From NCBI GenBank assembly GCA_021166685.1, contig JAJPEU010000001.1, positions 1-64,000 of the forward strand: 64,000 bases of DNA. The letters are read 5' to 3'. The notes under the pieces were generated by a model. That model did no database searches and was not told where the DNA came from. It worked only from the letters and a program-made list of their open reading frames with translations. This document shows, in pieces, positions 1 to 64,000 of this stretch. Made by a program: the position numbers and the translations under genes. The stretch comes from Sulfurovum sp. GTDB lineage: Bacteria; Campylobacterota; Campylobacteria; Campylobacterales; Sulfurovaceae. Within the stretch, counting starts at the first letter, position 1; every line of letters begins with the position of its first letter.

Positions 1-181
1 TGAGCTCAATTATTTTTTTAGGCTTTTGCGGTATTTTTCTCTTTGCTGTTTCTTTTGTTACATTTTTTTCGTTTGTGGAAATAGTCGGCGCTTGATCTAT
101 TTTGGGTGTTGTACGGGTATTTTGAGTGGCACATCCTGTTATTGCAAACAATAGAGAGACGAAAATAATCAAATATTTCAT
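1..181 (-). CDS. Lipoprotein, 3' part outside window
   Basis: Only the first 60 residues are present and the rest lies beyond the left edge. The start is the ATG at 181-179, with a plausible AAGGA ribosome site about 11 bases upstream. The N-terminus has a basic residue, a hydrophobic stretch and a lipobox ending in I-T-G-C, so it should be exported and lipid-anchored. After the cysteine the chain is Thr/Lys/Pro-rich and looks disordered. The family cannot be named from this fragment. Confidence 0.7.
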   Translation of the reverse strand, partial: MKYLIIFVSLLFAITGCATQNTRTTPKIDQAPTISTNEKNVTKETAKRKIPQKPKKIIEL

Positions 182-207
182 TTTACGTTAAGTCCTTTGT
201 TTTTAAA

Positions 208-213
208 TTTATA
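208..213 (-). promoter_or_regulatory. Putative -10 box of the left-edge lipoprotein gene
   Basis: TATAAA on the minus strand, about 27 bases before the ATG at 181. No clear -35 element is visible, as is usual for housekeeping promoters in Campylobacterota. Confidence 0.35.
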
Positions 214-256
214 GAGTATTGTAGTGCAATCTAAGAGAAATTACAATATTGTTAGA

Positions 257-262
257 TAAAAT
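257..262 (+). promoter_or_regulatory. Putative -10 box of thiS
   Basis: TAAAAT in an A/T-rich stretch 23 bases before the thiS ATG. It fits the AT-rich -10 elements seen elsewhere in the window. Inference only. Confidence 0.35.
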
Positions 263-285
263 AAAATCAACGACAAGGAGAGTTT

Positions 286-486
286 ATGCTAATTACTGTT
301 AACGGTGAAAAGAAAAATGTTAAGCAAAATATTACAATTTCAGACCTGATAGACATATTGGGAATCAAAGTAAAAGTAATGGCTGCGGCTGTCAATATGG
401 AGATTGTAAAAAAAGAAGAATGGAGTACTCATATGCTTCAAGAAGATGACAGAATTGAATTATTGCATTTTGTAGGCGGAGGATGA
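286..486 (+). CDS. thiS: Sulfur carrier protein ThiS
   Basis: This 66-residue protein has the length and beta-grasp pattern of ThiS. It ends in Gly-Gly-Gly, and the C-terminal glycine is the site that is adenylated and converted to thiocarboxylate to donate sulfur for the thiazole ring of thiamine. An AGGAG ribosome site lies just before the ATG. It stands alone here: no thiF, thiG or thiH is adjacent, and the next gene (acpS) is convergent with a 6-base gap. MoaD-like proteins share the fold, but the short length and N-terminal pattern favour ThiS. Confidence 0.85.
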   Translation: MLITVNGEKKNVKQNITISDLIDILGIKVKVMAAAVNMEIVKKEEWSTHMLQEDDRIELLHFVGGG

Positions 487-492
487 GAATGG

Positions 493-846
493 TTAGTGCT
501 GCACAACAACAACTACCGCAATGGCAAATCCTCCATCATGGCTAATCGAAAGAGAACTCTCTTTGATGCGATGTATAGTTTGGGCCTCTTGAGATAAAGT
601 AAAAGCAGGTGCACCTTTTTGATTTTTTACGATCATGATATCATGAAAAGAGAGCTGTTCCCCTATGCCGCATCCCAATGCCTTGGAAATCGCTTCTTTT
701 GCAGCCCATAAGCCTGCGACAGTTTCAGCCTTTTGTGCCATAGCTATCTCTTCATGGGAAAGAAATCTTTCTTTAAATTTATTGCCGTATTTTGATATAT
801 TTTTTTCTATACGATCAATGTGTATAATATCCGTACCTATTTTCAT
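493..846 (-). CDS. acpS: Holo-[acyl-carrier-protein] synthase AcpS
   Basis: AcpS transfers 4'-phosphopantetheine from CoA to a serine of acyl carrier protein in the cytoplasm, which fatty-acid synthesis requires. The 117 residues match the family length. The N-terminal G-x-D-I-x-x-I-x-R-I motif includes the metal-binding Asp6, and the A-A-K-E-A-x-x-K-A-L-G motif near residue 50 supplies the second acidic ligand. It is the last gene of a leftward run below radA (24-base gap) and converges on thiS. Confidence 0.93.
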   Translation of the reverse strand: MKIGTDIIHIDRIEKNISKYGNKFKERFLSHEEIAMAQKAETVAGLWAAKEAISKALGCGIGEQLSFHDIMIVKNQKGAPAFTLSQEAQTIHRIKESSLSISHDGGFAIAVVVVVQH

Positions 847-870
847 GAAAGAAGTGTAGCAAAAAGAAGA

Positions 871-2223
871 TTACATCCAGTCTACTATTTTGGATACTTC
901 ATCTGCTATAAAACACTTGATAGGCGTTTCTTCCAAGGGCTTGTTGGGGATAACCGCTTTTTTAAAACCTTGTGTCTGTATCTCTTTAAGCCTTTGTGTA
1001 AGTCCGGGTACTTCCCGTATTTCACCTGTAAGGCTTACTTCTCCTAAAAAAAGTGTTTCCGGACTTAATTCTCTGTTTCGGTAGCTGCTCAAAATAGCTG
1101 CAATAATAGCCAGATCTGCAGAGGGTTCATTGACTTTAATGCCGCCGCTTATATTGATAAAAACATCATAGGTTCCCAGGGGCAGATCAAGTTTTTTTTC
1201 CAAAAGCGCCAAAAGCATCGTAAGCCGGTTGTTGTCAAAGCCTGTAGAGCTTCGTTTTGGATGACCATAGGCCTCGCTGACAAGTGCTTGAACTTCTATG
1301 ATGATGGGGCGACTTCCTTCCATAATGACCGTAAGGGCTGATCCTGATTGAAGTTTCTTTTTATTGAAAAACATTCCCCCCATACTTTTGGCATCACTCA
1401 GGCCCTCTTTGTTCATTTCGAAAATACCTACTTCGTTGGTTGAGCCAAAGCGATTTTTAAATCCTCTTAGAAGTCTGAGTTCGGAGTTGCTGTCCCCTTC
1501 AAAATAGAGCACCGTGTCGACCATATGCTCAAGCACCCTGGGTCCGGCAATGGATCCGTCTTTGGTGATATGGCCTATGATAAAGATGGGGATATGCATA
1601 CTTTTGGCAATACGCATCAATTCAAAGGTGATCGTGCGAACCTGCGTAACAGATCCCGGCGCGGAAGGGGTATCGTCACTATAGAGTGTCTGTATGGAAT
1701 CAATCACGATAAATGCATAATTTTCAACGGATATTTCTGAAAGTACTGCAGCAAGGCTGATTTCAGGGAGCAAAAAAAGATTTTCATGATTGGCTTCCAG
1801 CCTGTTGGCGCGCAGTTTAATTTGCCCTGAAGACTCCTCTCCCGAGACATAAAGTACTTTTTTATCCCCTTTTGCGAGATTTCCGGCTATTTTGAGAAGC
1901 AATGTGGATTTCCCTATACCCGGGCTTCCTCCAATCAAGGTTAGCGATCCCGGAACAATACCGCCTCCCAATACCAAATCAAGCTCTTTGCTTCCCGAAG
2001 AGAATCGTGTGATATTGTCTTCTTCTATTTGCGTAATGGGTCTGGCTTTGCCTGTAGGGTTTATGCTTGTATTGTTTTTGGATATCTCTTCTAAAAACTT
2101 GATCTGGTCAGTGCTAAGTTCCACCATAGTATCCCACTGATCACAGGAAGTGCATTTTCCCATCCATCTGGGGGATTGAAAACCGCATGCCTGACACTCA
2201 AAGAGGGTTTTTTTCTTTGCCAT
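871..2223 (-). CDS. radA: DNA repair protein RadA
   Basis: RadA is a RecA-like ATPase that drives branch migration and D-loop extension during recombinational repair. At 450 residues it is full length. It has a C4 zinc finger (Cys10, 13, 24, 27), a Walker A motif at residues 98-107 (GGSPGIGKST), the RadA-specific K-N-R-F-G motif near residue 257, and a C-terminal Lon-protease-like domain. It is divergent from plsC and has a TATAAT box about 31 bases upstream. From memory, radA near ftsY and a thioredoxin lipoprotein is also found in Campylobacter jejuni. Confidence 0.96.
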   Translation of the reverse strand: MAKKKTLFECQACGFQSPRWMGKCTSCDQWDTMVELSTDQIKFLEEISKNNTSINPTGKARPITQIEEDNITRFSSGSKELDLVLGGGIVPGSLTLIGGSPGIGKSTLLLKIAGNLAKGDKKVLYVSGEESSGQIKLRANRLEANHENLFLLPEISLAAVLSEISVENYAFIVIDSIQTLYSDDTPSAPGSVTQVRTITFELMRIAKSMHIPIFIIGHITKDGSIAGPRVLEHMVDTVLYFEGDSNSELRLLRGFKNRFGSTNEVGIFEMNKEGLSDAKSMGGMFFNKKKLQSGSALTVIMEGSRPIIIEVQALVSEAYGHPKRSSTGFDNNRLTMLLALLEKKLDLPLGTYDVFINISGGIKVNEPSADLAIIAAILSSYRNRELSPETLFLGEVSLTGEIREVPGLTQRLKEIQTQGFKKAVIPNKPLEETPIKCFIADEVSKIVDWM

Positions 2224-2253
2224 ACTACCGCCTTAAGTTGTTTGATAAAAGTT

Positions 2254-2259
2254 ATTATA
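2254..2259 (-). promoter_or_regulatory. Putative -10 box of radA
   Basis: A perfect TATAAT on the minus strand about 31 bases before the radA ATG at 2223. No -35 box is recognisable. Confidence 0.5.
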
Positions 2260-2340
2260 GTCAAGTAAAAAAAAAGAGGTTGCAAAAGATGTCAAATTGT
2301 AATTTTTTTGAACAGTGAAGCTCTTTTTGGTCTATTTGGA

Positions 2341-2346
2341 TATAAT
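2341..2346 (+). promoter_or_regulatory. Putative -10 box of plsC
   Basis: A perfect TATAAT, 27 bases before the TTG start of plsC at 2374. The radA box faces the other way, so the 150-base gap holds two divergent promoters. Confidence 0.5.
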
Positions 2347-2373
2347 TCCGTCACTATTTTTTAAGGATAAAGA

Positions 2374-3060
2374 TTGCGATTTTTTAAAAAGATTCAACAA
2401 TTGCTCTATTCGCTTTATTTGACAAACAAGTACGGGTTTATGCTCAAAAGAATACAAGATGTGCAAGAAAAGAAAAAAGTAAGATTGGCTTATTCCAAAG
2501 TGCAGCTTGCTGCACTTCATATCGAAATCAATATAGAAAACAAAGAAAAACTCCCCCATGAGGGACAGTATCTGCTTTTAAGTAATCATAGAACGGTTAT
2601 CGATCCGCTCATTATCGAAGTGGCTTTGGAGCATACCAAACTTTTTGGACTCTGGATCGCAAAAAAAGAATTATACAACTCTCTCTTTTTTGGGATTTTT
2701 GTGCGCAATGCAGGGTCGATACTGATTGATAGAAAAAAGAGCCAGATGAGTGGATTTTTTGGGGATGTTAAGGCGGGAGTGCAAAAGGGAAATTCTGTTT
2801 TTATTTTTCCTGAAGGCACTCGGAATACTACCGATAAACCCGTTACTGCATTTAAAGAAGGGTCCAGGCTGATTGCTTTAAAAAACAAATTGCCTATTTT
2901 GCCTGTATATATCAAAGATAATGCAAGAGAAATCCTGAAAGAAGCGCTTTACGATAATTCACAAAAACGCAAAATCACTATCGTGATAGGCGATATCATT
3001 GATTATAGAGAAAAAACAGAGTTAGAATCAAAATATAAAGAAAGATTTAATATTGCATAA
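2374..3060 (+). CDS. plsC: 1-acyl-sn-glycerol-3-phosphate acyltransferase (PlsC family)
   Basis: It should convert lysophosphatidic acid to phosphatidic acid at the inner membrane. The 228 residues contain the acyltransferase catalytic motif H-x4-D (His72-Asp77 in N-H-R-T-V-I-D) and the substrate-binding F-P-E-G-T-R at 145-150. The start is a TTG preceded by AAGGAT at good spacing, and no ATG fits better. The N-terminus is basic and amphipathic rather than a clear membrane helix. It is monocistronic and convergent with ftsY. The exact acyl donor and acceptor cannot be read from sequence. Confidence 0.88.
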   Translation: MRFFKKIQQLLYSLYLTNKYGFMLKRIQDVQEKKKVRLAYSKVQLAALHIEINIENKEKLPHEGQYLLLSNHRTVIDPLIIEVALEHTKLFGLWIAKKELYNSLFFGIFVRNAGSILIDRKKSQMSGFFGDVKAGVQKGNSVFIFPEGTRNTTDKPVTAFKEGSRLIALKNKLPILPVYIKDNAREILKEALYDNSQKRKITIVIGDIIDYREKTELESKYKERFNIA

Positions 3061-3128
3061 AAATCGTTTCATTAAAATAAAATAATATTTTATGGGTATC
3101 AGAAACATTTAAAAAAATTTGAGTCTAT

Positions 3129-3995
3129 TTATGCAAATATTTCATCCAAAATGGTATTGATATATTCGTTGGCTTTAAATTTAATAAGGTCTTTTGGCTG
3201 TTCCCCTGTGCCGATATAAAAAATAGGCAGCTGAAGTTCATCGGCTATACTGAGCACGGAACCGCCTTTTGCTGTCCCGTCAAGTTTGGTAATAATGATG
3301 CCGTCAATGCCGATCATTTCATTGAAGGCTTTTGCCTGATTAATAGAAGAGCTTCCTTGTGTTCCGTCCAAAATAAGCATTTTGCGGTGAGGAGCTCCTT
3401 CCAGAGCTTTGTGTGCAACACGTATCATTTTTTTGAGTTCTTCGGCGAGATTGGTTTGGGTATGAAGCCTTCCTGCGGTATCGATAATAACATGATCTAT
3501 CTTTTTGGCTTTCGCGGATTCGATAGTATCGTACACTACAGCCGATGGGTCATGCCCCTGTTGTGTAGCGATAATGGGTATTTTCAGTTTGTCTGCCCAT
3601 TTGCTCAGCTGCTCTATGGCTGCGGCACGAAAGGTGTCGCCTGCGCCAAGTATCACGCTATGCCCGGCTTCCTTGTAGCGGTAAGCCAGCTTGGAAATGG
3701 TTGTTGTTTTGCCTGCACCGTTTACACCGATAATCATCTCCACATAAGGTTTTGCTCCGCTTTCTTTAAAATCAGCTTTGTATTGGAAGACAGAGACAAG
3801 TGAGTTAAATGCTTGAATGCGGTTTATCTTGGCGCCTAAAGGCTCCAGCAATCTTTCTATAAGATCATAATTTACATCCGCTTCCAGCAAAATATCTTCA
3901 AACTCTTCTTTGGATATCTCCTTGCGTTTAGTAGGCACTATTTCCTTAATTGCTTCGTTGGTTTTGCCTAATACTTTTTTAAATAGGTTAAACAT
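3129..3995 (-). CDS. ftsY: Signal recognition particle receptor FtsY
   Basis: FtsY is the membrane-associated GTPase that docks SRP-ribosome complexes on the Sec translocon. The 288-residue protein keeps the NG domain but has almost no acidic A domain, as in other short FtsY forms. GTPase motifs are G-V-N-G-A-G-K-T at 90-97, D-T-A-G-R at 172-176 and T-K-L-D-G at 236-240. The gene lies 14 bases downstream of the thioredoxin-like lipoprotein gene and is probably transcribed with it. Confidence 0.96.
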
Positions 3996-4009
3996 ATATT
4001 TAAAATCCT

Positions 4010-4660
4010 TTATTCTTGTTTTGAGTCTTTGATTGCTTCGTGTATATCGTGCTCCAGTATTTCTACAGGAACAGCACCTTCGTAGTGCGAAAGATATTTT
4101 CCGTTATGATAGATTACAGTAAGAGGAAGAGAAAAATTGCTGTCAAGATTCAATACTTCTGTTATTTCTGTTGCCAAAGCATCGTTCTCCCTGGCAGTAG
4201 AAATATAATAATCGGCATGATTTTCTTGGATGAATTTCTCCAGTATTTCTTGCGTTGGTGTATCATTAACCGTAATCCCTGCAATAAAAAGTTCTTGAGG
4301 ATGTTTTTTTTGAAGATCTGAAAGATAAGGAGCTTCTCCTGCACACGGAGGACACCAGGTGGCAAAGAAATGGAATATTACCGCAGGCGCATTAACCCCT
4401 TCCAAAAAGATAGCTTTATCATTCAGCGTTCCTTTGTAGCTCTTTTGCTGCAAATCACTTAAAGCAAAGGCATGAGTCACAATTTGAGTGACATTACCGT
4501 TGAATGAAATATTTTTTTTTGAAAATGATTCATTCTTGTCTGTTTGCAGTATTTGGGTTGTATTTTCTGTGACAATTGTAGAATTTTGATTTTTTTTATC
4601 ATCACATCCTCCCAACATAAAGAGAATGACGATAAACAAAAGAGAATACACTTTTTTCAA
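4010..4660 (-). CDS. TlpA-family thioredoxin-like lipoprotein
   Basis: A predicted membrane-anchored periplasmic thiol oxidoreductase of 216 residues. It has a signal peptide with lipobox L-G-G-C (Cys19) and a TlpA/ResA-like domain with the active site W-C-P-P-C (Cys103, Cys106). I chose the TTG at 4660 because an AAGGAAGAG site sits 5 bases upstream and a minus-strand TATAAT box ends at 4688. The in-frame ATG at 4705 lies upstream of that box and would add 15 polar residues before the signal peptide. It leads into ftsY. Confidence 0.85.
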
Positions 4661-4674
4661 ACTCTTCCTTTGGG

Positions 4675-4680
4675 TATAAT
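4675..4680 (+). promoter_or_regulatory. Putative -10 box of the 5-FCL/RNase Y genes
   Basis: A perfect TATAAT, 33 bases before the ATG at 4714. It lies back to back with the minus-strand box at 4688-4693. Confidence 0.5.
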
Positions 4681-4687
4681 AATTTAA

Positions 4688-4693
4688 ATTATA
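4688..4693 (-). promoter_or_regulatory. Putative -10 box of the thioredoxin-lipoprotein/ftsY operon
   Basis: TATAAT on the minus strand, 27 bases before the TTG at 4660. The position predicts a leader of about 20 bases and argues against the upstream ATG at 4705. Confidence 0.5.
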
Positions 4694-4713
4694 ACGAAAG
4701 AGCACTTAGGGAT

Positions 4714-5265
4714 ATGATGAATAAAAATAGTTTTAGAGCTTTATGTTTAAAACGTTTGGAAAAAGCAAGCAAAAATGGCGCATTTAAAAAGGACAGGATC
4801 GTTTTGGATTCGCTTTATCAACTTATAAACCAATGCAAAGCAAAAAGAATTATGCTTTATCTTCCATTGGGCACCGAAGTGAATATCGGTCCTCTTATCA
4901 ACCGTTTGCGCAGAGAAAAAAAAGATCTCTATGTGCCTTTTATGGAAGGTAAAAGTTTTAGATTGGTAAAATATAGGTTACCGCTAGAAAAAAAACGCTT
5001 TGGGATTAAAGAGCCTAAAGACTCAAGACAGTTTAAAAAGAAACAAATAGATTTGGCTATCGTGCCTATAGTGGGATCTGACAGCACATTAAGGCGTGTC
5101 GGCTTCGGCAAAGGCATGTACGATAGATTTTATGAAAAAGAGATTAAAAATATTAAAAAAACTGTATTTGTGGCACGTCAATGGTGCTACAGCAAGAAAG
5201 AAGTCACAGATTATTATGATGTGAAGGCTGACAGCATTATCACACCGCAGTATATACATTTTTAG
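4714..5265 (+). CDS. 5-formyltetrahydrofolate cyclo-ligase family protein
   Basis: This enzyme converts 5-formyl-THF to 5,10-methenyl-THF using ATP, returning the stored folate to the one-carbon pool. The 183 residues are close to the family length. The C-terminal signature G-F-G-K-G-M-Y-D-R (about residues 131-139) and the basic N-terminal R-x-x-x-L-K-R-L pattern support the call. Two adjacent ATGs (4714, 4717) are possible starts. It is followed after 30 bases by rny on the same strand, a pairing I recall from Campylobacter. Confidence 0.85.
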   Translation: MMNKNSFRALCLKRLEKASKNGAFKKDRIVLDSLYQLINQCKAKRIMLYLPLGTEVNIGPLINRLRREKKDLYVPFMEGKSFRLVKYRLPLEKKRFGIKEPKDSRQFKKKQIDLAIVPIVGSDSTLRRVGFGKGMYDRFYEKEIKNIKKTVFVARQWCYSKKEVTDYYDVKADSIITPQYIHF

Positions 5266-5295
5266 GCTTTTTCTTTCACAATTAAAGGAAAAACA

Positions 5296-6822
5296 ATGTT
5301 GGGAATTATAGGAGCATCAAGTATCGCCGGTGCAGCCATAGGGGTTGGAGGTTTTTATCTATGGCTTAAAAACAGTACATATAACAGATTTTCGCATATA
5401 GAACTTGAAATAAAAGCAAAGGCAAAAGCTATAGAAAGCGAAGCTGAACTTTTGCTGCAAGAATCCAGAGTAAAAATTAAAGAAAACGAGATAGAGCAAG
5501 AACGTGAATTTCAAAAACGTTTGGCGCAGATAGAGGAACGTCAGAGAGATTTAATTTTGCAAACAAAGGAGATTGCTTCCAAAGAAAAAAAACTTGACAC
5601 CCTTATAAATAAAATTAGAAACAAAGAAGCAAGTTTGGAAAAACTTGAAGCTAAAAAGCAAGAGGCAATCATACAGACCATTGATAAAATGCAACATATA
5701 GCTTCTCTCACAAAAGAGGAGGCAAAAACTTACATTCTTGAAAAAGTAGAAGAGTTGAGCCGTGCTGAAATGGCAGGCGTTGTACGCAAATACGAACAGT
5801 TAGCCAAAGAAGAGGGTGAGCGAAAAGCCAATTATATTTTAGCGCAGGCTACTACGCGTTATGCAGGTGAGTTTGCAGGAGAAAGACTAATCAATATTGT
5901 TACTTTGCCCAGTGATGAACATAAGGGGCGTATTATCGGCAAAGAAGGACGCAATATTAAAACTTTAGAGATGCTGCTGGGTGTTGATATAGTCATAGAC
6001 GAGACGCCCGGGGTGATACTCGTAAGCAGCTTTAATCTTTATCGAAGAGCCATCGCAACCAGAGTCATAGAGATTTTAGTAGAGGATGGACGTATCCATC
6101 CGGGCCGGATTGAAGAAGTGCATGAAAAAGTAGAGAAAGAGTTTGAGCAAAAAACATACGAAGAAGGGGAAAATATTCTGATAGATTTAGGGCTTTTTCC
6201 TATGCATGAGGAGCTTGTCAAGCTTTTAGGACGCATGAAATACCGTGCCAGTTACGGACAGAATGCTCTGGCGCATACACTCGAAGTTGCTAAACTTGCC
6301 AGAGTGATGGCAGCAGAAATGGGGGGAGACGAAAAGCTTGCAATGCGCGCAGGATTGCTGCATGACATTGGCAAGGCATTGACGCAGGATATGGGCGGCT
6401 CCCATGTAGATATAGGAGCAGAACTTTGCAGAAAGCACAATGAACACCCCGTGGTAATCAATGCGATCTATGCCCATCATGGGCATGAAAAACCAAACAG
6501 TATAGAGAGTGCGGCTGTTTGTGCTGCTGATGCGCTTTCAGCTGCAAGGCCGGGAGCAAGACGGGAGGTTTTGGAGAGTTTTACAAAGCGGGTAAAAGAG
6601 ATAGAACAGATCGCCATTTCTAAAGAATATGTAGAAAATGCCTATGCTATTAATGCAGGAAGAGAGATACGTGTCTTTGTCAATGCTAGTAAAATGAGTG
6701 ATAATGAAGCGGTGCTGCTAAGCAAGGAGATTGCAAAAGAGATAGAAGATAGGGTACAATATCCGGGTGAAATAAAAGTTAATGTTATTAGAGAAATGCG
6801 GGCGGCATACTATGCAAGATAG
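5296..6822 (+). CDS. rny: Ribonuclease Y
   Basis: RNase Y is a membrane-anchored endoribonuclease that initiates mRNA decay. The 508 residues show the standard order: an N-terminal Gly/Ala-rich membrane helix (about 3-24), a long charged coiled coil (about 30-190), a KH RNA-binding domain with G-R-I-I-G-K-E-G from about 212, and an HD domain with the metal-binding pair His356-Asp357 in L-L-H-D-I-G-K. AAAGGA precedes the ATG. It is likely co-transcribed with the 5-FCL gene. A repeat-containing gap follows it. Confidence 0.96.
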   Translation: MLGIIGASSIAGAAIGVGGFYLWLKNSTYNRFSHIELEIKAKAKAIESEAELLLQESRVKIKENEIEQEREFQKRLAQIEERQRDLILQTKEIASKEKKLDTLINKIRNKEASLEKLEAKKQEAIIQTIDKMQHIASLTKEEAKTYILEKVEELSRAEMAGVVRKYEQLAKEEGERKANYILAQATTRYAGEFAGERLINIVTLPSDEHKGRIIGKEGRNIKTLEMLLGVDIVIDETPGVILVSSFNLYRRAIATRVIEILVEDGRIHPGRIEEVHEKVEKEFEQKTYEEGENILIDLGLFPMHEELVKLLGRMKYRASYGQNALAHTLEVAKLARVMAAEMGGDEKLAMRAGLLHDIGKALTQDMGGSHVDIGAELCRKHNEHPVVINAIYAHHGHEKPNSIESAAVCAADALSAARPGARREVLESFTKRVKEIEQIAISKEYVENAYAINAGREIRVFVNASKMSDNEAVLLSKEIAKEIEDRVQYPGEIKVNVIREMRAAYYAR

Positions 6823-6831
6823 AAGGGCAAC

Positions 6832-6879
6832 AGCGTCAGCGTAGCCTGCGGGACTTTGTTTCGCAGGTGTCATATTAAA
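6832..6879. repeat. 48-bp direct repeat, copy 1
   Basis: First of two near-identical 48-base copies. It begins 10 bases after the rny stop and differs from copy 2 at two positions. Each copy holds a hairpin, GCCTGCG against CGCAGG(T/C), with an 11-base loop. In copy 1 the outermost pair is G-T. The GC content is clearly above that of the surroundings. Confidence 0.9.
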
Positions 6880-6896
6880 GTGTGGCCAAGCCACAC
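6880..6896. repeat. Perfect inverted repeat between the two direct repeats
   Basis: GTGTGGC, a three-base CAA loop, then GCCACAC. A second palindromic stretch follows at 6901-6915 (CCGCT, five bases, AGCGG). No T-run follows either, so a simple rho-independent terminator is not supported. Confidence 0.75.
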
Positions 6897-6919
6897 GAGC
6901 CCGCTGCTTAAGCGGACAT

Positions 6920-6967
6920 AGCGTCAGCGTAGCCTGCGGGACTTTGTTTCGCAGGCGTTATATTAAA
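6920..6967. repeat. 48-bp direct repeat, copy 2
   Basis: Second copy of the 48-base unit, 40 bases after copy 1 and 15 bases before the next gene. Here the outer base of the internal hairpin is C instead of T, giving a full 7-bp stem. The change keeps the pairing, which suggests the fold may matter. Confidence 0.9.
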
Positions 6968-6982
6968 TAAAAAAGGTAAAAA

Positions 6983-7276
6983 ATGGATCGATGTAAAGAA
7001 ATCAAAGCACGCTTAAGAATGGAAGAGCGTTATGGGGGGTTGAGCCTTGTTTTTGGCGATAACCAGAGCTTGAAAAAAGAGATTTTGCAAGTGATTGATG
7101 ACGTAAAGAAAGAGACAGGACAAGCCCCTTTGATTTTTGACAAAATTTCAACTGAACACCCAGAAATTCAAGCGATTTGCTTAGAATTTCACGATGATAT
7201 ACACAGAGAGGGCGGCGACTTTTTTACTAAAGTGCTTAAAAAATTAAAAATAGACAAATGTGATAAGGGCGTATGA
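6983..7276 (+). CDS. Uncharacterised small protein, 97 aa
   Basis: I do not recognise the family. The protein is soluble, highly charged and predicted mostly helical with one short beta-rich segment; it has Cys4, Cys60 and Cys93 but no signal peptide or membrane segment. The ATG has a plausible AAAGG site. Its last four bases overlap the start of the cyclophilin gene (ATGA type), so the two should be translationally coupled. Codon use looks like that of neighbouring genes, supporting a real gene. Confidence 0.75.
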   Translation: MDRCKEIKARLRMEERYGGLSLVFGDNQSLKKEILQVIDDVKKETGQAPLIFDKISTEHPEIQAICLEFHDDIHREGGDFFTKVLKKLKIDKCDKGV

Positions 7277-7842
7277 TGAAAAAATGGTTACAAATACTGT
7301 TGTATATAGGATTTTTATCAGCAAATACGTATGCTGCAGAGGCGTCTAAAACCCAAGAAGATCAAACGGTATCGCCTGTAGTAGTGCTTGAGACAAATGT
7401 GGGGAATATTGAGCTTAAACTTTATCCCAAAGCCGCACCTTTGGCTGTGGAGAATTTTGTAACACATGTTAAAAACGGCTACTATGACGGTATTATTTTT
7501 CACCGTGTCATCAAAGGTTTTATGATCCAAGGGGGTGACCCCACGGGCACAGGCATGGGAGGAGAGTCAATTTGGAAAAAAGAGTTTAAAAATGAATATG
7601 CTCCCAATTTGGTTTTTAATAAACCTTTTTTGCTTGCTATGGCAAACAAGGGGCCCGACACCAACGGGAGCCAATTTTTTATCACTGTAGCACCCACTGC
7701 ATGGCTTAATGGGGGATATACGATCTTTGGAGAGGTGATCAAAGGACAAGAAGTAGTGCAAAAGATTGAAAATGTCACAGTTTCCCCCGGCAATGACAGA
7801 CCGTTGTTTGATCAAGTCATAAAAAAAGCCTATCTTAGATAG
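7273..7842 (+). CDS. Exported cyclophilin-type peptidyl-prolyl cis-trans isomerase
   Basis: This 189-residue protein has a signal peptide (basic start, hydrophobic core, A-x-A-like end near residue 22), followed by a complete cyclophilin domain. The catalytic-site pattern F-H-R-V-I-K-G-F-M-I-Q-G-G-D-P, the G-S-Q-F-F-I segment and the W-L-N-G region are all present. It should help fold periplasmic proteins by isomerising X-Pro bonds. Tandem ATGs at 7273 and 7276 are both possible starts. It overlaps the 97-aa gene and is followed closely by cmoB. Confidence 0.93.
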   Translation: MMKKWLQILLYIGFLSANTYAAEASKTQEDQTVSPVVVLETNVGNIELKLYPKAAPLAVENFVTHVKNGYYDGIIFHRVIKGFMIQGGDPTGTGMGGESIWKKEFKNEYAPNLVFNKPFLLAMANKGPDTNGSQFFITVAPTAWLNGGYTIFGEVIKGQEVVQKIENVTVSPGNDRPLFDQVIKKAYLR

Positions 7843-7846
7843 TCTG

Positions 7847-8755
7847 ATGGATTTAACCGCATTACGCCATGAGCGCCAAAAATGGCTGGGATGGAAAAAT
7901 ATTGCACCGCTTCAGGAAGCCGTGCAAGGCTTGCCTTGCTTGGATGGCCATATTACTCTAGATGACTGTGTCACTATAACTTTTGATTCGATCACGTCAG
8001 AACAGCAGGCTCTTATCGAGGAGACGGCTCGCATGATGAAGCCTTGGCGAAAAGGACCCTTTAAGGTGGGTTCTTTGTTCATTGATACCGAGTGGCAGAG
8101 TTTTATCAAGTATAATTTGCTTGAACCATTTTTTGACCTCAAAGACAAAACGGTAGGCGATATCGGCTGCAATAATGGCTACTATTTGTTTCGTATGCTG
8201 AAGCACACCCCTAAAAAACTTGTAGGATTTGATCCCTCGGCACTTTACTATACACAGTTTGCATTTATCAACCATTTTATTCGGAGCGGTATCACGTATG
8301 AACTTTTAGGTGTTGAGCATGTAGAATACTATGAGCATCAGTTTGACGTGCTTTTTTGTCTGGGGGTTCTCTATCATCGCTCCGATCCTGTTTTCATGCT
8401 TAAATCCCTCTATAAAGGGCTCAATCAAGGCGGTGAGCTGATCTTGGATACATTTATGATAGAGGGGGAGGAGGAACTCTGTCTTACGCCAAAAGGCCGA
8501 TATTCAAAGATTCCCAATATTTACTTCATTCCCACAGTCAATGCGCTCAAAAACTGGTGCTTTAGAGCCGGATTCGATGAGGTGGAGATACTTGCTGTGA
8601 TGAAGACAGATCTCAATGAGCAGCGAAAAACTGAGTGGATAGATACCCAAAGTCTGGAGGATTTCCTAGACCCTAATGATTCTACAAAGACAATAGAGGG
8701 CTATCCTGCACCAAAAAGAGTTTACATTAAGGCAAAAAAGCTTGTAAAATTATAG
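7847..8755 (+). CDS. cmoB: tRNA U34 carboxymethyltransferase CmoB
   Basis: CmoB uses carboxy-S-adenosylmethionine to convert 5-hydroxyuridine-34 of tRNA to cmo5U, widening wobble decoding. The 302-residue length is slightly below that of E. coli. Visible landmarks are R-K-G-P-F near 65, the cofactor motif D-I-G-C-N-N-G-Y at about 103-110, and the C-L-G-V-L-Y-H-R segment. The gene lies 4 bases after the cyclophilin stop and has only a weak ribosome site, so coupling is likely. No cmoA is in the window. Confidence 0.9.
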   Translation: MDLTALRHERQKWLGWKNIAPLQEAVQGLPCLDGHITLDDCVTITFDSITSEQQALIEETARMMKPWRKGPFKVGSLFIDTEWQSFIKYNLLEPFFDLKDKTVGDIGCNNGYYLFRMLKHTPKKLVGFDPSALYYTQFAFINHFIRSGITYELLGVEHVEYYEHQFDVLFCLGVLYHRSDPVFMLKSLYKGLNQGGELILDTFMIEGEEELCLTPKGRYSKIPNIYFIPTVNALKNWCFRAGFDEVEILAVMKTDLNEQRKTEWIDTQSLEDFLDPNDSTKTIEGYPAPKRVYIKAKKLVKL

Positions 8756-8842
8756 GCGAACAGAAGGTCATTACATAAAAAGTACTAAAATATCCAAGAT
8801 AACCTAAAAGTTACTTTTATTTTTAAATAAGCTACTTTTCGC

Positions 8843-8848
8843 TATAAA
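8843..8848 (+). promoter_or_regulatory. Putative -10 box of hsrA
   Basis: TATAAA in an AT-rich region, 75 bases before the ATG at 8924. This gives a leader of nearly 70 bases, longer than for most genes here. The leader contains a purine-rich AGGTAGGAAAG ribosome site. Confidence 0.35.
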
Positions 8849-8923
8849 TAGCCAATTAAAAAAGGAAACCGCTTTTCATTAAGTTTTAGGATGTTTTCTT
8901 TGGTCAGGTAGGAAAGCGCATAA

Positions 8924-9583
8924 ATGAGAATATTAACAGTAGGTTTTGATGAAGAGTATGTCAAACACCTTGAAACAGAATTAGATAAATATTTTATTTG
9001 TATTGTTGACAATGCAAGAGATATGTATGATGCGACCAATTTTACGGATTTTAGACACTATGAATTGGTGATTATTGTAGACGAGGGTGTCAGATTTTCG
9101 CTGGAGCGCTATGTTAATGAAGTAAAAAAGAAAAAGAGCGAAACAAAGATTATGATATTGACGAATAATTATCGTCAGCAAGCCGGTTTTTTCTCTTTGG
9201 GTGTGGATGACGTAATCTATCAGCATTGCGAGTATCCGGATCTTGTTGCAGCGAGAGTGTTGGCAAACATGAGACATCTTTTTGGCACCAAAGTTGATAT
9301 AGGCAAGTTGGTGATTGATATTGCCAATAAAAAAATAGAATATGATGAGAAAATTGTTTCACTCAATGGAAAGACATTTGATATTTTGGCCTATTTGGCA
9401 TTACGTAAACAGCGTGTATTCTCAAAAGATGAAATTATCAACGCGCTATGGGAAGAGCCTGAATACGTTAGTGACAACACAGTAGAGGTAGCAATCAACC
9501 AAATACGCAAACGCTTAAAAAGCATCTTGGGTTTTCAGGTGATACACACTGTAAGACGTCGCGGGTATAAATTTTCATACTAA
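8924..9583 (+). CDS. hsrA: HsrA-like orphan OmpR-family response regulator
   Basis: The 219 residues form an atypical receiver domain and a winged-helix DNA-binding domain. The second half (A-L-W-E-E-P-E, V-E-V-A-I-N-Q-I-R, V-R-R-R-G-Y-K-F) closely matches H. pylori HP1043/HsrA as I remember it. The receiver lacks the usual phospho-Asp after beta-3 (the stretch reads L-V-I-I-V-D-E-G) and the conserved Lys-Pro pair (reads Y-Q-H-C-E-Y). It probably works without phosphorylation. No histidine kinase is adjacent. In Helicobacter HsrA is essential and controls housekeeping genes; a similar role here is inference. Confidence 0.85.
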   Translation: MRILTVGFDEEYVKHLETELDKYFICIVDNARDMYDATNFTDFRHYELVIIVDEGVRFSLERYVNEVKKKKSETKIMILTNNYRQQAGFFSLGVDDVIYQHCEYPDLVAARVLANMRHLFGTKVDIGKLVIDIANKKIEYDEKIVSLNGKTFDILAYLALRKQRVFSKDEIINALWEEPEYVSDNTVEVAINQIRKRLKSILGFQVIHTVRRRGYKFSY

Positions 9584-9602
9584 CATGAAAAGGTCAGGCG
9601 CC

Positions 9603-10214
9603 TTATGAGTTGATGGTGTGTTTGACTTGCTCAATCCAATAAGGCATTATTTTTTGTTCTGCTTTGAGTGTAGTCTTCGTTCCATGGCCAGGGTAGATCA
9701 TATAGTTCTCTTTGATTTTCATCGCTTTTTCCAAGCTCTTTACCATCTCTTTACCGTCTGATGCAGGAAAGTCCCATCTGCCGATAGACCGCTCAAAGAG
9801 AAAATCACCGCTAAACCAGACATCGCCGACTTGGATGACGCTGCAACCTGGCGTATGCCCGGGAAAATGAAGGAATGTGAACTTTACATTTTTGATTTCA
9901 ACGGTTTCGTCACTACTGACAAGATAATCCGGTTTGCTCGGGGGGGTTCCTTGCCCAAGCGGATCATTTGTCAACATGAACAGGTCATCTTTTGGAGCAT
10001 AAAGAGGGATATTGAGTTTCTCTTTAAGTTCAGCATTGCTCCACACGTGATCAAAATGTCCATGTGTATTTAGAATGGCTACGGGATTGGTTGTATGTTC
10101 TATAGCCCATTTGGCCGCACCGACGCCGGGATCAATAATAAAATCTTTGCCGTCAACAGTGATAATATAGCAGTTGGTTTGATAGGGTCCCATAGGTTGG
10201 ATTTTGATTTGCAT
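9603..10214 (-). CDS. Metallo-beta-lactamase-fold hydrolase, glyoxalase II-like
   Basis: A 203-residue cytoplasmic hydrolase with the dinuclear metal motif H-x-H-x-D-H (His51, His53, Asp55, His56), the later P-G-H-T-P-G histidine, the G-D metal-bridging aspartate and a final P-G-H-G. Such proteins hydrolyse thioesters such as hydroxyacylglutathione, or related substrates. The short form typical of this lineage does not allow the substrate to be named. A strong AGGAG site precedes the ATG. It is divergent from the DUF455 gene with only 14 bases between the start codons. Confidence 0.88.
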   Translation of the reverse strand: MQIKIQPMGPYQTNCYIITVDGKDFIIDPGVGAAKWAIEHTTNPVAILNTHGHFDHVWSNAELKEKLNIPLYAPKDDLFMLTNDPLGQGTPPSKPDYLVSSDETVEIKNVKFTFLHFPGHTPGCSVIQVGDVWFSGDFLFERSIGRWDFPASDGKEMVKSLEKAMKIKENYMIYPGHGTKTTLKAEQKIMPYWIEQVKHTINS

Positions 10215-10216
10215 GT

Positions 10217-10222
10217 TATAAT
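10217..10222 (+). promoter_or_regulatory. TATAAT box placed for a leaderless transcript of the DUF455 gene
   Basis: A perfect TATAAT ends 6 bases before the ATG at 10229. The expected transcription start falls on or next to the A of the start codon. No plus-strand ribosome site lies in the gap, because the purine-rich SD there belongs to the opposite gene. Confidence 0.45.
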
Positions 10223-10228
10223 TCTCCT

Positions 10229-11044
10229 ATGAATATATACGATGTTTTAAAAACAGCCATTTTGAGTGATGATATTGTCATTAAAGAGGCATTGACTGTT
10301 CAATGTTTAAAGTATTGTACCAAAAATGAAATAAGCCAAAGCGTCGATTTTGTTCCTGTGGTATTTGAGAAGCCTTCGTACGCTTCAAAATGTCAGATTG
10401 TTAACCCAAGAGCACTTCCGGAAAGAAAAGATTTTGACACACCGGAAGGATTGGGAGCCTTGGTGCACGCTATTGCGCACATCGAATATTCTGCTATCGA
10501 TTTGGCGTTGGATGCCGTGTATCGTTATCCAGAAATGCCAATGTCATATAAGATAGATTGGCTCGAAGTTGCCCAAGATGAGATACGTCATTACAAAATG
10601 CTTGAGGCGCTGCTTGGGTCACTGGGCTATATTTATGGAGATTTTCCTGTGCATTGCGGGCTTTTTGATGCGGCGCAACATACCGCACAAAGTATCTTGG
10701 AACGTATGGCTGTTGTGCCCCGTTACTATGAAGCCTCCGGACTTGATGTTAATCCCCAAATTATTAAAAAACTTGAAAATAAACACAAAGATCCCAAAGT
10801 CGGGGTATTGATAAATGCGTTGAAGGTGATCTATCAAGAAGAGATAGTCCATGTGCACAAAGGGGATAAATGGTTCAAATATCTTTGTAAAAAAGAAAGA
10901 GTGAAAGAGGGTGTTTATTTTGACATACTTGATCGTTACGGATTGTTTGCAAAGCATAGACCGCATATCAATGTTGCTGCAAGGAAAGAAGCAGGGTTTA
11001 CTTGTGAAGAGATTAGAAAACTGGGTGCAAAAGAATGTTTCTAG
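10229..11044 (+). CDS. DUF455 family ferritin-like protein
   Basis: A 271-residue ferritin-like four-helix protein of the DUF455 family. The family core is clear: A-H-I-E-Y-S-A-I-D-L-A-L-D, then Q-D-E-I-R-H-Y, the Y-G-D-F-P-V-H-x-G-L-F block and a late Y-Q-E-E-I-x-H-V. The Glu/His residues in E-x-x-H arrangement are candidate di-iron ligands, as in MiaE-like and rubrerythrin-like proteins. The biochemical function is not known to me. Its end overlaps lpxK by 10 bases. Confidence 0.85.
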   Translation: MNIYDVLKTAILSDDIVIKEALTVQCLKYCTKNEISQSVDFVPVVFEKPSYASKCQIVNPRALPERKDFDTPEGLGALVHAIAHIEYSAIDLALDAVYRYPEMPMSYKIDWLEVAQDEIRHYKMLEALLGSLGYIYGDFPVHCGLFDAAQHTAQSILERMAVVPRYYEASGLDVNPQIIKKLENKHKDPKVGVLINALKVIYQEEIVHVHKGDKWFKYLCKKERVKEGVYFDILDRYGLFAKHRPHINVAARKEAGFTCEEIRKLGAKECF

Positions 11045-11961
11045 CACATTTTTTTGAAACACTCTTTTTTGCCCCTCGCTGGTATCATTATCTATTTATT
11101 GTGCTTCTTTCCCCTTTTGCTATAGTGTATGGCATTGTAATGTCGATGCGAAGAATGTTTACAAAGAAAAAAAAATTTGATATACCTATTGTGAGTGTAG
11201 GCAATTTGGTGGCCGGAGGATCGGGTAAAACCCCTTTTGTCATTGCTCTTGCTTCAAGATATAAGCATACGGCCATTATTTCAAGAGGATACGGGAGACA
11301 GAGTAAGGGGCTGGTCGAAATAAGCAAAGAGGGACGCATATTAACAGATGTACATCAAAGCGGGGATGAGCCTATGCTGATGGCTCAAAGCTTGTCTGAT
11401 TGTTCAGTCATTGTAAGCGAAGACAGGCATAAAGCTATACGTTTTGCGATCAATCAAGGTGCAAAGCTGATTATTTTGGATGACGGATTTAACAGAGTGG
11501 AGATAGAAAAGCTTGAGATTCTCCTGGAACCGTCAAGCATACAAAATATTTTGCCCTTTCCGGCCGGACCGATGCGGGAATTTTATTTTAACCGAAAATA
11601 TGCCGATGTGATAGCTAAAGAACAAAAAGATTTTATCCGCCATGTTTCAATACAGAACCCTACATCCAAGATGGTATTGGTTACGGCTATTTCAAATCCG
11701 CAAAGATTGGAACCTTATCTTCTCAAGGCTGGAGTCGTGGCAAAAATCTATTTTCAGGATCATGCTTATTTTGATGAATCTGTATTGGAAAAAATATTAA
11801 AACAATATGGAGCCACCAGTCTTTTGTGCACGTCTAAAGACAAAGTAAAAATGAAAGGGTTTAAGTTGCCTATCTCTGAAATGAAGTTAAAATTAGAAAT
11901 TAAAAATCATATTTTTGAGAGTGTTGACAGCTATGTCAAAAAGAGTGTAAAAAAAGATTAA
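11035..11961 (+). CDS. lpxK: Tetraacyldisaccharide 4'-kinase LpxK
   Basis: LpxK phosphorylates the 4' position of the lipid A disaccharide precursor at the inner membrane. The 308 residues include an N-terminal hydrophobic helix (about 18-36), the LpxK P-loop G-G-S-G-K-T at 61-66 preceded by V-G-N-L-V-A, and the D-D-G-F metal/active-site motif near 143. The start overlaps the DUF455 gene by 10 bases. It is slightly shorter than the E. coli enzyme, as in other Campylobacterota. Confidence 0.93.
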   Translation: MFLAHFFETLFFAPRWYHYLFIVLLSPFAIVYGIVMSMRRMFTKKKKFDIPIVSVGNLVAGGSGKTPFVIALASRYKHTAIISRGYGRQSKGLVEISKEGRILTDVHQSGDEPMLMAQSLSDCSVIVSEDRHKAIRFAINQGAKLIILDDGFNRVEIEKLEILLEPSSIQNILPFPAGPMREFYFNRKYADVIAKEQKDFIRHVSIQNPTSKMVLVTAISNPQRLEPYLLKAGVVAKIYFQDHAYFDESVLEKILKQYGATSLLCTSKDKVKMKGFKLPISEMKLKLEIKNHIFESVDSYVKKSVKKD

Positions 11962-12031
11962 ATCAAAACAGGAAGCAAAAGCAGTCGATCAAGAAAGAGT
12001 GAAAAGATTTGCTAAAAAAGGAGACTATGGA

Positions 12032-12883
12032 ATGAAAAAAAATATTGAAGTTGTAAAAACGCTATTGGATGCTTTGCCTTTTATCAAAAAATTTGCAAAT
12101 GAAAAAATTGTTATCAAATATGGCGGTTCGGCGCAAACCAGTGATGCGCTTAAAGAGCAGTTTGCTCAGGATATTGTGTTGTTGCATTTGGTGGGCATGA
12201 AACCTATTATTGTGCATGGCGGCGGAAAAAGCATTACAAATTTATTGACAGACTTGGGTGTTGAAACTAAATTTGTAGAAGGACAAAGGGTAACCACCAA
12301 AGAGGTGATGCGCATTGTTGAGATGGTGCTTAGCGGAGAAATCAACAAAGAGATCGTGGCGCTCCTTAACAATCATGGCACAAAAGCTATCGGCATCTCA
12401 GGCAAAGATGCCAATTTTTTGCAGGCACGATCAAAAGATTTTGAACAATATGGTTATACAGGCATTATTGAACATGTCAATCCTGAGATTGTAGAAAACA
12501 TTATTGAGGACGGATTGGTGCCGGTGATTGCTCCTATCGCTACATGCAGTACAATCGGGCATCCAGGGTTTAATATCAATGCAGATCTGGCTGCAAGTCA
12601 GATTGCTATAGCTTTGCAAGCCCGCAAGGTTCTTTTTTTGACAGATACTCCGGGGGTGCTGGATAAAGAAATGAATCTTATTACCAATTTGGATATTGAA
12701 AAAACACAAAAACTCAAAGAAGACGGGACAATTAGCGGAGGAATGATTCCCAAAGTAGATGCATGCATAGAAGCGCTTCGGGGCGGGGTTAAAAAAGCAC
12801 ATATTATTGATGGACGGGTAGAGCATTCGCTATTGCTGGAAATATTGACCAGCAGCGGGGTGGGTACCTGTATTGAGCTGTAA
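12032..12883 (+). CDS. argB: Acetylglutamate kinase ArgB
   Basis: ArgB phosphorylates N-acetylglutamate, the second step of arginine synthesis. The 283 residues show the amino-acid-kinase fold: K-Y-G-G-S near the start, the V-H-G-G-G-K substrate loop, I-N-A-D near 190, and the late G-G-M-I-P-K-V-D-A motif. I chose the ATG at 12032 because AAGGAG lies about 8 bases upstream. An in-frame GTG at 11999 would add 11 basic residues. The frame stays open back to a stop at 11948, but the upstream part looks like a Lys-rich leader rather than ArgB. No other arg gene is adjacent. Confidence 0.94.
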   Translation: MKKNIEVVKTLLDALPFIKKFANEKIVIKYGGSAQTSDALKEQFAQDIVLLHLVGMKPIIVHGGGKSITNLLTDLGVETKFVEGQRVTTKEVMRIVEMVLSGEINKEIVALLNNHGTKAIGISGKDANFLQARSKDFEQYGYTGIIEHVNPEIVENIIEDGLVPVIAPIATCSTIGHPGFNINADLAASQIAIALQARKVLFLTDTPGVLDKEMNLITNLDIEKTQKLKEDGTISGGMIPKVDACIEALRGGVKKAHIIDGRVEHSLLLEILTSSGVGTCIEL

Positions 12884-12932
12884 AGCCAAGAGGCACAACA
12901 TCGACGGCTATATAAAGCCTTAGTTTTTTGGA

Positions 12933-12938
12933 TATAAT
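12933..12938 (+). promoter_or_regulatory. Putative -10 box of thrC
   Basis: A perfect TATAAT, 35 bases before the thrC ATG. A short GGCT/AGCC stem followed by a T-rich stretch just upstream (12906-12930) might terminate argB, but it is weak. Confidence 0.5.
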
Positions 12939-12973
12939 AACAAAAATGAATAATAATTAAAATAGGATGAATC

Positions 12974-14440
12974 ATGCAATTTATTGAGACACGAGGCAAT
13001 GACGGGCAAAAACCTCAAAGTGTATCTTTTTCAGAAGCAATACTGAGTCCAAGTGCAAGTTTTGGCGGACTGTATGTTCCAAATGCACTCCCAAATTTGG
13101 ATAAAGATTTTTTAGAAAATCATCTTCTGAGCCATTATAAGGTATTGGCATTGGATTTTTTACAAAAGTTTGGCATTGATATAGAAAGAGAAACCATACA
13201 GGAAGCACTTAAGAGATATGATGCGTTTGATAATGCTTCCAATCCTGTACCTTTGTCTCAGATAGAAGAAGACTGTTTCGTTGCAGAGCTCTATCATGGG
13301 CCCACAAGAGCATTCAAGGATATGGCACTGCAGCCTTTTGGATATATTTTAAGCAAATTGGCACAACAAAAAGGTGAAAATTATTTAATCATGGCTGCAA
13401 CCAGCGGTGATACTGGTCCTGCTACACTTGAAACTTTTAAAAACCAAGCCAATATTAAAGTAGCATGTCTCTATCCTGAAGGAGGGACTTCGGATGTGCA
13501 AAGACTTCAGATGGTAACTGAAGACGGCAAAAACCTAAAAGTGATAGGCGTCAAAGGTGATTTTGATGATACGCAAAATACTCTTAAGTCGCTTCTTGCT
13601 TCTGGAGATTTTAAGAATGAATTAAAGCATCACAATATTAAACTTTCTGCAGCGAATTCAGTGAATTTTGGACGTATTATTTTTCAAATTATTTACCATA
13701 TTCATTCTTATTTGGAATTGGTTCGCCAGGAAAAGATTCAGATGGGAGAAAAAATTTATCTTGTGGTCCCAAGCGGAAATTTTGGAAATGCATTGGGGGC
13801 TTATTATGCAAAAAAAGCAGGTTTGCCTATTGAAAAGATACTCATTTCTTCCAATATAAACAATATTCTTACAGATTGGATTACCAAAGGGGTTTATGAT
13901 CTGACCGTCAGAACTCTTATTCATACGGAATCGCCTGCAATGGATATCTTAAAAAGTTCAAATGTAGAGCGTATAATGTTTGATAAATTTGGTGCCAAAC
14001 GGACGAAAGAGCTCATGGAGAACTTGGAAAAAGAGGGTAAATATCAATTGACTCAAAATGAACTTGAGAAATTAAGAGAAGATTTTGATGCTTCTTTTTC
14101 TGATGATGCAGCATGCGAAGCGGTCATAGGAAACTATGCCCAAAAAGGCTACATTATGGATCCGCATACAGCAACGTGTATAGGTGCATATGAAAAGCTT
14201 CGTGATAAAAAACTTAAAACAGTGGTCTATTCTACCGCTGAATGGACGAAATTTAGCCCAACTGTTTCAAAGGCACTCGGAAATGAGCTTAAAAATGATA
14301 TCGAGGCGCTCAAATGGGTGAGCGAGCACGCGAATGTGGCCGTTCCTCCTGTGATTAATGCGTTATTTAAAAAACCGATCATTCATACGGTTGTGGTAGA
14401 AAAAGAATTTATTAAAAAAGAGATGTTAGACTTTTTGTAG
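12974..14440 (+). CDS. thrC: Threonine synthase
   Basis: ThrC converts O-phosphohomoserine to threonine using PLP. The 488-residue length fits the long bacterial/fungal-type enzyme. The PLP lysine is Lys115 in the motif H-G-P-T-R-A-F-K-D-M-A. The A-A-T-S-G-D-T-G phosphate-binding loop and the V-P-S-G-N-F-G-N loop are intact. An AGGATG segment precedes the ATG, and its own TATAAT box suggests independent transcription. Confidence 0.96.
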   Translation: MQFIETRGNDGQKPQSVSFSEAILSPSASFGGLYVPNALPNLDKDFLENHLLSHYKVLALDFLQKFGIDIERETIQEALKRYDAFDNASNPVPLSQIEEDCFVAELYHGPTRAFKDMALQPFGYILSKLAQQKGENYLIMAATSGDTGPATLETFKNQANIKVACLYPEGGTSDVQRLQMVTEDGKNLKVIGVKGDFDDTQNTLKSLLASGDFKNELKHHNIKLSAANSVNFGRIIFQIIYHIHSYLELVRQEKIQMGEKIYLVVPSGNFGNALGAYYAKKAGLPIEKILISSNINNILTDWITKGVYDLTVRTLIHTESPAMDILKSSNVERIMFDKFGAKRTKELMENLEKEGKYQLTQNELEKLREDFDASFSDDAACEAVIGNYAQKGYIMDPHTATCIGAYEKLRDKKLKTVVYSTAEWTKFSPTVSKALGNELKNDIEALKWVSEHANVAVPPVINALFKKPIIHTVVVEKEFIKKEMLDFL

Positions 14441-14463
14441 TCTAATATGATATTATATTTTAT

Positions 14464-15600
14464 ATGATCAAAAAATATTTTTTTCTTTTTGTGCTGTTTT
14501 GGATAGGATGGGAGACTGCATCGGCAGCCCGAATTGTGGATTGTACCATTGCAACAAAAGGAACGAAAGAGTGCAATCCTTACACCCAAAGAATGATTCG
14601 CATAAAAGAAATAAAATATGATTTGAATCGCAATAAACTCATTGTCACCAAAACACTTCCTTCTCCGGAACAAAAATCTCACACCAGGATAATTACTATT
14701 GATGAGATGGCTGAAAAGTATGTAAAAATTGAAGATTCGCTGCGTTTTAAAGGGACAAGAAGAGTCCATTTGTCAGATCTTTTTCAGCCAGAAGAGGAGT
14801 ATAAGGTCGAGCAAAATATTTCCCAAGAAAATAAGCAAGAGACAACACAAAATACAGCAGAGAAAGAAGAAAGCAGTTTAAAGTACGGAGAATATACCGT
14901 CATTCAAGGAGATACGCTTGGCGATATTGCAAAAAAATTCGAATTTACGCTTCAAGAACTTTCCGGGCTAAACGGATTGGGAGATAAAGATGCAATCAAA
15001 GTAGGGCAAAAGCTTCAAATGCCGCTCTCGCAAAACATGATAGATATAATAGTATCAGGAGAATACCGGATTCAAGCCGGAGATACGCTCATTTCCATAG
15101 CAAATAAATTCAATCTTTCACCTAAGGAATTGAGCCGATTTAACAATATTAAAACAACTGCTGCTCTCAAAACAGGCAAAATCCTACAACTTCCATTTCC
15201 TTATATTGTTGCGCAATTAGAAGCAAAACAAAAAAAAGAAGCAGCAGTAAAAGCAAAAGAAAAAAGAGAAAAAACTCTCCGAGAGTTTGGAAAAAACAGA
15301 CTTAGGGTAACGGCGACAGCTTATACTTCGCATGCTTCACAAACAGACAAATCCCCTTTTATTGCCGCATGGGGCAACCGTATCGGCCCTGGTATGAAAA
15401 TTATTGCAGTGTCAAGAGACCTGCTGGCCAGGTATGGATTGAATTATGGCTCAAAAGTGAAAGTGGGGGGATTGTCCGGTTTTTATACTGTGGGAGATAA
15501 GATGAACAAGCGGTTTCGAAAGCGTATTGATATTTATATGGGAGTAGATAAAAGGCGCGCATTGCAGTGGGGAAGAAGAAGCGTTATACTTCACTGGTAA
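14464..15600 (+). CDS. Exported LysM / 3D-domain cell-wall protein
   Basis: This 378-residue protein has a signal peptide ending near residue 22, an uncharacterised region, two LysM peptidoglycan-binding repeats (about 142-186 and 197-241, each starting Y-x-x-Q-x-G-D-T-L), a Lys/Glu-rich linker and a C-terminal 3D (Asp-Asp-Asp) domain from about 280. The 3D domain belongs to the double-psi beta-barrel group of RlpA and MltA, so a lytic-transglycosylase-like role is possible. The catalytic residues cannot be assigned by eye. It begins 23 bases after thrC. Confidence 0.85.
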   Translation: MIKKYFFLFVLFWIGWETASAARIVDCTIATKGTKECNPYTQRMIRIKEIKYDLNRNKLIVTKTLPSPEQKSHTRIITIDEMAEKYVKIEDSLRFKGTRRVHLSDLFQPEEEYKVEQNISQENKQETTQNTAEKEESSLKYGEYTVIQGDTLGDIAKKFEFTLQELSGLNGLGDKDAIKVGQKLQMPLSQNMIDIIVSGEYRIQAGDTLISIANKFNLSPKELSRFNNIKTTAALKTGKILQLPFPYIVAQLEAKQKKEAAVKAKEKREKTLREFGKNRLRVTATAYTSHASQTDKSPFIAAWGNRIGPGMKIIAVSRDLLARYGLNYGSKVKVGGLSGFYTVGDKMNKRFRKRIDIYMGVDKRRALQWGRRSVILHW

Positions 15601-15621
15601 TCCTCATGAAACAAAAATGTT

Positions 15622-17562
15622 TTACAGGGATTCTAAAATTTCCAAGATTTCAAAATATCTTTCGCTTTTTTCTTCGTATTCTTTTTCGAGAGCGGCTAGT
15701 TCTTTACCGATAATATGTACTCCCTTTTCTTGGTAGCATGCAGGATCTTGGAGGCATTCGTTGAGTAGTTCTATCTTGTGTTCCAGAGCTTCTATAATAT
15801 CGGGCAATATGTCAAAATCCCTTTGTTCTTTATAGCTGAGTTTGGTTTTTTGTTTTTCTTTTTGGACGCTGTTGTGAAGAGATAAGGAGGCAGGCCTCAT
15901 CTCTTTTTCAAGACTTTCAAGTTCTTTGAGTTCTTTTTCAATATCTAGATATTCAGTGTAAGACTGATAAGATTCTTCTATAATGCCATTTCCTTTAAAA
16001 ATAAAAAGCTTGGAAGCGATTTTATCAATAAAATAGCGGTCATGCGAAACAAAGAGAATGGCCCCTGGAAAATTTATCAGTTTTTCTTCTAAGACATTGA
16101 TGGTTTGAATATCTAAATCATTGGTCGGTTCATCCAAGATCAGACAATCTGTTTTTTTGGTTAACAGCAAAGCCAAAGCGATACGGTTTTTTTCTCCCCC
16201 GCTGAGCGTACCGATCTTTTTGTCTAAAAATTCTTTAGGAAAAAGAAAACTTTTCATGTATCCATAAACATGCAGATTGCTTCCTTGCACTTCTACTCTA
16301 TCCCCGCCGTCAGGACAAAAAGTTTCAATAAGTGTTTTGTTGTCATCGAGCATTTCTCTGTGCTGGTCGAAATAGCCTATAGAAAAATCGCCTTGCTTGA
16401 TCACACCGCTATCGGGTTTGAGTTTGCCAAGCAGGAGTTTAAGCAGTGTAGATTTTCCTGCGCCGTTGATGCCAACGATAGCGATTTTATCTTTCTGTAA
16501 AATGCGCACAGAGAAGTGTTCTATCAAAGTTTTTCCAGGCACAGCATAACTGATGTTTTCAAGTTCAAACAGCATTTTTTTACGGGATACGCCCTCTTCT
16601 TGATTGAAATGTTTTTTTTCCCGTTCAAGTTCGATCATCATTTTGCGTATCAACGTAGGATTTTCTTTGGCTGCATCACGGAGCTCAAATACCCGTTTCT
16701 TGCGTCCTTGATTTCTTTTTTCTCTTGCTCTTACGCCTTTGCTAAGCCAGGCTTCTTCCTGCTTGAGCAGTCTAAGCAGGTTTTCATGACCTTTTTGCAG
16801 GGCATGCATCCGGTCTTCTTTTTGCTCAAGATAACTGATGTAGCCTCCATTGTAAGAGATGAGTTTTTTGTTGTCTACTTCTAGGATTCGGGTTGCAATC
16901 GTATCAATAAAATGTCTGTCATGAGAAATAAAAAGCAGGGTGAACTTCTCTTTAAGAAGCATTTCTTCAAGAAATTCAACCATATAAACGTCAAGATGGT
17001 TTGTGGGCTCATCGAGCAAAAGCACATCCGGTTTCTTAAGTATCAAAGAAGCCAGTGCTACACGGCGCTGTTCTCCTCCGGAGAGTGACACAACGGGCCT
17101 GTCTTCATACTCTTTAAGTTTGAATTCCTGCAATACGCGCTCAATCTTGTCGTCAAGGTTCCAGGCATTGTGATGATCTAAAAAAGCGGAGATACGTTCA
17201 TATTCTTTGTGCAGTGTGGTATTTTCAAAATCCAAAGAAAGTATTTCCGTTAGATTGTTAAAGCGTTTTTTTGCCTCTTGAAGTTGTGAAAGTTCATTTT
17301 CTATGGCTTTTCTTACACTTAAATGGGCCTCAAAATGAGGCTGCTGCGAAAGCATTTCGATTTGTATGGCATTGTTGATAATACATTTGCCTTCGCTTGG
17401 TTCTTCTTGTTTCATAATGATCTTCATCAGGGTGGATTTTCCGCATCCGTTTTGACCGACGATGGCGACGCGTTCGCCGGCATTAAGATGAAAATCTACA
17501 TCATCAAGAAGCAATTTGATGTCATACTGTTTTTTGATGTTAAAAAGATCGATGAGTGCCAC
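15622..17562 (-). CDS. uup: ABC-F family ATPase, Uup type
   Basis: A 646-residue soluble protein with two ABC ATPase domains and no membrane segments. Domain 1 has Walker A at 36-44 (G-Q-N-G-C-G-K-S-T) and signature L-S-G-G-E-Q. Domain 2 has Walker A G-I-N-G-A-G-K-S-T near 362 and L-S-G-G-E-K-N. Each is followed by L-L-D-E-P-T-N or L-I-L-D-E-P-T-N. The C-terminal coiled coil (K-L-S-Y-K-E-Q-R) is typical of Uup. ABC-F proteins act on ribosomes or on DNA excision. The start is a GTG with AAGGA 6 bases upstream. Confidence 0.88.
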   Translation of the reverse strand: MALIDLFNIKKQYDIKLLLDDVDFHLNAGERVAIVGQNGCGKSTLMKIIMKQEEPSEGKCIINNAIQIEMLSQQPHFEAHLSVRKAIENELSQLQEAKKRFNNLTEILSLDFENTTLHKEYERISAFLDHHNAWNLDDKIERVLQEFKLKEYEDRPVVSLSGGEQRRVALASLILKKPDVLLLDEPTNHLDVYMVEFLEEMLLKEKFTLLFISHDRHFIDTIATRILEVDNKKLISYNGGYISYLEQKEDRMHALQKGHENLLRLLKQEEAWLSKGVRAREKRNQGRKKRVFELRDAAKENPTLIRKMMIELEREKKHFNQEEGVSRKKMLFELENISYAVPGKTLIEHFSVRILQKDKIAIVGINGAGKSTLLKLLLGKLKPDSGVIKQGDFSIGYFDQHREMLDDNKTLIETFCPDGGDRVEVQGSNLHVYGYMKSFLFPKEFLDKKIGTLSGGEKNRIALALLLTKKTDCLILDEPTNDLDIQTINVLEEKLINFPGAILFVSHDRYFIDKIASKLFIFKGNGIIEESYQSYTEYLDIEKELKELESLEKEMRPASLSLHNSVQKEKQKTKLSYKEQRDFDILPDIIEALEHKIELLNECLQDPACYQEKGVHIIGKELAALEKEYEEKSERYFEILEILESL

Positions 17563-17670
17563 ATTGGTTCCTTGAATGTAATGCTGAAATTATAGCAAAC
17601 ATAGAAGGTTTTTAAGGCTTGCTAAAGCTCATCTTGATATATTTCACCTAAAATAAAAAAGGTATTCTAT

Positions 17671-18972
17671 ATGTTAGAGACAATTCTTATTATCTATTCT
17701 ATTTATACATTTATGCGAATTTATATTTCTATAATGCAAATTGGATATATCAATGATGAAAAACGAAAAGCTCCCGTGCTTATGTCCGCATCCAAATACA
17801 AGATCGCAGCTGATTATGCAGTGGCCAAAGAGAAACTTTCTTTAGCGGAAATGTTCGTAGATTACTTGATGTTTGTGTGGTGGACGCTTATGGGATTTGC
17901 ATGGCTGGCATCATTCGTTCAGGTTGAAGGAAATATCATCCAGTCGGTATTCTTTTTGTTTGGTTTTGTGATAATTAATTATCTGGCAGGACTTCCTTTT
18001 GAGCTGTATCAAAAATTTAAGATAGATGAAGCTTTTGGATTTAACCAAATGACACCCAAGATGTTTATGGCAGACACCCTGAAGTCTTCGTTGATATTTT
18101 TTATTTTGGGAGGAGCATTGTTTGCTTTATTAGTATGGATTATTACAATGAGTGCATCATGGTGGCTTTGGGGATTTTTATTGATTTTCTCTGTTGCGAT
18201 TTTGGTAAATGTGCTTTATCCTACCGTCATTGCGCCGTTGTTTAACAAATTTAATCCGCTTGAAGAGGGTGAACTCAAAGAGGAGATCATTAAGCTAATG
18301 GAGCAAGCAGGACTTAAAAGCGATGGTATATTTGTTATGGACGCGAGCAAAAGAGACAGTCGTCTGAATGCTTATTTCGGGGGACTTGGCAAAAGCAAGC
18401 GTGTTGTACTTTTTGATACACTTTTAGAAAAACTCAATACCAAAGAGCTTTTAGCTGTATTGGGTCATGAGCTTGGGCACTTTTCCCACGGCGATATTTG
18501 GAAAAATATTGGCTTAATGGGCATGCTTTTATTTGTTTCTTTTTACCTTTTTGGACACTTGCCCGATATTCTTTTTACGCAGATGGGAGTTGCTCCATTT
18601 GCGGGGGCACAGATCGCTGCATTGATACTTCTTTTGCCTTTGATAAGTTTTGTTTTAACTCCTTTTATGAGCTATGTGAGCCGCCGTAATGAATATGCCG
18701 CTGATGTATTTGGTTCACAAATGGGAGGCAGAGAAAACCTTGTTTCGGCATTATTAAAATTGATCACAGAAAATAAATCTTTTCCCAAATCACATCCTTT
18801 GGTGATCTTTTTTTACTATACTCATCCTCCCGTACTCGAAAGGCTTAAAGAGTTAGGATATGATGCAGGCAATACAATTATGGAAGAAGAACCCATTGAA
18901 ACAAAAGATAATACAGATAAGGAGGGCGGGAATATTTTTGCCTTCATAGATAAACAGGATAAGCAACCATGA
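17671..18972 (+). CDS. M48 family (Ste24-like) membrane metallopeptidase
   Basis: A 433-residue integral-membrane protease. It has several hydrophobic segments in the first 180 residues, then the zinc motif H-E-x-x-H (His266, Glu267, His270) and the third ligand region N-E-Y-A-A-D near 342. The N-terminal peptidase-M48-N domain and the A-Y-F-G-G-L-G-K segment place it with CAAX prenyl protease 1/Ste24-like enzymes rather than short HtpX. The likely job is membrane-protein quality control. It overlaps prmC by four bases (ATGA). Confidence 0.9.
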   Translation: MLETILIIYSIYTFMRIYISIMQIGYINDEKRKAPVLMSASKYKIAADYAVAKEKLSLAEMFVDYLMFVWWTLMGFAWLASFVQVEGNIIQSVFFLFGFVIINYLAGLPFELYQKFKIDEAFGFNQMTPKMFMADTLKSSLIFFILGGALFALLVWIITMSASWWLWGFLLIFSVAILVNVLYPTVIAPLFNKFNPLEEGELKEEIIKLMEQAGLKSDGIFVMDASKRDSRLNAYFGGLGKSKRVVLFDTLLEKLNTKELLAVLGHELGHFSHGDIWKNIGLMGMLLFVSFYLFGHLPDILFTQMGVAPFAGAQIAALILLLPLISFVLTPFMSYVSRRNEYAADVFGSQMGGRENLVSALLKLITENKSFPKSHPLVIFFYYTHPPVLERLKELGYDAGNTIMEEEPIETKDNTDKEGGNIFAFIDKQDKQP

Positions 18973-19805
18973 CCATCAAACAGGGGATATCTTGGGCGAG
19001 AGAACAGTTGCTGAACAGTTGTGAGCGGCCCTTGCTTGAGGCCGAATTGCTTTTAGCTTATCATCTTCAAAAAGAGCGGGTTTATTTGCATATGCATGAG
19101 CATGATGAGATAAAAAATATCAAAGCCTTTGAATTGCTTGTTGCAAGACGCGCGATGCATGAGCCTTATGAATATATCGCAGGAAAGGCCAGTTTTTATG
19201 ATATTGAGCTTTTTGTGGAGCAGGGCGTGCTTATTCCTCGTCCTGAAACCGAACTTCTTATCGATCATGCCTCTGGAATTATTAAAGAAAAACAAATAAC
19301 CCGTTTGGTAGAAATAGGAGTTGGTTCAGGGGCCATTTCTATCGTATTGGCACGTAAATTTCCTAATCTTCAAATTATTGCTACGGATATATGCGATACC
19401 CCTTTGAGGGTGGCAGCGCGTAATATTGAACATTTTGGTCTGCAAAAACAGATTACGCTGCTCAAAAGCAATTTGATTGACGAGATAAAAGAAGACATAG
19501 AGTTTGTCATTTCAAATCCCCCCTATATTGCAGATAATTTCGCACTTGAGTCCAATGTTGCAAATTATGAGCCCAGAGAGGCACTTTTTGGAGGCAAGGC
19601 AGGAGATGAACTTTTAAAGCAGATTATGGTTGATGCAAAAAATAAAGGCGTTAAGTATCTTACGTGCGAGATGGGATATGATCAAAAATCATCTCTCCAG
19701 GTTTTTGCTAATGAAATCGGAGTAAAATATATTGATTTTTATCGGGACCTATCCGGATGGGACAGGGGATTTATAATCCAATTTAACAAGGAAAACAATG
19801 AATAA
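18969..19805 (+). CDS. prmC: Release factor glutamine methyltransferase PrmC
   Basis: PrmC methylates the GGQ glutamine of peptide release factors RF1 and RF2. The 278 residues contain the helical N-terminal domain, the SAM-binding motif E-I-G-V-G-S-G-A near 115, and the catalytic N-P-P-Y at 183-186. It overlaps the protease gene by 4 bases and the DUF4149 gene by 8, so the three form a tight operon. prfA is not in this window. Confidence 0.94.
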   Translation: MTIKQGISWAREQLLNSCERPLLEAELLLAYHLQKERVYLHMHEHDEIKNIKAFELLVARRAMHEPYEYIAGKASFYDIELFVEQGVLIPRPETELLIDHASGIIKEKQITRLVEIGVGSGAISIVLARKFPNLQIIATDICDTPLRVAARNIEHFGLQKQITLLKSNLIDEIKEDIEFVISNPPYIADNFALESNVANYEPREALFGGKAGDELLKQIMVDAKNKGVKYLTCEMGYDQKSSLQVFANEIGVKYIDFYRDLSGWDRGFIIQFNKENNE

Positions 19806-20277
19806 ATATTTTAAAATCGCGACTATATCGTATTTGACGCTCATGGGTGTTGTGCTTGGCGCAGGACTTTTTGCGGGCATTGTAGTGGCGCCTGTAACGT
19901 TTCATACAGAGATATGGCTGCAAAGCGAGGTGCTAAGCCAATATCAAGAGGGTATTGTCATGACGGAAAATTTTGTACGGCTTGCATATTTGGTAGATGT
20001 TATGGCGGTGGCTGTTTTTTTGTATGAAGGATACAAGTATAAAAAGTTTGAAAGGGATATGCTTACGCAAATTGCTGCATTTTTCGTGATAGCTACCGGG
20101 TTGCTTTTTGGGCATTATTATCTTCCCGATATTGTAGCGATGCAACTGGCAGGAGAAGGGATGACGCAAACTTCGGTGTTTGTTAATACTCATAAGGGAA
20201 GTGAAATTAATTTTAAAATCTTCTCTTTGGCACTTTTGGTATTGATGATAAGAAATATGCAAAAGGCATGCAAATAG
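19798..20277 (+). CDS. DUF4149 family membrane protein
   Basis: A 159-residue integral membrane protein with about four hydrophobic helices (roughly 8-30, 62-80, 88-108, 138-153) and a conserved-looking P-V-T-F segment after the first helix, which fits DUF4149. The function is unknown. It overlaps the end of prmC by 8 bases with an AAGGAAAAC site inside prmC. Confidence 0.75.
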   Translation: MNKYFKIATISYLTLMGVVLGAGLFAGIVVAPVTFHTEIWLQSEVLSQYQEGIVMTENFVRLAYLVDVMAVAVFLYEGYKYKKFERDMLTQIAAFFVIATGLLFGHYYLPDIVAMQLAGEGMTQTSVFVNTHKGSEINFKIFSLALLVLMIRNMQKACK

Positions 20278-20297
20278 AAAAAGAGGGCCGTTAAGCA

Positions 20298-20801
20298 GTG
20301 AAAAATAAAATAGTAGAGCATCCTTTTGCGCCGATTGTGTTTAAAGATACGGAGATTTTGATACTGGGTTCGTTTCCCAGTATTCAGTCATTTGAAAAAA
20401 ATTTTTATTATGCGCATCCCCGTAATCAATTTTGGAAAATACTTGAAACGATTACAAAATATCCCACGCTCAATAAAGATCAAAAAATTTGGCTGCTTAA
20501 AGAGATGAAATTTGGATTGTGGGATATGGTGCAAAAATGTCAAAGAAATAATTCGCTTGACAGTAGTCTTGAGCATGAAGAGGTAAACGATATTGCTTCA
20601 TTTTTGCAAACCCATCCAAGTATCAAAAAATTAGCTTTTACAGGCAAAAAAGCACAAAAACTTTTTGAAAAACATTTTTCTGATTTGAAGATAGAGAAAA
20701 TATATCTGCCTTCACCCTCATCTGCGTATGCCATGATGACATTTGAAGAAAAAATACAGGCATATCGTGAAAAATTATTAAACAAGGCGGATCAAAAATG
20801 A
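20298..20801 (+). CDS. DNA glycosylase of the uracil/hypoxanthine-DNA glycosylase superfamily
   Basis: The 167 residues fit the family-6 UDG/deoxyinosine glycosylase group. An early L-I-L-G-S-F-P-S motif forms the active-site loop, N-F-Y-Y-A-H-P-R-N-Q-F-W follows it, and a later L-P-S-P-S-S-A loop contacts the lesion strand. It should remove deaminated bases such as hypoxanthine or uracil. The exact substrate needs assay. The start is a GTG. The stop overlaps a 21-codon open frame that leads to apaH. Confidence 0.82.
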   Translation: MKNKIVEHPFAPIVFKDTEILILGSFPSIQSFEKNFYYAHPRNQFWKILETITKYPTLNKDQKIWLLKEMKFGLWDMVQKCQRNNSLDSSLEHEEVNDIASFLQTHPSIKKLAFTGKKAQKLFEKHFSDLKIEKIYLPSPSSAYAMMTFEEKIQAYREKLLNKADQK

Positions 20802-20863
20802 AAGATATAGAGATGACATTGCGGTTTGATGTTTTATTTTTTATCCAAAAAAAGGTTAAATAA
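20798..20863 (+). CDS. Possible 21-aa coupled small ORF
   Basis: ATG at 20798 overlaps the glycosylase stop (ATGA), and the TAA at 20861-20863 overlaps the apaH start (TAATG). The frame encodes 21 residues with a hydrophobic centre (L-F-F-I) and a basic end. AAGG lies about 10 bases upstream. The chaining at both ends suggests translational coupling, but a frame this short could be chance. Confidence 0.35.
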   Translation: MKDIEMTLRFDVLFFIQKKVK

Positions 20864-21687
20864 TGGCAGTTTGGGCAATTGGAGATATACAAGGGTGTTA
20901 TGCTTCCTTAAGAGCACTTTTGCAAAAGATAGAGTTTAATCCGCAAAATGACAAATTATGGCTGGTCGGCGATCTTGTTAATAGGGGAAAAGAATCCCTG
21001 GAAACACTCGAATATCTTTATGATATTCGCCATAGTGTGGAAATTGTTTTAGGAAATCACGATATTGCCCTCATCGGAACCTATTACGGTATCAAAAAAT
21101 CCAATTCGACACTAGACCCTATACTGGAATCTCCTGAGGCTAAAAAACTGATAGACTGGATCAAGGATCAAAAGTTTTTGCATGTTGATTATGAGCTGGG
21201 ATATTGTATGGCGCATGCCGGGATCTCTCCCGAATTTGATCTGGGTATGGCTATTCGCTATGCAGCGCACCTTGAAACAGAACTGCAGAGTGCCAATGCT
21301 CATATTTGGCTGGAGAAACTATTGAAAAAGAACACCGGCAGATTTGATAGAAAAGCAGACATTGTTGATATAGACCGTTATTTGATGAGTTCGTTTACAC
21401 GAATGCGTTTTTGTTTCAACGATCACCGTTTGGATTTTGATCAAAAAGGACCGCCGAGCGAGATGCTCACAAACAAAGGCATGACCCCCTGGTTTCTCTC
21501 TTCTTACCGCAAAAAAATAGACCTAAAAATCGTTTTTGGACATTGGTCGGCTTTGGGTTATTATCAAGACGACAACGTATTGGCTTTGGATACGGGATGC
21601 ATATGGAAAGGAAAACTTACAGCTGCAAGGCTGGATATGCCTCAGCCCGATATTGTGCAAGTAGAGTGCAAGAATCTTTTGAAGTAG
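20863..21687 (+). CDS. apaH: Symmetrical bis(5'-nucleosyl)-tetraphosphatase ApaH
   Basis: ApaH hydrolyses Ap4A to two ADP and also removes Np4 caps from RNA. The 274 residues show the calcineurin-like metallophosphatase order: G-D-I-Q-G near the start, G-D-L-V-N-R-G near 36, G-N-H-D near 64, a late A-H-A-G-I-S-P and G-H-W. These supply the dinuclear metal ligands. The start shares a base with the preceding TAA. Confidence 0.94.
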   Translation: MAVWAIGDIQGCYASLRALLQKIEFNPQNDKLWLVGDLVNRGKESLETLEYLYDIRHSVEIVLGNHDIALIGTYYGIKKSNSTLDPILESPEAKKLIDWIKDQKFLHVDYELGYCMAHAGISPEFDLGMAIRYAAHLETELQSANAHIWLEKLLKKNTGRFDRKADIVDIDRYLMSSFTRMRFCFNDHRLDFDQKGPPSEMLTNKGMTPWFLSSYRKKIDLKIVFGHWSALGYYQDDNVLALDTGCIWKGKLTAARLDMPQPDIVQVECKNLLK

Positions 21688-21741
21688 CCAAGGTTCCCCT
21701 CAGCAGGTATTTAAAAAAAAAGTATAGAATTTTATCTTTTC

Positions 21742-21747
21742 TATAAA
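21742..21747 (+). promoter_or_regulatory. Possible -10 box of ppk2
   Basis: TATAAA, 55 bases before the ppk2 ATG, inside a 115-base AT-rich gap. A TATAGAAT-like stretch at 21723-21730 is an alternative. Confidence 0.3.
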
Positions 21748-21802
21748 TATTTTATTGGGATTGGGCCATTGCGTCCGATTTTAGTTTCATAAAGGTTTTT
21801 TA

Positions 21803-22672
21803 ATGGACGGAGTTACTTTAGAGGATTTGCAAAAAGAAATTGATAGATTGCGCAGTGAACTTGCAGCATTTCATTCAAAAAATCATGAAGCCCTAAGAAT
21901 GTACAAAGAGCTTAAAGAGCTTGAAGTTTATCAAGCCGAGATGGTTAAATTGCAAAAGCATATCGAAAAGCAAGGCAAAAAGCTGATTGTTATTTTTGAG
22001 GGAAGGGATGCGGCAGGAAAAGGAAGCCTGATCGGTACAGTCTCGCGCTACATGAATCCAAAACACTATCGTATTGTCGCTTTGGGAAAACCCACACAAG
22101 AGCAAAAAACACAATGGTACTTTCAAAAATATATTGAATATTTTCCTTCGGCCGGCCAAGTCATTCTTTTTGATAGGAGTTGGTACAATCGTGCGATGGT
22201 TGAGCCCGTATTTGATTTTTGTACACGCAAAGAGTATGATATTTTTATGAATGATGTTACGGGTTTTGAGCGGTCATTATCCAGACAAGGAATTGTTTTA
22301 ATTAAACTCTACCTTAGCGTAAAAAAATCTGTTCAGGCAACGCGATTTGAGCAAAGAAGAACCGATCCCTTAAGAAAATGGAAGCTTAGCGAGGTTGATC
22401 TTCAATCTCAGGGACTATGGGATGAATTTAGTAAAATGAAATATCAAATGCTTAAAAAAACAAACCATCTTTACGCACCGTGGCATGTTATCAGATCCAA
22501 CGATAAGCATCAAGCCAGAATAGAAGCCATGAAACTTATTTTAAATCATTTTGATTATGAGCAAAGAAATGAAAGTCTTTCTTTCGCTTACAATGAAAAA
22601 ATAGTGATTTCTGCTGAAAAAGAATTAGAAATGATGCAGCATGCAAAACCTGAGTTATATAGCGCATCATAA
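21803..22672 (+). CDS. ppk2: Polyphosphate kinase 2 family protein
   Basis: PPK2 transfers phosphate between polyphosphate and nucleoside di- or monophosphates. The 289 residues include a charged N-terminal helix, Walker A E-G-R-D-A-A-G-K-G-S at 66-75, the F-D-R-S-W-Y-N-R segment near 128-135 and the lid basic region R-R-T-D-P-L-R-K-W-K-L. The single PPK2 domain resembles class I enzymes. The ADP/GDP/AMP preference cannot be read from the sequence. It is monocistronic and convergent with a 75-aa gene. Confidence 0.92.
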   Translation: MDGVTLEDLQKEIDRLRSELAAFHSKNHEALRMYKELKELEVYQAEMVKLQKHIEKQGKKLIVIFEGRDAAGKGSLIGTVSRYMNPKHYRIVALGKPTQEQKTQWYFQKYIEYFPSAGQVILFDRSWYNRAMVEPVFDFCTRKEYDIFMNDVTGFERSLSRQGIVLIKLYLSVKKSVQATRFEQRRTDPLRKWKLSEVDLQSQGLWDEFSKMKYQMLKKTNHLYAPWHVIRSNDKHQARIEAMKLILNHFDYEQRNESLSFAYNEKIVISAEKELEMMQHAKPELYSAS

Positions 22673-22727
22673 TCCAGTTTTTTTATCACTTAAATTGATT
22701 TAATAAGTTTTGCACGCCGTAGGAGTA

Positions 22728-22750
22728 TGATGAGTAGGGTTTACTCATCA
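22728..22750. repeat. Perfect 9-bp inverted repeat between ppk2 and the 75-aa gene
   Basis: TGATGAGTA, five-base loop, TACTCATCA. The right arm covers the last codons and stop of the 75-aa gene. No T-run follows on either strand, so it is not a classic terminator, although it could stabilise mRNA 3' ends. Confidence 0.7.
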
Positions 22751-22968
22751 GCAAAATATTTTCGATGGTTGAAGATTTTTTCTCTTGTATCATAGCCTCC
22801 GTCTATCTCTACGTCACTAAAAATAGGATCATACCCCAATGCTAAAAGCTGATCATCTACTTTTTGTGCATTGAACCCATTTTTCTCAATAAAGGCCACG
22901 ATACTTTCAATATCTTCATCGTTCACATAATTTGTCTGCATCTCAAACACAATGTCTGAAATTTTCAT
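22741..22968 (-). CDS. Uncharacterised acidic protein, 75 aa
   Basis: I do not recognise this family. The protein is acidic and soluble, with an N-terminal half predicted helical and a C-terminal G-G-Y-D-T-R-E-K-I segment that looks conserved-like. There is no signal peptide or cysteine. An AAGGAT site lies 7-8 bases before the ATG, supporting expression. It lies 86 bases downstream of the ATP-grasp gene on the same strand and could belong to that transcript. Confidence 0.7.
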   Translation of the reverse strand: MKISDIVFEMQTNYVNDEDIESIVAFIEKNGFNAQKVDDQLLALGYDPIFSDVEIDGGYDTREKIFNHRKYFADE

Positions 22969-23054
22969 TCTAATCCTTATTGTAAAAATTTTCGAATAAT
23001 TATAGTGTAAAAATAATCTTTTTTCTATAATTTTTTTTAAAATTTATGCAAGAA

Positions 23055-24233
23055 TTATTGAATGATATGCCCTACAAATTTAGACATATTGTTTAGAATT
23101 TTCCCTCCCTTTCTAAATCCAAGTCCGCAGGCTTCATAGGCATAAAAAAGGCCGGCTTGATAGTTTTGATCCATTGAGTCTTTTGGAAGCTGTACGTAGG
23201 ACTGATAAACCATTTTATGGTTGTCGTATTCTCCTTGGTTGGCAGCTATATTTTTTCCATTTTCGTCTAGAATGGTTATGCTGCCGCCTTCTCTGCCAAA
23301 GACAGGTTTTTTTACTTGTTTTTGGTCTTTTAGAGGGGAGAAGGAAGTTTCAAGCAAAAGCGGATGCTCCGGATAGAGATCCCATAAGATTTTGAGTAAT
23401 CCTTTGCTCTGGAATAACAGGGTATAGGCAGGATTAAATATGATAGCTTTTTGATTTTTTACGATAGCAGTAAGCAGCATCGCCAAATCAGACTCTTCCA
23501 GGGCAATATCTTCCCAGGGAATGAGCTTAAACCACAGTTCGTAGGTTTCATCATTATAAAAAATGCCCTCTTCAGAAGAAAATTCTATCTCATCAATATA
23601 GGCAAATTCAGTATGATAGCCGGCATCTGTTGCAATATGCTGTAAAAGTCTTACGGTATTTTCTTCTTCGGCATTGCCTCGGATGGAAGTAAAAAGAAAT
23701 CTCCAGCCTTCGTAGCGTTCTTTAAATGCATCTACGTTCTCTTCAAGCGTAACCAGTCTTTTAAAGTTGTCCAAAAGGGCTTCGTAAAGGCCGTTAAACT
23801 GGCTCTTTTCTTCCAGGTTGTTTTGTTTAAGCATTGCCCATTGGATAACGGCTGTTTCAAAAAGTGCCGTAGGAGTATCAGCATTAAACTCCAAAAGCTT
23901 GATCGGTTTTTTGTCTATTCCTCCCGCAAGATCAAAGCGGCCATACAGGTGCCAGTGTATTTCGTTTTCCCAAGAAGTTTTAATAAGGTCTACCAAATTA
24001 AAAGGAATTCCTATCTCATGGAAAAGGTTGTGATCTATAACATATTGTGCAGCTTCTATAAACATCTCATAAAGTGTATTGCCCGCTTCATAATATGCCT
24101 CGGCTTCAGCCTCAGAGAGCACAACGAGTGTGTCCGCAAGATAGCTTGTTTCATCACCATCTGTATGCCATACAAAGCCAAGCGACTCAAGATAGTCTTT
24201 TTGTAACGGGTTTACTTTTTGCAACTTTACCAT
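23055..24233 (-). CDS. Glutathionylspermidine synthase-like ATP-grasp ligase (YgiC/YjfC type)
   Basis: The 392 residues match the synthetase half of glutathionylspermidine synthase: W-E-N-E-I-H near 103, G-R-F-D-L near 112, L-L-E-F-N-A-D-T-P-T-A near 128, the P-W-E-D block, and C-terminal F-G-R-E-G-G-S ATP-binding segments. The amidase half is absent, as in E. coli YgiC and YjfC. It should ligate an amine to a carboxylate using ATP, but substrates are unknown. It starts 3 bases after the UPF0323 lipoprotein stop. Confidence 0.87.
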   Translation of the reverse strand: MVKLQKVNPLQKDYLESLGFVWHTDGDETSYLADTLVVLSEAEAEAYYEAGNTLYEMFIEAAQYVIDHNLFHEIGIPFNLVDLIKTSWENEIHWHLYGRFDLAGGIDKKPIKLLEFNADTPTALFETAVIQWAMLKQNNLEEKSQFNGLYEALLDNFKRLVTLEENVDAFKERYEGWRFLFTSIRGNAEEENTVRLLQHIATDAGYHTEFAYIDEIEFSSEEGIFYNDETYELWFKLIPWEDIALEESDLAMLLTAIVKNQKAIIFNPAYTLLFQSKGLLKILWDLYPEHPLLLETSFSPLKDQKQVKKPVFGREGGSITILDENGKNIAANQGEYDNHKMVYQSYVQLPKDSMDQNYQAGLFYAYEACGLGFRKGGKILNNMSKFVGHIIQ

Positions 24234-24236
24234 CTT

Positions 24237-24830
24237 TTACCCACCGAAAGAGGATGTTCCGCTTCTTGTGGAGCCGCTTTGGCTTCCAAAAAAACCGCTT
24301 CGTGTACTTTTGGTACCAGACGATGATTTGCTAAAACTATTTGCACTGCGAGAGTAGGTTGAAGGAGATTTGTACCCGGCTTTTCTGTTATTTTGATAGT
24401 TTTGGTTTCCAAAAAGTTTACTGCCTATCCAGCTGCCGATAATAGCGCCAGCGGCACTTGCAAGAATTGCTTCGCCTAATCCCATTCCGCCTTGTTGGGA
24501 CATTTGTGCATCGGGCTGAGTGAGTGCAGAGGTGCCGTTGTCTATTTTGGCTGCCTCTTCTTTGATGAGAGCATCCATCTCTTCTTGGGTTAATACTTGT
24601 TCATTTCCGTCCAGTTTTTTAAGAACAATACGTGTTTCCTCTGCAGGAAATTCATCTTTGATTTTGTATTTGCCCGGAGCTGTTTCTTCTATGATGACAA
24701 AAGCTCCCTTGGCTTGCGGTTGTTCTTCCTGGGTTTGTGATTCGTTTCCGCAACCTGTAACGCCCGCAGCAAGCAAAACCCCAAGTCCGCTAATTGCGGT
24801 TATATGTGAAAGTTTTTTGATATATTTCAT
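24237..24830 (-). CDS. UPF0323 family lipoprotein
   Basis: A 197-residue lipoprotein with lipobox V-T-G-C (Cys27), an ordered domain (K-G-A-F-V-I-I-E-E; A-K-I-D-N-G-T-S), a Gly/Ala-rich segment that may insert in a membrane, and a Ser/Gly/Arg-rich tail. The pattern matches H. pylori HP0232 (UPF0323) closely as I remember it. Immediate linkage to the YgiC-like ligase resembles the E. coli ygiB-ygiC pair, where YgiB is also a lipoprotein with a low-complexity tail. Function unknown. Confidence 0.85.
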   Translation of the reverse strand: MKYIKKLSHITAISGLGVLLAAGVTGCGNESQTQEEQPQAKGAFVIIEETAPGKYKIKDEFPAEETRIVLKKLDGNEQVLTQEEMDALIKEEAAKIDNGTSALTQPDAQMSQQGGMGLGEAILASAAGAIIGSWIGSKLFGNQNYQNNRKAGYKSPSTYSRSANSFSKSSSGTKSTRSGFFGSQSGSTRSGTSSFGG

Positions 24831-24859
24831 AGCGTATTCCTAGGCAATATTTTTGGGTA

Positions 24860-24865
24860 ATAATA
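24860..24865 (-). promoter_or_regulatory. Possible -10 box of the UPF0323/ATP-grasp genes
   Basis: TATTAT on the minus strand, 29 bases before the ATG at 24830, with AGGAA as ribosome site between. It lies between the ftsZ terminator and this gene. Confidence 0.35.
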
Positions 24866-24922
24866 GCAAAAAAAGATTAATAAAGCAGACTTTCAGTACA
24901 GATAAATTTATACCGTATTGAA

Positions 24923-24953
24923 AAAAAAGAGAGAGGAGAAAACTCTCTTTTTT
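24923..24953 (-). terminator. Rho-independent terminator after ftsZ
   Basis: An 11-bp perfect stem, AAAAAAGAGAG against CTCTCTTTTTT, with a nine-base loop. It begins 18 bases after the ftsZ stop and is followed on the minus strand by a T-run (complement of the A-run at 24921-24928). It could work in both directions. Confidence 0.8.
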
Positions 24954-24970
24954 ATAAAGTTATTGGGCTG

Positions 24971-26131
24971 TTAGTCCATTTGTTTTCTTAGAAAAGTGGG
25001 GACATCCAAAATATCTTCATTTTCACCATTGTAGCCGCCAACAACCATTTTGTTTGCAGCTCTAAGTGTATGAATGGTGGTTGAAGAAGAAGTGCTGCCG
25101 CCAAGAAGTGTCTCTTGGTGTCTCACCGAGGGCTCTACAATAGCATTTTTATCTTCAAATCCTGTTGCAATAATAGTGATTCTTACTTCATCTACATCCA
25201 TATCCAGATTGGTAGTTGTTCCAAAGATAACGCTTGCATCTTCATCGGCACTCTCTTCGATAATATTCATCGCTTCGCTGATCTCCATGATCGGATAATC
25301 AGGATGAATGTCAAAGTGTACAAGTACACCCATGGCCCCATCGATAGATATATTATCAAGCAGCGGGGATTCTATCGCTGCTTTTGCGGCATCATAAGCC
25401 GCATTGGCTCCCGTGCTGTATCCGGCGCCCATGAGAGCAAGCCCTTTGTGGCTCATTACTGTTTTCACATCCGCAAAATCAAGATTGATATCGTTTTCGC
25501 CATGGGACAAAATGACTTTCGAAATGCCGCCAACTGCCTGAGAAAGAATGTCATCAACCATTCTAAAACTTTCTTTGATGCCTAGATTTTTTTCTACGAT
25601 AGAGAGAAGTTTTTCATTAGGTACGACAATAATGGAGTCGCTTTCTCTTTTGAGCTCTTCCAATCCTTCTTTTGCAAGTTTGGTTCTTTTACGGCCTTCA
25701 AATTTAAAAGGGCTTGTAACGATAGAAACCGTCAAGGCTCCTACTTCTTTGGCTGCCTGTGCAATAATGGGAGCCGCTCCCGTCCCCGTACCGCCTCCAA
25801 GGCCTGCTGAAATAAAGACTATATCCGAACCTTGAAGCATTGATTTGATATCTTCAAAGCTTTCAAGTGCTGCTTCTCTTCCTTTGTCCGGGATCATTCC
25901 TGCGCCCAATCCCCTTGTTGCATTCATGCCCAGCTGTAATTTAAAAGGTGCAACTGATGTCTCCAAAGCCTGCGCATCTGTATTGGCTACGATTAAGTCA
26001 ATATCACTAATCCCCTCATTGATCATGTGGTTAATCATATTGCCGCCTCCGCCGCCAACACCGATCGCTTTTATCTTTGCGCCGTTTGTACGACATTTTG
26101 TTTCGATAACATTGATGTCAAACTCTTCCAT
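24971..26131 (-). CDS. ftsZ: Cell division protein FtsZ
   Basis: FtsZ is the tubulin-like GTPase that forms the division ring. The 386 residues include the G-rich nucleotide loop at 25-31, the tubulin signature G-G-G-T-G-T-G at 112-118, the T7-loop N-x-D-F-A-D region near 218-222, and a conserved C-terminal peptide (D-V-P-T-F-L-R-K-Q) that binds FtsA. A strong GGAGG site precedes the ATG. It is 33 bases after ftsA in the same operon. Confidence 0.98.
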   Translation of the reverse strand: MEEFDINVIETKCRTNGAKIKAIGVGGGGGNMINHMINEGISDIDLIVANTDAQALETSVAPFKLQLGMNATRGLGAGMIPDKGREAALESFEDIKSMLQGSDIVFISAGLGGGTGTGAAPIIAQAAKEVGALTVSIVTSPFKFEGRKRTKLAKEGLEELKRESDSIIVVPNEKLLSIVEKNLGIKESFRMVDDILSQAVGGISKVILSHGENDINLDFADVKTVMSHKGLALMGAGYSTGANAAYDAAKAAIESPLLDNISIDGAMGVLVHFDIHPDYPIMEISEAMNIIEESADEDASVIFGTTTNLDMDVDEVRITIIATGFEDKNAIVEPSVRHQETLLGGSTSSSTTIHTLRAANKMVVGGYNGENEDILDVPTFLRKQMD

Positions 26132-26164
26132 GTCTCTCTCCCTCCTTTTTTTGATGTGATATAT

Positions 26165-27568
26165 TTAAAAAAGCTGCTTTGCCCAGTTGGTCAACTTTCT
26201 AAACGGATGACCTTTCTCTTTGTTGACATCCGGCAAATCTTCAAATATGATTGTGTCTGTGTTTTGAATAATTTCTGTATCTTTTTGGTTTGAACGTTTC
26301 AAGACCGGTTTATTTTTATATGCTTTACTCTCGACTGCTTGATTGACGGTATTGGTAATTTTAATATCACCTAAGTTATCTTCATGATCAGTTTTTGAGT
26401 GCAGCATTTCTTGTTGAAAATTGATTTCATATTGTGTATGTTTTCCTGCCCTGTAAAGCAAAAGACCTACCACTGTTGCATAGGCCGGATCTTTAAGTTC
26501 TTCAAAAAGTCCATCTACATTTTTAGGATAGGCAACTCTGACTGCCATGCCCGTAAAAATAGCTTGTGCCAATTCTCTGATGCCTCTAAGTTTAGTCATG
26601 CCGCCTGTTAGTATAATGCCGGCACTTATCTGCTCTTTAAGTGCGCTTTTGTCAAGCATTTTAGCCAATATCATCAATGTTTCTTCTACACGGGAGAAGA
26701 TAACACTGTGTACAATTTCAAGAGAAACACCGTTACGGTTTTCTTCATCGCCTATGATGGGAAGTTCTATGACCTCATTGCTGCTTTCAATGAGATTGCC
26801 GTATTGAATTTTGACATTTTCTGCTACCTGTAATGGCGTATGCAGAGCCATTGAGAGGTCATTGGTGATATGATTTGATCCTACTCCTAAAAAGTTGTTA
26901 TAGCGAATAGAGTTACCTGTATGGATTACAAGATTGCTTGTTTGCCCGCCCAGGTCTATTACGGCTATACCAAGTTCTCTCTCGTCTATATCCATAGTGG
27001 CTATTGCCGAAGCATAACCGCTGAGTACGATGCCGTCTATGTCTACTCCGGCAGACCGTACAGCTTTTTTAAGATTTGAGAGATTTGATTTTTGAGTCAT
27101 AATGATATTGACATCAACTTCCATACGGCTGGCATTCATTCCAAACGGATCTTCTATGAAATCTTGATCATCTACTCTAAAATTATAAGGAAGAACATGA
27201 ATGACATCATATTCATTGGGTACGCTGGCATTGTAAAGTGCGGTTTGTATTACACGGTTAATTTCTTTAATAGAAATATCTTTATGCGGAATATTTACAA
27301 CGCCTGTAGAATTTAAACTTTTTGCATAAGCATTGGAGATGGAAACAATCGCCGAGGCCATATTGCATCCGGCAATACGCTTGGCATCCGCCAAAGCTTT
27401 TTTAATAGATTTGGATGCAAGTTCAATATTGGTAATGACACCTTTTTTTATACCTTGTGATTTTGAAATTCCGTGGCCAAGTACCTGCACTTTTCCATCT
27501 TCAATTTCAGCTATAATCGCACAAATTTTAGTAGAACCAATATCAATAGCTAAAATTGTTTCACTCAA
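26165..27568 (-). CDS. ftsA: Cell division protein FtsA
   Basis: FtsA is the actin-like protein that tethers FtsZ to the membrane. The 467 residues begin with the phosphate-1 motif A-I-D-I-G-S-T-K and end in an amphipathic tail (K-L-T-N-W-A-K-Q-L-F) fitting the membrane-targeting helix. The start is a TTG at 27568 that overlaps the stop of the upstream gene (TTGA); GGAGG is about 9 bases before it. The C-terminal linker (about 370-450) is long and polar. Confidence 0.96.
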   Translation of the reverse strand: MSETILAIDIGSTKICAIIAEIEDGKVQVLGHGISKSQGIKKGVITNIELASKSIKKALADAKRIAGCNMASAIVSISNAYAKSLNSTGVVNIPHKDISIKEINRVIQTALYNASVPNEYDVIHVLPYNFRVDDQDFIEDPFGMNASRMEVDVNIIMTQKSNLSNLKKAVRSAGVDIDGIVLSGYASAIATMDIDERELGIAVIDLGGQTSNLVIHTGNSIRYNNFLGVGSNHITNDLSMALHTPLQVAENVKIQYGNLIESSNEVIELPIIGDEENRNGVSLEIVHSVIFSRVEETLMILAKMLDKSALKEQISAGIILTGGMTKLRGIRELAQAIFTGMAVRVAYPKNVDGLFEELKDPAYATVVGLLLYRAGKHTQYEINFQQEMLHSKTDHEDNLGDIKITNTVNQAVESKAYKNKPVLKRSNQKDTEIIQNTDTIIFEDLPDVNKEKGHPFRKLTNWAKQLF

Positions 27569-29040
27569 TTTGTGATCCCTCCCATGTAAACTTCTGTCGG
27601 ATATTTTTTATCTAACATTTTGATAAGATTTATTTCAAAAGTACTTTGCTTTATTTGATTGACACTACTTTTAACACCTTCTGTTTTATTGACATCTAAA
27701 GGCAAAATCTTTTGTTCTAAAATAGTATATACTACTATTTTATCTGCTACGTTTATAATACCTTTTTCTTTTGAAGATGTAAAGAGTTTTTCTAAAAAGT
27801 GTAAACTTTCTTGTGTATTTAATGGTTTTAAATTGTCATGTGTTTCCAATGTCACAAAATTTGAAACAGTAGCATTGGCATCTTGGAAATTTTCCAGCAT
27901 GGTTTGTGCCAATGATGACAATGCTTCTTTTTGTGCCTGAACCATATAGGCGGCAACAACTTTTTCTTTGGCTTCTTCGTAAGTCATCATTTTGGGTTCT
28001 GCTATGTTATCGATTTTGACTGTTGCATATCTGTCCCCTACAACTTTTGGCTTCAAAATATCACCGATATTTTTTATTTGTATTTCATTCCAAAGTTCTG
28101 TTGACAGTTGAGGATCATTCAAAGAAAGTGTCATTTTTTCACTGCTTTGAATATCTCCTTTTTTAAATTCAATATAATTTTTTTGAGCAGCCTTTTTTGT
28201 TTTGCTTAGTTTAAGATCTTTGGTTGCCAAATCTTTTGCTTTTTCAAACAAAATTGGTTTGCCCTCGGTATCTATATAGTTGAAGCTGTTGGCTTGATAA
28301 TAGGTTTTTATTTCCTCTTCTGTGACATCAGCTGTTGCGCTTGGTGTCCATACGACTGAAAAACTATAGGTTTTCGGCGTCATGTAACTCTCTTTTTGTG
28401 TTTCCCAAAAGTTTTTAATTTTTGTTTCATCCGGTGTAATATTTACATCATTGGGTGTGAGTACTCTGTAGGAAAGCTTATCCGCAACATTCAATGCTCC
28501 GCCTACTGTTTCTATTTCTAAGGAAAAGTTTGGTGTTCTAAGCAGGTTAAGCGTTTTGTTGATGATTATTTCATCTTTCAGCATAGCTTCAAAGACTTTA
28601 GCTTTGAGTCTTTGACTTCTAAGATACCCTTCATAGATAGTTTTGTCAAATACGCCATCTTTTTGAAATCCTTGAATGGATTGAAGTTTATCAGCTATCT
28701 CTTTATCCGAAACAACAACACCAAGATCTTTGGCAAAATTGAGTACTTTTGCTTGCGTTACAAGCGTATCAAACGCACGCTGAATAAGTCCCAGTTCTTT
28801 GGCTTTTTGCTCATCAAGCTTACCCTGCATCATTTCATTGTATTGATTGTAAATATTTCCGTATGCTACATCAAGTTTTGATCTTGGGATCTCTATCTCT
28901 CCTACTTTTGCTACGGCACTTGCTTTGGTACCGTAAGTATAGCTTCCCCAACCCACAAAACCCGCGCCTATAAATGCAATGGTAGCTATCCAAATAGTCC
29001 ACACGAGATACCTGTTATGTTTTTGCATCCAACTTATCAT
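27565..29040 (-). CDS. PpiD/SurA-like membrane-anchored periplasmic chaperone
   Basis: This 491-residue protein has a short cytoplasmic start, one membrane helix (about 13-32) and a large periplasmic part. The region around 35-170 is SurA-N-like (Q-R-A-F-D-T-L-V). A parvulin-type domain is degenerate or absent by eye in the middle, as in PpiD. From memory the equivalent gene sits between bioA and ftsA in H. pylori (HP0977). It should assist folding of exported proteins. The stop overlaps the ftsA start. Confidence 0.8.
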   Translation of the reverse strand: MISWMQKHNRYLVWTIWIATIAFIGAGFVGWGSYTYGTKASAVAKVGEIEIPRSKLDVAYGNIYNQYNEMMQGKLDEQKAKELGLIQRAFDTLVTQAKVLNFAKDLGVVVSDKEIADKLQSIQGFQKDGVFDKTIYEGYLRSQRLKAKVFEAMLKDEIIINKTLNLLRTPNFSLEIETVGGALNVADKLSYRVLTPNDVNITPDETKIKNFWETQKESYMTPKTYSFSVVWTPSATADVTEEEIKTYYQANSFNYIDTEGKPILFEKAKDLATKDLKLSKTKKAAQKNYIEFKKGDIQSSEKMTLSLNDPQLSTELWNEIQIKNIGDILKPKVVGDRYATVKIDNIAEPKMMTYEEAKEKVVAAYMVQAQKEALSSLAQTMLENFQDANATVSNFVTLETHDNLKPLNTQESLHFLEKLFTSSKEKGIINVADKIVVYTILEQKILPLDVNKTEGVKSSVNQIKQSTFEINLIKMLDKKYPTEVYMGGITN

Positions 29041-29108
29041 ACTTTATCTGCCTTCAATCTAAAAATTTGTACAATATTCTAATCAAGTTGTGGTTAATAG
29101 TAATTGAA

Positions 29109-30449
29109 ATGGGGTTTAAATTGGATGAGACGGTAAGCAAAAACAATCAAATGATGCGGCGAGATCTTGAAGTGATATGGCATCCTTGTACGCAAATGAA
29201 AGATCATGAGACGTTGCCTCTTATTCCAATCAAATCAGGCAAAGGAATTTATCTCTATGATTTTGACGGAAATGCATATATAGATGCCATAAGCAGTTGG
29301 TGGGTCAATTTGTTTGGGCATGCCAATAAAATCATTAATGAAAAGATCAAAACACAGCTTGATACGCTTGAGCATGTTTTGCTGGCAGGTTTTACGCATG
29401 AGCCCGCAATCGAGTTGGCACACAAGCTGGTTGCCATAACGCCCAATAAGCTGCAAAAGGTTTTTTATGTAGATAATGGTTCAAGCTCAGTGGAAGCGGC
29501 ACTCAAGATGAGCTATCATTATCATCTCAATAAAGGCATAAGCAAATCCATGTTTTTGTCTTTAACAAACAGTTATCATGGTGAAACCATAGGAGCCTTA
29601 AGTGTAGGGGACGTGGCGCTTTACAAAGAGACGTATCGGCCCTTGCTTTTAGCATGCCTGCAGGTGCCCGTGCCCAAAGACCAAAGTCAAGATTCCGCCC
29701 ACGAGGCACTGGAAGTACTCGAAGAGGTCTTGAGCATAAGAGGAGAGGAGATTTCAGCATTTATTCTTGAGCCTCTTGTTCAGGGGGCAGGAGGAATGCA
29801 TATGTACCATCCTGACTACCTCAGAGGAGCGAGAAAACTCACAGAAAAGTTTGGTGTGCATCTTATCGCAGATGAAATCATGACCGGTTTTGGGCGTACC
29901 GGGAAGATGTTTGCTTGCGAGCATGCAGAGATCTCTCCTGATTTTATGACACTCTCCAAAGGGCTTACGGGCGGTTATCTTCCTTTGTCTGTTGTGATGA
30001 CAACGAATGACGTTTATCAGGCTTTTTATTGTGAGTACAATGAATACAAAGCATTTTTGCATTCCCACAGCTATACGGGAAATCCTTTAGCCTGCACTGC
30101 TGCTTTGGCCACATTGGAAATTTTTGAATCTATGGATGTTTTGGGTGAAAATGAAAAGAAATCTGACCACATCAAAATGAAATTGGAAAAATTTACAGAA
30201 CTGACAAATGTCAAGAAAATAAGACAGCAAGGCATGATCGCAGCAGTTGAACTTCAGGGCTATGCCCCGCAAGAAAGGATAGGACTGCGTATTTATGAAT
30301 ACGGCCTGAAGCACGGGGTGCTCCTGAGGCCTTTGGGGAATGTTATCTATTTTATGCCGCCTTTCGTTATTTCCATAGACGAGATTGACAGAATGGTGGA
30401 GGTGGCATATGAAGCGATTAGGCAACTAATGATTGAAACCTCTGATTAA
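29109..30449 (+). CDS. bioA: Adenosylmethionine-8-amino-7-oxononanoate aminotransferase BioA
   Basis: BioA makes 7,8-diaminopelargonate from KAPA in biotin synthesis, using SAM as amino donor and PLP as cofactor. Landmarks are W-H-P-C-T-Q-M-K-D-H near the N-terminus, S-S-W-W-V-N, the Y-H-G-E-T loop, D-E-I-M-T-G-F-G-R-T-G and the PLP lysine in L-S-K-G-L-T-G-G. I chose the ATG at 29109 (446 residues). An ATG at 29067 would add a hydrophobic leader unlike any BioA and would run into the upstream promoter region. No other bio gene is adjacent. Confidence 0.93.
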   Translation: MGFKLDETVSKNNQMMRRDLEVIWHPCTQMKDHETLPLIPIKSGKGIYLYDFDGNAYIDAISSWWVNLFGHANKIINEKIKTQLDTLEHVLLAGFTHEPAIELAHKLVAITPNKLQKVFYVDNGSSSVEAALKMSYHYHLNKGISKSMFLSLTNSYHGETIGALSVGDVALYKETYRPLLLACLQVPVPKDQSQDSAHEALEVLEEVLSIRGEEISAFILEPLVQGAGGMHMYHPDYLRGARKLTEKFGVHLIADEIMTGFGRTGKMFACEHAEISPDFMTLSKGLTGGYLPLSVVMTTNDVYQAFYCEYNEYKAFLHSHSYTGNPLACTAALATLEIFESMDVLGENEKKSDHIKMKLEKFTELTNVKKIRQQGMIAAVELQGYAPQERIGLRIYEYGLKHGVLLRPLGNVIYFMPPFVISIDEIDRMVEVAYEAIRQLMIETSD

Positions 30450-30461
30450 AGTATAAACCAG

Positions 30462-30482
30462 ATTGCGGGCCAAGTCCGCAAT
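30462..30482. repeat. REP-like palindrome between bioA and the Sel1 gene
   Basis: ATTGCGG, seven-base loop, CCGCAAT, perfect 7-bp stem. Two more small palindromes follow at 30509-30519 (AAGCT-G-AGCTT) and 30533-30543 (GGTAA-C-TTACC). The genes on both sides end here, so it may act as a bidirectional 3' element. No T-run is adjacent. Confidence 0.7.
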
Positions 30483-30568
30483 GACTAAAGTTGCGCTATT
30501 CTAATCCCAAGCTGAGCTTAAGACAACTGGGCGGTAACTTACCTGATTTAATTGTACAAGAGACTCAC

Positions 30569-31771
30569 TTATATAACGAATGCATCTTCTCTGTTTTTAA
30601 AAATCCCAAAAAATTTTTTCTTTTTGTTTTTCATTCTTTCATAGTGTGATGCAGCTCTCTGGACACCTAAATCCATAGCTTCTTTATATAAAGACAATGC
30701 TTGCTCTTTGTCTTTCTCTTTGCCTATGCCGTGTTCATAAAATTGTGCTAAATCACACAGTGCTTCAGGGTAGTCATCCATGGCTAGCCGATAGATGTGG
30801 GCGATAGATTCGGAAATATTTTTTTTCAACAATCCGCCCTTGTAAAGTTCTCTAGCCAGCATAAATTGCGCAAATTTTGATTCCGTTGCTCCTGCCAGCA
30901 ATAGTAATTGTGCCGCCTGAGCTTTGTCGGTGCTGCGCAGTTCTTTCACTTTTGTAAATAGTGTTTCTATATCTTCATCGCTATAGCCTTTTATGCTAAT
31001 TTGCAATAGCCAATCTGAAACTGAAGAAAAATTTTCAAAATTTTCTTCAGTCGGAGGAAATTGAGTATACATATTGTGCAGCTTTTGCTCTATATGAGGG
31101 ATAGGTTTGTATCGGGAGTGTATGGTTTTCTCCGTAGATTCTAAAATTGACCGTTTTTGAAAATACGCTTCATCGGCTGATGTTTGCGCATCTTCTTGAT
31201 AAATGTTGTTTTTTGCAGTTGCGGAGTTAGATGTATCAAAAAAATCATCTTTCGGTGTCTCGGGGGTATCGATTGTTTGGTTGTTTTGCATATCAAAAAA
31301 ACTATCATTGAGGCTAAAAGAGGAAAGATTGATATTGTCAGCCAAAACATCATTTGGATCAATTTGAAGCAAATCGTTAAAGTCTGAATAGGTATTGTTT
31401 TTCTTTGAAGGCTGAGTGTCTGGATGCAAAAAGGAATCAAAATCTATCTCTTTATTTGATTCTTTATGTTTTTCTTCGGTGATAAAAAGATCGAATTCTT
31501 CAATGAGGGCATATTCTTTTTCTCCAGGTATTTGCTCTTCTTCTTCTTGAAAAGTTCTTTGGACGATCTCGTCTGTGTAGGTATCAATATAGGTAGTAAT
31601 GAGCGCTTGGGCTTGCGCATAATTTTCTGACCGAAGTGCTGAGATAATTTCTTTTATTTTCTCATCTGTTCTGAGAAGACCCAATTTGAGCATTTGAAGC
31701 TGGATGGTTTCAATGTCTGTAATAGAAATAGCAAGCTTAATAATTTTTAGTCTTTTTTTTGTCTGGTTCAT
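30569..31771 (-). CDS. Sel1-repeat-containing protein
   Basis: A 400-residue cytoplasmic protein without signal peptide. The N-terminal 80 residues look helical, and the middle (about 100-230) is acidic, Asn/Asp/Ser-rich and probably disordered. The C-terminal part (about 290-385) holds Sel1/TPR-like helical repeats (A-Q-F-M-L-A-R-E-L-Y-K-G-G; A-L-C-D-L-A-Q-F-Y-E-H-G-I-G-K). Such proteins are usually adaptors for complexes. I cannot assign a partner. It is probably monocistronic. Confidence 0.75.
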   Translation of the reverse strand: MNQTKKRLKIIKLAISITDIETIQLQMLKLGLLRTDEKIKEIISALRSENYAQAQALITTYIDTYTDEIVQRTFQEEEEQIPGEKEYALIEEFDLFITEEKHKESNKEIDFDSFLHPDTQPSKKNNTYSDFNDLLQIDPNDVLADNINLSSFSLNDSFFDMQNNQTIDTPETPKDDFFDTSNSATAKNNIYQEDAQTSADEAYFQKRSILESTEKTIHSRYKPIPHIEQKLHNMYTQFPPTEENFENFSSVSDWLLQISIKGYSDEDIETLFTKVKELRSTDKAQAAQLLLLAGATESKFAQFMLARELYKGGLLKKNISESIAHIYRLAMDDYPEALCDLAQFYEHGIGKEKDKEQALSLYKEAMDLGVQRAASHYERMKNKKKKFFGIFKNREDAFVI

Positions 31772-31836
31772 CCCCTACCTGCTTTCATGAATGACGGTAA
31801 CAAAAAGTATAACAAAACTAAGCTTTACAAAACTCT

Positions 31837-32415
31837 TTACAGATTTGCACTCAATGCCAACAATCTGCAAGAATTTTCCAATATAGAGACTTTTTTTGCC
31901 ATCTCTATAATATCTCTGTCGTAAGAGATGAGTCCAAACCCTCTGACAAGAAGAAGATGAGTGTCATGCTTTTGAAAAAATCGGGGTATTTCATGGGGTG
32001 CACGCTCAAGCCAATCCTCACTCTGTTTAGGATCGTAGACAACTACTTCGCCCAAAACTTTTTGACCAAAATAGTCAGCAGGAGAAACCTTTTCGTGTTT
32101 TAAAGAGTAGGCTGTTGCATAGGGGGGCATCGTATAGCAAATATATTTGGCGCTGGGGATGGCTTCATAGATATGTTCATGGATAGCAACATCATGATTG
32201 GCCTCGCTCCATCGGTAATCTTTTTTTTGACAATCAAGTGTAATCAGTGAAGCCTTGCTGATTGCATCAAGAATAGCATCTTTTTTATTGATAAGAAAAC
32301 TTGAAGACGAAAGTCTTGCGGAAATGGAACCATGATAAACACTGAAAAAATCTTTGTTAAACATCGATAGCGAAACATGTTTAATCTGTTCAACCGTATA
32401 TTCATTCGTACCCAT
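31837..32415 (-). CDS. Class II aldolase/adducin-family protein with degenerate metal site
   Basis: The 192 residues follow the class II aldolase fold (for example P-P-Y-A-T-A-Y-S and the late L-L-L-V-R-G-F-G segment). The usual zinc ligands are missing: the canonical H-T-H-P reads Y-T-M-P, and the canonical N-H-G histidine position reads G-F-G. It is therefore probably not an active aldolase. I chose the ATG at 32415, which has AAAAGG 5 bases upstream and a minus-strand TATAAT at 32442-32447. The ATG at 32430 is an alternative. Confidence 0.75.
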   Translation of the reverse strand: MGTNEYTVEQIKHVSLSMFNKDFFSVYHGSISARLSSSSFLINKKDAILDAISKASLITLDCQKKDYRWSEANHDVAIHEHIYEAIPSAKYICYTMPPYATAYSLKHEKVSPADYFGQKVLGEVVVYDPKQSEDWLERAPHEIPRFFQKHDTHLLLVRGFGLISYDRDIIEMAKKVSILENSCRLLALSANL

Positions 32416-32441
32416 AAAAACCTTTTTCATCTAATTTAGGT

Positions 32442-32447
32442 ATTATA
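32442..32447 (-). promoter_or_regulatory. Putative -10 box of the class II aldolase-like gene
   Basis: TATAAT on the minus strand, 26 bases before the ATG at 32415 and only 11 before the alternative ATG at 32430. The shorter gene model therefore fits better. Confidence 0.45.
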
Positions 32448-32501
32448 ACATCTTTAAAAAAGAAAGAATAACAGAGCGAATGCTTTTTAAAAGGATTTTT
32501 T

Positions 32502-33416
32502 GTGCAAGCACCTCACATTCCTGTATTGCTTAAAGAGGTATTGGAGAGTTTTTCCGATGTGAGGGATGGATATTTTGTCGACTGTACGTTGGGGTATGCA
32601 GGACATAGTTTCCATATGCTGGCTCACTGCCCGCATCTTAAACACATAGGGATAGACCGTGACGATGAAGCCTTGGCATTTTCAAAGGAGCGTCTTGAGC
32701 CCTACACTAAGAGAAGTACACTCTATAAGGGTACATTTGCTACCGTGCTTCCTACGCTTAAGGAGGCACCTGTTGTTGCTTTGCTGGCAGATTTTGGTGT
32801 TTCTTCTTTGCAGCTGGACAAAAAAGAGAGAGGATTCAGTTTTGAGAGCAGTACTTTGGATATGCGCATGGATTCCACGGCCTCTTTGTCGGCTTATGAG
32901 GTGGTCAATACGTATCCTCAGGAGAAATTGGAGTATATTTTTGATGTCTATGGCGAAATTCGCTCTTTTAAAAAATTGGCAGCAGCTGTCATAGAGACAC
33001 GATCAAAAGCCCCTATCGGCAGCGCAAAAGAGTTGAGCGAAATTGCCAAACAAGTGATACCTCCCGGAGGGAAAATCCACCCTGCAACGCTCATGTTTCA
33101 AGCGATACGCATAGAGGTCAACAATGAATTGGGAGAGATAGAGGGGCTTCTTGATGCCATAGAGGCGAAACACTATGCGCAAGAAGTGGTTTCGCTTATT
33201 ACGTTTCATTCCCTTGAAGACCGTTTAGTGAAAGAGCGTTTTAAAAAGTGGAGCATGGAGTGTATTTGTGATCCCCATGCGGTACGATGCACATGCGGCA
33301 AAAATCATGCCTTGGGAAAAGTGTTGACGCGAAAGCCCATCACTGCAAGCAAAGAGGAGCTTAAATCCAATCCCAGAAGCAGATCGGCAAAACTACGAAG
33401 TTTTAGGTTTAAGTAG
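32502..33416 (+). CDS. rsmH: 16S rRNA (cytosine(1402)-N4)-methyltransferase RsmH
   Basis: RsmH (MraW) methylates C1402 in the decoding centre of 16S rRNA. The 304 residues start H-I-P-V-L-L-K-E-V with the SAM motif D-C-T-L-G-Y-A-G-H-S, the D-F-G-V-S-S-L-Q-L-D segment and the conserved F-H-S-L-E-D-R-x-V-K near the end. The start is a GTG with AAAAGGA upstream. As in many bacteria, a small FtsL-like gene follows immediately, although the rest of a dcw cluster is absent. Confidence 0.95.
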   Translation: MQAPHIPVLLKEVLESFSDVRDGYFVDCTLGYAGHSFHMLAHCPHLKHIGIDRDDEALAFSKERLEPYTKRSTLYKGTFATVLPTLKEAPVVALLADFGVSSLQLDKKERGFSFESSTLDMRMDSTASLSAYEVVNTYPQEKLEYIFDVYGEIRSFKKLAAAVIETRSKAPIGSAKELSEIAKQVIPPGGKIHPATLMFQAIRIEVNNELGEIEGLLDAIEAKHYAQEVVSLITFHSLEDRLVKERFKKWSMECICDPHAVRCTCGKNHALGKVLTRKPITASKEELKSNPRSRSAKLRSFRFK

Positions 33417-33689
33417 ATGAAAAAAATAAAACGATCGCAACCCAACGGTATTACGTTTGGAATGGTCAGTATCATTTTTATATCTGTAGCCATTGTTCTT
33501 ATATTGACGATGATAAAGATTTATTTAAGTAACCAAATTTACTATGAGAGCAAAAAAGTTAACACTATACAAGAAGAAGTGAATGCGCTGAAAGCGGAAA
33601 AAGTTCTTTTGCAGCAAAATGTAGAAGCGCTTAAATTCAAAAACAGAGTGACAGATACTATTTTTGTTATCGATGAAGACGGTCAATAA
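33417..33689 (+). CDS. Putative FtsL-like divisome protein
   Basis: A 90-residue bitopic protein with a basic cytoplasmic start, one membrane helix (about 14-37) and a periplasmic coiled coil (about 43-75, heptad-like leucines and glutamines). The ATG directly follows the rsmH stop with no gap. Size, topology and position after rsmH are those of FtsL. FtsL sequences diverge widely, so the call rests on architecture and location. Confidence 0.6.
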   Translation: MKKIKRSQPNGITFGMVSIIFISVAIVLILTMIKIYLSNQIYYESKKVNTIQEEVNALKAEKVLLQQNVEALKFKNRVTDTIFVIDEDGQ

Positions 33690-33702
33690 AAGGTAAAATA
33701 TT

Positions 33703-34527
33703 TTATATGCCTGCCGTCATCTCTTCTTCTTCCGCAAGCAGGTATGACAGCTCTGCTTCCTCGCCGTAGGTTTTAAAAAGTTCGCAGATTCTCTCAAGCC
33801 GGATATCTGAGCGGTCCAGGTAAGGATTGGCGTCGATAAACTGCCAAAAAGGCTCAGGATCTTTGCAGAGCGCTTTGAGATAGTGTCGGGTGATTGCCCC
33901 CATAGATTCCTCGGTTTCTTCAAGAAGCTTTATCCTTTCTATCGCAAAAGGAGTTCTCATGCCATAGTAATCGACAGGTTCTCCTATCTGTTCAAAGTTG
34001 ACTTTTTGTCTTTTAAGGATGTGATGCATGGACAGTTCCATAATCGAAAAAACTCTCTCATAAGGATACAGAATAAAATTAATCCTTGTCGCAATCATTA
34101 AGCCATAAGTAAGGATTGTTCTAAGCTGAAGAGCCGAAAATATATTGTGTACAGGCAGGTTTTGGATCAATGCACCTCTTGATATTTCCACAATAGGAAA
34201 CTTTTGTGTTAAATACTCTATTCCTTCTACATGTCCGTCTTTTTGCATGGGCATGCGTTTGATCGGGGTTTTGCCGTTAACAAAAAAGTTTCTCACCGTC
34301 CCTGCGTATTGGCCTGTTTTTTTATGCTGCAAAAGATAATTAAAGGCCTGATTGTCATATTCGTTAAACAAATAACCCTTGACTTCTAGTTGTTCGTATG
34401 GCAATTTATAAATTGGTTGATAAGCTTCGGCTCTTATGTTTTTTATTGCTTGTAATTCTTGTTCTGTGGTTGCAAGCTTGAGGGTGTATTCTTCTGTTAG
34501 AACCTTGAAGGCTTCATCGTTTGTCAT
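33703..34527 (-). CDS. LuxI/FeeM-like GNAT acyltransferase
   Basis: The 274 residues resemble the GNAT-fold group that includes N-acyl amino acid synthases, autoinducer synthases and the PEP-CTERM/exosortase-associated acyltransferases. Supporting segments are an early I-R-A-E-A-Y, F-N-E-Y-D near 54, Y-A-G-T-V-R-N near 75 and P-I-V-E-I-S-R-G-A-L near 112. It may transfer an acyl chain from acyl-ACP or CoA to an amino-group acceptor, but the product is unknown. No exosortase gene or LuxR regulator is nearby. It is divergent from a TonB receptor gene. Confidence 0.65.
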   Translation of the reverse strand: MTNDEAFKVLTEEYTLKLATTEQELQAIKNIRAEAYQPIYKLPYEQLEVKGYLFNEYDNQAFNYLLQHKKTGQYAGTVRNFFVNGKTPIKRMPMQKDGHVEGIEYLTQKFPIVEISRGALIQNLPVHNIFSALQLRTILTYGLMIATRINFILYPYERVFSIMELSMHHILKRQKVNFEQIGEPVDYYGMRTPFAIERIKLLEETEESMGAITRHYLKALCKDPEPFWQFIDANPYLDRSDIRLERICELFKTYGEEAELSYLLAEEEEMTAGI

Positions 34528-34562
34528 GCTACTGTATCTTTTTTGTTGGATTTTGAAACAAT

Positions 34563-34568
34563 AGTATA
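34563..34568 (-). promoter_or_regulatory. Putative -10 box of the acyltransferase gene
   Basis: TATACT on the minus strand, 35 bases before the ATG at 34527. The same hexamer faces the other way at 34620-34625, with a CTTCAT-TTTT-ATGAAG palindrome (34598-34613) between them. Confidence 0.4.
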
Positions 34569-34597
34569 GAACGCATTTGATAAGAGTATTCTAAAAT

Positions 34598-34613
34598 CTT
34601 CATTTTTATGAAG
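34598..34613. repeat. Small palindrome in the divergent promoter region
   Basis: CTTCAT, four T, ATGAAG: a perfect 6-bp inverted repeat just upstream of the plus-strand TATACT. It is a candidate operator for the divergent genes. No known regulator motif is recognised. Confidence 0.4.
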
Positions 34614-34619
34614 TTAGGA

Positions 34620-34625
34620 TATACT
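34620..34625 (+). promoter_or_regulatory. Putative -10 box of the TonB receptor operon
   Basis: TATACT ends 13 bases before the ATG at 34639 and 31 before the ATG at 34657. If real, it favours translation from the second ATG. Confidence 0.35.
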
Positions 34626-34638
34626 TAGCGTAAACTTT

Positions 34639-36552
34639 ATGGGAAACGGACAAGGGATGGGATATTTTTTAAAAGAAACGAAAGCGTTGATGTGTGCATC
34701 GGTTTTGTGTGCGCTTTTATGCGTCGCTCTCAACGCGCAAAGCGTTGAGAGCGTGATGCAGGAGTATGACCGGGAAAATGCGTTAAGCCAAAAGACGATC
34801 GACGAAAATAAAGGGCATTTGGTACTTTTTGGCAGAGAGCAGCTTGAAAACATGCGTGCCAAAACGCTGAGGGATGTTTTCAAGACCACTCCTGTGATCT
34901 ATTATCATGAAAACAGGTTTGGTCTGCCTGATCCTCTCATGAGCGGTGCGTTTGAGCCTTACCGGAGCAATTTTATACGGCTGTATATCGACGGGGTGGA
35001 GATCACTCAAGGCTGGGCAGGAAGCGGACTGGTGCTGTATGGAGATATCAATATCGATTTTGTGGATCATATCGAGTTTTATTATGCTATTCCTTCGTTT
35101 GAAACTTCCGTAGAGCCGGCTTATCTGACGATTTTTCTTTACTCTAAAGACCCCAAGCGAGACAGCGGAGGAAAATTGGGCCTAAGCGGGGGAAGCAGAG
35201 GCTATAATGCCCAAACACTCAGTTATGCCAAGCAGGAGAAGGATGTTGCCTACATGGTTAACTTCTCACACACCAAAGAGAAGCGTGAAAAGATAGACAA
35301 CGGCACTTCCCTTCCTTTGTCTAGAGACTATGAAACCACACAGCTTTTTTCATATATCAAAACCGATGATCAAACTCTTCACCTTCAGGTGATGAAAAAA
35401 AATGCCGACTCTCTTGCGGGTCTTAGCTATGATGCGACACCTGAGGCTAGCAAGATGGACTACTTGAATGTGCATATGGATTACGGGGTTGACCTTGAGG
35501 CAAACTGGCGTGCACAGTTTGCCTATGACTGGCTCGAGAAAGGGATCTACGCAAAAGACGATAATCCCTTGCTGTATCTTGGCCTTTTTTCATCAGATCA
35601 ATATGAACTCGATGCTGAAGCGACGACAAGCGCTTATACGGGAGAGCTTACCTACCAGGAGACGATAGGCAGGCACAGGATTGCCACGGGCATCAAAGGA
35701 AGGCTCAAGCAGCTTGATAGTTTGAATGCCCAGGATGCGGGAGAGATCTCTTTGGATTTTGACAGTGAGGCGATCGCTTCGATTTTCTTCCAAGATCAGT
35801 ATGCACTTGCAGAAGGGCAGTTATTGACATTGGGGGTAGAGGGGATCCATTTTAACAGAAACGGCGGTGTAGAAGATGACTCTTTGATGCAGTTTCGTCT
35901 GGGTTATATCTACAACAATAAAGAGTGGACCTATAAAACCTATCTATACCGCGTAATGTTCGCGCTGGATCCTTTAAACAGGTATTTGGGGTATGCATCT
36001 TCCAAGAGCGTACCTGCGCAAAAAACCCTGGGGCTTACCCAGGAGCTTGCCTATACCGATGAAAAACAATATATCCGCCTGATGCTGCTTCTGATGAAAG
36101 ACGAAGACGGACTGGTACAAAACCCCGGAGTGTCAGGAGACACGAAGTATTTCTTTTCGGTTTTGAATTATGACTATCGTTTTGATGTGAACACTAAGCT
36201 GACCACGCAGGTTTACTACGCCAAATACAATAATTTAGCCGGTGTTGATGAATTGGAAGATGTCAGCGGATTTTTTACATTTTTTAAGCGTTATGAGGAT
36301 TTGGATTTTTATAACGGTTTAGTGTGGCACAGCAACAGCCTTGATTGGAAAAATTATTGGGATTTGACCAGTTCGGTGGCTTGGAATATCAACGAAGACC
36401 TTACGCTCACGCTCAAAGGAGAAAATCTTTTGGACAAGGCAAAAGAAACCAGTCTTTACAGGATTAATCCAACTATGTATGAACCTTTAAGCCCCTTGTC
36501 TATCTCGCCGATAGACCGCAGAATCATGTTGGAGCTGGAGTATATATTTTGA
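34639..36552 (+). CDS. TonB-dependent outer-membrane receptor-like protein
   Basis: A 637-residue protein with a signal peptide (hydrophobic stretch about 17-33), a plug domain (M-R-A-K-T-L-R-D-V-F near 75, then Y-I-D-G-V-E-I) and a long beta-barrel of alternating aromatic strands ending in L-E-L-E-Y-I-F, the terminal aromatic signal for outer-membrane insertion. The ligand is unknown; at this length it is small for a TonB receptor. No clear Fur box precedes it, arguing against simple iron control. An ATG at 34657 is a good alternative start. A strong hairpin lies in its early coding region. Confidence 0.82.
   Translation: MGNGQGMGYFLKETKALMCASVLCALLCVALNAQSVESVMQEYDRENALSQKTIDENKGHLVLFGREQLENMRAKTLRDVFKTTPVIYYHENRFGLPDPLMSGAFEPYRSNFIRLYIDGVEITQGWAGSGLVLYGDINIDFVDHIEFYYAIPSFETSVEPAYLTIFLYSKDPKRDSGGKLGLSGGSRGYNAQTLSYAKQEKDVAYMVNFSHTKEKREKIDNGTSLPLSRDYETTQLFSYIKTDDQTLHLQVMKKNADSLAGLSYDATPEASKMDYLNVHMDYGVDLEANWRAQFAYDWLEKGIYAKDDNPLLYLGLFSSDQYELDAEATTSAYTGELTYQETIGRHRIATGIKGRLKQLDSLNAQDAGEISLDFDSEAIASIFFQDQYALAEGQLLTLGVEGIHFNRNGGVEDDSLMQFRLGYIYNNKEWTYKTYLYRVMFALDPLNRYLGYASSKSVPAQKTLGLTQELAYTDEKQYIRLMLLLMKDEDGLVQNPGVSGDTKYFFSVLNYDYRFDVNTKLTTQVYYAKYNNLAGVDELEDVSGFFTFFKRYEDLDFYNGLVWHSNSLDWKNYWDLTSSVAWNINEDLTLTLKGENLLDKAKETSLYRINPTMYEPLSPLSISPIDRRIMLELEYIF
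34725..34753 (+). other. Strong hairpin inside the TonB receptor coding start
   Basis: A perfect 12-bp inverted repeat, CGCTCTCAACGC against GCGTTGAGAGCG, with a GCAAA loop, about 86 bases into the gene at the end of the signal-peptide codons. The ten bases AAAGCGTTGA occur in its right half (34739-34748) and again upstream at 34681-34690. In mRNA this would be very stable for such an AT-rich genome. Confidence 0.8.
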
Positions 36553-36998
36553 AAAGATTTTTCTTTTTCTTTTTACTGTTATGCGGGCAATTATACGCTC
36601 TAGAGAGAGAAAGTACGCTCAAAATGTATGGCACGATATTTGCGGCCCTCGGCCTAAAGGCTCCTGTTCATCTTTATGTCGATGACAAAGAGTATCGAAG
36701 TGTATTTAGACATTCGCCCGATATTGAGCTGACGAATACTTTTGAAAAATCGGATATCGTTTTGGTCACCACCGAAGAGGCATTGGAATTGGCAAGAAGG
36801 AAAAAAGGCGAAAACCCTGAAGGAAAGCCGATCCTATTTGCTACGGATTATCATTTTTTAAAATCATGCGAAAAAACAGTGGGTGCGTTTTATTGGAGAA
36901 AAGGGCGGTCTCAGTTGTTGTTTTTGAAAAAAAGATTAGACAGACACCATATCGCAGTGCCTGAAAAGTATGGCAAATTTGTCATAGATGAGCTATGA
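36549..36998 (+). CDS. Exported 149-aa periplasmic protein of unknown function
   Basis: A signal peptide (about 1-18) precedes a compact domain with alternating hydrophobic strands and helices (V-H-L-Y-V-D-D; S-D-I-V-L-V-T; K-P-I-L-F-A-T-D-Y) and a C-terminal G-A-F-Y-W-R-K-G-R-S-Q-L-L-F segment that looks highly conserved-like. The general layout recalls YfiR-type or binding-protein-like sensors, but I cannot assign a family. The TTG start overlaps the receptor stop, and its own end overlaps the EAL gene by 4 bases. The three are surely co-transcribed. Confidence 0.75.
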   Translation: MKRFFFFFLLLCGQLYALERESTLKMYGTIFAALGLKAPVHLYVDDKEYRSVFRHSPDIELTNTFEKSDIVLVTTEEALELARRKKGENPEGKPILFATDYHFLKSCEKTVGAFYWRKGRSQLLFLKKRLDRHHIAVPEKYGKFVIDEL

Positions 36999-38887
36999 AA
37001 CAACTGTACTTTAATCGAATTATTTTTGGTATCATAGGATTGCTTATCCTTTTTGTACTGTATTTGCAATATGCCATCATTGAAAACACGGAAAAGATAA
37101 AAAAAGATGAAATCCAAAAATCAGAGAATTATGCTCAAAAAATAGCAGAATATCTTCAGGCAAAAACAGACAATCACATGGAAGCATCTTTGACAAAAAG
37201 TCCTAAACTCAGAACTCAGCTCAATGAACTGCTTCAGGCCCTTTTAACGGAAAAATATCAGTATATTTTTGTGCTTAAAAAAGACACAAAAGGACATTAC
37301 CGTTTTTTGCTGGACGGCTCGAAAGAAGATGCAGTGGAATACAAAACTCTCTTTTTCCCTCAAAGCAGCTTGTTTGATAAAGTATATGCAGAACGTAAAA
37401 TGGGGATAGCCAAACAGCAAGAAGGTACCCAAAAAATTTGGCTCTCGCTCCTTTATCCCATAGTGGAAGCCAATCAGACAGAAGCGCTTTTGGTTGTAGA
37501 TCTTTCTGAAGAATACGCCGATTATTTGAACAATTTTAACTCTCCCCTGAAAATGCTTGTAGGTTTAATGCAGGTTTTTTTGGTCGTGAGTATGGTATTG
37601 TTGGGATTGATGGCATATCGATACTACAAATTTCGTCAAAGTGTTTTAAACGATGTTTTGACAGGCGCACATACCAAGCTTTATCTGGAAGAATTTTTCA
37701 ACCGCAATAGGCTGGATGACTATAATGCGATACTGATCGATATGGATGAATTTAAAGAGATCAATGAAAAATACAGTTATGATGCCGGTGATGTTATCAT
37801 CAAAGAGTTTACACAAGCTATTTTAGCAGAGCTCTCTTTGGAATCAAAATTGATAAGAACGGGGGGTACGGAATTTTTTATTGTTGTGCCCAAAAAAGAA
37901 ATCAGTATCGGAGTGCTGGCGCAAAAATTATTTAAACGCTTGCAAGAAAAGAAATACCTCATAGACAACGATGTGATTTTTTTGACAATCTCTATGAGTG
38001 CGATGATCATTCCAAGCGGCACCTCTTCTTTGCAAAACATACAAAGAATATTGGATGAGAAGCTGCTGGAGGTCAAAAGCAGAGGGAAAAATGATTTTAT
38101 AGTGTTGGATCTGCAAATGATTGATAATCTTAGGTATCGTGATATCAACTATATCAAAGAAGCCTTGGAGGAAAAACGGGTATCCTGTCTTTATCAGCCT
38201 ATAGTGCATACCCAAACAAAACAGATTGTAAAATACGAAGCCTTGGTGCGATTGGTAGACAAAGAAGACAGCAATAAACTGATTACGCCCGATCATTTTC
38301 TCAAGATCATCAAAGGAACTACGCAATACATCAAGATGAGCAAATTGGTGCTGAAGGAAGTTTTTAGTTCTCTGCATGCTTTTAAGGATATCAAATTGAG
38401 CATCAATCTTGATCTTGATGATCTCTATAACAACGATATGATGAAACTGATAGCAAAGCATTTATACAAAAACAGGGAAGTTGCAGACAGATTGACCTTT
38501 GAGATCCTGGAGTATAATGAAATAGTAGATTATGACAAGGTTATGCTTATTTTTCAACAGTTAAAAGCTTATGGGTCTAAAGTTGCCATTGATGATTTTG
38601 GAAGCGGGTATGCCAACTATAGTTATCTGATACACTTAGATATCGATATTATCAAAATAGACGGCAACCTAATATCCCAACTGCACACTTCTGCTCAGCG
38701 TACCAAAATCGTGCTTGAATCAATCCGAAATTTGGCAGAGAAATTTGGGTGTAAGCTGGTTGCCGAGTTTGTTTCAGATGAGATGCTTTATACCCAAATC
38801 AAGGCATTGGGAATTGAGTATGCGCAGGGGTATTATCTGGGGGAACCCAAACCCATAGAGGCGTATGAGAAATTCATCAAAGTTTGA
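36995..38887 (+). CDS. Membrane GGDEF/EAL protein, predicted c-di-GMP phosphodiesterase
   Basis: The 630 residues comprise a membrane helix (about 7-26), a periplasmic sensor region (about 30-185), a second helix (about 187-210), a GGDEF domain and an EAL domain. The GGDEF signature reads G-G-T-E-F (290-294), lacking the acidic third residue, so cyclase activity is unlikely. The EAL domain keeps E-A-L (415-417), the D-D-F-G motif (533-536), K-I-D-G and Q-G-Y-Y-L-G-E-P, so it should hydrolyse c-di-GMP. It overlaps the small periplasmic protein gene, which may supply its signal. Confidence 0.88.
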   Translation: MKQLYFNRIIFGIIGLLILFVLYLQYAIIENTEKIKKDEIQKSENYAQKIAEYLQAKTDNHMEASLTKSPKLRTQLNELLQALLTEKYQYIFVLKKDTKGHYRFLLDGSKEDAVEYKTLFFPQSSLFDKVYAERKMGIAKQQEGTQKIWLSLLYPIVEANQTEALLVVDLSEEYADYLNNFNSPLKMLVGLMQVFLVVSMVLLGLMAYRYYKFRQSVLNDVLTGAHTKLYLEEFFNRNRLDDYNAILIDMDEFKEINEKYSYDAGDVIIKEFTQAILAELSLESKLIRTGGTEFFIVVPKKEISIGVLAQKLFKRLQEKKYLIDNDVIFLTISMSAMIIPSGTSSLQNIQRILDEKLLEVKSRGKNDFIVLDLQMIDNLRYRDINYIKEALEEKRVSCLYQPIVHTQTKQIVKYEALVRLVDKEDSNKLITPDHFLKIIKGTTQYIKMSKLVLKEVFSSLHAFKDIKLSINLDLDDLYNNDMMKLIAKHLYKNREVADRLTFEILEYNEIVDYDKVMLIFQQLKAYGSKVAIDDFGSGYANYSYLIHLDIDIIKIDGNLISQLHTSAQRTKIVLESIRNLAEKFGCKLVAEFVSDEMLYTQIKALGIEYAQGYYLGEPKPIEAYEKFIKV

Positions 38888-38893
38888 TATAAT
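38888..38893 (+). promoter_or_regulatory. Putative -10 box of the DUF2018-ispB-hemA-proS operon
   Basis: A perfect TATAAT directly after the EAL gene stop, 44 bases before the DUF2018 ATG. It would drive seven tightly spaced genes through hemC. Confidence 0.5.
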
Positions 38894-38937
38894 ACTTTTC
38901 TTAATAATAAGCAGAGTGTAAAAGTAATGGAGAGCAG

Positions 38938-39213
38938 ATGAGACTATTTGATGATGAAGATGATTTTTTGGTAGGAACGCCTAGGAGCAATTTTTTTGGG
39001 ATAGCAAGATCAGCCAATCAAAATATCGTAGAGATGGAACTTGAAAAGATATTTCAGCGTTTGGCAGTAGCGGAAAAGCTGTTGGAAGAAAAAGGGTTGG
39101 AAGAAGAGCATGAAATGCTTTTAAAAAGCATGGTGATTGAACAAGAACTGGAAGACAGAACCAACAGTATCTTCATAGAGCTTGTGGGAAATATCGTTAC
39201 GCAGTGCGAATAG
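38938..39213 (+). CDS. DUF2018 family protein (HP0242-like)
   Basis: This 91-residue helical protein aligns well, as I remember the sequence, with H. pylori HP0242, a homodimer whose crystal structure is knotted. Shared features are the early acidic F-x-x-E-D-D segment with G-x-P, the E-L-E-K/R helix, the L-L-x-x-x-x-I-E-x-E-L block and the final N-I-(V/L)-x-x-x-E. Position also agrees: HP0242 lies near ispB, hemA, proS and hemC. The function is unknown. Confidence 0.85.
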   Translation: MRLFDDEDDFLVGTPRSNFFGIARSANQNIVEMELEKIFQRLAVAEKLLEEKGLEEEHEMLLKSMVIEQELEDRTNSIFIELVGNIVTQCE

Positions 39214-39222
39214 GATAAAAAG

Positions 39223-40119
39223 TTGTTAAGTGCCGTTGAAAGAAAAATCGAACAATTTGTTGCTGATTTAAACGATAAACATGTTTCTTCGTTGTATATG
39301 AAACTTCCAAAAGGAAAAAGACTTCGTGCGAAACTTATTTTGAAAATTGCCGGTACGGGATTGTCTGTCGTGAAAACAGCCGCCATAGTTGAGATGATAC
39401 ATGCGGCCAGTTTGTTGCATGATGATGTCATAGATGACGCCCATACTCGTCGCAGCAAACCTTCTCTTAATGCTATTTACGGCAATAAGACAGCTATTAT
39501 GCTGGGTGATATACTCTACTCTAAAGGTTTTTTTGAGTTGAACAATATCAGTGCCGATGTAGCAAAAATCATTTCCAATGCTGTTACGCAACTGAGTCTG
39601 GGAGAGCTCAAGGATGTTTCTCTTTCCCAAGTATTTAACGATAACAAAGAGATCTATCTGGAGATGATTTATCAAAAGACGGCTTCACTGATAGAGGCAA
39701 GTGCCGGGGCAGCCGCACTGCTTGCGGGAAAGCCTAAAGAGATATATATGATCTACGGAAGAAATTTGGGGCTTGCGTTTCAAATGATTGATGATCTTTT
39801 GGATATCACCTCGGACAGCACAACACTGGGTAAACCGGCATTGCATGATTTTGCCGAGGGAAAAACCACTTTGCCGTATATTTATCTTTATGAAGCTTTA
39901 GACGAACAATCAAAACAAAAACTTCGTTCGCTGCATGGCAGGATGCTCAATGCCAAAGAGCAAACATGGATCTTAGAGCAGATGCAACAACATTTGATTG
40001 TTGAAAAATCCTATCTGGAAGCGAAAAAACTTATAGAGGAAGCGATAGAACTCATGGAGCAGCAAGGCGAAAAAGCATTGTCAGGCATTGCTAAAGAGAT
40101 GATAGAGAGGGATTTTTAA
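39223..40119 (+). CDS. ispB: Polyprenyl diphosphate synthase, IspB-like
   Basis: The 298 residues carry the trans-prenyltransferase aspartate-rich motifs: L-L-H-D-D-V-I-D-D with R-R (FARM, about 65-80) and Q-M-I-D-D-L-L-D (SARM, about 186-193). It should make the long isoprenoid side chain for menaquinone or a C15-C40 precursor. Chain length is not readable with certainty. The start is a TTG with AGGAT upstream, 9 bases after the DUF2018 stop. Confidence 0.88.
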   Translation: MLSAVERKIEQFVADLNDKHVSSLYMKLPKGKRLRAKLILKIAGTGLSVVKTAAIVEMIHAASLLHDDVIDDAHTRRSKPSLNAIYGNKTAIMLGDILYSKGFFELNNISADVAKIISNAVTQLSLGELKDVSLSQVFNDNKEIYLEMIYQKTASLIEASAGAAALLAGKPKEIYMIYGRNLGLAFQMIDDLLDITSDSTTLGKPALHDFAEGKTTLPYIYLYEALDEQSKQKLRSLHGRMLNAKEQTWILEQMQQHLIVEKSYLEAKKLIEEAIELMEQQGEKALSGIAKEMIERDF

Positions 40120-40121
40120 CC

Positions 40122-41429
40122 ATGTATTATCAAGTGATAAGCTTTTCCCATAAAAATTGCGATTTGGCTATGAGAGAAAAGTTGGCGTTTGCCGACAATG
40201 AAGAAAAAAAAATGATGCTCGATGCGTTAGTTGAATTTGATTTTATTCATGAAGCATTTATTGTCTCAACGTGCAACAGAGTAGAGATCGTGATGGCAAC
40301 GCGTGACAATTTTTCAAGCTATCATACGGTACTGGGCTTAGTAAGCCAGCACAGTACCGTAAATTTTTATGAGATCAAAGCAGCAGCAAAACGCTATGAT
40401 GATGAAGAAGCGATCGGGCATATTTTTTCTGTGGTTTCTTCGTTGGACTCTTTGGTTGTCGGCGAGTCTCAAATTACCGGCCAGGTAAAAGAGGCTTTTA
40501 GATTTTCGTATGAAAACGGCACAGCAGGACGCAAGCTTAACCGTGTAGTTTCTTATGCGATTAAATGTGCAGCTCAAGTACGAAATGAAACCAATATTTC
40601 CGAGCATCCCATTTCCATTGCTTCGGTCGCAGTTTCGCAGGCACAGAAAATTTTAGGTGAAAATATGCTTGGCATGACAGCCGTTGTTGTGGGGGCAGGA
40701 GAGATAGGTGTATTGGCTGTCAAGCATTTGCTTAGGGCAGGATGCGATGTGGTACTTATAGGCAGAGATCTTGAAAAGGTGCAACATATTGCGCAGAACC
40801 TGGGTGAGAATGTCAAAGCCGATACAAGTGACAAACTGGACAAATACCTCAATAGATACCGTTTGCTTTTTTCGGCTACTTCTTCTGCGGAATGCATCAT
40901 TACCAAAGAGATGATAGAAAACGACATGCTTCCAAGACTTTGGTTTGATATGGCTATACCCCGCGATATTGAAGATATGGCGATAGAAAAGCTGCAGTTG
41001 TTCCGTATTGATGATTTACAGAGTATATCGCAAGACAACCATGCTTTGCGCGAAGAACAGGCTGTAAGGGCATCGGAAATCGTAGAGCGCTATCAAGATG
41101 AATTTTACGCATGGCTGCGTGCGCTTTCTGTGGAGCCTGTTATTAAGCAGATGCGCGAACATGTCTCAGCAGCCATAGAGCGTGAAATGCAAAGAGCGAT
41201 TAAAAAAGGGTTTGTTCCGGCAGAATATGAAGAGAATATGAGAAAAATGGCGCATCAAATGTTTAACCGTTTTTTGCATGACCCTACTCAAAACTTAAGA
41301 CACTCTTCCGCACAGAAACAAAATGCTAATTGCCTTGAATCTGTCAAAGAAATGTTCAATATAAATACAGAACACATTGATTTTAAACAATACAAAGATG
41401 ATCACCATACAAAAGGATATAGCGCGTGA
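40122..41429 (+). CDS. hemA: Glutamyl-tRNA reductase HemA
   Basis: HemA reduces glutamyl-tRNA to glutamate-1-semialdehyde, the committed step of C5-pathway heme synthesis. The 435-residue length is typical. The catalytic cysteine lies in S-T-C-N-R-V-E near residue 50, the specificity region [12 protein letters not shown] follows, and the NADPH fold has G-A-G-E-I-G. It starts 2 bases after ispB with AGAGGGA, and its TGA overlaps the proS GTG. Confidence 0.97.
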
Positions 41430-43132
41430 GATTTTCAAAACTATTGATACCTACCACCAAAGAAACACCCAATGATGCAACATTGGCAAGCCACATTTAT
41501 CTTGTAAGGGGCGGGTTTATCCAGTCTGTCGGGGGAAGCGGACTTTACAATTTTTTGCCTTTGGGAAAAAAAGTATTAGATAAAGTACATAGCGTGGTCA
41601 AGGAAGAGCTTGATCGTGCCGGCTGTCAAGAGGTAAGCCTAAGTTTTGTGACTCCTGCAGCGCTCTGGCAGGAGAGCGGACGTTTTGAAAAATACGGCAA
41701 AGAGTTGTTGCGTTTTAAAGACCGAAAAGAAAATGATTTTATTTTGGGCCCGACGCATGAAGAGATGATGGTGAATCTTGTACGGCAAACGGTACAAAGC
41801 TATAAGCAGCTGCCATTAAATCTTTACCAGATCAATTTAAAGTTTCGTGATGAAATCAGGCCGCGTTTTGGTTTGATGAGAGGGCGGGAGTTTTTGATGA
41901 AAGACGGATACAGCTTTCATAGCTCCACTGAAGATATGCAGCGCGAATTTGCATTGATGGAAGCGACCTATAAAAAAATATTTACACGTTTGGGGCTTGA
42001 GTTTAGAGTGGTTGAGGCAGACAGCGGGGCTATAGGCGGCAGCGGAAGCAAAGAGTTTATGGTGCTTGCCGAAAGCGGTGAAGATACCATAGTGGTTTGC
42101 GATGCATGCGAATATGGTGCCAATATTGAGGCAGCCGTACGTAAAGAAAAAGAGTGTGAGGCTGAAGCGCCTGAAGCTAATTTTTCAAGATTTTATACCC
42201 CGGATGTAAAAACCATCGAAGCCTTAAGTGAGTATTTTAGGGTAGATCCGTATTACTTAGTCAAAACGGTAGCCAAGCGCGCACTGTACGATGAAGGCAG
42301 AAGTGAAATTGTTCTTTTTGCTTTAAGGGGTTCGGACGAACTCCAGGAAGTAAAAGCGTGCAATGCAGTTGATGCCAATGATCTGGTCGATATTACCGAA
42401 GATGAGCTGGCAGAAATAGGCCTAATCGCAGGTTTCATGGGGCCAACTGTAATTCCGGAGGGAGTAAGGGTAGTTTTGGACGATACGCTTAAAGATGCCT
42501 CTTCTCTCATTTGCGGAGCCAACGAAAAAGATTATCATCTAGTAGGTGTAAGTTTTGCGGGTATTGAGGCAGAATACTTTGACCTTGCCGCTGTGCAGGA
42601 AGGAGACTTGTGTCCTTATTGCAGTAAGCCATTGCGATACACTAAAGGGATAGAAGCGGGACATATTTTTCAGCTTGGTACCCGCTATAGTGAACCATTG
42701 GGAGCCACCTTTTTAGACGAAAACGGTAAAGCGCAGCCGATGGTGATGGGAACCTATGGGATAGGGGTAAGTCGCTTGCTGGCAGCCATCATAGAACAGC
42801 ATCATGATGAGAAGGGGTGTATCTGGACCAAAGAATCTGCACCGTTTGATCTTCAGATCATTGTTTCCAATATCAAAGATGAAGAGCAAAAAATGCTCGG
42901 AGAAACACTTTATGAAAAATTAAAAGCACAAGGCAAAGACGTGCTGCTTGATGACAGAAAAGAGCGTTTTGGTTTTAAGATGAAAGATTATGAGCTTTTG
43001 GGGATACCCTATGCCATAGTGATAGGGAAAAAACTCCAAGACGGCCTTGTGGAGCTTATTTGCAGGGAGGGACTGCATACGGAAGATATTTTGATTGATG
43101 CCGTTATAGATGTTGTGAATCAAAAGGTGTAG
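41426..43132 (+). CDS. proS: Prolyl-tRNA synthetase
   Basis: A full-length 568-residue bacterial-type class II enzyme. It has motif 1 in the first 80 residues, motif 2 ([13 protein letters not shown]-x-R-E-F), an insertion domain (about 225-390, YbaK-like editing) and motif 3 (G-T-Y-G-I-G-V-S-R) followed by an anticodon-binding domain. The start is a GTG overlapping hemA by 4 bases with AAGGAT 8 bases upstream. The insertion suggests it can clear Ala-tRNAPro. Confidence 0.97.
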
Positions 43133-43134
43133 CG

Positions 43135-43566
43135 ATGATTATTATTCTCATACCACTTTTGCTTTTGGAGCTTTATCTTTCGCTTAAAGTGGGTGAAAAA
43201 ATAGGGTTTATATGGAGCGCCGTATGGATTTTTGTAAGCATGGCTGCGGGCATAAAATTGCTTCAGTCCACTCCTTTTGCCATGATGAATAATCTTGGTT
43301 CTGTAGCCAAGGGCAAACTGAGTATGAAAAGTTTTCATGATGCAGCTACAGCCTATTTTATAGGAGCGGTACTGCTTATTGTGCCAGGAGTTTTAAGTGA
43401 CTTTGTGGGCATAGTGTGTTTGGGCTATACACTCTATTTGAAATTTATTGCTAAAATAACGCCAGAGCAAAAATCATATGATGCAAATCATATTTACAAA
43501 GGAGAAGAAGATGTTATTGATGTTGAAATTATTGACGAGTATAGCAGTCGCCACGATCGCCGTTAG
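43135..43566 (+). CDS. fxsA: FxsA family membrane protein
   Basis: The 143 residues have hydrophobic segments at about 1-15, 22-42 and 75-105 and the family pattern E-L-Y-L-x-L-K-V-G-x-x-I-G near the start. In E. coli FxsA (suppressor of F exclusion of phage T7) is an inner-membrane protein of unclear role. The tail is acidic (E-D-V-I-D-V-E-I-I-D-E). The last 56 bases overlap the next gene in another frame. It lies 2 bases after proS. Confidence 0.85.
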   Translation: MIIILIPLLLLELYLSLKVGEKIGFIWSAVWIFVSMAAGIKLLQSTPFAMMNNLGSVAKGKLSMKSFHDAATAYFIGAVLLIVPGVLSDFVGIVCLGYTLYLKFIAKITPEQKSYDANHIYKGEEDVIDVEIIDEYSSRHDRR

Positions 43567-44344
43567 TGCAAATACGCAGCCGGATAATAAATTATTGCTA
43601 AAATATATTAAAAAAAATATTGTTAAAAATCCCCAAGTTGAAGCCAAAGGGGTAAGTGTGCTTGAAAGCAAAAGCATCGAAGGCCTTCCGGGATGGACCG
43701 TGCTTTTAACTACTATGGATTTGGTTTATCAGGGAAAAGAGATTCATGCACCTGAGATGATGTTTATTAAAGACGGGCTTATTACCGGGCATTTGATCAA
43801 TTTGCAAACAGGCAATGACTATCGTGACGAGATTAAGCCGGCCGTCCCATCGAATATGTACAATGATGCGCATCTTCTTTTTGGAAATAAAGAGGCCAAG
43901 CACAAGATTCTTATTTTTTCAGATCCGCTATGTCCTTTTTGTCAAGAAGTGGTGCCCGATATATTTAAGACAGCAAAAGAGCATCCTGAAACAATGGCGG
44001 TTTACTATTACCACCTTCCTCTTTTAAGCCTCCACCCGGTCTCCGGCATTTTGACACGCGTGATGCATGTCGCACAAGAAGAGGGCAGAACGGATATTGT
44101 TGCAAAAATGTATGCATTGCAGATAGATCCAAGAGAAACCAATTTGAAAAAAGTCCTTGAGGCAGTTAAAAAGCAGACAGGCTATGAGATTACGGAAGCA
44201 CAAATTAATCAAGCTAAAGTGATTAAGGCCATGAAATCTGACGAAGAGAGTGCCGGAAGAATGATGGTTACAGGTACGCCAACCGTTTATATTGACGGGG
44301 AGTGGGATAAAACAAGAGATGGGTATAAAAAATTTATAAAGTAG
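43511..44344 (+). CDS. Exported DsbC/DsbG-like thiol-disulfide oxidoreductase (HP0231-like)
   Basis: This 277-residue periplasmic protein has a signal peptide (about 1-20), an N-terminal dimerisation-like domain (about 25-110) and a thioredoxin fold with C-P-F-C (141-144) and a cis-Pro loop in V-T-G-T-P-T. Such proteins oxidise or isomerise disulfides. H. pylori HP0231 is the nearest analogue I know. I chose the ATG at 43511, which has GGAG 6 bases upstream; an ATG at 43478 would place the signal sequence internally. It overlaps fxsA by 56 bases. Confidence 0.83.
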   Translation: MLLMLKLLTSIAVATIAVSANTQPDNKLLLKYIKKNIVKNPQVEAKGVSVLESKSIEGLPGWTVLLTTMDLVYQGKEIHAPEMMFIKDGLITGHLINLQTGNDYRDEIKPAVPSNMYNDAHLLFGNKEAKHKILIFSDPLCPFCQEVVPDIFKTAKEHPETMAVYYYHLPLLSLHPVSGILTRVMHVAQEEGRTDIVAKMYALQIDPRETNLKKVLEAVKKQTGYEITEAQINQAKVIKAMKSDEESAGRMMVTGTPTVYIDGEWDKTRDGYKKFIK

Positions 44345-44348
44345 TCAA

Positions 44349-45302
44349 ATGGAAAAATTAATCATAGCAACCAGAGCAAGCAACCTTGCATTATGGCAAG
44401 CGTATCATGTCAAGGAAAGAATAGAAAGTGCTTTTCCTCAAGTGAAAGTAGAACTCAATGAGATTACTTCCCAAGGGGATAAAATCTTAGATAAACCATT
44501 AGCTCTGGTTGGAGGGAAAGGACACTTTACTAAAGAGCTTGAGGATGAAATGCTTGCAGGAAATGCGCATCTTGCAGTACATTCGCTCAAAGATGTTCCC
44601 ACGTATATTCCTGAGGGTTTGGAGCTTGTGGCTATTACGCAGCGCCAAGACCAAAGTGATGTTTTTTTATCACATCGTTATCATAGCCTGGAAAATCTTC
44701 CGCAAGGTGCAACAGTAGGTACGACAAGTCTAAGAAGACGGATGCAGCTTTTACAAAAACGTCCGGACCTAAAAGTAAAAGATTTGCGAGGTAATGTAAA
44801 TACAAGATTAAGAAAGCTCAAAGAGGGTGAATATGATGCTATTATACTTGCCTATATAGGGCTTCATAGGCTTGATTTGCTCAAAGATATCCCCTATGTT
44901 CAAAAATTGGATTTTATGATTCCGCCTATGGGGCAAGCAGCACTGGGCATAGAAATCATAAGTTCCAATGAGAGAGTGCGGCAGATTGCTATGATACTCA
45001 ATGATGAAAAAAGCTTTCTTTGTGCAAAGTTAGAACGTGATTTTGTCTCCAAGATTGGTGCGGGATGTTCTGCACCTGTGGCAGTCAATGCAGTAGCAGA
45101 GGGGGATACCGTAACGATAAAGTCTATGCTGGGATATCCAGACGGTACGCATATTATGCAAGAAGAGCTTTCGGCACCGCTTTTGACATGTGATAATTTG
45201 GGGGATCGTCTTGCTGAGCGGATGATCGCAAAGGGTGCTTTGGAAATACTTTCAAAAGCTGAAGAGATCGCCTTTAAGGAAGAAATGCCTCAGAGACTTT
45301 AA
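44349..45302 (+). CDS. hemC: Porphobilinogen deaminase HemC
   Basis: HemC condenses four porphobilinogens to hydroxymethylbilane. At 317 residues it is full length. The conserved A-T-R-x-S-x-L-A-L-W-Q start, the V-G-T-T-S-L-R-R motif, R-G-N-V-N-T-R-L and the dipyrromethane-cofactor cysteine (Cys240 in G-A-G-C-S-A-P-V) are present. It lies 4 bases after the thiol-oxidoreductase gene and is the last gene of the operon. Confidence 0.96.
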   Translation: MEKLIIATRASNLALWQAYHVKERIESAFPQVKVELNEITSQGDKILDKPLALVGGKGHFTKELEDEMLAGNAHLAVHSLKDVPTYIPEGLELVAITQRQDQSDVFLSHRYHSLENLPQGATVGTTSLRRRMQLLQKRPDLKVKDLRGNVNTRLRKLKEGEYDAIILAYIGLHRLDLLKDIPYVQKLDFMIPPMGQAALGIEIISSNERVRQIAMILNDEKSFLCAKLERDFVSKIGAGCSAPVAVNAVAEGDTVTIKSMLGYPDGTHIMQEELSAPLLTCDNLGDRLAERMIAKGALEILSKAEEIAFKEEMPQRL

Positions 45303-45489
45303 TCTTTTAAGATTCAAAAGCAATCGAAGATCCCCAAATAAAGTCAAGAGGGTTCCGGTTGGCATGTTTAAACACATAAAGAATGAAACTCTAAAGGCGT
45401 AGTTTGTTTTTGAAATTACTGACCGCAGGGTTTTTGCATCATGTTTTAATCGTTATGTTTCTACTGTAAAAAAACTAATCCTCTTTTGC

Positions 45490-45495
45490 TATAAT
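45490..45495 (+). promoter_or_regulatory. Putative -10 box of the UbiD-type decarboxylase gene
   Basis: A perfect TATAAT, 49 bases before the ATG at 45545. The rest of the 242-base gap after hemC shows no ORF, hairpin or repeat I can support. Confidence 0.5.
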
Positions 45496-45544
45496 CCAAG
45501 AGAGAAAAAGAAGAATTTATTCTCCTTTGAATGGAAGGACAAAT

Positions 45545-47371
45545 ATGACAGATGTTGTAGCATGGCTTAAAGAAAATGGCAATTTAAAAATTATAGAAGA
45601 ACCGCTGGATGTGGAGCTTGAAATACCTCATGTAGCATATATTGAGGTGAAAAAAGAAGATTCCAGGCCCTTGCTTTTTGTTAAACCTGTGAATAGAAAG
45701 AAGGGTATCGAATATGATATCCCTGTTTTAATGAACATTTTTGCCAACAAAGAGATCACACAAAAAATCTTTGGCAAACATCCTGATCAGATCGCTTTGA
45801 GGATCGATGAACTCATGAAACTGAAACCGCCTAGGGGGTTTAGGGCAAAATTGGCGATGATTCCAAAGCTTTTTGCTCTTAGAAATGTATTTCCAAAACG
45901 TTCAAGAGGCAAAGGGGAGTGTCAAGAGGTTGTCTATAGCAAAGAAAACGCAGATTTGGACATATTGCCTATTTTGAAAACCTGGGAAGGTGATGGCGGG
46001 CCTTTTATAACTATGGGACAAGTTTATACCCAGAGTATTGACGGAAAAACTCAAAATCTCGGCATGTATCGTTTGCAGCAGTATGATAAAAAAACACTCG
46101 GTATGCATTGGCAGATCCACAAAGATGCATCTCATTTTTTTGATCAGTATCAAAAAGAAGGTAAAAAAATGCCCGTAACAGTTGCAATCGGAGGTGACCC
46201 GCTTTATATCTGGTGCGGACAGGCTCCCATGCCCTATGGCATGTTTGAACTTTTACTTTATGGTTTTGTCCGGGGCAAAAATGCAAAGACTGTCAAGTCA
46301 CTCACAAACGATATCTATATTCCTCGCGATGTGGATGTGGTGATTGAGGGATTTGTTGATCCTGTCAAGATGAAGATCGAAGGACCGTTTGGCGATCATA
46401 CCGGATACTATACGCTCAGAGAACCTTTCCCGGTTATGGAAGTAGATACCATTACTATGAAAAAAAATCCTGTTTTCCAAGCTACGGTAGTGGGCAAACC
46501 TCCTTTGGAGGATAAATATATGGGGTGGGCAACAGAACGCATCTTCCTTCCGATGCTTAAGCCTATGGCGCCTGATCTCATAGACTACAATATGCCTGAA
46601 AATGGAGTATTCCATAATCTTATTCTTGCAAAGATGAAGACACTTTACAAGGGGCACGCACAGCAATTTATGCATGCGTTTTGGGGAGTGGGGCAGATGA
46701 GTTTTGTAAAGCATGCTGTTTTTGTGGGAGAAAAAGCACCGGATTTGGAAGAAAGCGAGAAACTTATTGAACACATACTTAACAGGCTGGATAAGAGTAA
46801 GATTCTTATCACTCAGGGGGTTGTAGATCACTTGGATCATGCGTCACCGGAACAGTTTGTGGGCGGCAAACTGGGGATAGATGCGACTGCAGATGAGATA
46901 GGCGAAGGGGTGGAACACCCTTTAAGTGACGGTCAGCTTCTAGAGAGGATGCAAAAAATAGATGAAACTATCTGTGAAGTTAAACAATATATGGTACATA
47001 CAAAAACGCCGGTATGCTTCATCTCGGTAACAAAAAAAGAGTCTCAAAAATATGTGATCTCAAAATTGCATGAGCTTAAGGCGCATATTAAACTTTTAGT
47101 AATTGTGGATAAGGCAAACAATGCTTTGGATAATCCTTACATGCTTATTTGGAGGGTTGCCAACAACATAGATGCACAAAGAGATATAGTGCTTGAGCCT
47201 TTTATTGCTATAGACGCAACCAATAAAGACAAGCATGACCGTCACGAAAGGGAATGGCCGGGCGATACGTTTTGCACCAAAGAGGTTTTAGACAGGCTGC
47301 AGGAAAAAAAGGTGATTGATATCGATGATGCATTCGTTAAAAAATTTGGATTATTGCCGTTTGAGCAGTAA
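45545..47371 (+). CDS. UbiD-family decarboxylase, menaquinone-biosynthesis type
   Basis: The 608 residues match the long UbiD subfamily that decarboxylates 1,4-dihydroxy-6-naphthoate-type intermediates in the futalosine menaquinone pathway, rather than the shorter UbiD of ubiquinone synthesis. Landmarks are the P-I-L-K-T-W-E-G-D-G-G prenyl-FMN region, E-G-P-F-G-D-H-T-G-Y and the C-terminal T-K-E-V-L-D-R-L. Activity needs prenylated FMN from a UbiX partner, not present here. I chose the ATG at 45545 (AAGGA upstream); a TTG at 45527 is an alternative. Confidence 0.88.
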   Translation: MTDVVAWLKENGNLKIIEEPLDVELEIPHVAYIEVKKEDSRPLLFVKPVNRKKGIEYDIPVLMNIFANKEITQKIFGKHPDQIALRIDELMKLKPPRGFRAKLAMIPKLFALRNVFPKRSRGKGECQEVVYSKENADLDILPILKTWEGDGGPFITMGQVYTQSIDGKTQNLGMYRLQQYDKKTLGMHWQIHKDASHFFDQYQKEGKKMPVTVAIGGDPLYIWCGQAPMPYGMFELLLYGFVRGKNAKTVKSLTNDIYIPRDVDVVIEGFVDPVKMKIEGPFGDHTGYYTLREPFPVMEVDTITMKKNPVFQATVVGKPPLEDKYMGWATERIFLPMLKPMAPDLIDYNMPENGVFHNLILAKMKTLYKGHAQQFMHAFWGVGQMSFVKHAVFVGEKAPDLEESEKLIEHILNRLDKSKILITQGVVDHLDHASPEQFVGGKLGIDATADEIGEGVEHPLSDGQLLERMQKIDETICEVKQYMVHTKTPVCFISVTKKESQKYVISKLHELKAHIKLLVIVDKANNALDNPYMLIWRVANNIDAQRDIVLEPFIAIDATNKDKHDRHEREWPGDTFCTKEVLDRLQEKKVIDIDDAFVKKFGLLPFEQ

Positions 47372-47397
47372 TCTGTTTCAATTTTGTTTAAAGATAG

Positions 47398-47403
47398 TAT
47401 GAT
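47398..47403 (+). promoter_or_regulatory. Putative -10 box of the peroxiredoxin gene
   Basis: TATGAT, 42 bases before the ATG at 47446, in an AT-rich 74-base gap after the decarboxylase gene. Confidence 0.4.
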
Positions 47404-47445
47404 AAAATATCTTTGTTAATAAAAATTATCTTTAAGGAAAATAAT

Positions 47446-48042
47446 ATGTTAGTTACAAAAAAGGCTCCGGATTTTACAGCAACAGCCGTACTCGCAGACG
47501 GATCAATTGTAGAAGATTTTAATCTTATGAATAACCTCGGTGAAAAAGGTGCGGTTCTTTTTTTCTATCCATTGGATTTTACTTTTGTCTGCCCTTCGGA
47601 AATTATTGCATTTTCTCACCGAATTGAGGAATTCAAAAGCAGGGGCATCAATGTAATCGGTGTTTCTGTAGACAGCCAGTTTTCACATTTTGCATGGAGA
47701 GAGACTCCTGTAGAAAAAGGAGGTATCGGAAGGGTAAAATTCCCGCTTGTTGCCGACCTTAGCAAGCAAATTTCAAGAGATTATGATGTACTCTTCGGTG
47801 AGTCTGTTGCGTTGCGAGGTTCATTTCTCATTGATGCAGACGGTACGGTGAGACATGCAGTTATCAACGACCTTCCGCTGGGCAGAAATATTGATGAAAT
47901 GATCAGAATGGTAGATACGATGATTTTTACAAATGAGCATGGCGAAGTATGCCCTGCGGGTTGGGTTAAGGGTGATGAAGGGATGAAGGCAAGCACGCAA
48001 GGGGTTGCACAGTACCTTGAAAAACACGCAGAAGAATTGTAA
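47446..48042 (+). CDS. ahpC: 2-Cys peroxiredoxin (AhpC/Tsa family)
   Basis: This 198-residue cytoplasmic peroxidase reduces H2O2 and organic peroxides. It has the peroxidatic Cys49 in F-T-F-V-C-P-S-E and the resolving Cys169 in E-V-C-P-A-G-W, the typical 2-Cys arrangement. The start is set by AAGGA before the ATG at 47446; an in-frame ATG 33 bases upstream lacks such a site. A PerR-like gene follows. Confidence 0.95.
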   Translation: MLVTKKAPDFTATAVLADGSIVEDFNLMNNLGEKGAVLFFYPLDFTFVCPSEIIAFSHRIEEFKSRGINVIGVSVDSQFSHFAWRETPVEKGGIGRVKFPLVADLSKQISRDYDVLFGESVALRGSFLIDADGTVRHAVINDLPLGRNIDEMIRMVDTMIFTNEHGEVCPAGWVKGDEGMKASTQGVAQYLEKHAEEL

Positions 48043-48057
48043 AATAAAAATTTATAG

Positions 48058-48090
48058 TGTTCTTTTGTCTTCTGTCAAAACAAAAGAACA
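48058..48090. repeat. Perfect 11-bp inverted repeat between ahpC and the PerR-like gene
   Basis: TGTTCTTTTGT, 11-base spacer, ACAAAAGAACA. It is 15 bases after the ahpC stop and 54 before the regulator ATG. No T-run follows, so it could be an mRNA 3' hairpin or an operator. Confidence 0.75.
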
Positions 48091-48144
48091 TAAAGCAGTG
48101 ATGAAAAATACCAATGATTCACACGATAAGTTAAAAGGACAATA

Positions 48145-48573
48145 ATGACTGGCTATATGGCACTTTTAAAAGAGAGTGGGCTTAAAGCAACATTTCAACG
48201 GTTGCATATATTGGAAGTAGTAGATAAATATGGGCACATTGCCATCGAAGATATCTATGATAAAGTGATTAAAATACACCCTTCTCTTTCGGTAGCAACT
48301 ATCTATAAAAATATTATTATTATGGTTGAAAAGGGTGTTTTGGTTGAAGTTCCTATCATGGGAAGAAAGTCAAAATATGAATTATCAAAACTTGACCATA
48401 TCCACTTAGTATGTACTCAATGCGGGGAGGTCGAAGATCTGGCTTGCACAAAAGATATCAATAATATTTTAGATTTTCTCACGCAAGAAGAAAAATTTAA
48501 GCTTACCAAGCAACAGATTAATCTTTATGGAACATGTAGTCAGTGTCAGTCTCAAAAAATTTTGCAAAAATAG
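48145..48573 (+). CDS. perR: Fur-family transcriptional regulator, PerR-like
   Basis: The 142 residues show a winged-helix start (K-A-T-F-Q-R-L, S-V-A-T-I-Y-K-N) and a metal domain with H-I-H-L-V-C-T-Q-C (Cys90, Cys93) and a second C-S-Q-C pair (Cys131, Cys134), a four-cysteine structural zinc site. Linkage to a peroxiredoxin suggests a peroxide-sensing PerR rather than iron-sensing Fur. That assignment is inference; Fur or Zur function cannot be excluded. Confidence 0.75.
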   Translation: MTGYMALLKESGLKATFQRLHILEVVDKYGHIAIEDIYDKVIKIHPSLSVATIYKNIIIMVEKGVLVEVPIMGRKSKYELSKLDHIHLVCTQCGEVEDLACTKDINNILDFLTQEEKFKLTKQQINLYGTCSQCQSQKILQK

Positions 48574-48614
48574 GTATTTTTGCAAAATTATATAAAAATT
48601 CACAACAAGGATCA

Positions 48615-49307
48615 TTATTGTGATTTAAAGAGTGCTGAACCGACACGCACCAGATTTGATCCGCATTCAATGGCCAATTCGTAATCTCCGCTCATACCCA
48701 TAGAGCAGACAGTAGCTCCCTCTTTTTTTAAGGCATCATAAATATGATATGCAGTTTCAAAACTTTTCTGTATTACTTTTTTATCTTCACTGTGCGCGCC
48801 GATGCTCATGATGCCTTTAAGAGCGATGTGCGGACAGCTTTCTTTGATCTGCTGATATGCATCGATAGCGTGTTGCGCTAAAAATCCTGATTTAGTCTTT
48901 TCGTTTGCACTGTTGACTTGAAGGAGGCAGTGCATTGTTTGTGCTTTGGCTTCCAGTTTTTTGTTGAGCTCTGCAGCTAAATCGATACTGTCAAGTGACT
49001 GCATCAGGCTTGGATGAAGGTCTATGAGATTGTTAATCTTGTTTTTTTGAAGTGTACCTATCATATGCCATTCAAGAGGCAACTCTTTTAATGTCAGCAT
49101 ACGCTCTTTGAGCTGCTGAACCTGATTTTCGCCAAATGCTCTCTGTCCCAATTCGTAAAGAGTGTGAATATTTTCAATCGCCGTATATTTTGCAACGGTT
49201 ACCAGTTTAACAATGTGGTGCTCGCTAACACTGATACGCGCCCGCTCAATATTCCATATGACTTCATCGAGATTTTTTCTAAGCTGTTCTTTGTCTAATA
49301 TCTGCAT
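48615..49307 (-). CDS. YggS family pyridoxal phosphate homeostasis protein
   Basis: This 230-residue PLP-binding TIM-barrel protein, like alanine-racemase domain 1, keeps vitamin B6 levels balanced. Landmarks are the PLP lysine in V-T-V-A-K-Y, F-G-E-N-Q-V-Q, W-H-M-I-G-T-L-Q and the late M-G-M-S-G-D-Y-E-L-A-I. I chose the ATG at 49307, which shares its A with the rseP TAA (TAATG) and has GGGGA upstream. The ATG at 49319 would add four residues. Confidence 0.9.
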   Translation of the reverse strand: MQILDKEQLRKNLDEVIWNIERARISVSEHHIVKLVTVAKYTAIENIHTLYELGQRAFGENQVQQLKERMLTLKELPLEWHMIGTLQKNKINNLIDLHPSLMQSLDSIDLAAELNKKLEAKAQTMHCLLQVNSANEKTKSGFLAQHAIDAYQQIKESCPHIALKGIMSIGAHSEDKKVIQKSFETAYHIYDALKKEGATVCSMGMSGDYELAIECGSNLVRVGSALFKSQ

Positions 49308-50362
49308 TAATTTCCCCATAATCTGTTGATATCATTATACAGTCCAAGCAGCATAAGTCCAAGCAAAATGCCCCATCCTGCAATCGTCATACGATACATG
49401 ACTGTTTCACCGGGCGCTTTTTTACGGATCCATTCGTAAAGATTAAACATAATGTGCCCGCCGTCAAGCGCAGGGATCGGAAGCAAATTGAGTACGCCCA
49501 GATTGACTGAAATAAGTGCTGCAAAAAACAAAAGAGAAGTCAGCCCTGCATGGCTTGCTTGTGCCGTAACATCCACGATGGTGATGACTCCTCCCAGTTG
49601 GTCTGCCCCCACTGCGCCGGTTAGCAGTTTTTGTACGCTTTGTGTGATGAGCAGGCTGGCTTTTTTGGTCTCCTCCCAGGCATAGGCTATGCCATCGGTA
49701 AGTCCAAAATAAACCGTTGCCTGTTTTCCTGAAGGACTGATGCCGATAATACGTCTTGTAACAGTTTCACCAAAAATATTTTGATCTTCGATACGTTTTG
49801 GGGCAAGCCAAAGAGTGATAATCTGATGATTTCGTTCAATCTCCAATAAAACATCTGCGGAATTTTTATTGATCCATTGGCCGATCTCTTCCCAGTATCT
49901 AATCTCTTGTTCGTTAACACGGATAATTTTGTCATTTTTTTGGAGTCCTGCTTTATAGGCCGGAGTGCCTTGGCTTACTTCTCCTACATAGGGTAAAAGT
50001 TTGGGTACACCAAGATTGGCGATAGCAAAATAGAGAAAAAAAGCTAAAAGAAAGTTTGCAAAAGGCCCTGCAAGCAAAATAATGATGCGTTGCCAAGGTT
50101 GTTTGCTGCTGTAGCTGTCTGTATCATAGCTGCTCTTGGTTGGATCTGCGTCATCCTGTCCTTTCATTTTCACATAACCGCCTAGAGGAATAGCAGAAAT
50201 GCTCCACTGGGTTTTGCCTATCATTTTTGAATATAGTTTTTTACCAAATCCGATACTGAAAACCTCTATATGTACACCCAAAAAGCGTGCAGCAGCAAAA
50301 TGTCCCAATTCATGGAAAAATACCAATGCCGACAAAACTAAAAGTGCCACAATAAAACTCAT
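49307..50362 (-). CDS. rseP: Site-2 protease RseP (M50 metallopeptidase)
   Basis: RseP cleaves transmembrane segments, releasing membrane-bound factors or clearing signal-peptide remnants. The 351 residues have the zinc motif H-E-L-G-H (17-21) in the first membrane helix, a G-x-G/periplasmic region with one PDZ domain (about 125-205), and the third ligand in L-D-G-G-H near 301. It is shorter than E. coli RseP, which has two PDZ domains. A minus-strand TATAAT lies 30 bases upstream. YggS follows with coupled translation. Confidence 0.93.
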   Translation of the reverse strand: MSFIVALLVLSALVFFHELGHFAAARFLGVHIEVFSIGFGKKLYSKMIGKTQWSISAIPLGGYVKMKGQDDADPTKSSYDTDSYSSKQPWQRIIILLAGPFANFLLAFFLYFAIANLGVPKLLPYVGEVSQGTPAYKAGLQKNDKIIRVNEQEIRYWEEIGQWINKNSADVLLEIERNHQIITLWLAPKRIEDQNIFGETVTRRIIGISPSGKQATVYFGLTDGIAYAWEETKKASLLITQSVQKLLTGAVGADQLGGVITIVDVTAQASHAGLTSLLFFAALISVNLGVLNLLPIPALDGGHIMFNLYEWIRKKAPGETVMYRMTIAGWGILLGLMLLGLYNDINRLWGN

Positions 50363-50391
50363 AAAACTCCTCTGTACTGTTTAAAATAAAG

Positions 50392-50397
50392 ATTATA
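50392..50397 (-). promoter_or_regulatory. Putative -10 box of rseP
   Basis: TATAAT on the minus strand, 29 bases before the rseP ATG. Confidence 0.5.
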
Positions 50398-50430
50398 GCA
50401 AAAGTTGGTGATGATTTGATTAGAAAGACC

Positions 50431-50451
50431 GGTGTCAAGAAAGATGACACC
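50431..50451 (-). terminator. Possible terminator hairpin after the Feo-linked porin
   Basis: GGTGTCA, seven-base loop, TGACACC, 20 bases after the porin stop. The trailing T-richness on the minus strand is modest, so a different role remains possible. Confidence 0.45.
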
Positions 50452-50471
50452 CTATATTGATACAGAATGAA

Positions 50472-51614
50472 TCAAAATGTATAGTTAAGAAATACTCTTG
50501 TATTTTTGCTTTTGGCTGCATTGATTTTGTCGTCAATATGACTGAAGCATGCTTGAATGTTTAATGACTCCGAAAATGAATAATTTGCTATAAAATCTAT
50601 TTCATCGCTTTGGATTCCGCTATCGTTTTTAAGTATCAATTTGCCGATCAAAAACGATAAATTTTCTAGGTTTGCACTTTTGGCATCCCATTGCGCGGTA
50701 TAAAAAAAAGCTTCACCCTCACCATTGGCTTCGGCAAGTGTGAGATGTTCAGCGCTTGTAAAAAACGGCCCACCTCCAAATCCGTTGTCGACAGCATTGC
50801 CTTGGCTTTTGTTGTAGGCGACGCCCAAGGCAATCCCTGTATTTTCAAATCCGACCGAAGCATCTATTCCAAAGATATCAGCATTGTCTTCGCCCGGTAT
50901 TTGAGCGTTTTGCAGAGCATATTGCAGATTTAAACCATAGGTTAAATCATTGTGATTGTTTTCGTAGTTGGCCTCAAAATAAGCGATGTTGTCTGTTTCG
51001 TAACGGTTTAATCTATAGTCCCATGCAGACAAAACAAGATTGCTTATGCCTTCATAGCTGACGCCTAAGAGCTGTACTCCTTCATCATCGTTGATGCGTG
51101 TAAACTCCGAAGAATTGGGTGCGTCTACGCCGGCCATTTTATGCAAATGCCCAAGTGTAATCGTCGTATCTTTGATCGTTTTGTTGACAAGCATGGCTGC
51201 TTCAAACGTATTGGGTATCATGCCGATATCATCCGTATCGGCAAAAGGGGTGTCGATCTCCTGGCGGCCAATAGTCAATACGGTGTTTTCCCATTTTCCT
51301 TTCAGGTATGCTTCTCCTAAAATCGTATAAGAGTGATTGTTTGCGTCAAAAAACAGTATACCGTTTCCTTCTTGTTTGCCAAGCGCATTGGTAGTGTAGA
51401 GACTTGCTGCTGCATGTATGCCGTAAAATGCTTTTGTATCTATGTGCAATTTCCCTCCCAGCGCTATATCTGTGTAGGTGTTGTCGTGTTTGATATCAGT
51501 TATTTGAACGCCCGATCGAACATAGCCGTCAATCGTGTCAATGAACGTATCGGCATATATGATATCAATAGTAAATATCAATAAAGAATATGCCAAAAAT
51601 ATCTTTTTTTTCAT
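50472..51614 (-). CDS. Outer-membrane porin, OprD-like
   Basis: The 380 residues comprise a signal peptide (about 1-21) and an 18-strand-type barrel of amphipathic beta strands ending in V-F-L-N-Y-T-F. The G-R-Q-E-I-D-T-P-F and Y-R-L-N-R-Y-E motifs fit the OprD-like porins common in Campylobacterota. It lies 21 bases downstream of feoA with AAGGAA before its ATG, which indicates co-transcription with the ferrous-iron transporter. It may let Fe2+ or another solute through the outer membrane; that role is inference. Confidence 0.82.
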   Translation of the reverse strand: MKKKIFLAYSLLIFTIDIIYADTFIDTIDGYVRSGVQITDIKHDNTYTDIALGGKLHIDTKAFYGIHAAASLYTTNALGKQEGNGILFFDANNHSYTILGEAYLKGKWENTVLTIGRQEIDTPFADTDDIGMIPNTFEAAMLVNKTIKDTTITLGHLHKMAGVDAPNSSEFTRINDDEGVQLLGVSYEGISNLVLSAWDYRLNRYETDNIAYFEANYENNHNDLTYGLNLQYALQNAQIPGEDNADIFGIDASVGFENTGIALGVAYNKSQGNAVDNGFGGGPFFTSAEHLTLAEANGEGEAFFYTAQWDAKSANLENLSFLIGKLILKNDSGIQSDEIDFIANYSFSESLNIQACFSHIDDKINAAKSKNTRVFLNYTF

Positions 51615-51635
51615 TTTTATTTGTTCCTTTTTAAT

Positions 51636-51860
51636 TTATTGTTTATCGACGTCTATTTTACTGGCCTCATCGGCCCTTAGGGCAATGTGTGTACCTTCTA
51701 TCTCTATTTCCATAGTTTGTTTTGTCATAGAACATGTTTTAACAGTGAGTGTTTCGCCGGGTATGATGCCAAACGAAACAAAACGGTCTTTTAGTATTTT
51801 GTTTGCGTTAATTTTAATTATTTGCGCCCGGTCCCCTTTGTGTAATTGACTAAGTAGCAT
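51636..51860 (-). CDS. feoA: Ferrous iron transport protein FeoA
   Basis: This 74-residue SH3-like protein works with FeoB. The pattern L-x-x-L-x-K-G-D-R-A, the F-G-I-I-P-G-E motif and the late I-A-L-R-x-D-E-A fit FeoA. I chose the ATG at 51860 because AGGAG lies 6 bases upstream; the longer open frame to 52004 only reads into feoB in another frame. It begins 8 bases after the feoB stop. Confidence 0.9.
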   Translation of the reverse strand: MLLSQLHKGDRAQIIKINANKILKDRFVSFGIIPGETLTVKTCSMTKQTMEIEIEGTHIALRADEASKIDVDKQ

Positions 51861-51868
51861 ACTTTCTC

Positions 51869-53986
51869 CTAGATGATTAATAATGTCACACGATAAGCGA
51901 GGAAGCTCAATATCCATGCCGTTGAGGTTGTCATTATAAACAAGTAAAGCAGATATTTCCATCCGCCTGCTTCTTTTGCGAAAACCATGGATGCAGCCAA
52001 GCAAGGCAAGTAAATCATTACAAATACGATAAATGCTACGGCTGAAGCAAAAGGTATATTGGCTTTGATCTGTGCAGCAAGGCCTTTGTTCCCTTCGTCT
52101 ACGTCATCACCCAATGCATAGAGTACCCCAAGCGTAGAAACAACTACTTCTTTTGCCGCAAGTCCGGCTTCAAGCGCAATAGACATGCGCCAGTCAAACC
52201 CCAGCGGAGCAAAAAACGGCGCTGTCGCATGGCCGATTTGCCCCAGGTAGCTCTCTTCAAGCAGTTTGCTTGCAAGTTCGTTGCTCAGCTGTGTCTTAAC
52301 CGTCTCATCGGCTGCCTGTTCTATCTTGGCGGCATAGGTCTCTTCGAGAGTCTCGTTTTTTGGATAATTGCTTGCAAACCAGATCAGCATGGAAGCTGCC
52401 AAAATGAAAGTCCCTGCTTTTTTGAGATAGCTTTTGGCTTGTCCGTATACGGTGTGCCAGATAAGTTTTAAAGAGGGCAGGCGGTATTTCGGCATCTCCA
52501 TAACAAAGGGTTCATCTTCTCCTTTAAACACAAAAAGCTTTAAGGCTTTTGCTGCAAACAATCCTAAAATCGCGCCGGAAATATAGATGATAAACAAGAT
52601 GCTTCCTGCTTCATTTTCTGCAAAAAAAGCTCCCGCAAAAAGCACATAGATAGGCAATCTGGCTCCGCAACTCATGAATCCAATGATAAAGAGTGTAATG
52701 AGTCTGTCTTTTTCGTTTTTCAGGGTTCTAGCTGCCATGTAGGCTGGAACAGAGCATCCAAAACCTGTTACCAAGGGGATAAAACTTTTTCCGTGAAGTC
52801 CAAATTTATGAAAAAAGCCATCAAGCAAAAAGGCAACCCGACTCATGTAGCCTGTGGTTTCAAGCAATGCGATACCAATAAAAAGAATCACAATATTGGG
52901 CAAAAACATTACAACAGCGCCCACTCCGGCGATAGCACCATCTGCAATTAACGATCCAAAAATGCCGTCACCGAGTATATTTTTTGTTTGTTCTGCGAGC
53001 CAAACAAAAACAGTATCAATATAATCCATAGGTATTGAACCTAATTCGAAAGTAAGCTGAAAGAGTCCCCACATAAAGAAAAGAAACAGAGGAATACCTA
53101 AAAATTTATTAATAAGCAGATTGTCTATCTTTTGTGTCAAATTTTTAGCTTTCATGGACTTAACCGACATGACCTCCATCTTGGCGCCTTTGGCAAAAGC
53201 AAAATGTTCGTCTGCAAAAATTTGTTCCAAATCTTTGGTTTCATTGTGCAGATAGATATGGCTTAACGCTTCTCTGACTATCGGCAGAAGTTCAATCCAA
53301 ACAGGTTCATCGTGCATTTTTTTGTAGACTTCTTTGTCTTCTTGTAAAAGTTTTACGGCAAGTTGTCTTAATGGCATAGTGCTTTGATATCTTTTTTCAA
53401 TAAGAAAAGATGTGATTTGTGCGATCTCTTCTTCGATCGGATCACTGTAAATCACCTTTGCTGATGTGCCTTTTGTTTGATAAGCTTTGACAATGGCATG
53501 CTTTAGCGCTTCAATCCCTTCTTTGGTTGTTGCACTCGTTTTGATGCAAGGCACTCCAAGGATTTTTGAGAGTTGATTTTCATTAATTTCAATTCCTTCT
53601 TTTTTGGCCTCATCGATCATATTGAGAACTACAATCACCCTTTTGCCTGTTTCAAGAAGCTGTGTTGTAAAAAGAAGATTTCTTTGCAGATTGGTTGCAT
53701 CTACAACATTTACTATGATGTCGTACTCATCACTAAGCAAGAAGCTTTTAGTAACTTTTTCTTCTATCGTGTAGTCTGTCAAAGAGTATGCGCCAGGCAA
53801 ATCGATGATTCTTACGTCAAAATTTTTACACTCGATTTCGTCACATATTCTAAAAGAAACTTCTACTTTGTCGACAGTGACACCCGGGAAATTGCCTACT
53901 TTTAGTTTGGCATTAGAAATGGCATTGATCAGAGAGCTTTTGCCGACATTGGGTTGTCCTGCAAGTGCCACTATAATTGGTTTCAT
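51869..53986 (-). CDS. feoB: Ferrous iron transporter FeoB
   Basis: FeoB is the inner-membrane Fe2+ importer. The 705 residues have an N-terminal G domain (P-loop G-Q-P-N-V-G-K-S-S at 10-18, later D-L-P-G-A-Y and N-M-I-D), a helical spacer, and a membrane part with two Gate segments including the G-C-S-V-P motif near 410 and G-C-G-A-R-L-P-like S-C-G-A-R-L-P. A Fur box and a -10 element lie about 100 bases upstream. It leads a feoB-feoA-porin operon. Confidence 0.96.
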   Translation of the reverse strand: MKPIIVALAGQPNVGKSSLINAISNAKLKVGNFPGVTVDKVEVSFRICDEIECKNFDVRIIDLPGAYSLTDYTIEEKVTKSFLLSDEYDIIVNVVDATNLQRNLLFTTQLLETGKRVIVVLNMIDEAKKEGIEINENQLSKILGVPCIKTSATTKEGIEALKHAIVKAYQTKGTSAKVIYSDPIEEEIAQITSFLIEKRYQSTMPLRQLAVKLLQEDKEVYKKMHDEPVWIELLPIVREALSHIYLHNETKDLEQIFADEHFAFAKGAKMEVMSVKSMKAKNLTQKIDNLLINKFLGIPLFLFFMWGLFQLTFELGSIPMDYIDTVFVWLAEQTKNILGDGIFGSLIADGAIAGVGAVVMFLPNIVILFIGIALLETTGYMSRVAFLLDGFFHKFGLHGKSFIPLVTGFGCSVPAYMAARTLKNEKDRLITLFIIGFMSCGARLPIYVLFAGAFFAENEAGSILFIIYISGAILGLFAAKALKLFVFKGEDEPFVMEMPKYRLPSLKLIWHTVYGQAKSYLKKAGTFILAASMLIWFASNYPKNETLEETYAAKIEQAADETVKTQLSNELASKLLEESYLGQIGHATAPFFAPLGFDWRMSIALEAGLAAKEVVVSTLGVLYALGDDVDEGNKGLAAQIKANIPFASAVAFIVFVMIYLPCLAASMVFAKEAGGWKYLLYLFIMTTSTAWILSFLAYRVTLLII

Positions 53987-54077
53987 AAATAGAAAATCCT
54001 TATGTTTTTTTAAAAATATAAATGAAAGCAGTTATCATTTGTATTCCAATACGGCATAATACATCGTTGATTCTTAA

Positions 54078-54083
54078 ATTATG
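54078..54083 (-). promoter_or_regulatory. Putative -10 box of feoB
   Basis: CATAAT on the minus strand, 6 bases downstream of the Fur box. Fur bound there would cover the promoter. Confidence 0.4.
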
Positions 54084-54089
54084 TTAAAT

Positions 54090-54104
54090 TGATAGTCATT
54101 ATCA
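54090..54104 (-). promoter_or_regulatory. Fur box upstream of feoB-feoA-porin
   Basis: On the minus strand it reads TGATAATGACTATCA, one mismatch from the 7-1-7 palindrome TGATAATnATTATCA. It is about 104 bases before the feoB ATG, next to the -10 element. Iron-dependent repression is expected from this position. Confidence 0.75.
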
Positions 54105-54146
54105 TAAAAATAAAAAAGCAGAGAGAAATGATTGAGAGAAAAAGCA

Positions 54147-54172
54147 AACACTCTTCTGTTGAAAAGAGTGTT
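54147..54172 (-). terminator. Terminator of the second porin gene
   Basis: A perfect 9-bp stem, AACACTCTT against AAGAGTGTT, with an 8-base loop. It begins 30 bases after the porin stop, and on the minus strand it is followed by the T-rich GTTTGCTTTTTC. Confidence 0.7.
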
Positions 54173-54201
54173 GTGTTTAAAAATTTGAAGCTGCCATGAG
54201 T

Positions 54202-55323
54202 CTAGAATTTGTAAACCGCATACAATTCAAACTGATTTACACTATTGTCGCCCGTAGCCGCACTTTGTGTATTGGAATACACCATTCCAAGATCAACAGA
54301 TTTGGTGAGTTCATATCCCAAGATCACATCCGTCTCATATCGGCTATTGTCGTAATCTGCGTACGACACTTCGGCCGAAAGCGCATTATAAGTTTTTGAA
54401 GCAGCCACTTTAAATGCATTAATATCGCCCGGTGTCCACTGATCTGCAACAGAACTGTTCCATGAGTTGGTATAAAGACTATTCCAGCCGATATAGGCCG
54501 TACCGTTATCTGCAAGATGGTTGTATGCGGCACCTAGCTCAACTCCTGAAAGCGAAGCAGAAACTTTCGCACCAAACGCAGTTGCATCATTTCCTGCATC
54601 AAAGTCGGTATTGACAAATTGACCCTCTACCTTTGTTCCGCCAAAATCGTACCCCAGGTCTGCATACGCTTGGGTATACTCCCCTGCATCTGCATTATAG
54701 AACCAAATGCTGCCGCTGAGGGCTTTGTCATCATACACTCCGCCGAGTGCAAAGTTGTCCCCCAAAAGATCATCGTCAAATTCACCGCTGTTGTTTGGCC
54801 GCCATTTGGTTACATAGGAACCTATAAGCGTTATATTTTCGATAGAACTATTCATGAGCGTATAGGCTTCAAAAGATCCCGGCGCAAGCAGCCAATCATA
54901 TCCTTGAAGCATCGGTGTATCAAGAAGCTGCCTTCCGGCCACCAATGTAGTGTCCCGGTAAGTTGCTGTAAGGTTTGCTATGTTGAAGTAGGCCCCTTTT
55001 TTATTATCTTCAAAATAACCGTAGGTTGAGTTTCCAAGGTCAAGTGTATTGAGGTATCCTACGGCAGAAAAGTTTGCACTTAACCAATCAGCAAAGTTGT
55101 GTGATACATCCAGTGTTGCACCTAATGCAAGCTGATGATGATCTCCAAATATATCATCTGACGAATCATCGGTAATGTAATACCCTGTTAGTTTACCGCT
55201 TATGGTTGTGGTGTTTATGGTTACCGGAGTTTCAATAACAGGCTCTAGGGGAGCAATATTTCCGCCCCCTGATGCGGCACTTACCGCGATCGTTGCCATT
55301 AAACTGAGTTTTGTGAATCGCAT
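54202..55323 (-). CDS. Campylobacterota-type outer-membrane porin
   Basis: The 373 residues have a short signal peptide (about 1-18) and a long beta-barrel region ending in L-Y-A-V-Y-K-F. The motif G-R-Q-L-L-D-T-P near 127, shared with the other porin in this window (G-R-Q-E-I-D-T-P), supports one family. The ATG at 55323 has GGGGAA upstream, so I prefer it to the ATG at 55353. It is monocistronic with its own terminator. The solute is unknown. Confidence 0.83.
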   Translation of the reverse strand: MRFTKLSLMATIAVSAASGGGNIAPLEPVIETPVTINTTTISGKLTGYYITDDSSDDIFGDHHQLALGATLDVSHNFADWLSANFSAVGYLNTLDLGNSTYGYFEDNKKGAYFNIANLTATYRDTTLVAGRQLLDTPMLQGYDWLLAPGSFEAYTLMNSSIENITLIGSYVTKWRPNNSGEFDDDLLGDNFALGGVYDDKALSGSIWFYNADAGEYTQAYADLGYDFGGTKVEGQFVNTDFDAGNDATAFGAKVSASLSGVELGAAYNHLADNGTAYIGWNSLYTNSWNSSVADQWTPGDINAFKVAASKTYNALSAEVSYADYDNSRYETDVILGYELTKSVDLGMVYSNTQSAATGDNSVNQFELYAVYKF

Positions 55324-55426
55324 GTTTTCCCCTTTTTTAATATGGTAAAACAATTATGTCACAAGTGTAAACAAAAAGTTATCAAAAAATGATTAAAAAA
55401 TAGGCAATTATGGTTTCAAGTGATTT

Positions 55427-55987
55427 TTAATACACCGAGGTATGCTTAAAGAAGCCTTTAACATATTCATAGCCGGAGTAGAGGGTAAGAATTACCGCTG
55501 TCCATAAAAGTATTTCTCCGCCAGGCCATTGCATAAGCAGGAAACCAATCGCTACCATCTGTGCAACAGTTTTTACTTTTCCCATCCATGATGCGGCAAT
55601 ATCCAACCCTTCGCCTGCGGCCGAGACTCTAAGTCCGGTGATAAAAAGTTCACGTGTGATGATAAGAAATATCGCCCATTCCGAAGCGCGATCAAGCATC
55701 ATTAAACCTAAAAAACCCGCAAGAGTAAGCATTTTATCCGCCAAAGGATCAAGTATCTTTCCCAGGGTAGTTATCTGGTCGAATGTACGGGCAATGTAAC
55801 CATCAAAAAAATCCGTAGCGCTTGCAATGACAAAAAGAAAAGCAGCCATATAATCAAGCCAACTAAAGTGAATATCTGCTAAAAGAGAATTATCGCGATC
55901 GACCAGTAAAAAAAACATTAAAGGAGCGAGCAGAAGGCGGATAAATGCTAAAATATTTGGTACATTAAAGAGTTGAGAGGTTGGCAT
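55427..55987 (-). CDS. pgsA: CDP-diacylglycerol-glycerol-3-phosphate 3-phosphatidyltransferase PgsA
   Basis: PgsA makes phosphatidylglycerol phosphate from CDP-DAG and glycerol-3-phosphate. The 186-residue membrane protein has the CDP-alcohol phosphotransferase motif D-G-x2-A-R-x8-G-x3-D-x3-D (from about 63). Hydrophobic segments lie at about 8-24, 45-58, 90-110 and 140-172. AAGGATGAT precedes the ATG. It follows the enoyl-ACP reductase gene after 89 bases. Confidence 0.93.
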   Translation of the reverse strand: MPTSQLFNVPNILAFIRLLLAPLMFFLLVDRDNSLLADIHFSWLDYMAAFLFVIASATDFFDGYIARTFDQITTLGKILDPLADKMLTLAGFLGLMMLDRASEWAIFLIITRELFITGLRVSAAGEGLDIAASWMGKVKTVAQMVAIGFLLMQWPGGEILLWTAVILTLYSGYEYVKGFFKHTSVY

Positions 55988-56076
55988 ATATCATCCTTGT
56001 TACGATAAACAACAAAAAGTTAAAAAGTTAAAATATTTATAATCAAACTTACTAAAAAGACAAAGACCTTCTTTTC

Positions 56077-56853
56077 TTAACGAAAAGTAGTTCCTCCATC
56101 TACCATAATGGTTTGTCCTGTGATCCAGCTTGCTTCGTCGGTGCAAAGAAAGTAAACAGCCCCTGCGATATCTTTAGGTGTTCCCATTCTATTGACTGCG
56201 GAACGCTTGATGGTCTCTGCTTTTACCTCTTCATAGTTGGTAAATGCCTTCAAGGCGTCTGTGTCGATAGGTCCGCCGGAAACCGCATTGACGCGGATAT
56301 TCATCTCTCCTAACTCTACGGCAGCGTAGCGGCTCATTGCTTCTACAGCCGCTTTATTGGTTCCGTGTCCGGCATAATTTTCAATATAGATAAGATTTCC
56401 CGTACTTGACATCGTGACTACGGCACCTCCTCCCACTTTTTCCATGCGTTTTGCAGCCTCTTGGGTGCCTACAACAAACGCATTAACGGTTGCCGTATAG
56501 ATATTGTTGAGACCTTTTGGTTTAAGGCGCATAAATTTTCCATATCCGCCGACAACGGGACGTCCATAGATCATAGCATTGCTGACGAAAAAATCTACTC
56601 TGTCAAAATCTTGATCAATCGCTTCAAAAAGAGGCTTGAATTCATCGGGTTCTAAAATATTAAGCGGATAGGCTTTGGCTTTAATTTTATAAGTCTCTTC
56701 CCACTTTTTGGCGAGTTCGTTTGCAACCTGTTCATTGCTGTTGTAAGTAAATGCGATATTGACGCCATTTTGAGCAAATTTTTCTGCGATGGCTTCGCCA
56801 ATCCCTTTGGTTGCCCCTGTGACAACCAACGTTTTCCCCTTCATCTGATACAT
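56077..56853 (-). CDS. fabL: FabL-type enoyl-ACP reductase (SDR family)
   Basis: The 258-residue SDR has the cofactor loop T-G-A-T-K-G-I-G (12-19), Ser150, and Tyr160/Lys167 spaced Y-x6-K. Ordinary SDRs have Y-x3-K, whereas enoyl-ACP reductases use Y-x6-K. The sequences around E-N-Y and V-N-A-V-S-G-G-P-I-D-T-D-A-L-K match B. subtilis FabL as I remember it. It should reduce trans-2-enoyl-ACP in the last step of fatty-acid elongation. H. pylori HP1014 is annotated as a hydroxysteroid dehydrogenase in the same context. It overlaps dapA by one base. Confidence 0.82.
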   Translation of the reverse strand: MYQMKGKTLVVTGATKGIGEAIAEKFAQNGVNIAFTYNSNEQVANELAKKWEETYKIKAKAYPLNILEPDEFKPLFEAIDQDFDRVDFFVSNAMIYGRPVVGGYGKFMRLKPKGLNNIYTATVNAFVVGTQEAAKRMEKVGGGAVVTMSSTGNLIYIENYAGHGTNKAAVEAMSRYAAVELGEMNIRVNAVSGGPIDTDALKAFTNYEEVKAETIKRSAVNRMGTPKDIAGAVYFLCTDEASWITGQTIMVDGGTTFR

Positions 56854-57749
56854 TAATTCACTCCTGCTATTTGATAGTGTTTCATCACATTTTCTATTTT
56901 TTTCATATTCTCAGCGCTTGGTTCCACCAAAGGCAGTCGATACTCCAATGTATCAATAAGCCCTGCTATATACATGGCTGCTTTGATCGGGATGGGATTG
57001 CTTTCGCAAAAGAGTATTTTGTTGATCTCAAAAAGAGCATCGTTAATGGCTTTGGAAGTTTTGAAATCTCCTTCAAGTGCAGCGTGCACAAGTTTGCTTT
57101 TTATATCCGGCAAAAGATTGGAGGTAACCGAAGTGACACCCTTGCCTCCGCTGGCCAAAATAGGAAAATCAATCGCATCATCTCCGCTAAATACATAAAG
57201 GTCTGGTATTTTTGCCAAAAGCTCAACGGTTCTTTCAATAGATCCCGTCGCTTCTTTGATACCCATGATATTCGGAACATCATCAAAAAGTCGTTTGACA
57301 GTATCGGGCAAAATATCAACCCCGGTTCTGCCCGGAACATTGTAGAGCATAAACGGAACACTTACTGCCGACGCAATCGCTCTATAATGCTGATAGAGTC
57401 CTTCTTGAGAGGGCTTGTTGTAATAGGGGCTTACAGAGAAAATAGCATCTGCACCGCACGCTTCGGCATGTTTTGCAATTTCGATCGCTTCATGTGTTGC
57501 ATTGCTTCCTGCTCCGGCAAGTACTTTTGTTTTTGTGCCTTTGCAGACTTCAACAGCAATTTCTATGCACCTTTTGTCTTCTTCGTAACTAAGTGTTGCA
57601 CTTTCGCCTGTCGTCCCTACCGGGCAAACAGCATCAATGCCGTTGTCGATTTGTCTTTGGATGAGTTTTGCGAATGTGGCTTCATCCAGTTTTCCTTTTT
57701 TAAAAGGAGTGATCAGTGCAGTGGTTGCACCTGTTATATAGTCACTCAT
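56853..57749 (-). CDS. dapA: 4-hydroxy-tetrahydrodipicolinate synthase DapA
   Basis: DapA condenses pyruvate with aspartate semialdehyde for lysine and diaminopimelate synthesis. The 298 residues include G-T-T-G-E-S-A-T-L near 44, Y-N-V-P-G-R-T-G near 136 and the Schiff-base lysine in G-I-K-E-A-T-G. It shares overlapping ends with the M16 protease gene (4 bases) and with fabL (1 base), so it is translated from one polycistronic mRNA. Confidence 0.97.
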   Translation of the reverse strand: MSDYITGATTALITPFKKGKLDEATFAKLIQRQIDNGIDAVCPVGTTGESATLSYEEDKRCIEIAVEVCKGTKTKVLAGAGSNATHEAIEIAKHAEACGADAIFSVSPYYNKPSQEGLYQHYRAIASAVSVPFMLYNVPGRTGVDILPDTVKRLFDDVPNIMGIKEATGSIERTVELLAKIPDLYVFSGDDAIDFPILASGGKGVTSVTSNLLPDIKSKLVHAALEGDFKTSKAINDALFEINKILFCESNPIPIKAAMYIAGLIDTLEYRLPLVEPSAENMKKIENVMKHYQIAGVN

Positions 57750-59140
57750 GGGCGTTGTCCTATAGATGTTTCTTGTTTTTTGAGTATCACGGTGGTTGAA
57801 TATGAATGGTCAAAATATTTTTTAGCCACACGGCTAATATCGTCAAGCGTAATTTTATCCAAATTCTCTTCATATTTAAGCAAAGGCTCAATATTCCCTT
57901 TGGCGTAATAGTCTCCGTAGAGTTCTGCCACAGAGCTTGAACTCTCCAAAGAGTAGATAAATTCTGCTTTTGTATTGATTTTTACTTTATCGAGTTCGGA
58001 TTGTGTGACGTCGCCATTTTTGAGTTTTTCAAGTTCTAGGAGAATCTCTTTTTCTACTGTCTCCGGGGTTGCATCTTGGGCGCATAATGCCATAATGAGA
58101 AATACGCCGGGATCTTTTAGTTCCATGTTGTACCCATAGATTTGATTGGCAAGCTGTTTTTCCTGCACCAGTTTCTTTTCAAAACGGCTGCTTTTTCCGG
58201 CACTTAAAATGTGGCTGATGGCAGAGAGTACAATTTGGTCGCCGTCTTCAAAGTTGGGAATAGGGTAGGCTATGGCTAACGTATCCACCTGATTGCTTTC
58301 TTTATGCAAGATAACCCTTTTGGCGCCATCTATTTTGGGCTCAACTGCGATTACCTCCGGTATTCCATGATTGTTTTTAATGCCGCCAAAATATTTCTTT
58401 GCTTGGATAAATACCTCTTGCGGAGTTATATCCCCGGCCACCACCAAGATGGCGTTGTTTGGCTGATAGTAGTGCTTGTAAAAAGTGCGTATATCTTCTA
58501 TGCTCCAATTTAAAATATCTTCCATGAATCCTATGGGAAGCCAGTGATAAGGATGATAGGTAAAATGCGTATTGAAAAGACGGAAATAAAGATAACCCAT
58601 AGGATTATTGTCTGTGCGTAAGCGACGCTCTTCTGCAACCACATCTCTTTCTTTTTGAAACTCATCCTCTTTAAGAAGCAGATTGTGCATGAGTTCACTA
58701 AAAAGTTCAAAAGTCATACTCAAGTTTTTGCTGGCGGTCTTGATAAAGTAGTGTGTTTTGTCAAAGCCTGTAGCCGCATTATCTACACCCCCATGCCCTT
58801 TGACGATCATATCAAAATCGCCTGCTTTGAGTTTGTCTGTGGATTTAAAGCTTAAATGTTCAAGCATATGTGCCATGCCGCTTTTGCCCATCACTTCATT
58901 TCTGCTGCCAACTTTGTAGTAAATATCTGTAGTGATAACGCCTGAGTTATTTTTTATAGGAATAACAACAACCTGCAGGCCGTTGTCCAGTGTTTCGGTA
59001 AAATGTTTTGGTAGAGAATTTGCCATAAGTATTCCTGAAAAGGCCAGCATAAATGCCAGCAAAATTTTAAATTTTAAATGATCAATTAAAAATGATGGCT
59101 TGAAATTCGTTTGAAATTTCTTTTGTATTGAGCTATACAT
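57746..59140 (-). CDS. Exported M16 family zinc peptidase
   Basis: The 464 residues contain an N-terminal hydrophobic segment (about 26-40) and the inverted zinc motif H-x-x-E-H (His91, Glu94, His95) with a downstream glutamate, typical of pitrilysin/MPP-type proteases. The length matches single-subunit bacterial M16B enzymes, and the second domain (about 240-430) lacks the zinc motif as usual. I chose the ATG at 59140 (AAGGA upstream); 59158 is an alternative. From memory, dapA is linked to such a protease in H. pylori (HP1012). Confidence 0.87.
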   Translation of the reverse strand: MYSSIQKKFQTNFKPSFLIDHLKFKILLAFMLAFSGILMANSLPKHFTETLDNGLQVVVIPIKNNSGVITTDIYYKVGSRNEVMGKSGMAHMLEHLSFKSTDKLKAGDFDMIVKGHGGVDNAATGFDKTHYFIKTASKNLSMTFELFSELMHNLLLKEDEFQKERDVVAEERRLRTDNNPMGYLYFRLFNTHFTYHPYHWLPIGFMEDILNWSIEDIRTFYKHYYQPNNAILVVAGDITPQEVFIQAKKYFGGIKNNHGIPEVIAVEPKIDGAKRVILHKESNQVDTLAIAYPIPNFEDGDQIVLSAISHILSAGKSSRFEKKLVQEKQLANQIYGYNMELKDPGVFLIMALCAQDATPETVEKEILLELEKLKNGDVTQSELDKVKINTKAEFIYSLESSSSVAELYGDYYAKGNIEPLLKYEENLDKITLDDISRVAKKYFDHSYSTTVILKKQETSIGQRP

Positions 59141-59181
59141 TACTCTGCTTTCCTTCATTTTTTAATTTTTTATGCAATAAT

Positions 59182-60246
59182 TTATTTATAGTCTGCACCA
59201 ATAGCTTCGCTGATGTGCGTGTATCCGTCTTTTTGCAAAAGCATCAAGAGTCCTTCGTTGATCTCTTTGATAAGGGCGGGACCCTTGTAGATGAGCATAC
59301 TGTAAACTTGGACCAGTGATGCACCCGCCTTAATGCGCTTATAGGCTTCATCGGCCGAATCGATACCGCCTACAGAAATAAGTACCGTTTTCCCGTAAAA
59401 CTCTTTACCTATGGCTTTGAAGAGTTCATAGCTCTTTTCTTTTAGCAGTGCCCCGCTGATGCCCCCAAAGTCCTTAGCGTGAGAAGTAAGGGAGTAATCT
59501 ATGGTTGTATTGGTTGCGATAATGCCTGCTGCTCCTGCTTCAACCGCACTCTTGCAAAGTGCAATAGCTTCCTGAGGATCCATATCGGGTGCAATTTTAA
59601 GCAAGACGGGCTGAGAAGTGATTTTTTTTGCTATCTCAAAAATAGCCTTGATAAAGGTTTCATTTTGCAGATTTCTGAGTCCAGGGGTATTGGGCGAGGA
59701 GATGTTAACCGCTATATAATCGCCATGCTCTTTAAAGGCCTTAAAGAGCGTTTCATAATCTCTAAGCGCTTCATTTTCAGGAGTGATCTTGTTTTTGCCT
59801 ATATTGATACCGATGGGGTAATCAAAAAAATAAAGCTTTTTAAGCTGTTGGAGCATATAGTAGCTTCCCTTATTGTTAAATCCCATAGCGTTTTGTATGG
59901 AATTTTCTTCAATCAGCCTAAAAAGCCTTGGTTTCGGGTTGCCGTCTTGCGGTCTTGGTGTGACTGTGCCCACTTCTGTGAATCCAAATCCCAAGATAGG
60001 CGTTGCGGCGATGTATTGGGCGTTTTTATCAAACCCCGCACCCAAACCCACAGGATTTTGAAAAATTCGTCCAAAGATTTTCTGCTGAAGCATGGGGTGT
60101 GTGACAAAGTATCGGTTTTTGACAAAGCGCAACAGCAGGGGGCAATGAGATGCCATCATTAGTCCAATCCCCCCAACCGTATGAGCGGTTTCGGGATCCA
60201 GCTTAAAGAGAATTTTTTTAAGGTTTTGATAAGAAAAAAGTGACAC
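59182..60246 (-). CDS. pyrD: Dihydroorotate dehydrogenase (quinone), class 2
   Basis: PyrD oxidises dihydroorotate to orotate at the inner membrane with quinone. The 354 residues keep the class 2 N-terminal helix (L-F-K-L-D-P-E-T-A-H), the F-G-F-T-E-V-G-T-V-T-P-R-P block, N-I-S-S-P-N-T-P-G with the catalytic serine, and a late G-G-I-x-S-x-x-x-A. I chose the GTG at 60246 because GGAG lies 6 bases upstream; the ATG at 60258 has no such site. The gap of about 290 bases upstream shows no ORF or hairpin, only AT-rich sequence. Confidence 0.94.
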   Translation of the reverse strand: MSLFSYQNLKKILFKLDPETAHTVGGIGLMMASHCPLLLRFVKNRYFVTHPMLQQKIFGRIFQNPVGLGAGFDKNAQYIAATPILGFGFTEVGTVTPRPQDGNPKPRLFRLIEENSIQNAMGFNNKGSYYMLQQLKKLYFFDYPIGINIGKNKITPENEALRDYETLFKAFKEHGDYIAVNISSPNTPGLRNLQNETFIKAIFEIAKKITSQPVLLKIAPDMDPQEAIALCKSAVEAGAAGIIATNTTIDYSLTSHAKDFGGISGALLKEKSYELFKAIGKEFYGKTVLISVGGIDSADEAYKRIKAGASLVQVYSMLIYKGPALIKEINEGLLMLLQKDGYTHISEAIGADYK

Positions 60247-60536
60247 TATGCTCTCCATTTACAAATATTTCATATTCTAAAAGCAGCAAACTATACAACG
60301 CCCGCTGTTAAAAAAGTTTAGTATGGGCATAAAATATAAATTTTTATTTCATGTTTACACCAAAGACAATAGTATAGCAAATTATCAATAAAAGTAGTGA
60401 GCAAAGGGTATGGTTCATTATTTTATCGATAGGTTCAAAAGGCCAAAATTTTTGATTTTACCCTGCGACAGCTTCGATCAATATCTGCACTTTTTATCAC
60501 AGGCAATAATACTTTTGTCTTAGTTGTGAATGTTTT

Positions 60537-62240
60537 TTAGTGTGTTTTTGACAGCTTATTGTAGGTTTTGCAGTGCTGCAGCAAATCAGTGTGGGAGCCT
60601 CTGCATATAATTTCTCCCTTTTCAAACACCAAAATAGTATCGGACTCTTCAATGGTGCTCAGTCTGTGAGCAACAGTGAAAGTAATCATGTGAGGTTTGA
60701 GTGCTTTGAGCGCTTGCTGTATAAGTGCTTCGCTTATATTGTCAAGTGCCGAGGTTGCTTCATCGAGAATAAGAATATCCGGATTTTTATAAAGTGCTCT
60801 AGCAAGAGCGATACGCTGTCTTTGCCCTCCCGAGAGATTATTGCCGTTTTCGGACAAAAGTGTAAAAATTCCCTCTTCAAGTTTTTCTACAAACTCCATC
60901 GCAAAGGCTTTTTTGAGCGCTTGAATAATCCTTTCTTCGTCTATATCTTCTCCATAGGCAACATTGGCTGCAATGGTATCGTTAAAAATGTAGATACGTT
61001 GCGTTACATAGGCGATTTTACGGTGCAAGGAAGGAAGTGTGAACTCGGTGTAATCCGTGCCGTTGATAAGAATTTTTCCTTCAGCCGGATCATAAAACCG
61101 CACAAGCAGGCTGACCAAAGAGCTTTTGCCTGCACCGCTGTCTCCTACAAGAGCAATGGATTGGCCTCTTTTTGCTTCAAATGAAATGTTTTTAAGCGCA
61201 GGTGTCTGGCTGTATGCGAGCGAAATGTTTTGAAGCGTGATGGTTTCTATGTTTCCTGTGAGCACTTTATTCCCCGATATGATACGGGGCTGCTTGGCCA
61301 AAAGCTCATGCATGCGGGTGTTTGCCGTGATGGCATCCTGCGCTCTGTTGTAAAGGGCAGAGAGACGTTTGACGGGATCATAAAGCATGAAAAGTGCCGT
61401 TGCAAAGGCGAAGAAAGATCCCACGCTCATCCGTCCATCGATCACCTCTTTGCCCCCTATATAGATGACAATCCCTATGGCTATTGAGCCTAGAAGCTCC
61501 ATGACGGGGGAGGTGAGCGCATTGGTTCTTACTTGTTTCATGATAAACTTAAAGACATTTTGGTTCTCTTTGGCGAAGCGGCTCTTTTCGTAGTCTTGTG
61601 ATGAATTGGATTTGATGATTTCGATATTGGCAAGTATTTCACCCAGCCTTGCTGTCATGTCAGCTGTACTCTCTTGGGAAAGCTTGGAATATCTTCGCAT
61701 TTTTTTAGCCAATTTTGAGAGGGGGAAAATAGCCAAAGGCATGATGATAAGAAAATAAAATGCCAATTTGGGACTTTCATAGATCACGTATCCTGTAAGT
61801 GCAATGATAGTCATCGTTTCACGCATAAGATCGGGAATAATACCCGCGACCACCGTTTGAATGCGGGAAATATCATTGGTAACGCGAGAAAGTATCTCTC
61901 CTGTATGCATGCGCCTGAAAAAATCTATATCAAGATACGTTAGATGCTCCACCAGCCTGTCGCGAAGTTTTCGGACAACGTCTTGCCCGATAAAAGAGGT
62001 GTAGTAAGTCTGAATATATTTTCCTATTCCTTTAAGAGCAAACACACCAAAGAGCAAAAAAGGCATCAACAAAAGCATCTCTTTGTCTTTATTGATAAAA
62101 ATATCATCCAATACCGGTTTAATAAGCTGCGCCGTTCCGGCGGTTCCTGCAGCAACAGCAATCATTCCCAGCACGGCAAAGAAAAAATGTTTTTTATAGC
62201 CTGTCAAATAGGGAAGATACTGTCTAAGCAATTCTTTCAT
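60537..62240 (-). CDS. msbA: MsbA-like ABC exporter (lipid flippase family)
   Basis: The 567 residues form a half-transporter with six membrane helices (about 17-290), then an ABC ATPase with Walker A G-D-S-G-A-G-K-S-S near 365, Q-loop, signature L-S-G-G-Q-R-Q-R and I-L-D-E-A-T-S-A-L-D. The best-known relative flips lipid A, and LpxK is encoded in this window. Other lipid or drug substrates are possible. I chose the ATG at 62240, which overlaps the cysS TGA (TGATG); the ATG at 62255 is an alternative. Confidence 0.85.
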   Translation of the reverse strand: MKELLRQYLPYLTGYKKHFFFAVLGMIAVAAGTAGTAQLIKPVLDDIFINKDKEMLLLMPFLLFGVFALKGIGKYIQTYYTSFIGQDVVRKLRDRLVEHLTYLDIDFFRRMHTGEILSRVTNDISRIQTVVAGIIPDLMRETMTIIALTGYVIYESPKLAFYFLIIMPLAIFPLSKLAKKMRRYSKLSQESTADMTARLGEILANIEIIKSNSSQDYEKSRFAKENQNVFKFIMKQVRTNALTSPVMELLGSIAIGIVIYIGGKEVIDGRMSVGSFFAFATALFMLYDPVKRLSALYNRAQDAITANTRMHELLAKQPRIISGNKVLTGNIETITLQNISLAYSQTPALKNISFEAKRGQSIALVGDSGAGKSSLVSLLVRFYDPAEGKILINGTDYTEFTLPSLHRKIAYVTQRIYIFNDTIAANVAYGEDIDEERIIQALKKAFAMEFVEKLEEGIFTLLSENGNNLSGGQRQRIALARALYKNPDILILDEATSALDNISEALIQQALKALKPHMITFTVAHRLSTIEESDTILVFEKGEIICRGSHTDLLQHCKTYNKLSKTH

Positions 62241-63640
62241 CAGGCTTTTTCCCATACGGTGCCGCCTGGTGTATCCATGATGGATATCCCCATAGCTGTG
62301 AGTTCATCTCGAATAGCGTCAGAGAGTATAAAGTTTTTGGCTTTTTTGGCTTCGGTACGCTCTACAAGAAGTGTTTCTATTTTGTTTTTAAGCGCTTCGT
62401 CTATACCGATTTGAAAATACTCAAACGGCTCTTTGCCACCAAAACCAAGCAGACTATTGATAAATTCAATAGTTGCAACAATCTCTTTTTTGAGTTCTTT
62501 ATCCTTTGGGTTAAGATCTAATTTTTCATTGTTTTGTGTAACCATCTCATCAATGACGGAAAGTGCCATAGAGACATTAAGATCATCCGACATCGCTTCA
62601 AGCAGAGCAGTTTTGAATGCAGTGTCGGGTGCGGAAGAGTGGCTTGGAGTCACACGTTTTTTGAGTCTGTAAAGTTTGTCCAGCCTTTTTTTGGCCGCAA
62701 GCAGATCTTCTTCATTAAAGTTAAAATCATTACGGTAATGTACAGAGTTGAGATAGTATCGCAAGACTTCACCGTCATAGACTTGAAGCGCATCTTTAAG
62801 AAAGAAGCTATTGCCAAGACTTTTGCTCATCTTTTCGCCATCGATTTGAACAAAACCGTTATGCATCCAGTATTTGGCAAGCTCATGCCCTGTGGCGCAT
62901 CTGCTTTGGGCGGCTTCATTTTCATGATGCGGGAAAAGAAGATCAGCACCCCCTCCATGGATATCAATACTGTATTCATTGGTACCGTGAAAGTGTTTTT
63001 CTATCATGGCTGAACACTCGATATGCCATCCCGGGCGTCCTGAAGAAAATGCAGTCTCAAAACAAATATTCTCGTCCCCCTTGCATGCTTTCCATAATGC
63101 AAAATCTTTGGGGTTCTTTTTTTCGTCCGTGTGCGCGATACGACTTTGATTTTCTTCATTTTCGTTCACACGATGGGAAATATCTCCATAGTGACTGTCT
63201 TTAGAGGTATCAAAATAGACATCCCCGTTAGATACCCGATAGGCAAACCCTTTGTCTATGAGTGTTTGTATCATTGTTTCAATGGCTTCGAGAGACTGGG
63301 TAGCTTTTGGTTCTATGTCGGCACGTCCGACACCAAGAGCACCCATCTCCTGAAGGTATCTGTCGGTATAGAAAGAAGTTATTTCCTGGATGCTTTTGCC
63401 GGTGGCTTCTGCTTTTTTGATGATCTTATCGTCAATATCGGTAAAATTTTTTGCCATCGTAACTTTGTATCCGAGATGTTTGAGAGTGCGGGCGAGCACG
63501 TCAAAGGCTAAAGCACTCCTGGCATGCCCCAAATGGGCATCGTCATAGACAGTGGGGCCGCATACATAGATAGATACTTCCCCTGTTTTTATGGGAACCA
63601 GTTGAAGTTTTGTTTTTTGTACACTGTCATAGATAACCAT
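62240..63640 (-). CDS. cysS: Cysteinyl-tRNA synthetase
   Basis: A full-length 466-residue class I synthetase. It has the zinc cysteine and H-L-G-H signature in Y-V-C-G-P-T-V-Y-D-D-A-H-L-G-H-A-R, the later zinc ligands (W-H-I-E-C-S-A, H-H-E-N-E), and K-M-S-K-S-L-G-N. AAGGG precedes the ATG. Two minus-strand TATAAT hexamers lie upstream. Its stop overlaps msbA. Confidence 0.97.
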   Translation of the reverse strand: MVIYDSVQKTKLQLVPIKTGEVSIYVCGPTVYDDAHLGHARSALAFDVLARTLKHLGYKVTMAKNFTDIDDKIIKKAEATGKSIQEITSFYTDRYLQEMGALGVGRADIEPKATQSLEAIETMIQTLIDKGFAYRVSNGDVYFDTSKDSHYGDISHRVNENEENQSRIAHTDEKKNPKDFALWKACKGDENICFETAFSSGRPGWHIECSAMIEKHFHGTNEYSIDIHGGGADLLFPHHENEAAQSRCATGHELAKYWMHNGFVQIDGEKMSKSLGNSFFLKDALQVYDGEVLRYYLNSVHYRNDFNFNEEDLLAAKKRLDKLYRLKKRVTPSHSSAPDTAFKTALLEAMSDDLNVSMALSVIDEMVTQNNEKLDLNPKDKELKKEIVATIEFINSLLGFGGKEPFEYFQIGIDEALKNKIETLLVERTEAKKAKNFILSDAIRDELTAMGISIMDTPGGTVWEKA

Positions 63641-63657
63641 GGGATTGCCCTTCTAAA

Positions 63658-63677
63658 ATTATAGTGTTGTGATTATA
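63658..63677 (-). promoter_or_regulatory. Two candidate -10 boxes of cysS
   Basis: Minus-strand TATAAT occurs at 63663-63658 and again at 63677-63672, 17 and 31 bases before the cysS ATG. The farther one gives a more usual leader length. Confidence 0.4.
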
Positions 63678-63794
63678 GCCAAATGTTAATTAGGATAGAT
63701 TATTTAGTTTTTTATAAAAATAAGATACTATTATTTAGTACATGGAATATATAGTGTATGGGATAAATGATAAATTTTTAAGAGGGAGTAATGG

Positions 63795-64000
63795 ATGGAA
63801 AAGACGACAAAAACAATTTACAATACAATCACAAAAGAGCAGATTCGCCGTAATACACCCATAGATAAGTGTGCGCCTTATGTGGGGGGTGCGATGATTA
63901 CAGAAACAGATCTTGAGGGTATTTTAACGTATGCAAGCAGAGATTTTGTCGAGATGAGCGGGTATTCAAAAGAGGAACTTATAGGCTCACCGCATAGTAT
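63795..64000 (+). CDS. PAS-domain protein, 3' part outside window
   Basis: The first 68 residues are visible and run off the right edge. They lack a signal peptide and contain the start of a PAS sensor domain (I-T-E-T-D-L-x-G-I-L, F-V-E-M-S-G-Y-S-K-E-E-L-I-G). PAS domains with this spacing in Campylobacterota are often joined to chemotaxis-receptor or cyclic-di-GMP domains (Aer-like), but the output domain is not visible. GAGGGAG lies 6 bases before the ATG. Confidence 0.8.
   Translation, partial: MEKTTKTIYNTITKEQIRRNTPIDKCAPYVGGAMITETDLEGILTYASRDFVEMSGYSKEELIGSPHS

Follow-up and report, generated by a model that had tools for sequence, protein, structure and literature searches.

A co-inherited gene set in Sulfurovum pairs a LuxI-superfamily acyltransferase with a TonB-type receptor, a YfiR-like protein, and a c-di-GMP enzyme, suggesting a way to sense a self-made fatty-acyl signal

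Analyzing the first 64,000 nucleotides of contig JAJPEU010000001.1 from a Sulfurovum sp. assembly (GCA_021166685.1; this whole stretch is the window below), we found that four adjacent genes form a unit: they encode an acyltransferase of the LuxI superfamily, a TonB-type outer-membrane receptor, a small periplasmic protein modeled with the YfiR fold, and an inner-membrane GGDEF/EAL protein. The set suggests an undescribed way for cells to sense their own fatty-acyl signal. We consider it moderately probable that the four genes make up one signaling unit, in which an acyl signal would act on the outer-membrane receptor and, through a YfiR-like relay, on c-di-GMP hydrolysis.

Results

The acyltransferase gene (274 aa) occupies positions 33703 to 34527 on the minus strand and encodes a putative N-acyl signal synthase of the LuxI/FeeM/TIGR03694 superfamily. 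Across a divergent intergenic region (34528 to 34638), it reads away from three plus-strand genes that encode a TonB-dependent-receptor-type outer membrane protein (637 aa; 34639 to 36552, with an alternative start possible at ATG 34657), an exported YfiR/DUF4154-like periplasmic protein (149 aa; 36549 to 36998, TTG start), and an inner-membrane sensor with two transmembrane helices, a periplasmic Cache/PDC-like domain, a GGTEF motif, and an EAL domain (630 aa; 36995 to 38887). The trio is joined by 4-base stop/start overlaps, TTGA at 36549 to 36552 between the receptor and the 149-aa protein and ATGA at 36995 to 36998 between the latter and the GGDEF/EAL protein; such overlaps are typical of translationally coupled operons. 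Coordinates, strands, and trio overlaps all agree with the first-pass annotation, which had placed the four genes at these positions.

The same annotation had drawn attention to two TATACT boxes and a palindrome in the divergent gap. All of these are present, the boxes at 34563 to 34568 (minus strand) and 34620 to 34625 (plus strand) and the palindrome, a perfect one with 6-bp arms (CTTCAT-TTTT-ATGAAG), at 34598 to 34613. However, a sigma-70 promoter scan of the gap gave 0 matches against 0.5 expected from shuffled sequence, and the palindrome is absent from the closest relatives (loci L134 and L135), so the regulatory details of the gap are no better than chance. We dropped the palindrome as an operator, since relatives do not conserve it; TATACT/TATAAT-like boxes reappear in most relatives. 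Overall, the linkage proposed in the earlier interpretation is supported by the analyses that follow, and its periplasmic relay and c-di-GMP-lowering output fit them, but its promoter and palindrome details are not supported.

Among 78 Sulfurovum genomes (species), 27 carry the acyltransferase and 28 a close form of the small protein: 26 have both, 1 has the acyltransferase only, 2 have the trio only, and 49 have neither, and all three exceptions end at contig edges. One further acyltransferase match, in genome G213, is weak. Fisher's exact test gives p = 3e-17 for this co-occurrence, a value inflated by relatedness, and for that reason we built an ispB tree of 39 genomes. On this tree, module presence changes at least 12 times (13 when genome G141 is counted among the carriers); in the 8 independent pairs found on well-supported branches, the synthase and the trio change jointly in every case. 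In genome G166, the enzyme has been lost and the trio is no longer intact. The ispB gene itself is present in 74 of the 78 genomes; compared with its neighbor genes, the module thus has a much patchier distribution. Module-free genomes keep rsmH-ftsL-RND-(DUF2018)-ispB intact, that is, an empty site. The four-gene set is carried by deep-sea and sediment relatives of Campylobacter.

In most Sulfurovum genomes, the module lies at one site, between ftsL/RND and ispB, as would be expected if the pairing were mere co-inherited synteny at a single chromosomal position without shared function. We regard this explanation as very improbable. The four genes have been gained or lost together 8 to 13 times, and in G141 the ftsL-RND-ispB site is empty at ~1,609 kb, but the whole block lies ~900 kb away, at ~700 to 705 kb. 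Moreover, several loci differ in their left or right flank and still hold the four genes unbroken, and a second, diverged version occurs in other families. The linkage of acyltransferase and trio had been named beforehand as the point on which the idea of a module could fail; it held, being near-perfect within Sulfurovum and recurring outside it.

Beyond the four genes, the compared loci have no constant neighbor. An RND transporter was considered as exporter of the enzyme's product and rejected: it is also found at the ftsL-ispB site of genomes without the module, is missing from the window, and is therefore part of the neighborhood and not of the module. With ispB divergence controlled, synthase divergence follows that of the receptor most closely (partial r 0.71; EAL protein, 0.62; small protein, 0.52); because linked inheritance alone gives some correlation, we treat this ranking as supporting evidence only.

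Among known families, the enzyme and its relatives score best with the FeeM N-acyl amino acid synthases and the PEP-CTERM/exosortase acyltransferases of TIGR03694. FeeM was not matched by the window enzyme itself, whose top model in an HMM scan is TIGR03694 (exosort_acyl; 4.8e-19, 68.7 bits against a cut-off of 111.95); Autoind_synth (PF00765) comes close to its threshold (1e-4, 22.4 bits, cut-off 24). Residues R32, D58, R79, E114, S116, and R117 are invariant across 25 relatives of the acyltransferase, and R32, D58, R79, E114, and R117 align with the synthases of the second version described below. The enzyme thereby retains R..D..R..E.xR, which we take to be the conserved residue pattern of the LuxI superfamily.

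The TIGR03694 match bears on another explanation, in which the acyltransferase is an output or target gene and not the source of the signal. It would modify a component of the envelope or matrix by acylation, production of that component being regulated jointly with the c-di-GMP switch, and the receptor would respond to an external ligand unrelated to it. This would suit the best named model, since TIGR03694 enzymes take their name from EPS/exosortase contexts and not from signaling; it would also suit the fact that most trios work without an acyltransferase, and matrix production is usually governed by c-di-GMP. However, the score lies far under the TIGR03694 cut-off, which was passed in 0 of 249 genomes, and the genes fixed beside the acyltransferase are not matrix genes but those of the receptor and the YfiR-like protein, so that, in contrast to the named family, its constant context is a TonB-YfiR-c-di-GMP module. 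The closer tracking of receptor than of EAL enzyme in acyltransferase divergence also speaks against an output role, which we judge unlikely.

If the enzyme instead makes a signal, we reject canonical LuxR perception as its route, since the LuxR autoinducer-binding domain (PF03472) has no match in the window genome, which is 94% complete, whereas the E. coli control was positive. Such an absence is expected if perception takes another route. Compared with LuxI/LuxR acyl-homoserine-lactone quorum sensing, the synthase is of the same superfamily, keeps the conserved residues, and has a putative receptor gene adjoining it; the difference is that no LuxR-type receptor is present here, and we propose outer-membrane perception leading to c-di-GMP in place of a cytoplasmic DNA-binding protein.

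The candidate for that perception is the product of the first trio gene. Its own Plug match is weak (4e-4, 21.2 bits against a cut-off of 23.9); its plug region is very conserved among relatives, and the corresponding slot of the second-type modules holds a protein with a clear Plug and barrel. Import of scarce ligands is the usual task of TonB receptors, and the genome encodes several TonB_C proteins. The product might accordingly be an acylated metallophore or nutrient scavenger that the receptor imports with its cargo, uptake being reported by the YfiR-like/EAL branch. We find this quite improbable: in the compared loci, the module has neither an importer gene nor a siderophore assembly gene as a conserved companion, and its third fixed gene encodes a YfiR-like signaling protein and not a permease.

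That assignment of the 149-aa protein required fold prediction and profile-profile comparison, as sequence searches with the protein alone (Pfam, NCBIfam, and PDB) returned nothing usable: it has no Pfam match, PF13689 has no match anywhere in the window genome, and DUF4154 is missing from the families listed for 44 aligned relatives. The AlphaFold2 model is confident (mean pLDDT 89) and matches YfiR (4xjy) with a Z score of 10.3 and an rmsd of 3.0 over 130 residues at 8% identity. Its other structural neighbors are small Rhodothermus substrate-binding proteins and one half of ABC substrate-binding proteins, and the YfiR structure paper likewise names an ABC substrate-binding domain as a structural relative (PMC4655355). 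Profile-profile alignment with DUF4154 proteins of the same phylum covers nearly the full length of the protein (probability 95.5, E value 1.6e-8). Because of the structure match and this alignment, we assign the 149-aa protein, by model and profile, as a diverged YfiR relative outside the Pfam DUF4154 model. The mature protein has one cysteine (KSCEK), the second lying inside the signal peptide, and thus does not have the pair that forms the stabilizing disulfide of Pseudomonas aeruginosa YfiR (Cys145-Cys152) (PMC4655355); both its position outside DUF4154 and this missing pair set it apart from the YfiR of the YfiBNR system. In the periplasm, YfiR controls the cyclase YfiN (PMC2837407), and we call the 149-aa protein a relay on that account; the role of periplasmic relay, already proposed at first pass, fits the predicted YfiR fold and the gene position.

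In the sensor protein, both output domains match well over their cut-offs (EAL, 5e-54; GGDEF, 6e-18). In the model of its N-terminal 210 residues, a periplasmic mixed-sheet domain at residues ~30 to 185 lies between two long helices, with structure matches to WalK, sporulation kinase D, and the Cache/PDC-type domains of chemoreceptors. The EAL catalytic residues (E of EAL, N, E, DD, K, E, and Q) are all present in the window protein; they are also complete in 10 second-type modules and near-invariant across 58 homologues. By contrast, the GG[DE]EF motif, GGTEF in the window, is degenerate in 19 of 19 acyl-linked Sulfurovum copies, against a canonical GGEEF in 36 of the 58 homologues overall. 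Since its EAL site is intact and its GGDEF motif degenerate, the Sulfurovum form is most likely a phosphodiesterase, in keeping with the earlier suggestion that the output lowers c-di-GMP; we infer the direction of this change from the motifs. Most second-type modules have SGDEF at this position, for which activity cannot be judged from sequence.

The receptor, small protein, and sensor also occur together well beyond Sulfurovum. Of 150 genomes sampled from the whole order, 53 have the small-protein family, which also extends to Aquificota. In 80 named loci, a TonB-type receptor is encoded directly upstream of the small protein in 74, with 2 more cut by a contig edge, so the operon slot is not that of an OmpA/Pal-like YfiB; a sensor protein follows directly downstream in 70, and many of the remainder are contig ends. 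This sensor has a constant N-terminal region and usually a GGDEF/EAL output, replaced by GGDEF alone in five loci (L059, L075, L250, L259, and L268) and by a histidine kinase in seven (L045, L062, L064, L070, L219, L220, and L224). A signal-relay module would be expected to look like this, with the receptor and small protein constant and the output exchangeable. Since most of the order's trios lack an adjoining acyltransferase, the receptor family does not depend on one, and an acyl ligand is possible only for the linked subset.

A TIGR03694 search across the phylum revealed a second, diverged version of the set in other families, in which a gene for an acyltransferase of ~200 aa is followed by genes for a TonB receptor, a DUF4154/YfiR protein, and a GGDEF/EAL protein. 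All genes are codirectional in 9 of the 10 loci read, the exception being a divergent GGDEF/EAL gene in L317. Among 399 genomes of the order, there are 52 strong matches to the second-type synthase, and 41 of them lie within 5 kb of a YfiR gene (31 of 42 when the 10 loci that served as alignment seeds are set aside), always on the same strand and with the synthase upstream. Four of the synthases that are not linked in this way lie 7.4 to 9.2 kb from a small-protein trio, and several others are at contig ends. Three second-type enzymes exceed the Autoind_synth (PF00765) cut-off, with 28.7, 32.2, and 29.8 bits. In genomes G040 and G054, the second version occupies a Sulfurovum-like site, rsmH-ftsL-RND-[module]-DUF2018-ispB. 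The second version differs in its YfiR and its receptor, and its synthase is shorter. LuxI-superfamily enzymes have thus been joined to TonB-YfiR-EAL chains either for a long time or on more than one occasion. A plasmid search with the second-type synthase returned one distant, unannotated Rhizobium match.

Discussion

We propose that the acyltransferase makes a small N-acylated compound, either an N-acyl amino acid or one resembling an acyl-homoserine lactone, that would leave the cell and be bound at the outer membrane by the TonB-type receptor. Binding may alter the hold of the receptor's periplasmic face on the YfiR-like protein, which would in turn determine the state that the inner-membrane protein's periplasmic Cache domain adopts. 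The Cache state would then set EAL phosphodiesterase activity, such that c-di-GMP falls when the signal is present. Computation supports the unit, the folds, the intact EAL site, the degenerate cyclase motif, and the retained superfamily residues of the synthase; we infer that the receptor binds what the enzyme makes, that the relay is physical, and that control runs in this direction.

The closest known arrangement is YfiBNR (TpbB) of P. aeruginosa and E. coli, in which an outer-membrane protein, a periplasmic YfiR-fold protein, and an inner-membrane c-di-GMP enzyme are likewise co-encoded (PMC2837407, PMC4655355). YfiR is matched over the full length of the 149-aa protein, and both resemble halves of ABC substrate-binding proteins. 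In contrast to YfiBNR, the outer-membrane partner here is a TonB-type receptor and not the OmpA-like lipoprotein YfiB, the cyclase output is replaced by an EAL phosphodiesterase that carries a Cache-like domain, and a dedicated acyltransferase is added. Genuine DUF4154 genes of the same phylum likewise lie between genes for a TonB receptor and a GGDEF protein; in the literature searched, outside which most subscription papers fall, we found no description of YfiR or DUF4154 with a TonB receptor as a system. We view the four-gene set as an altered system of the YfiBNR kind, with a quorum-sensing role that is plausible but unproven.

To our knowledge, Campylobacterota are not known to use acyl quorum signals. 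A BLAST survey of thermophile quorum sensing with Vibrio fischeri LuxI/LuxR queries reported no AI-1 system and found LuxS in Nitratiruptor (PMC6022435), and a study of Rimicaris epibionts reported epsilonproteobacterial luxS closest to that of Sulfurovum and no luxI (PMC5362221). Within the same searched literature, no paper joins an acyl synthase, a TonB receptor, and c-di-GMP. Tentatively, and with confidence that falls a little short of even, we suggest that Campylobacterota possess widespread acyl-signal quorum sensing, with a TonB-type outer-membrane receptor and a YfiR-like relay controlling c-di-GMP and without a cytoplasmic LuxR-type receptor.

Gene-level evidence from many lineages links an outer-membrane receptor and a YfiR-type relay with a synthase of the LuxI superfamily. 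If the product of the synthase is the ligand of the receptor, this would be a quorum-sensing route in which the signal is read extracellularly and written into c-di-GMP, and it would occur in a phylum that is reported to use LuxS/AI-2. Moreover, what drives YfiR-type periplasmic relays becomes a testable question, as the synthase of a candidate ligand is encoded next door.

Arrangement of the acyltransferase and the trio

In relatives, the acyltransferase gene does not always adjoin the trio of TonB-type receptor, small YfiR-like exported protein and sensor. In genomes G067 and G003 (loci L059 and L318), and in G080 and G117 judged by position, a stretch of 7.4-9.2 kb containing other genes separates it from the small-protein trio. 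This is a looser arrangement of the same acyltransferase-trio association. Separate acyltransferases of about 250 aa stand alone at L323 (G116), L324 (G364) and L325 (G091), with no adjoining TonB-YfiR module; the L323 enzyme matches FeeM (PF21926), and the other two align with it. At L162 (G166), a trio copy is in decay: the genes for the receptor and the small protein are broken, the EAL gene is shortened, and the acyltransferase is missing.

Surroundings of the module

In most relatives, the interval from ftsL to the module (or to ispB) holds a gene for an AcrB-type RND transporter (L040:5261-8380, with an equivalent position in most Sulfurovum loci), whereas the window genome has none at its ftsL-module site. 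Upstream of the receptor in several relatives, the acyltransferase-receptor gap contains TTGAC(A/T) direct repeats spaced about 11 bases apart (L140, L141, L142, L145, L146 and L152), resembling OmpR/PhoB-type binding sites. These repeats are absent from the window's acyltransferase-receptor gap (34528-34638).

Variation in the sensor slot

A few loci have, after the genes for the receptor and the YfiR-like protein, a gene for a small HAD/P-type-ATPase-like soluble protein in place of the sensor (L053:6154-6615; L049:7631-8113). Other trios have a histidine-kinase sensor, including L219, on a metagenome-assembled contig titled Helicobacter pylori PMSS1, which is probably mislabelled or from a mixed bin. 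After the histidine kinase, a gene for a large EAL-domain protein can come next (L064:9587-11560, L079 and L070); in L064 this protein has a receiver-like N-terminus. Histidine-kinase loci with this EAL neighbor look as if c-di-GMP were still the output, reached via a two-component detour.
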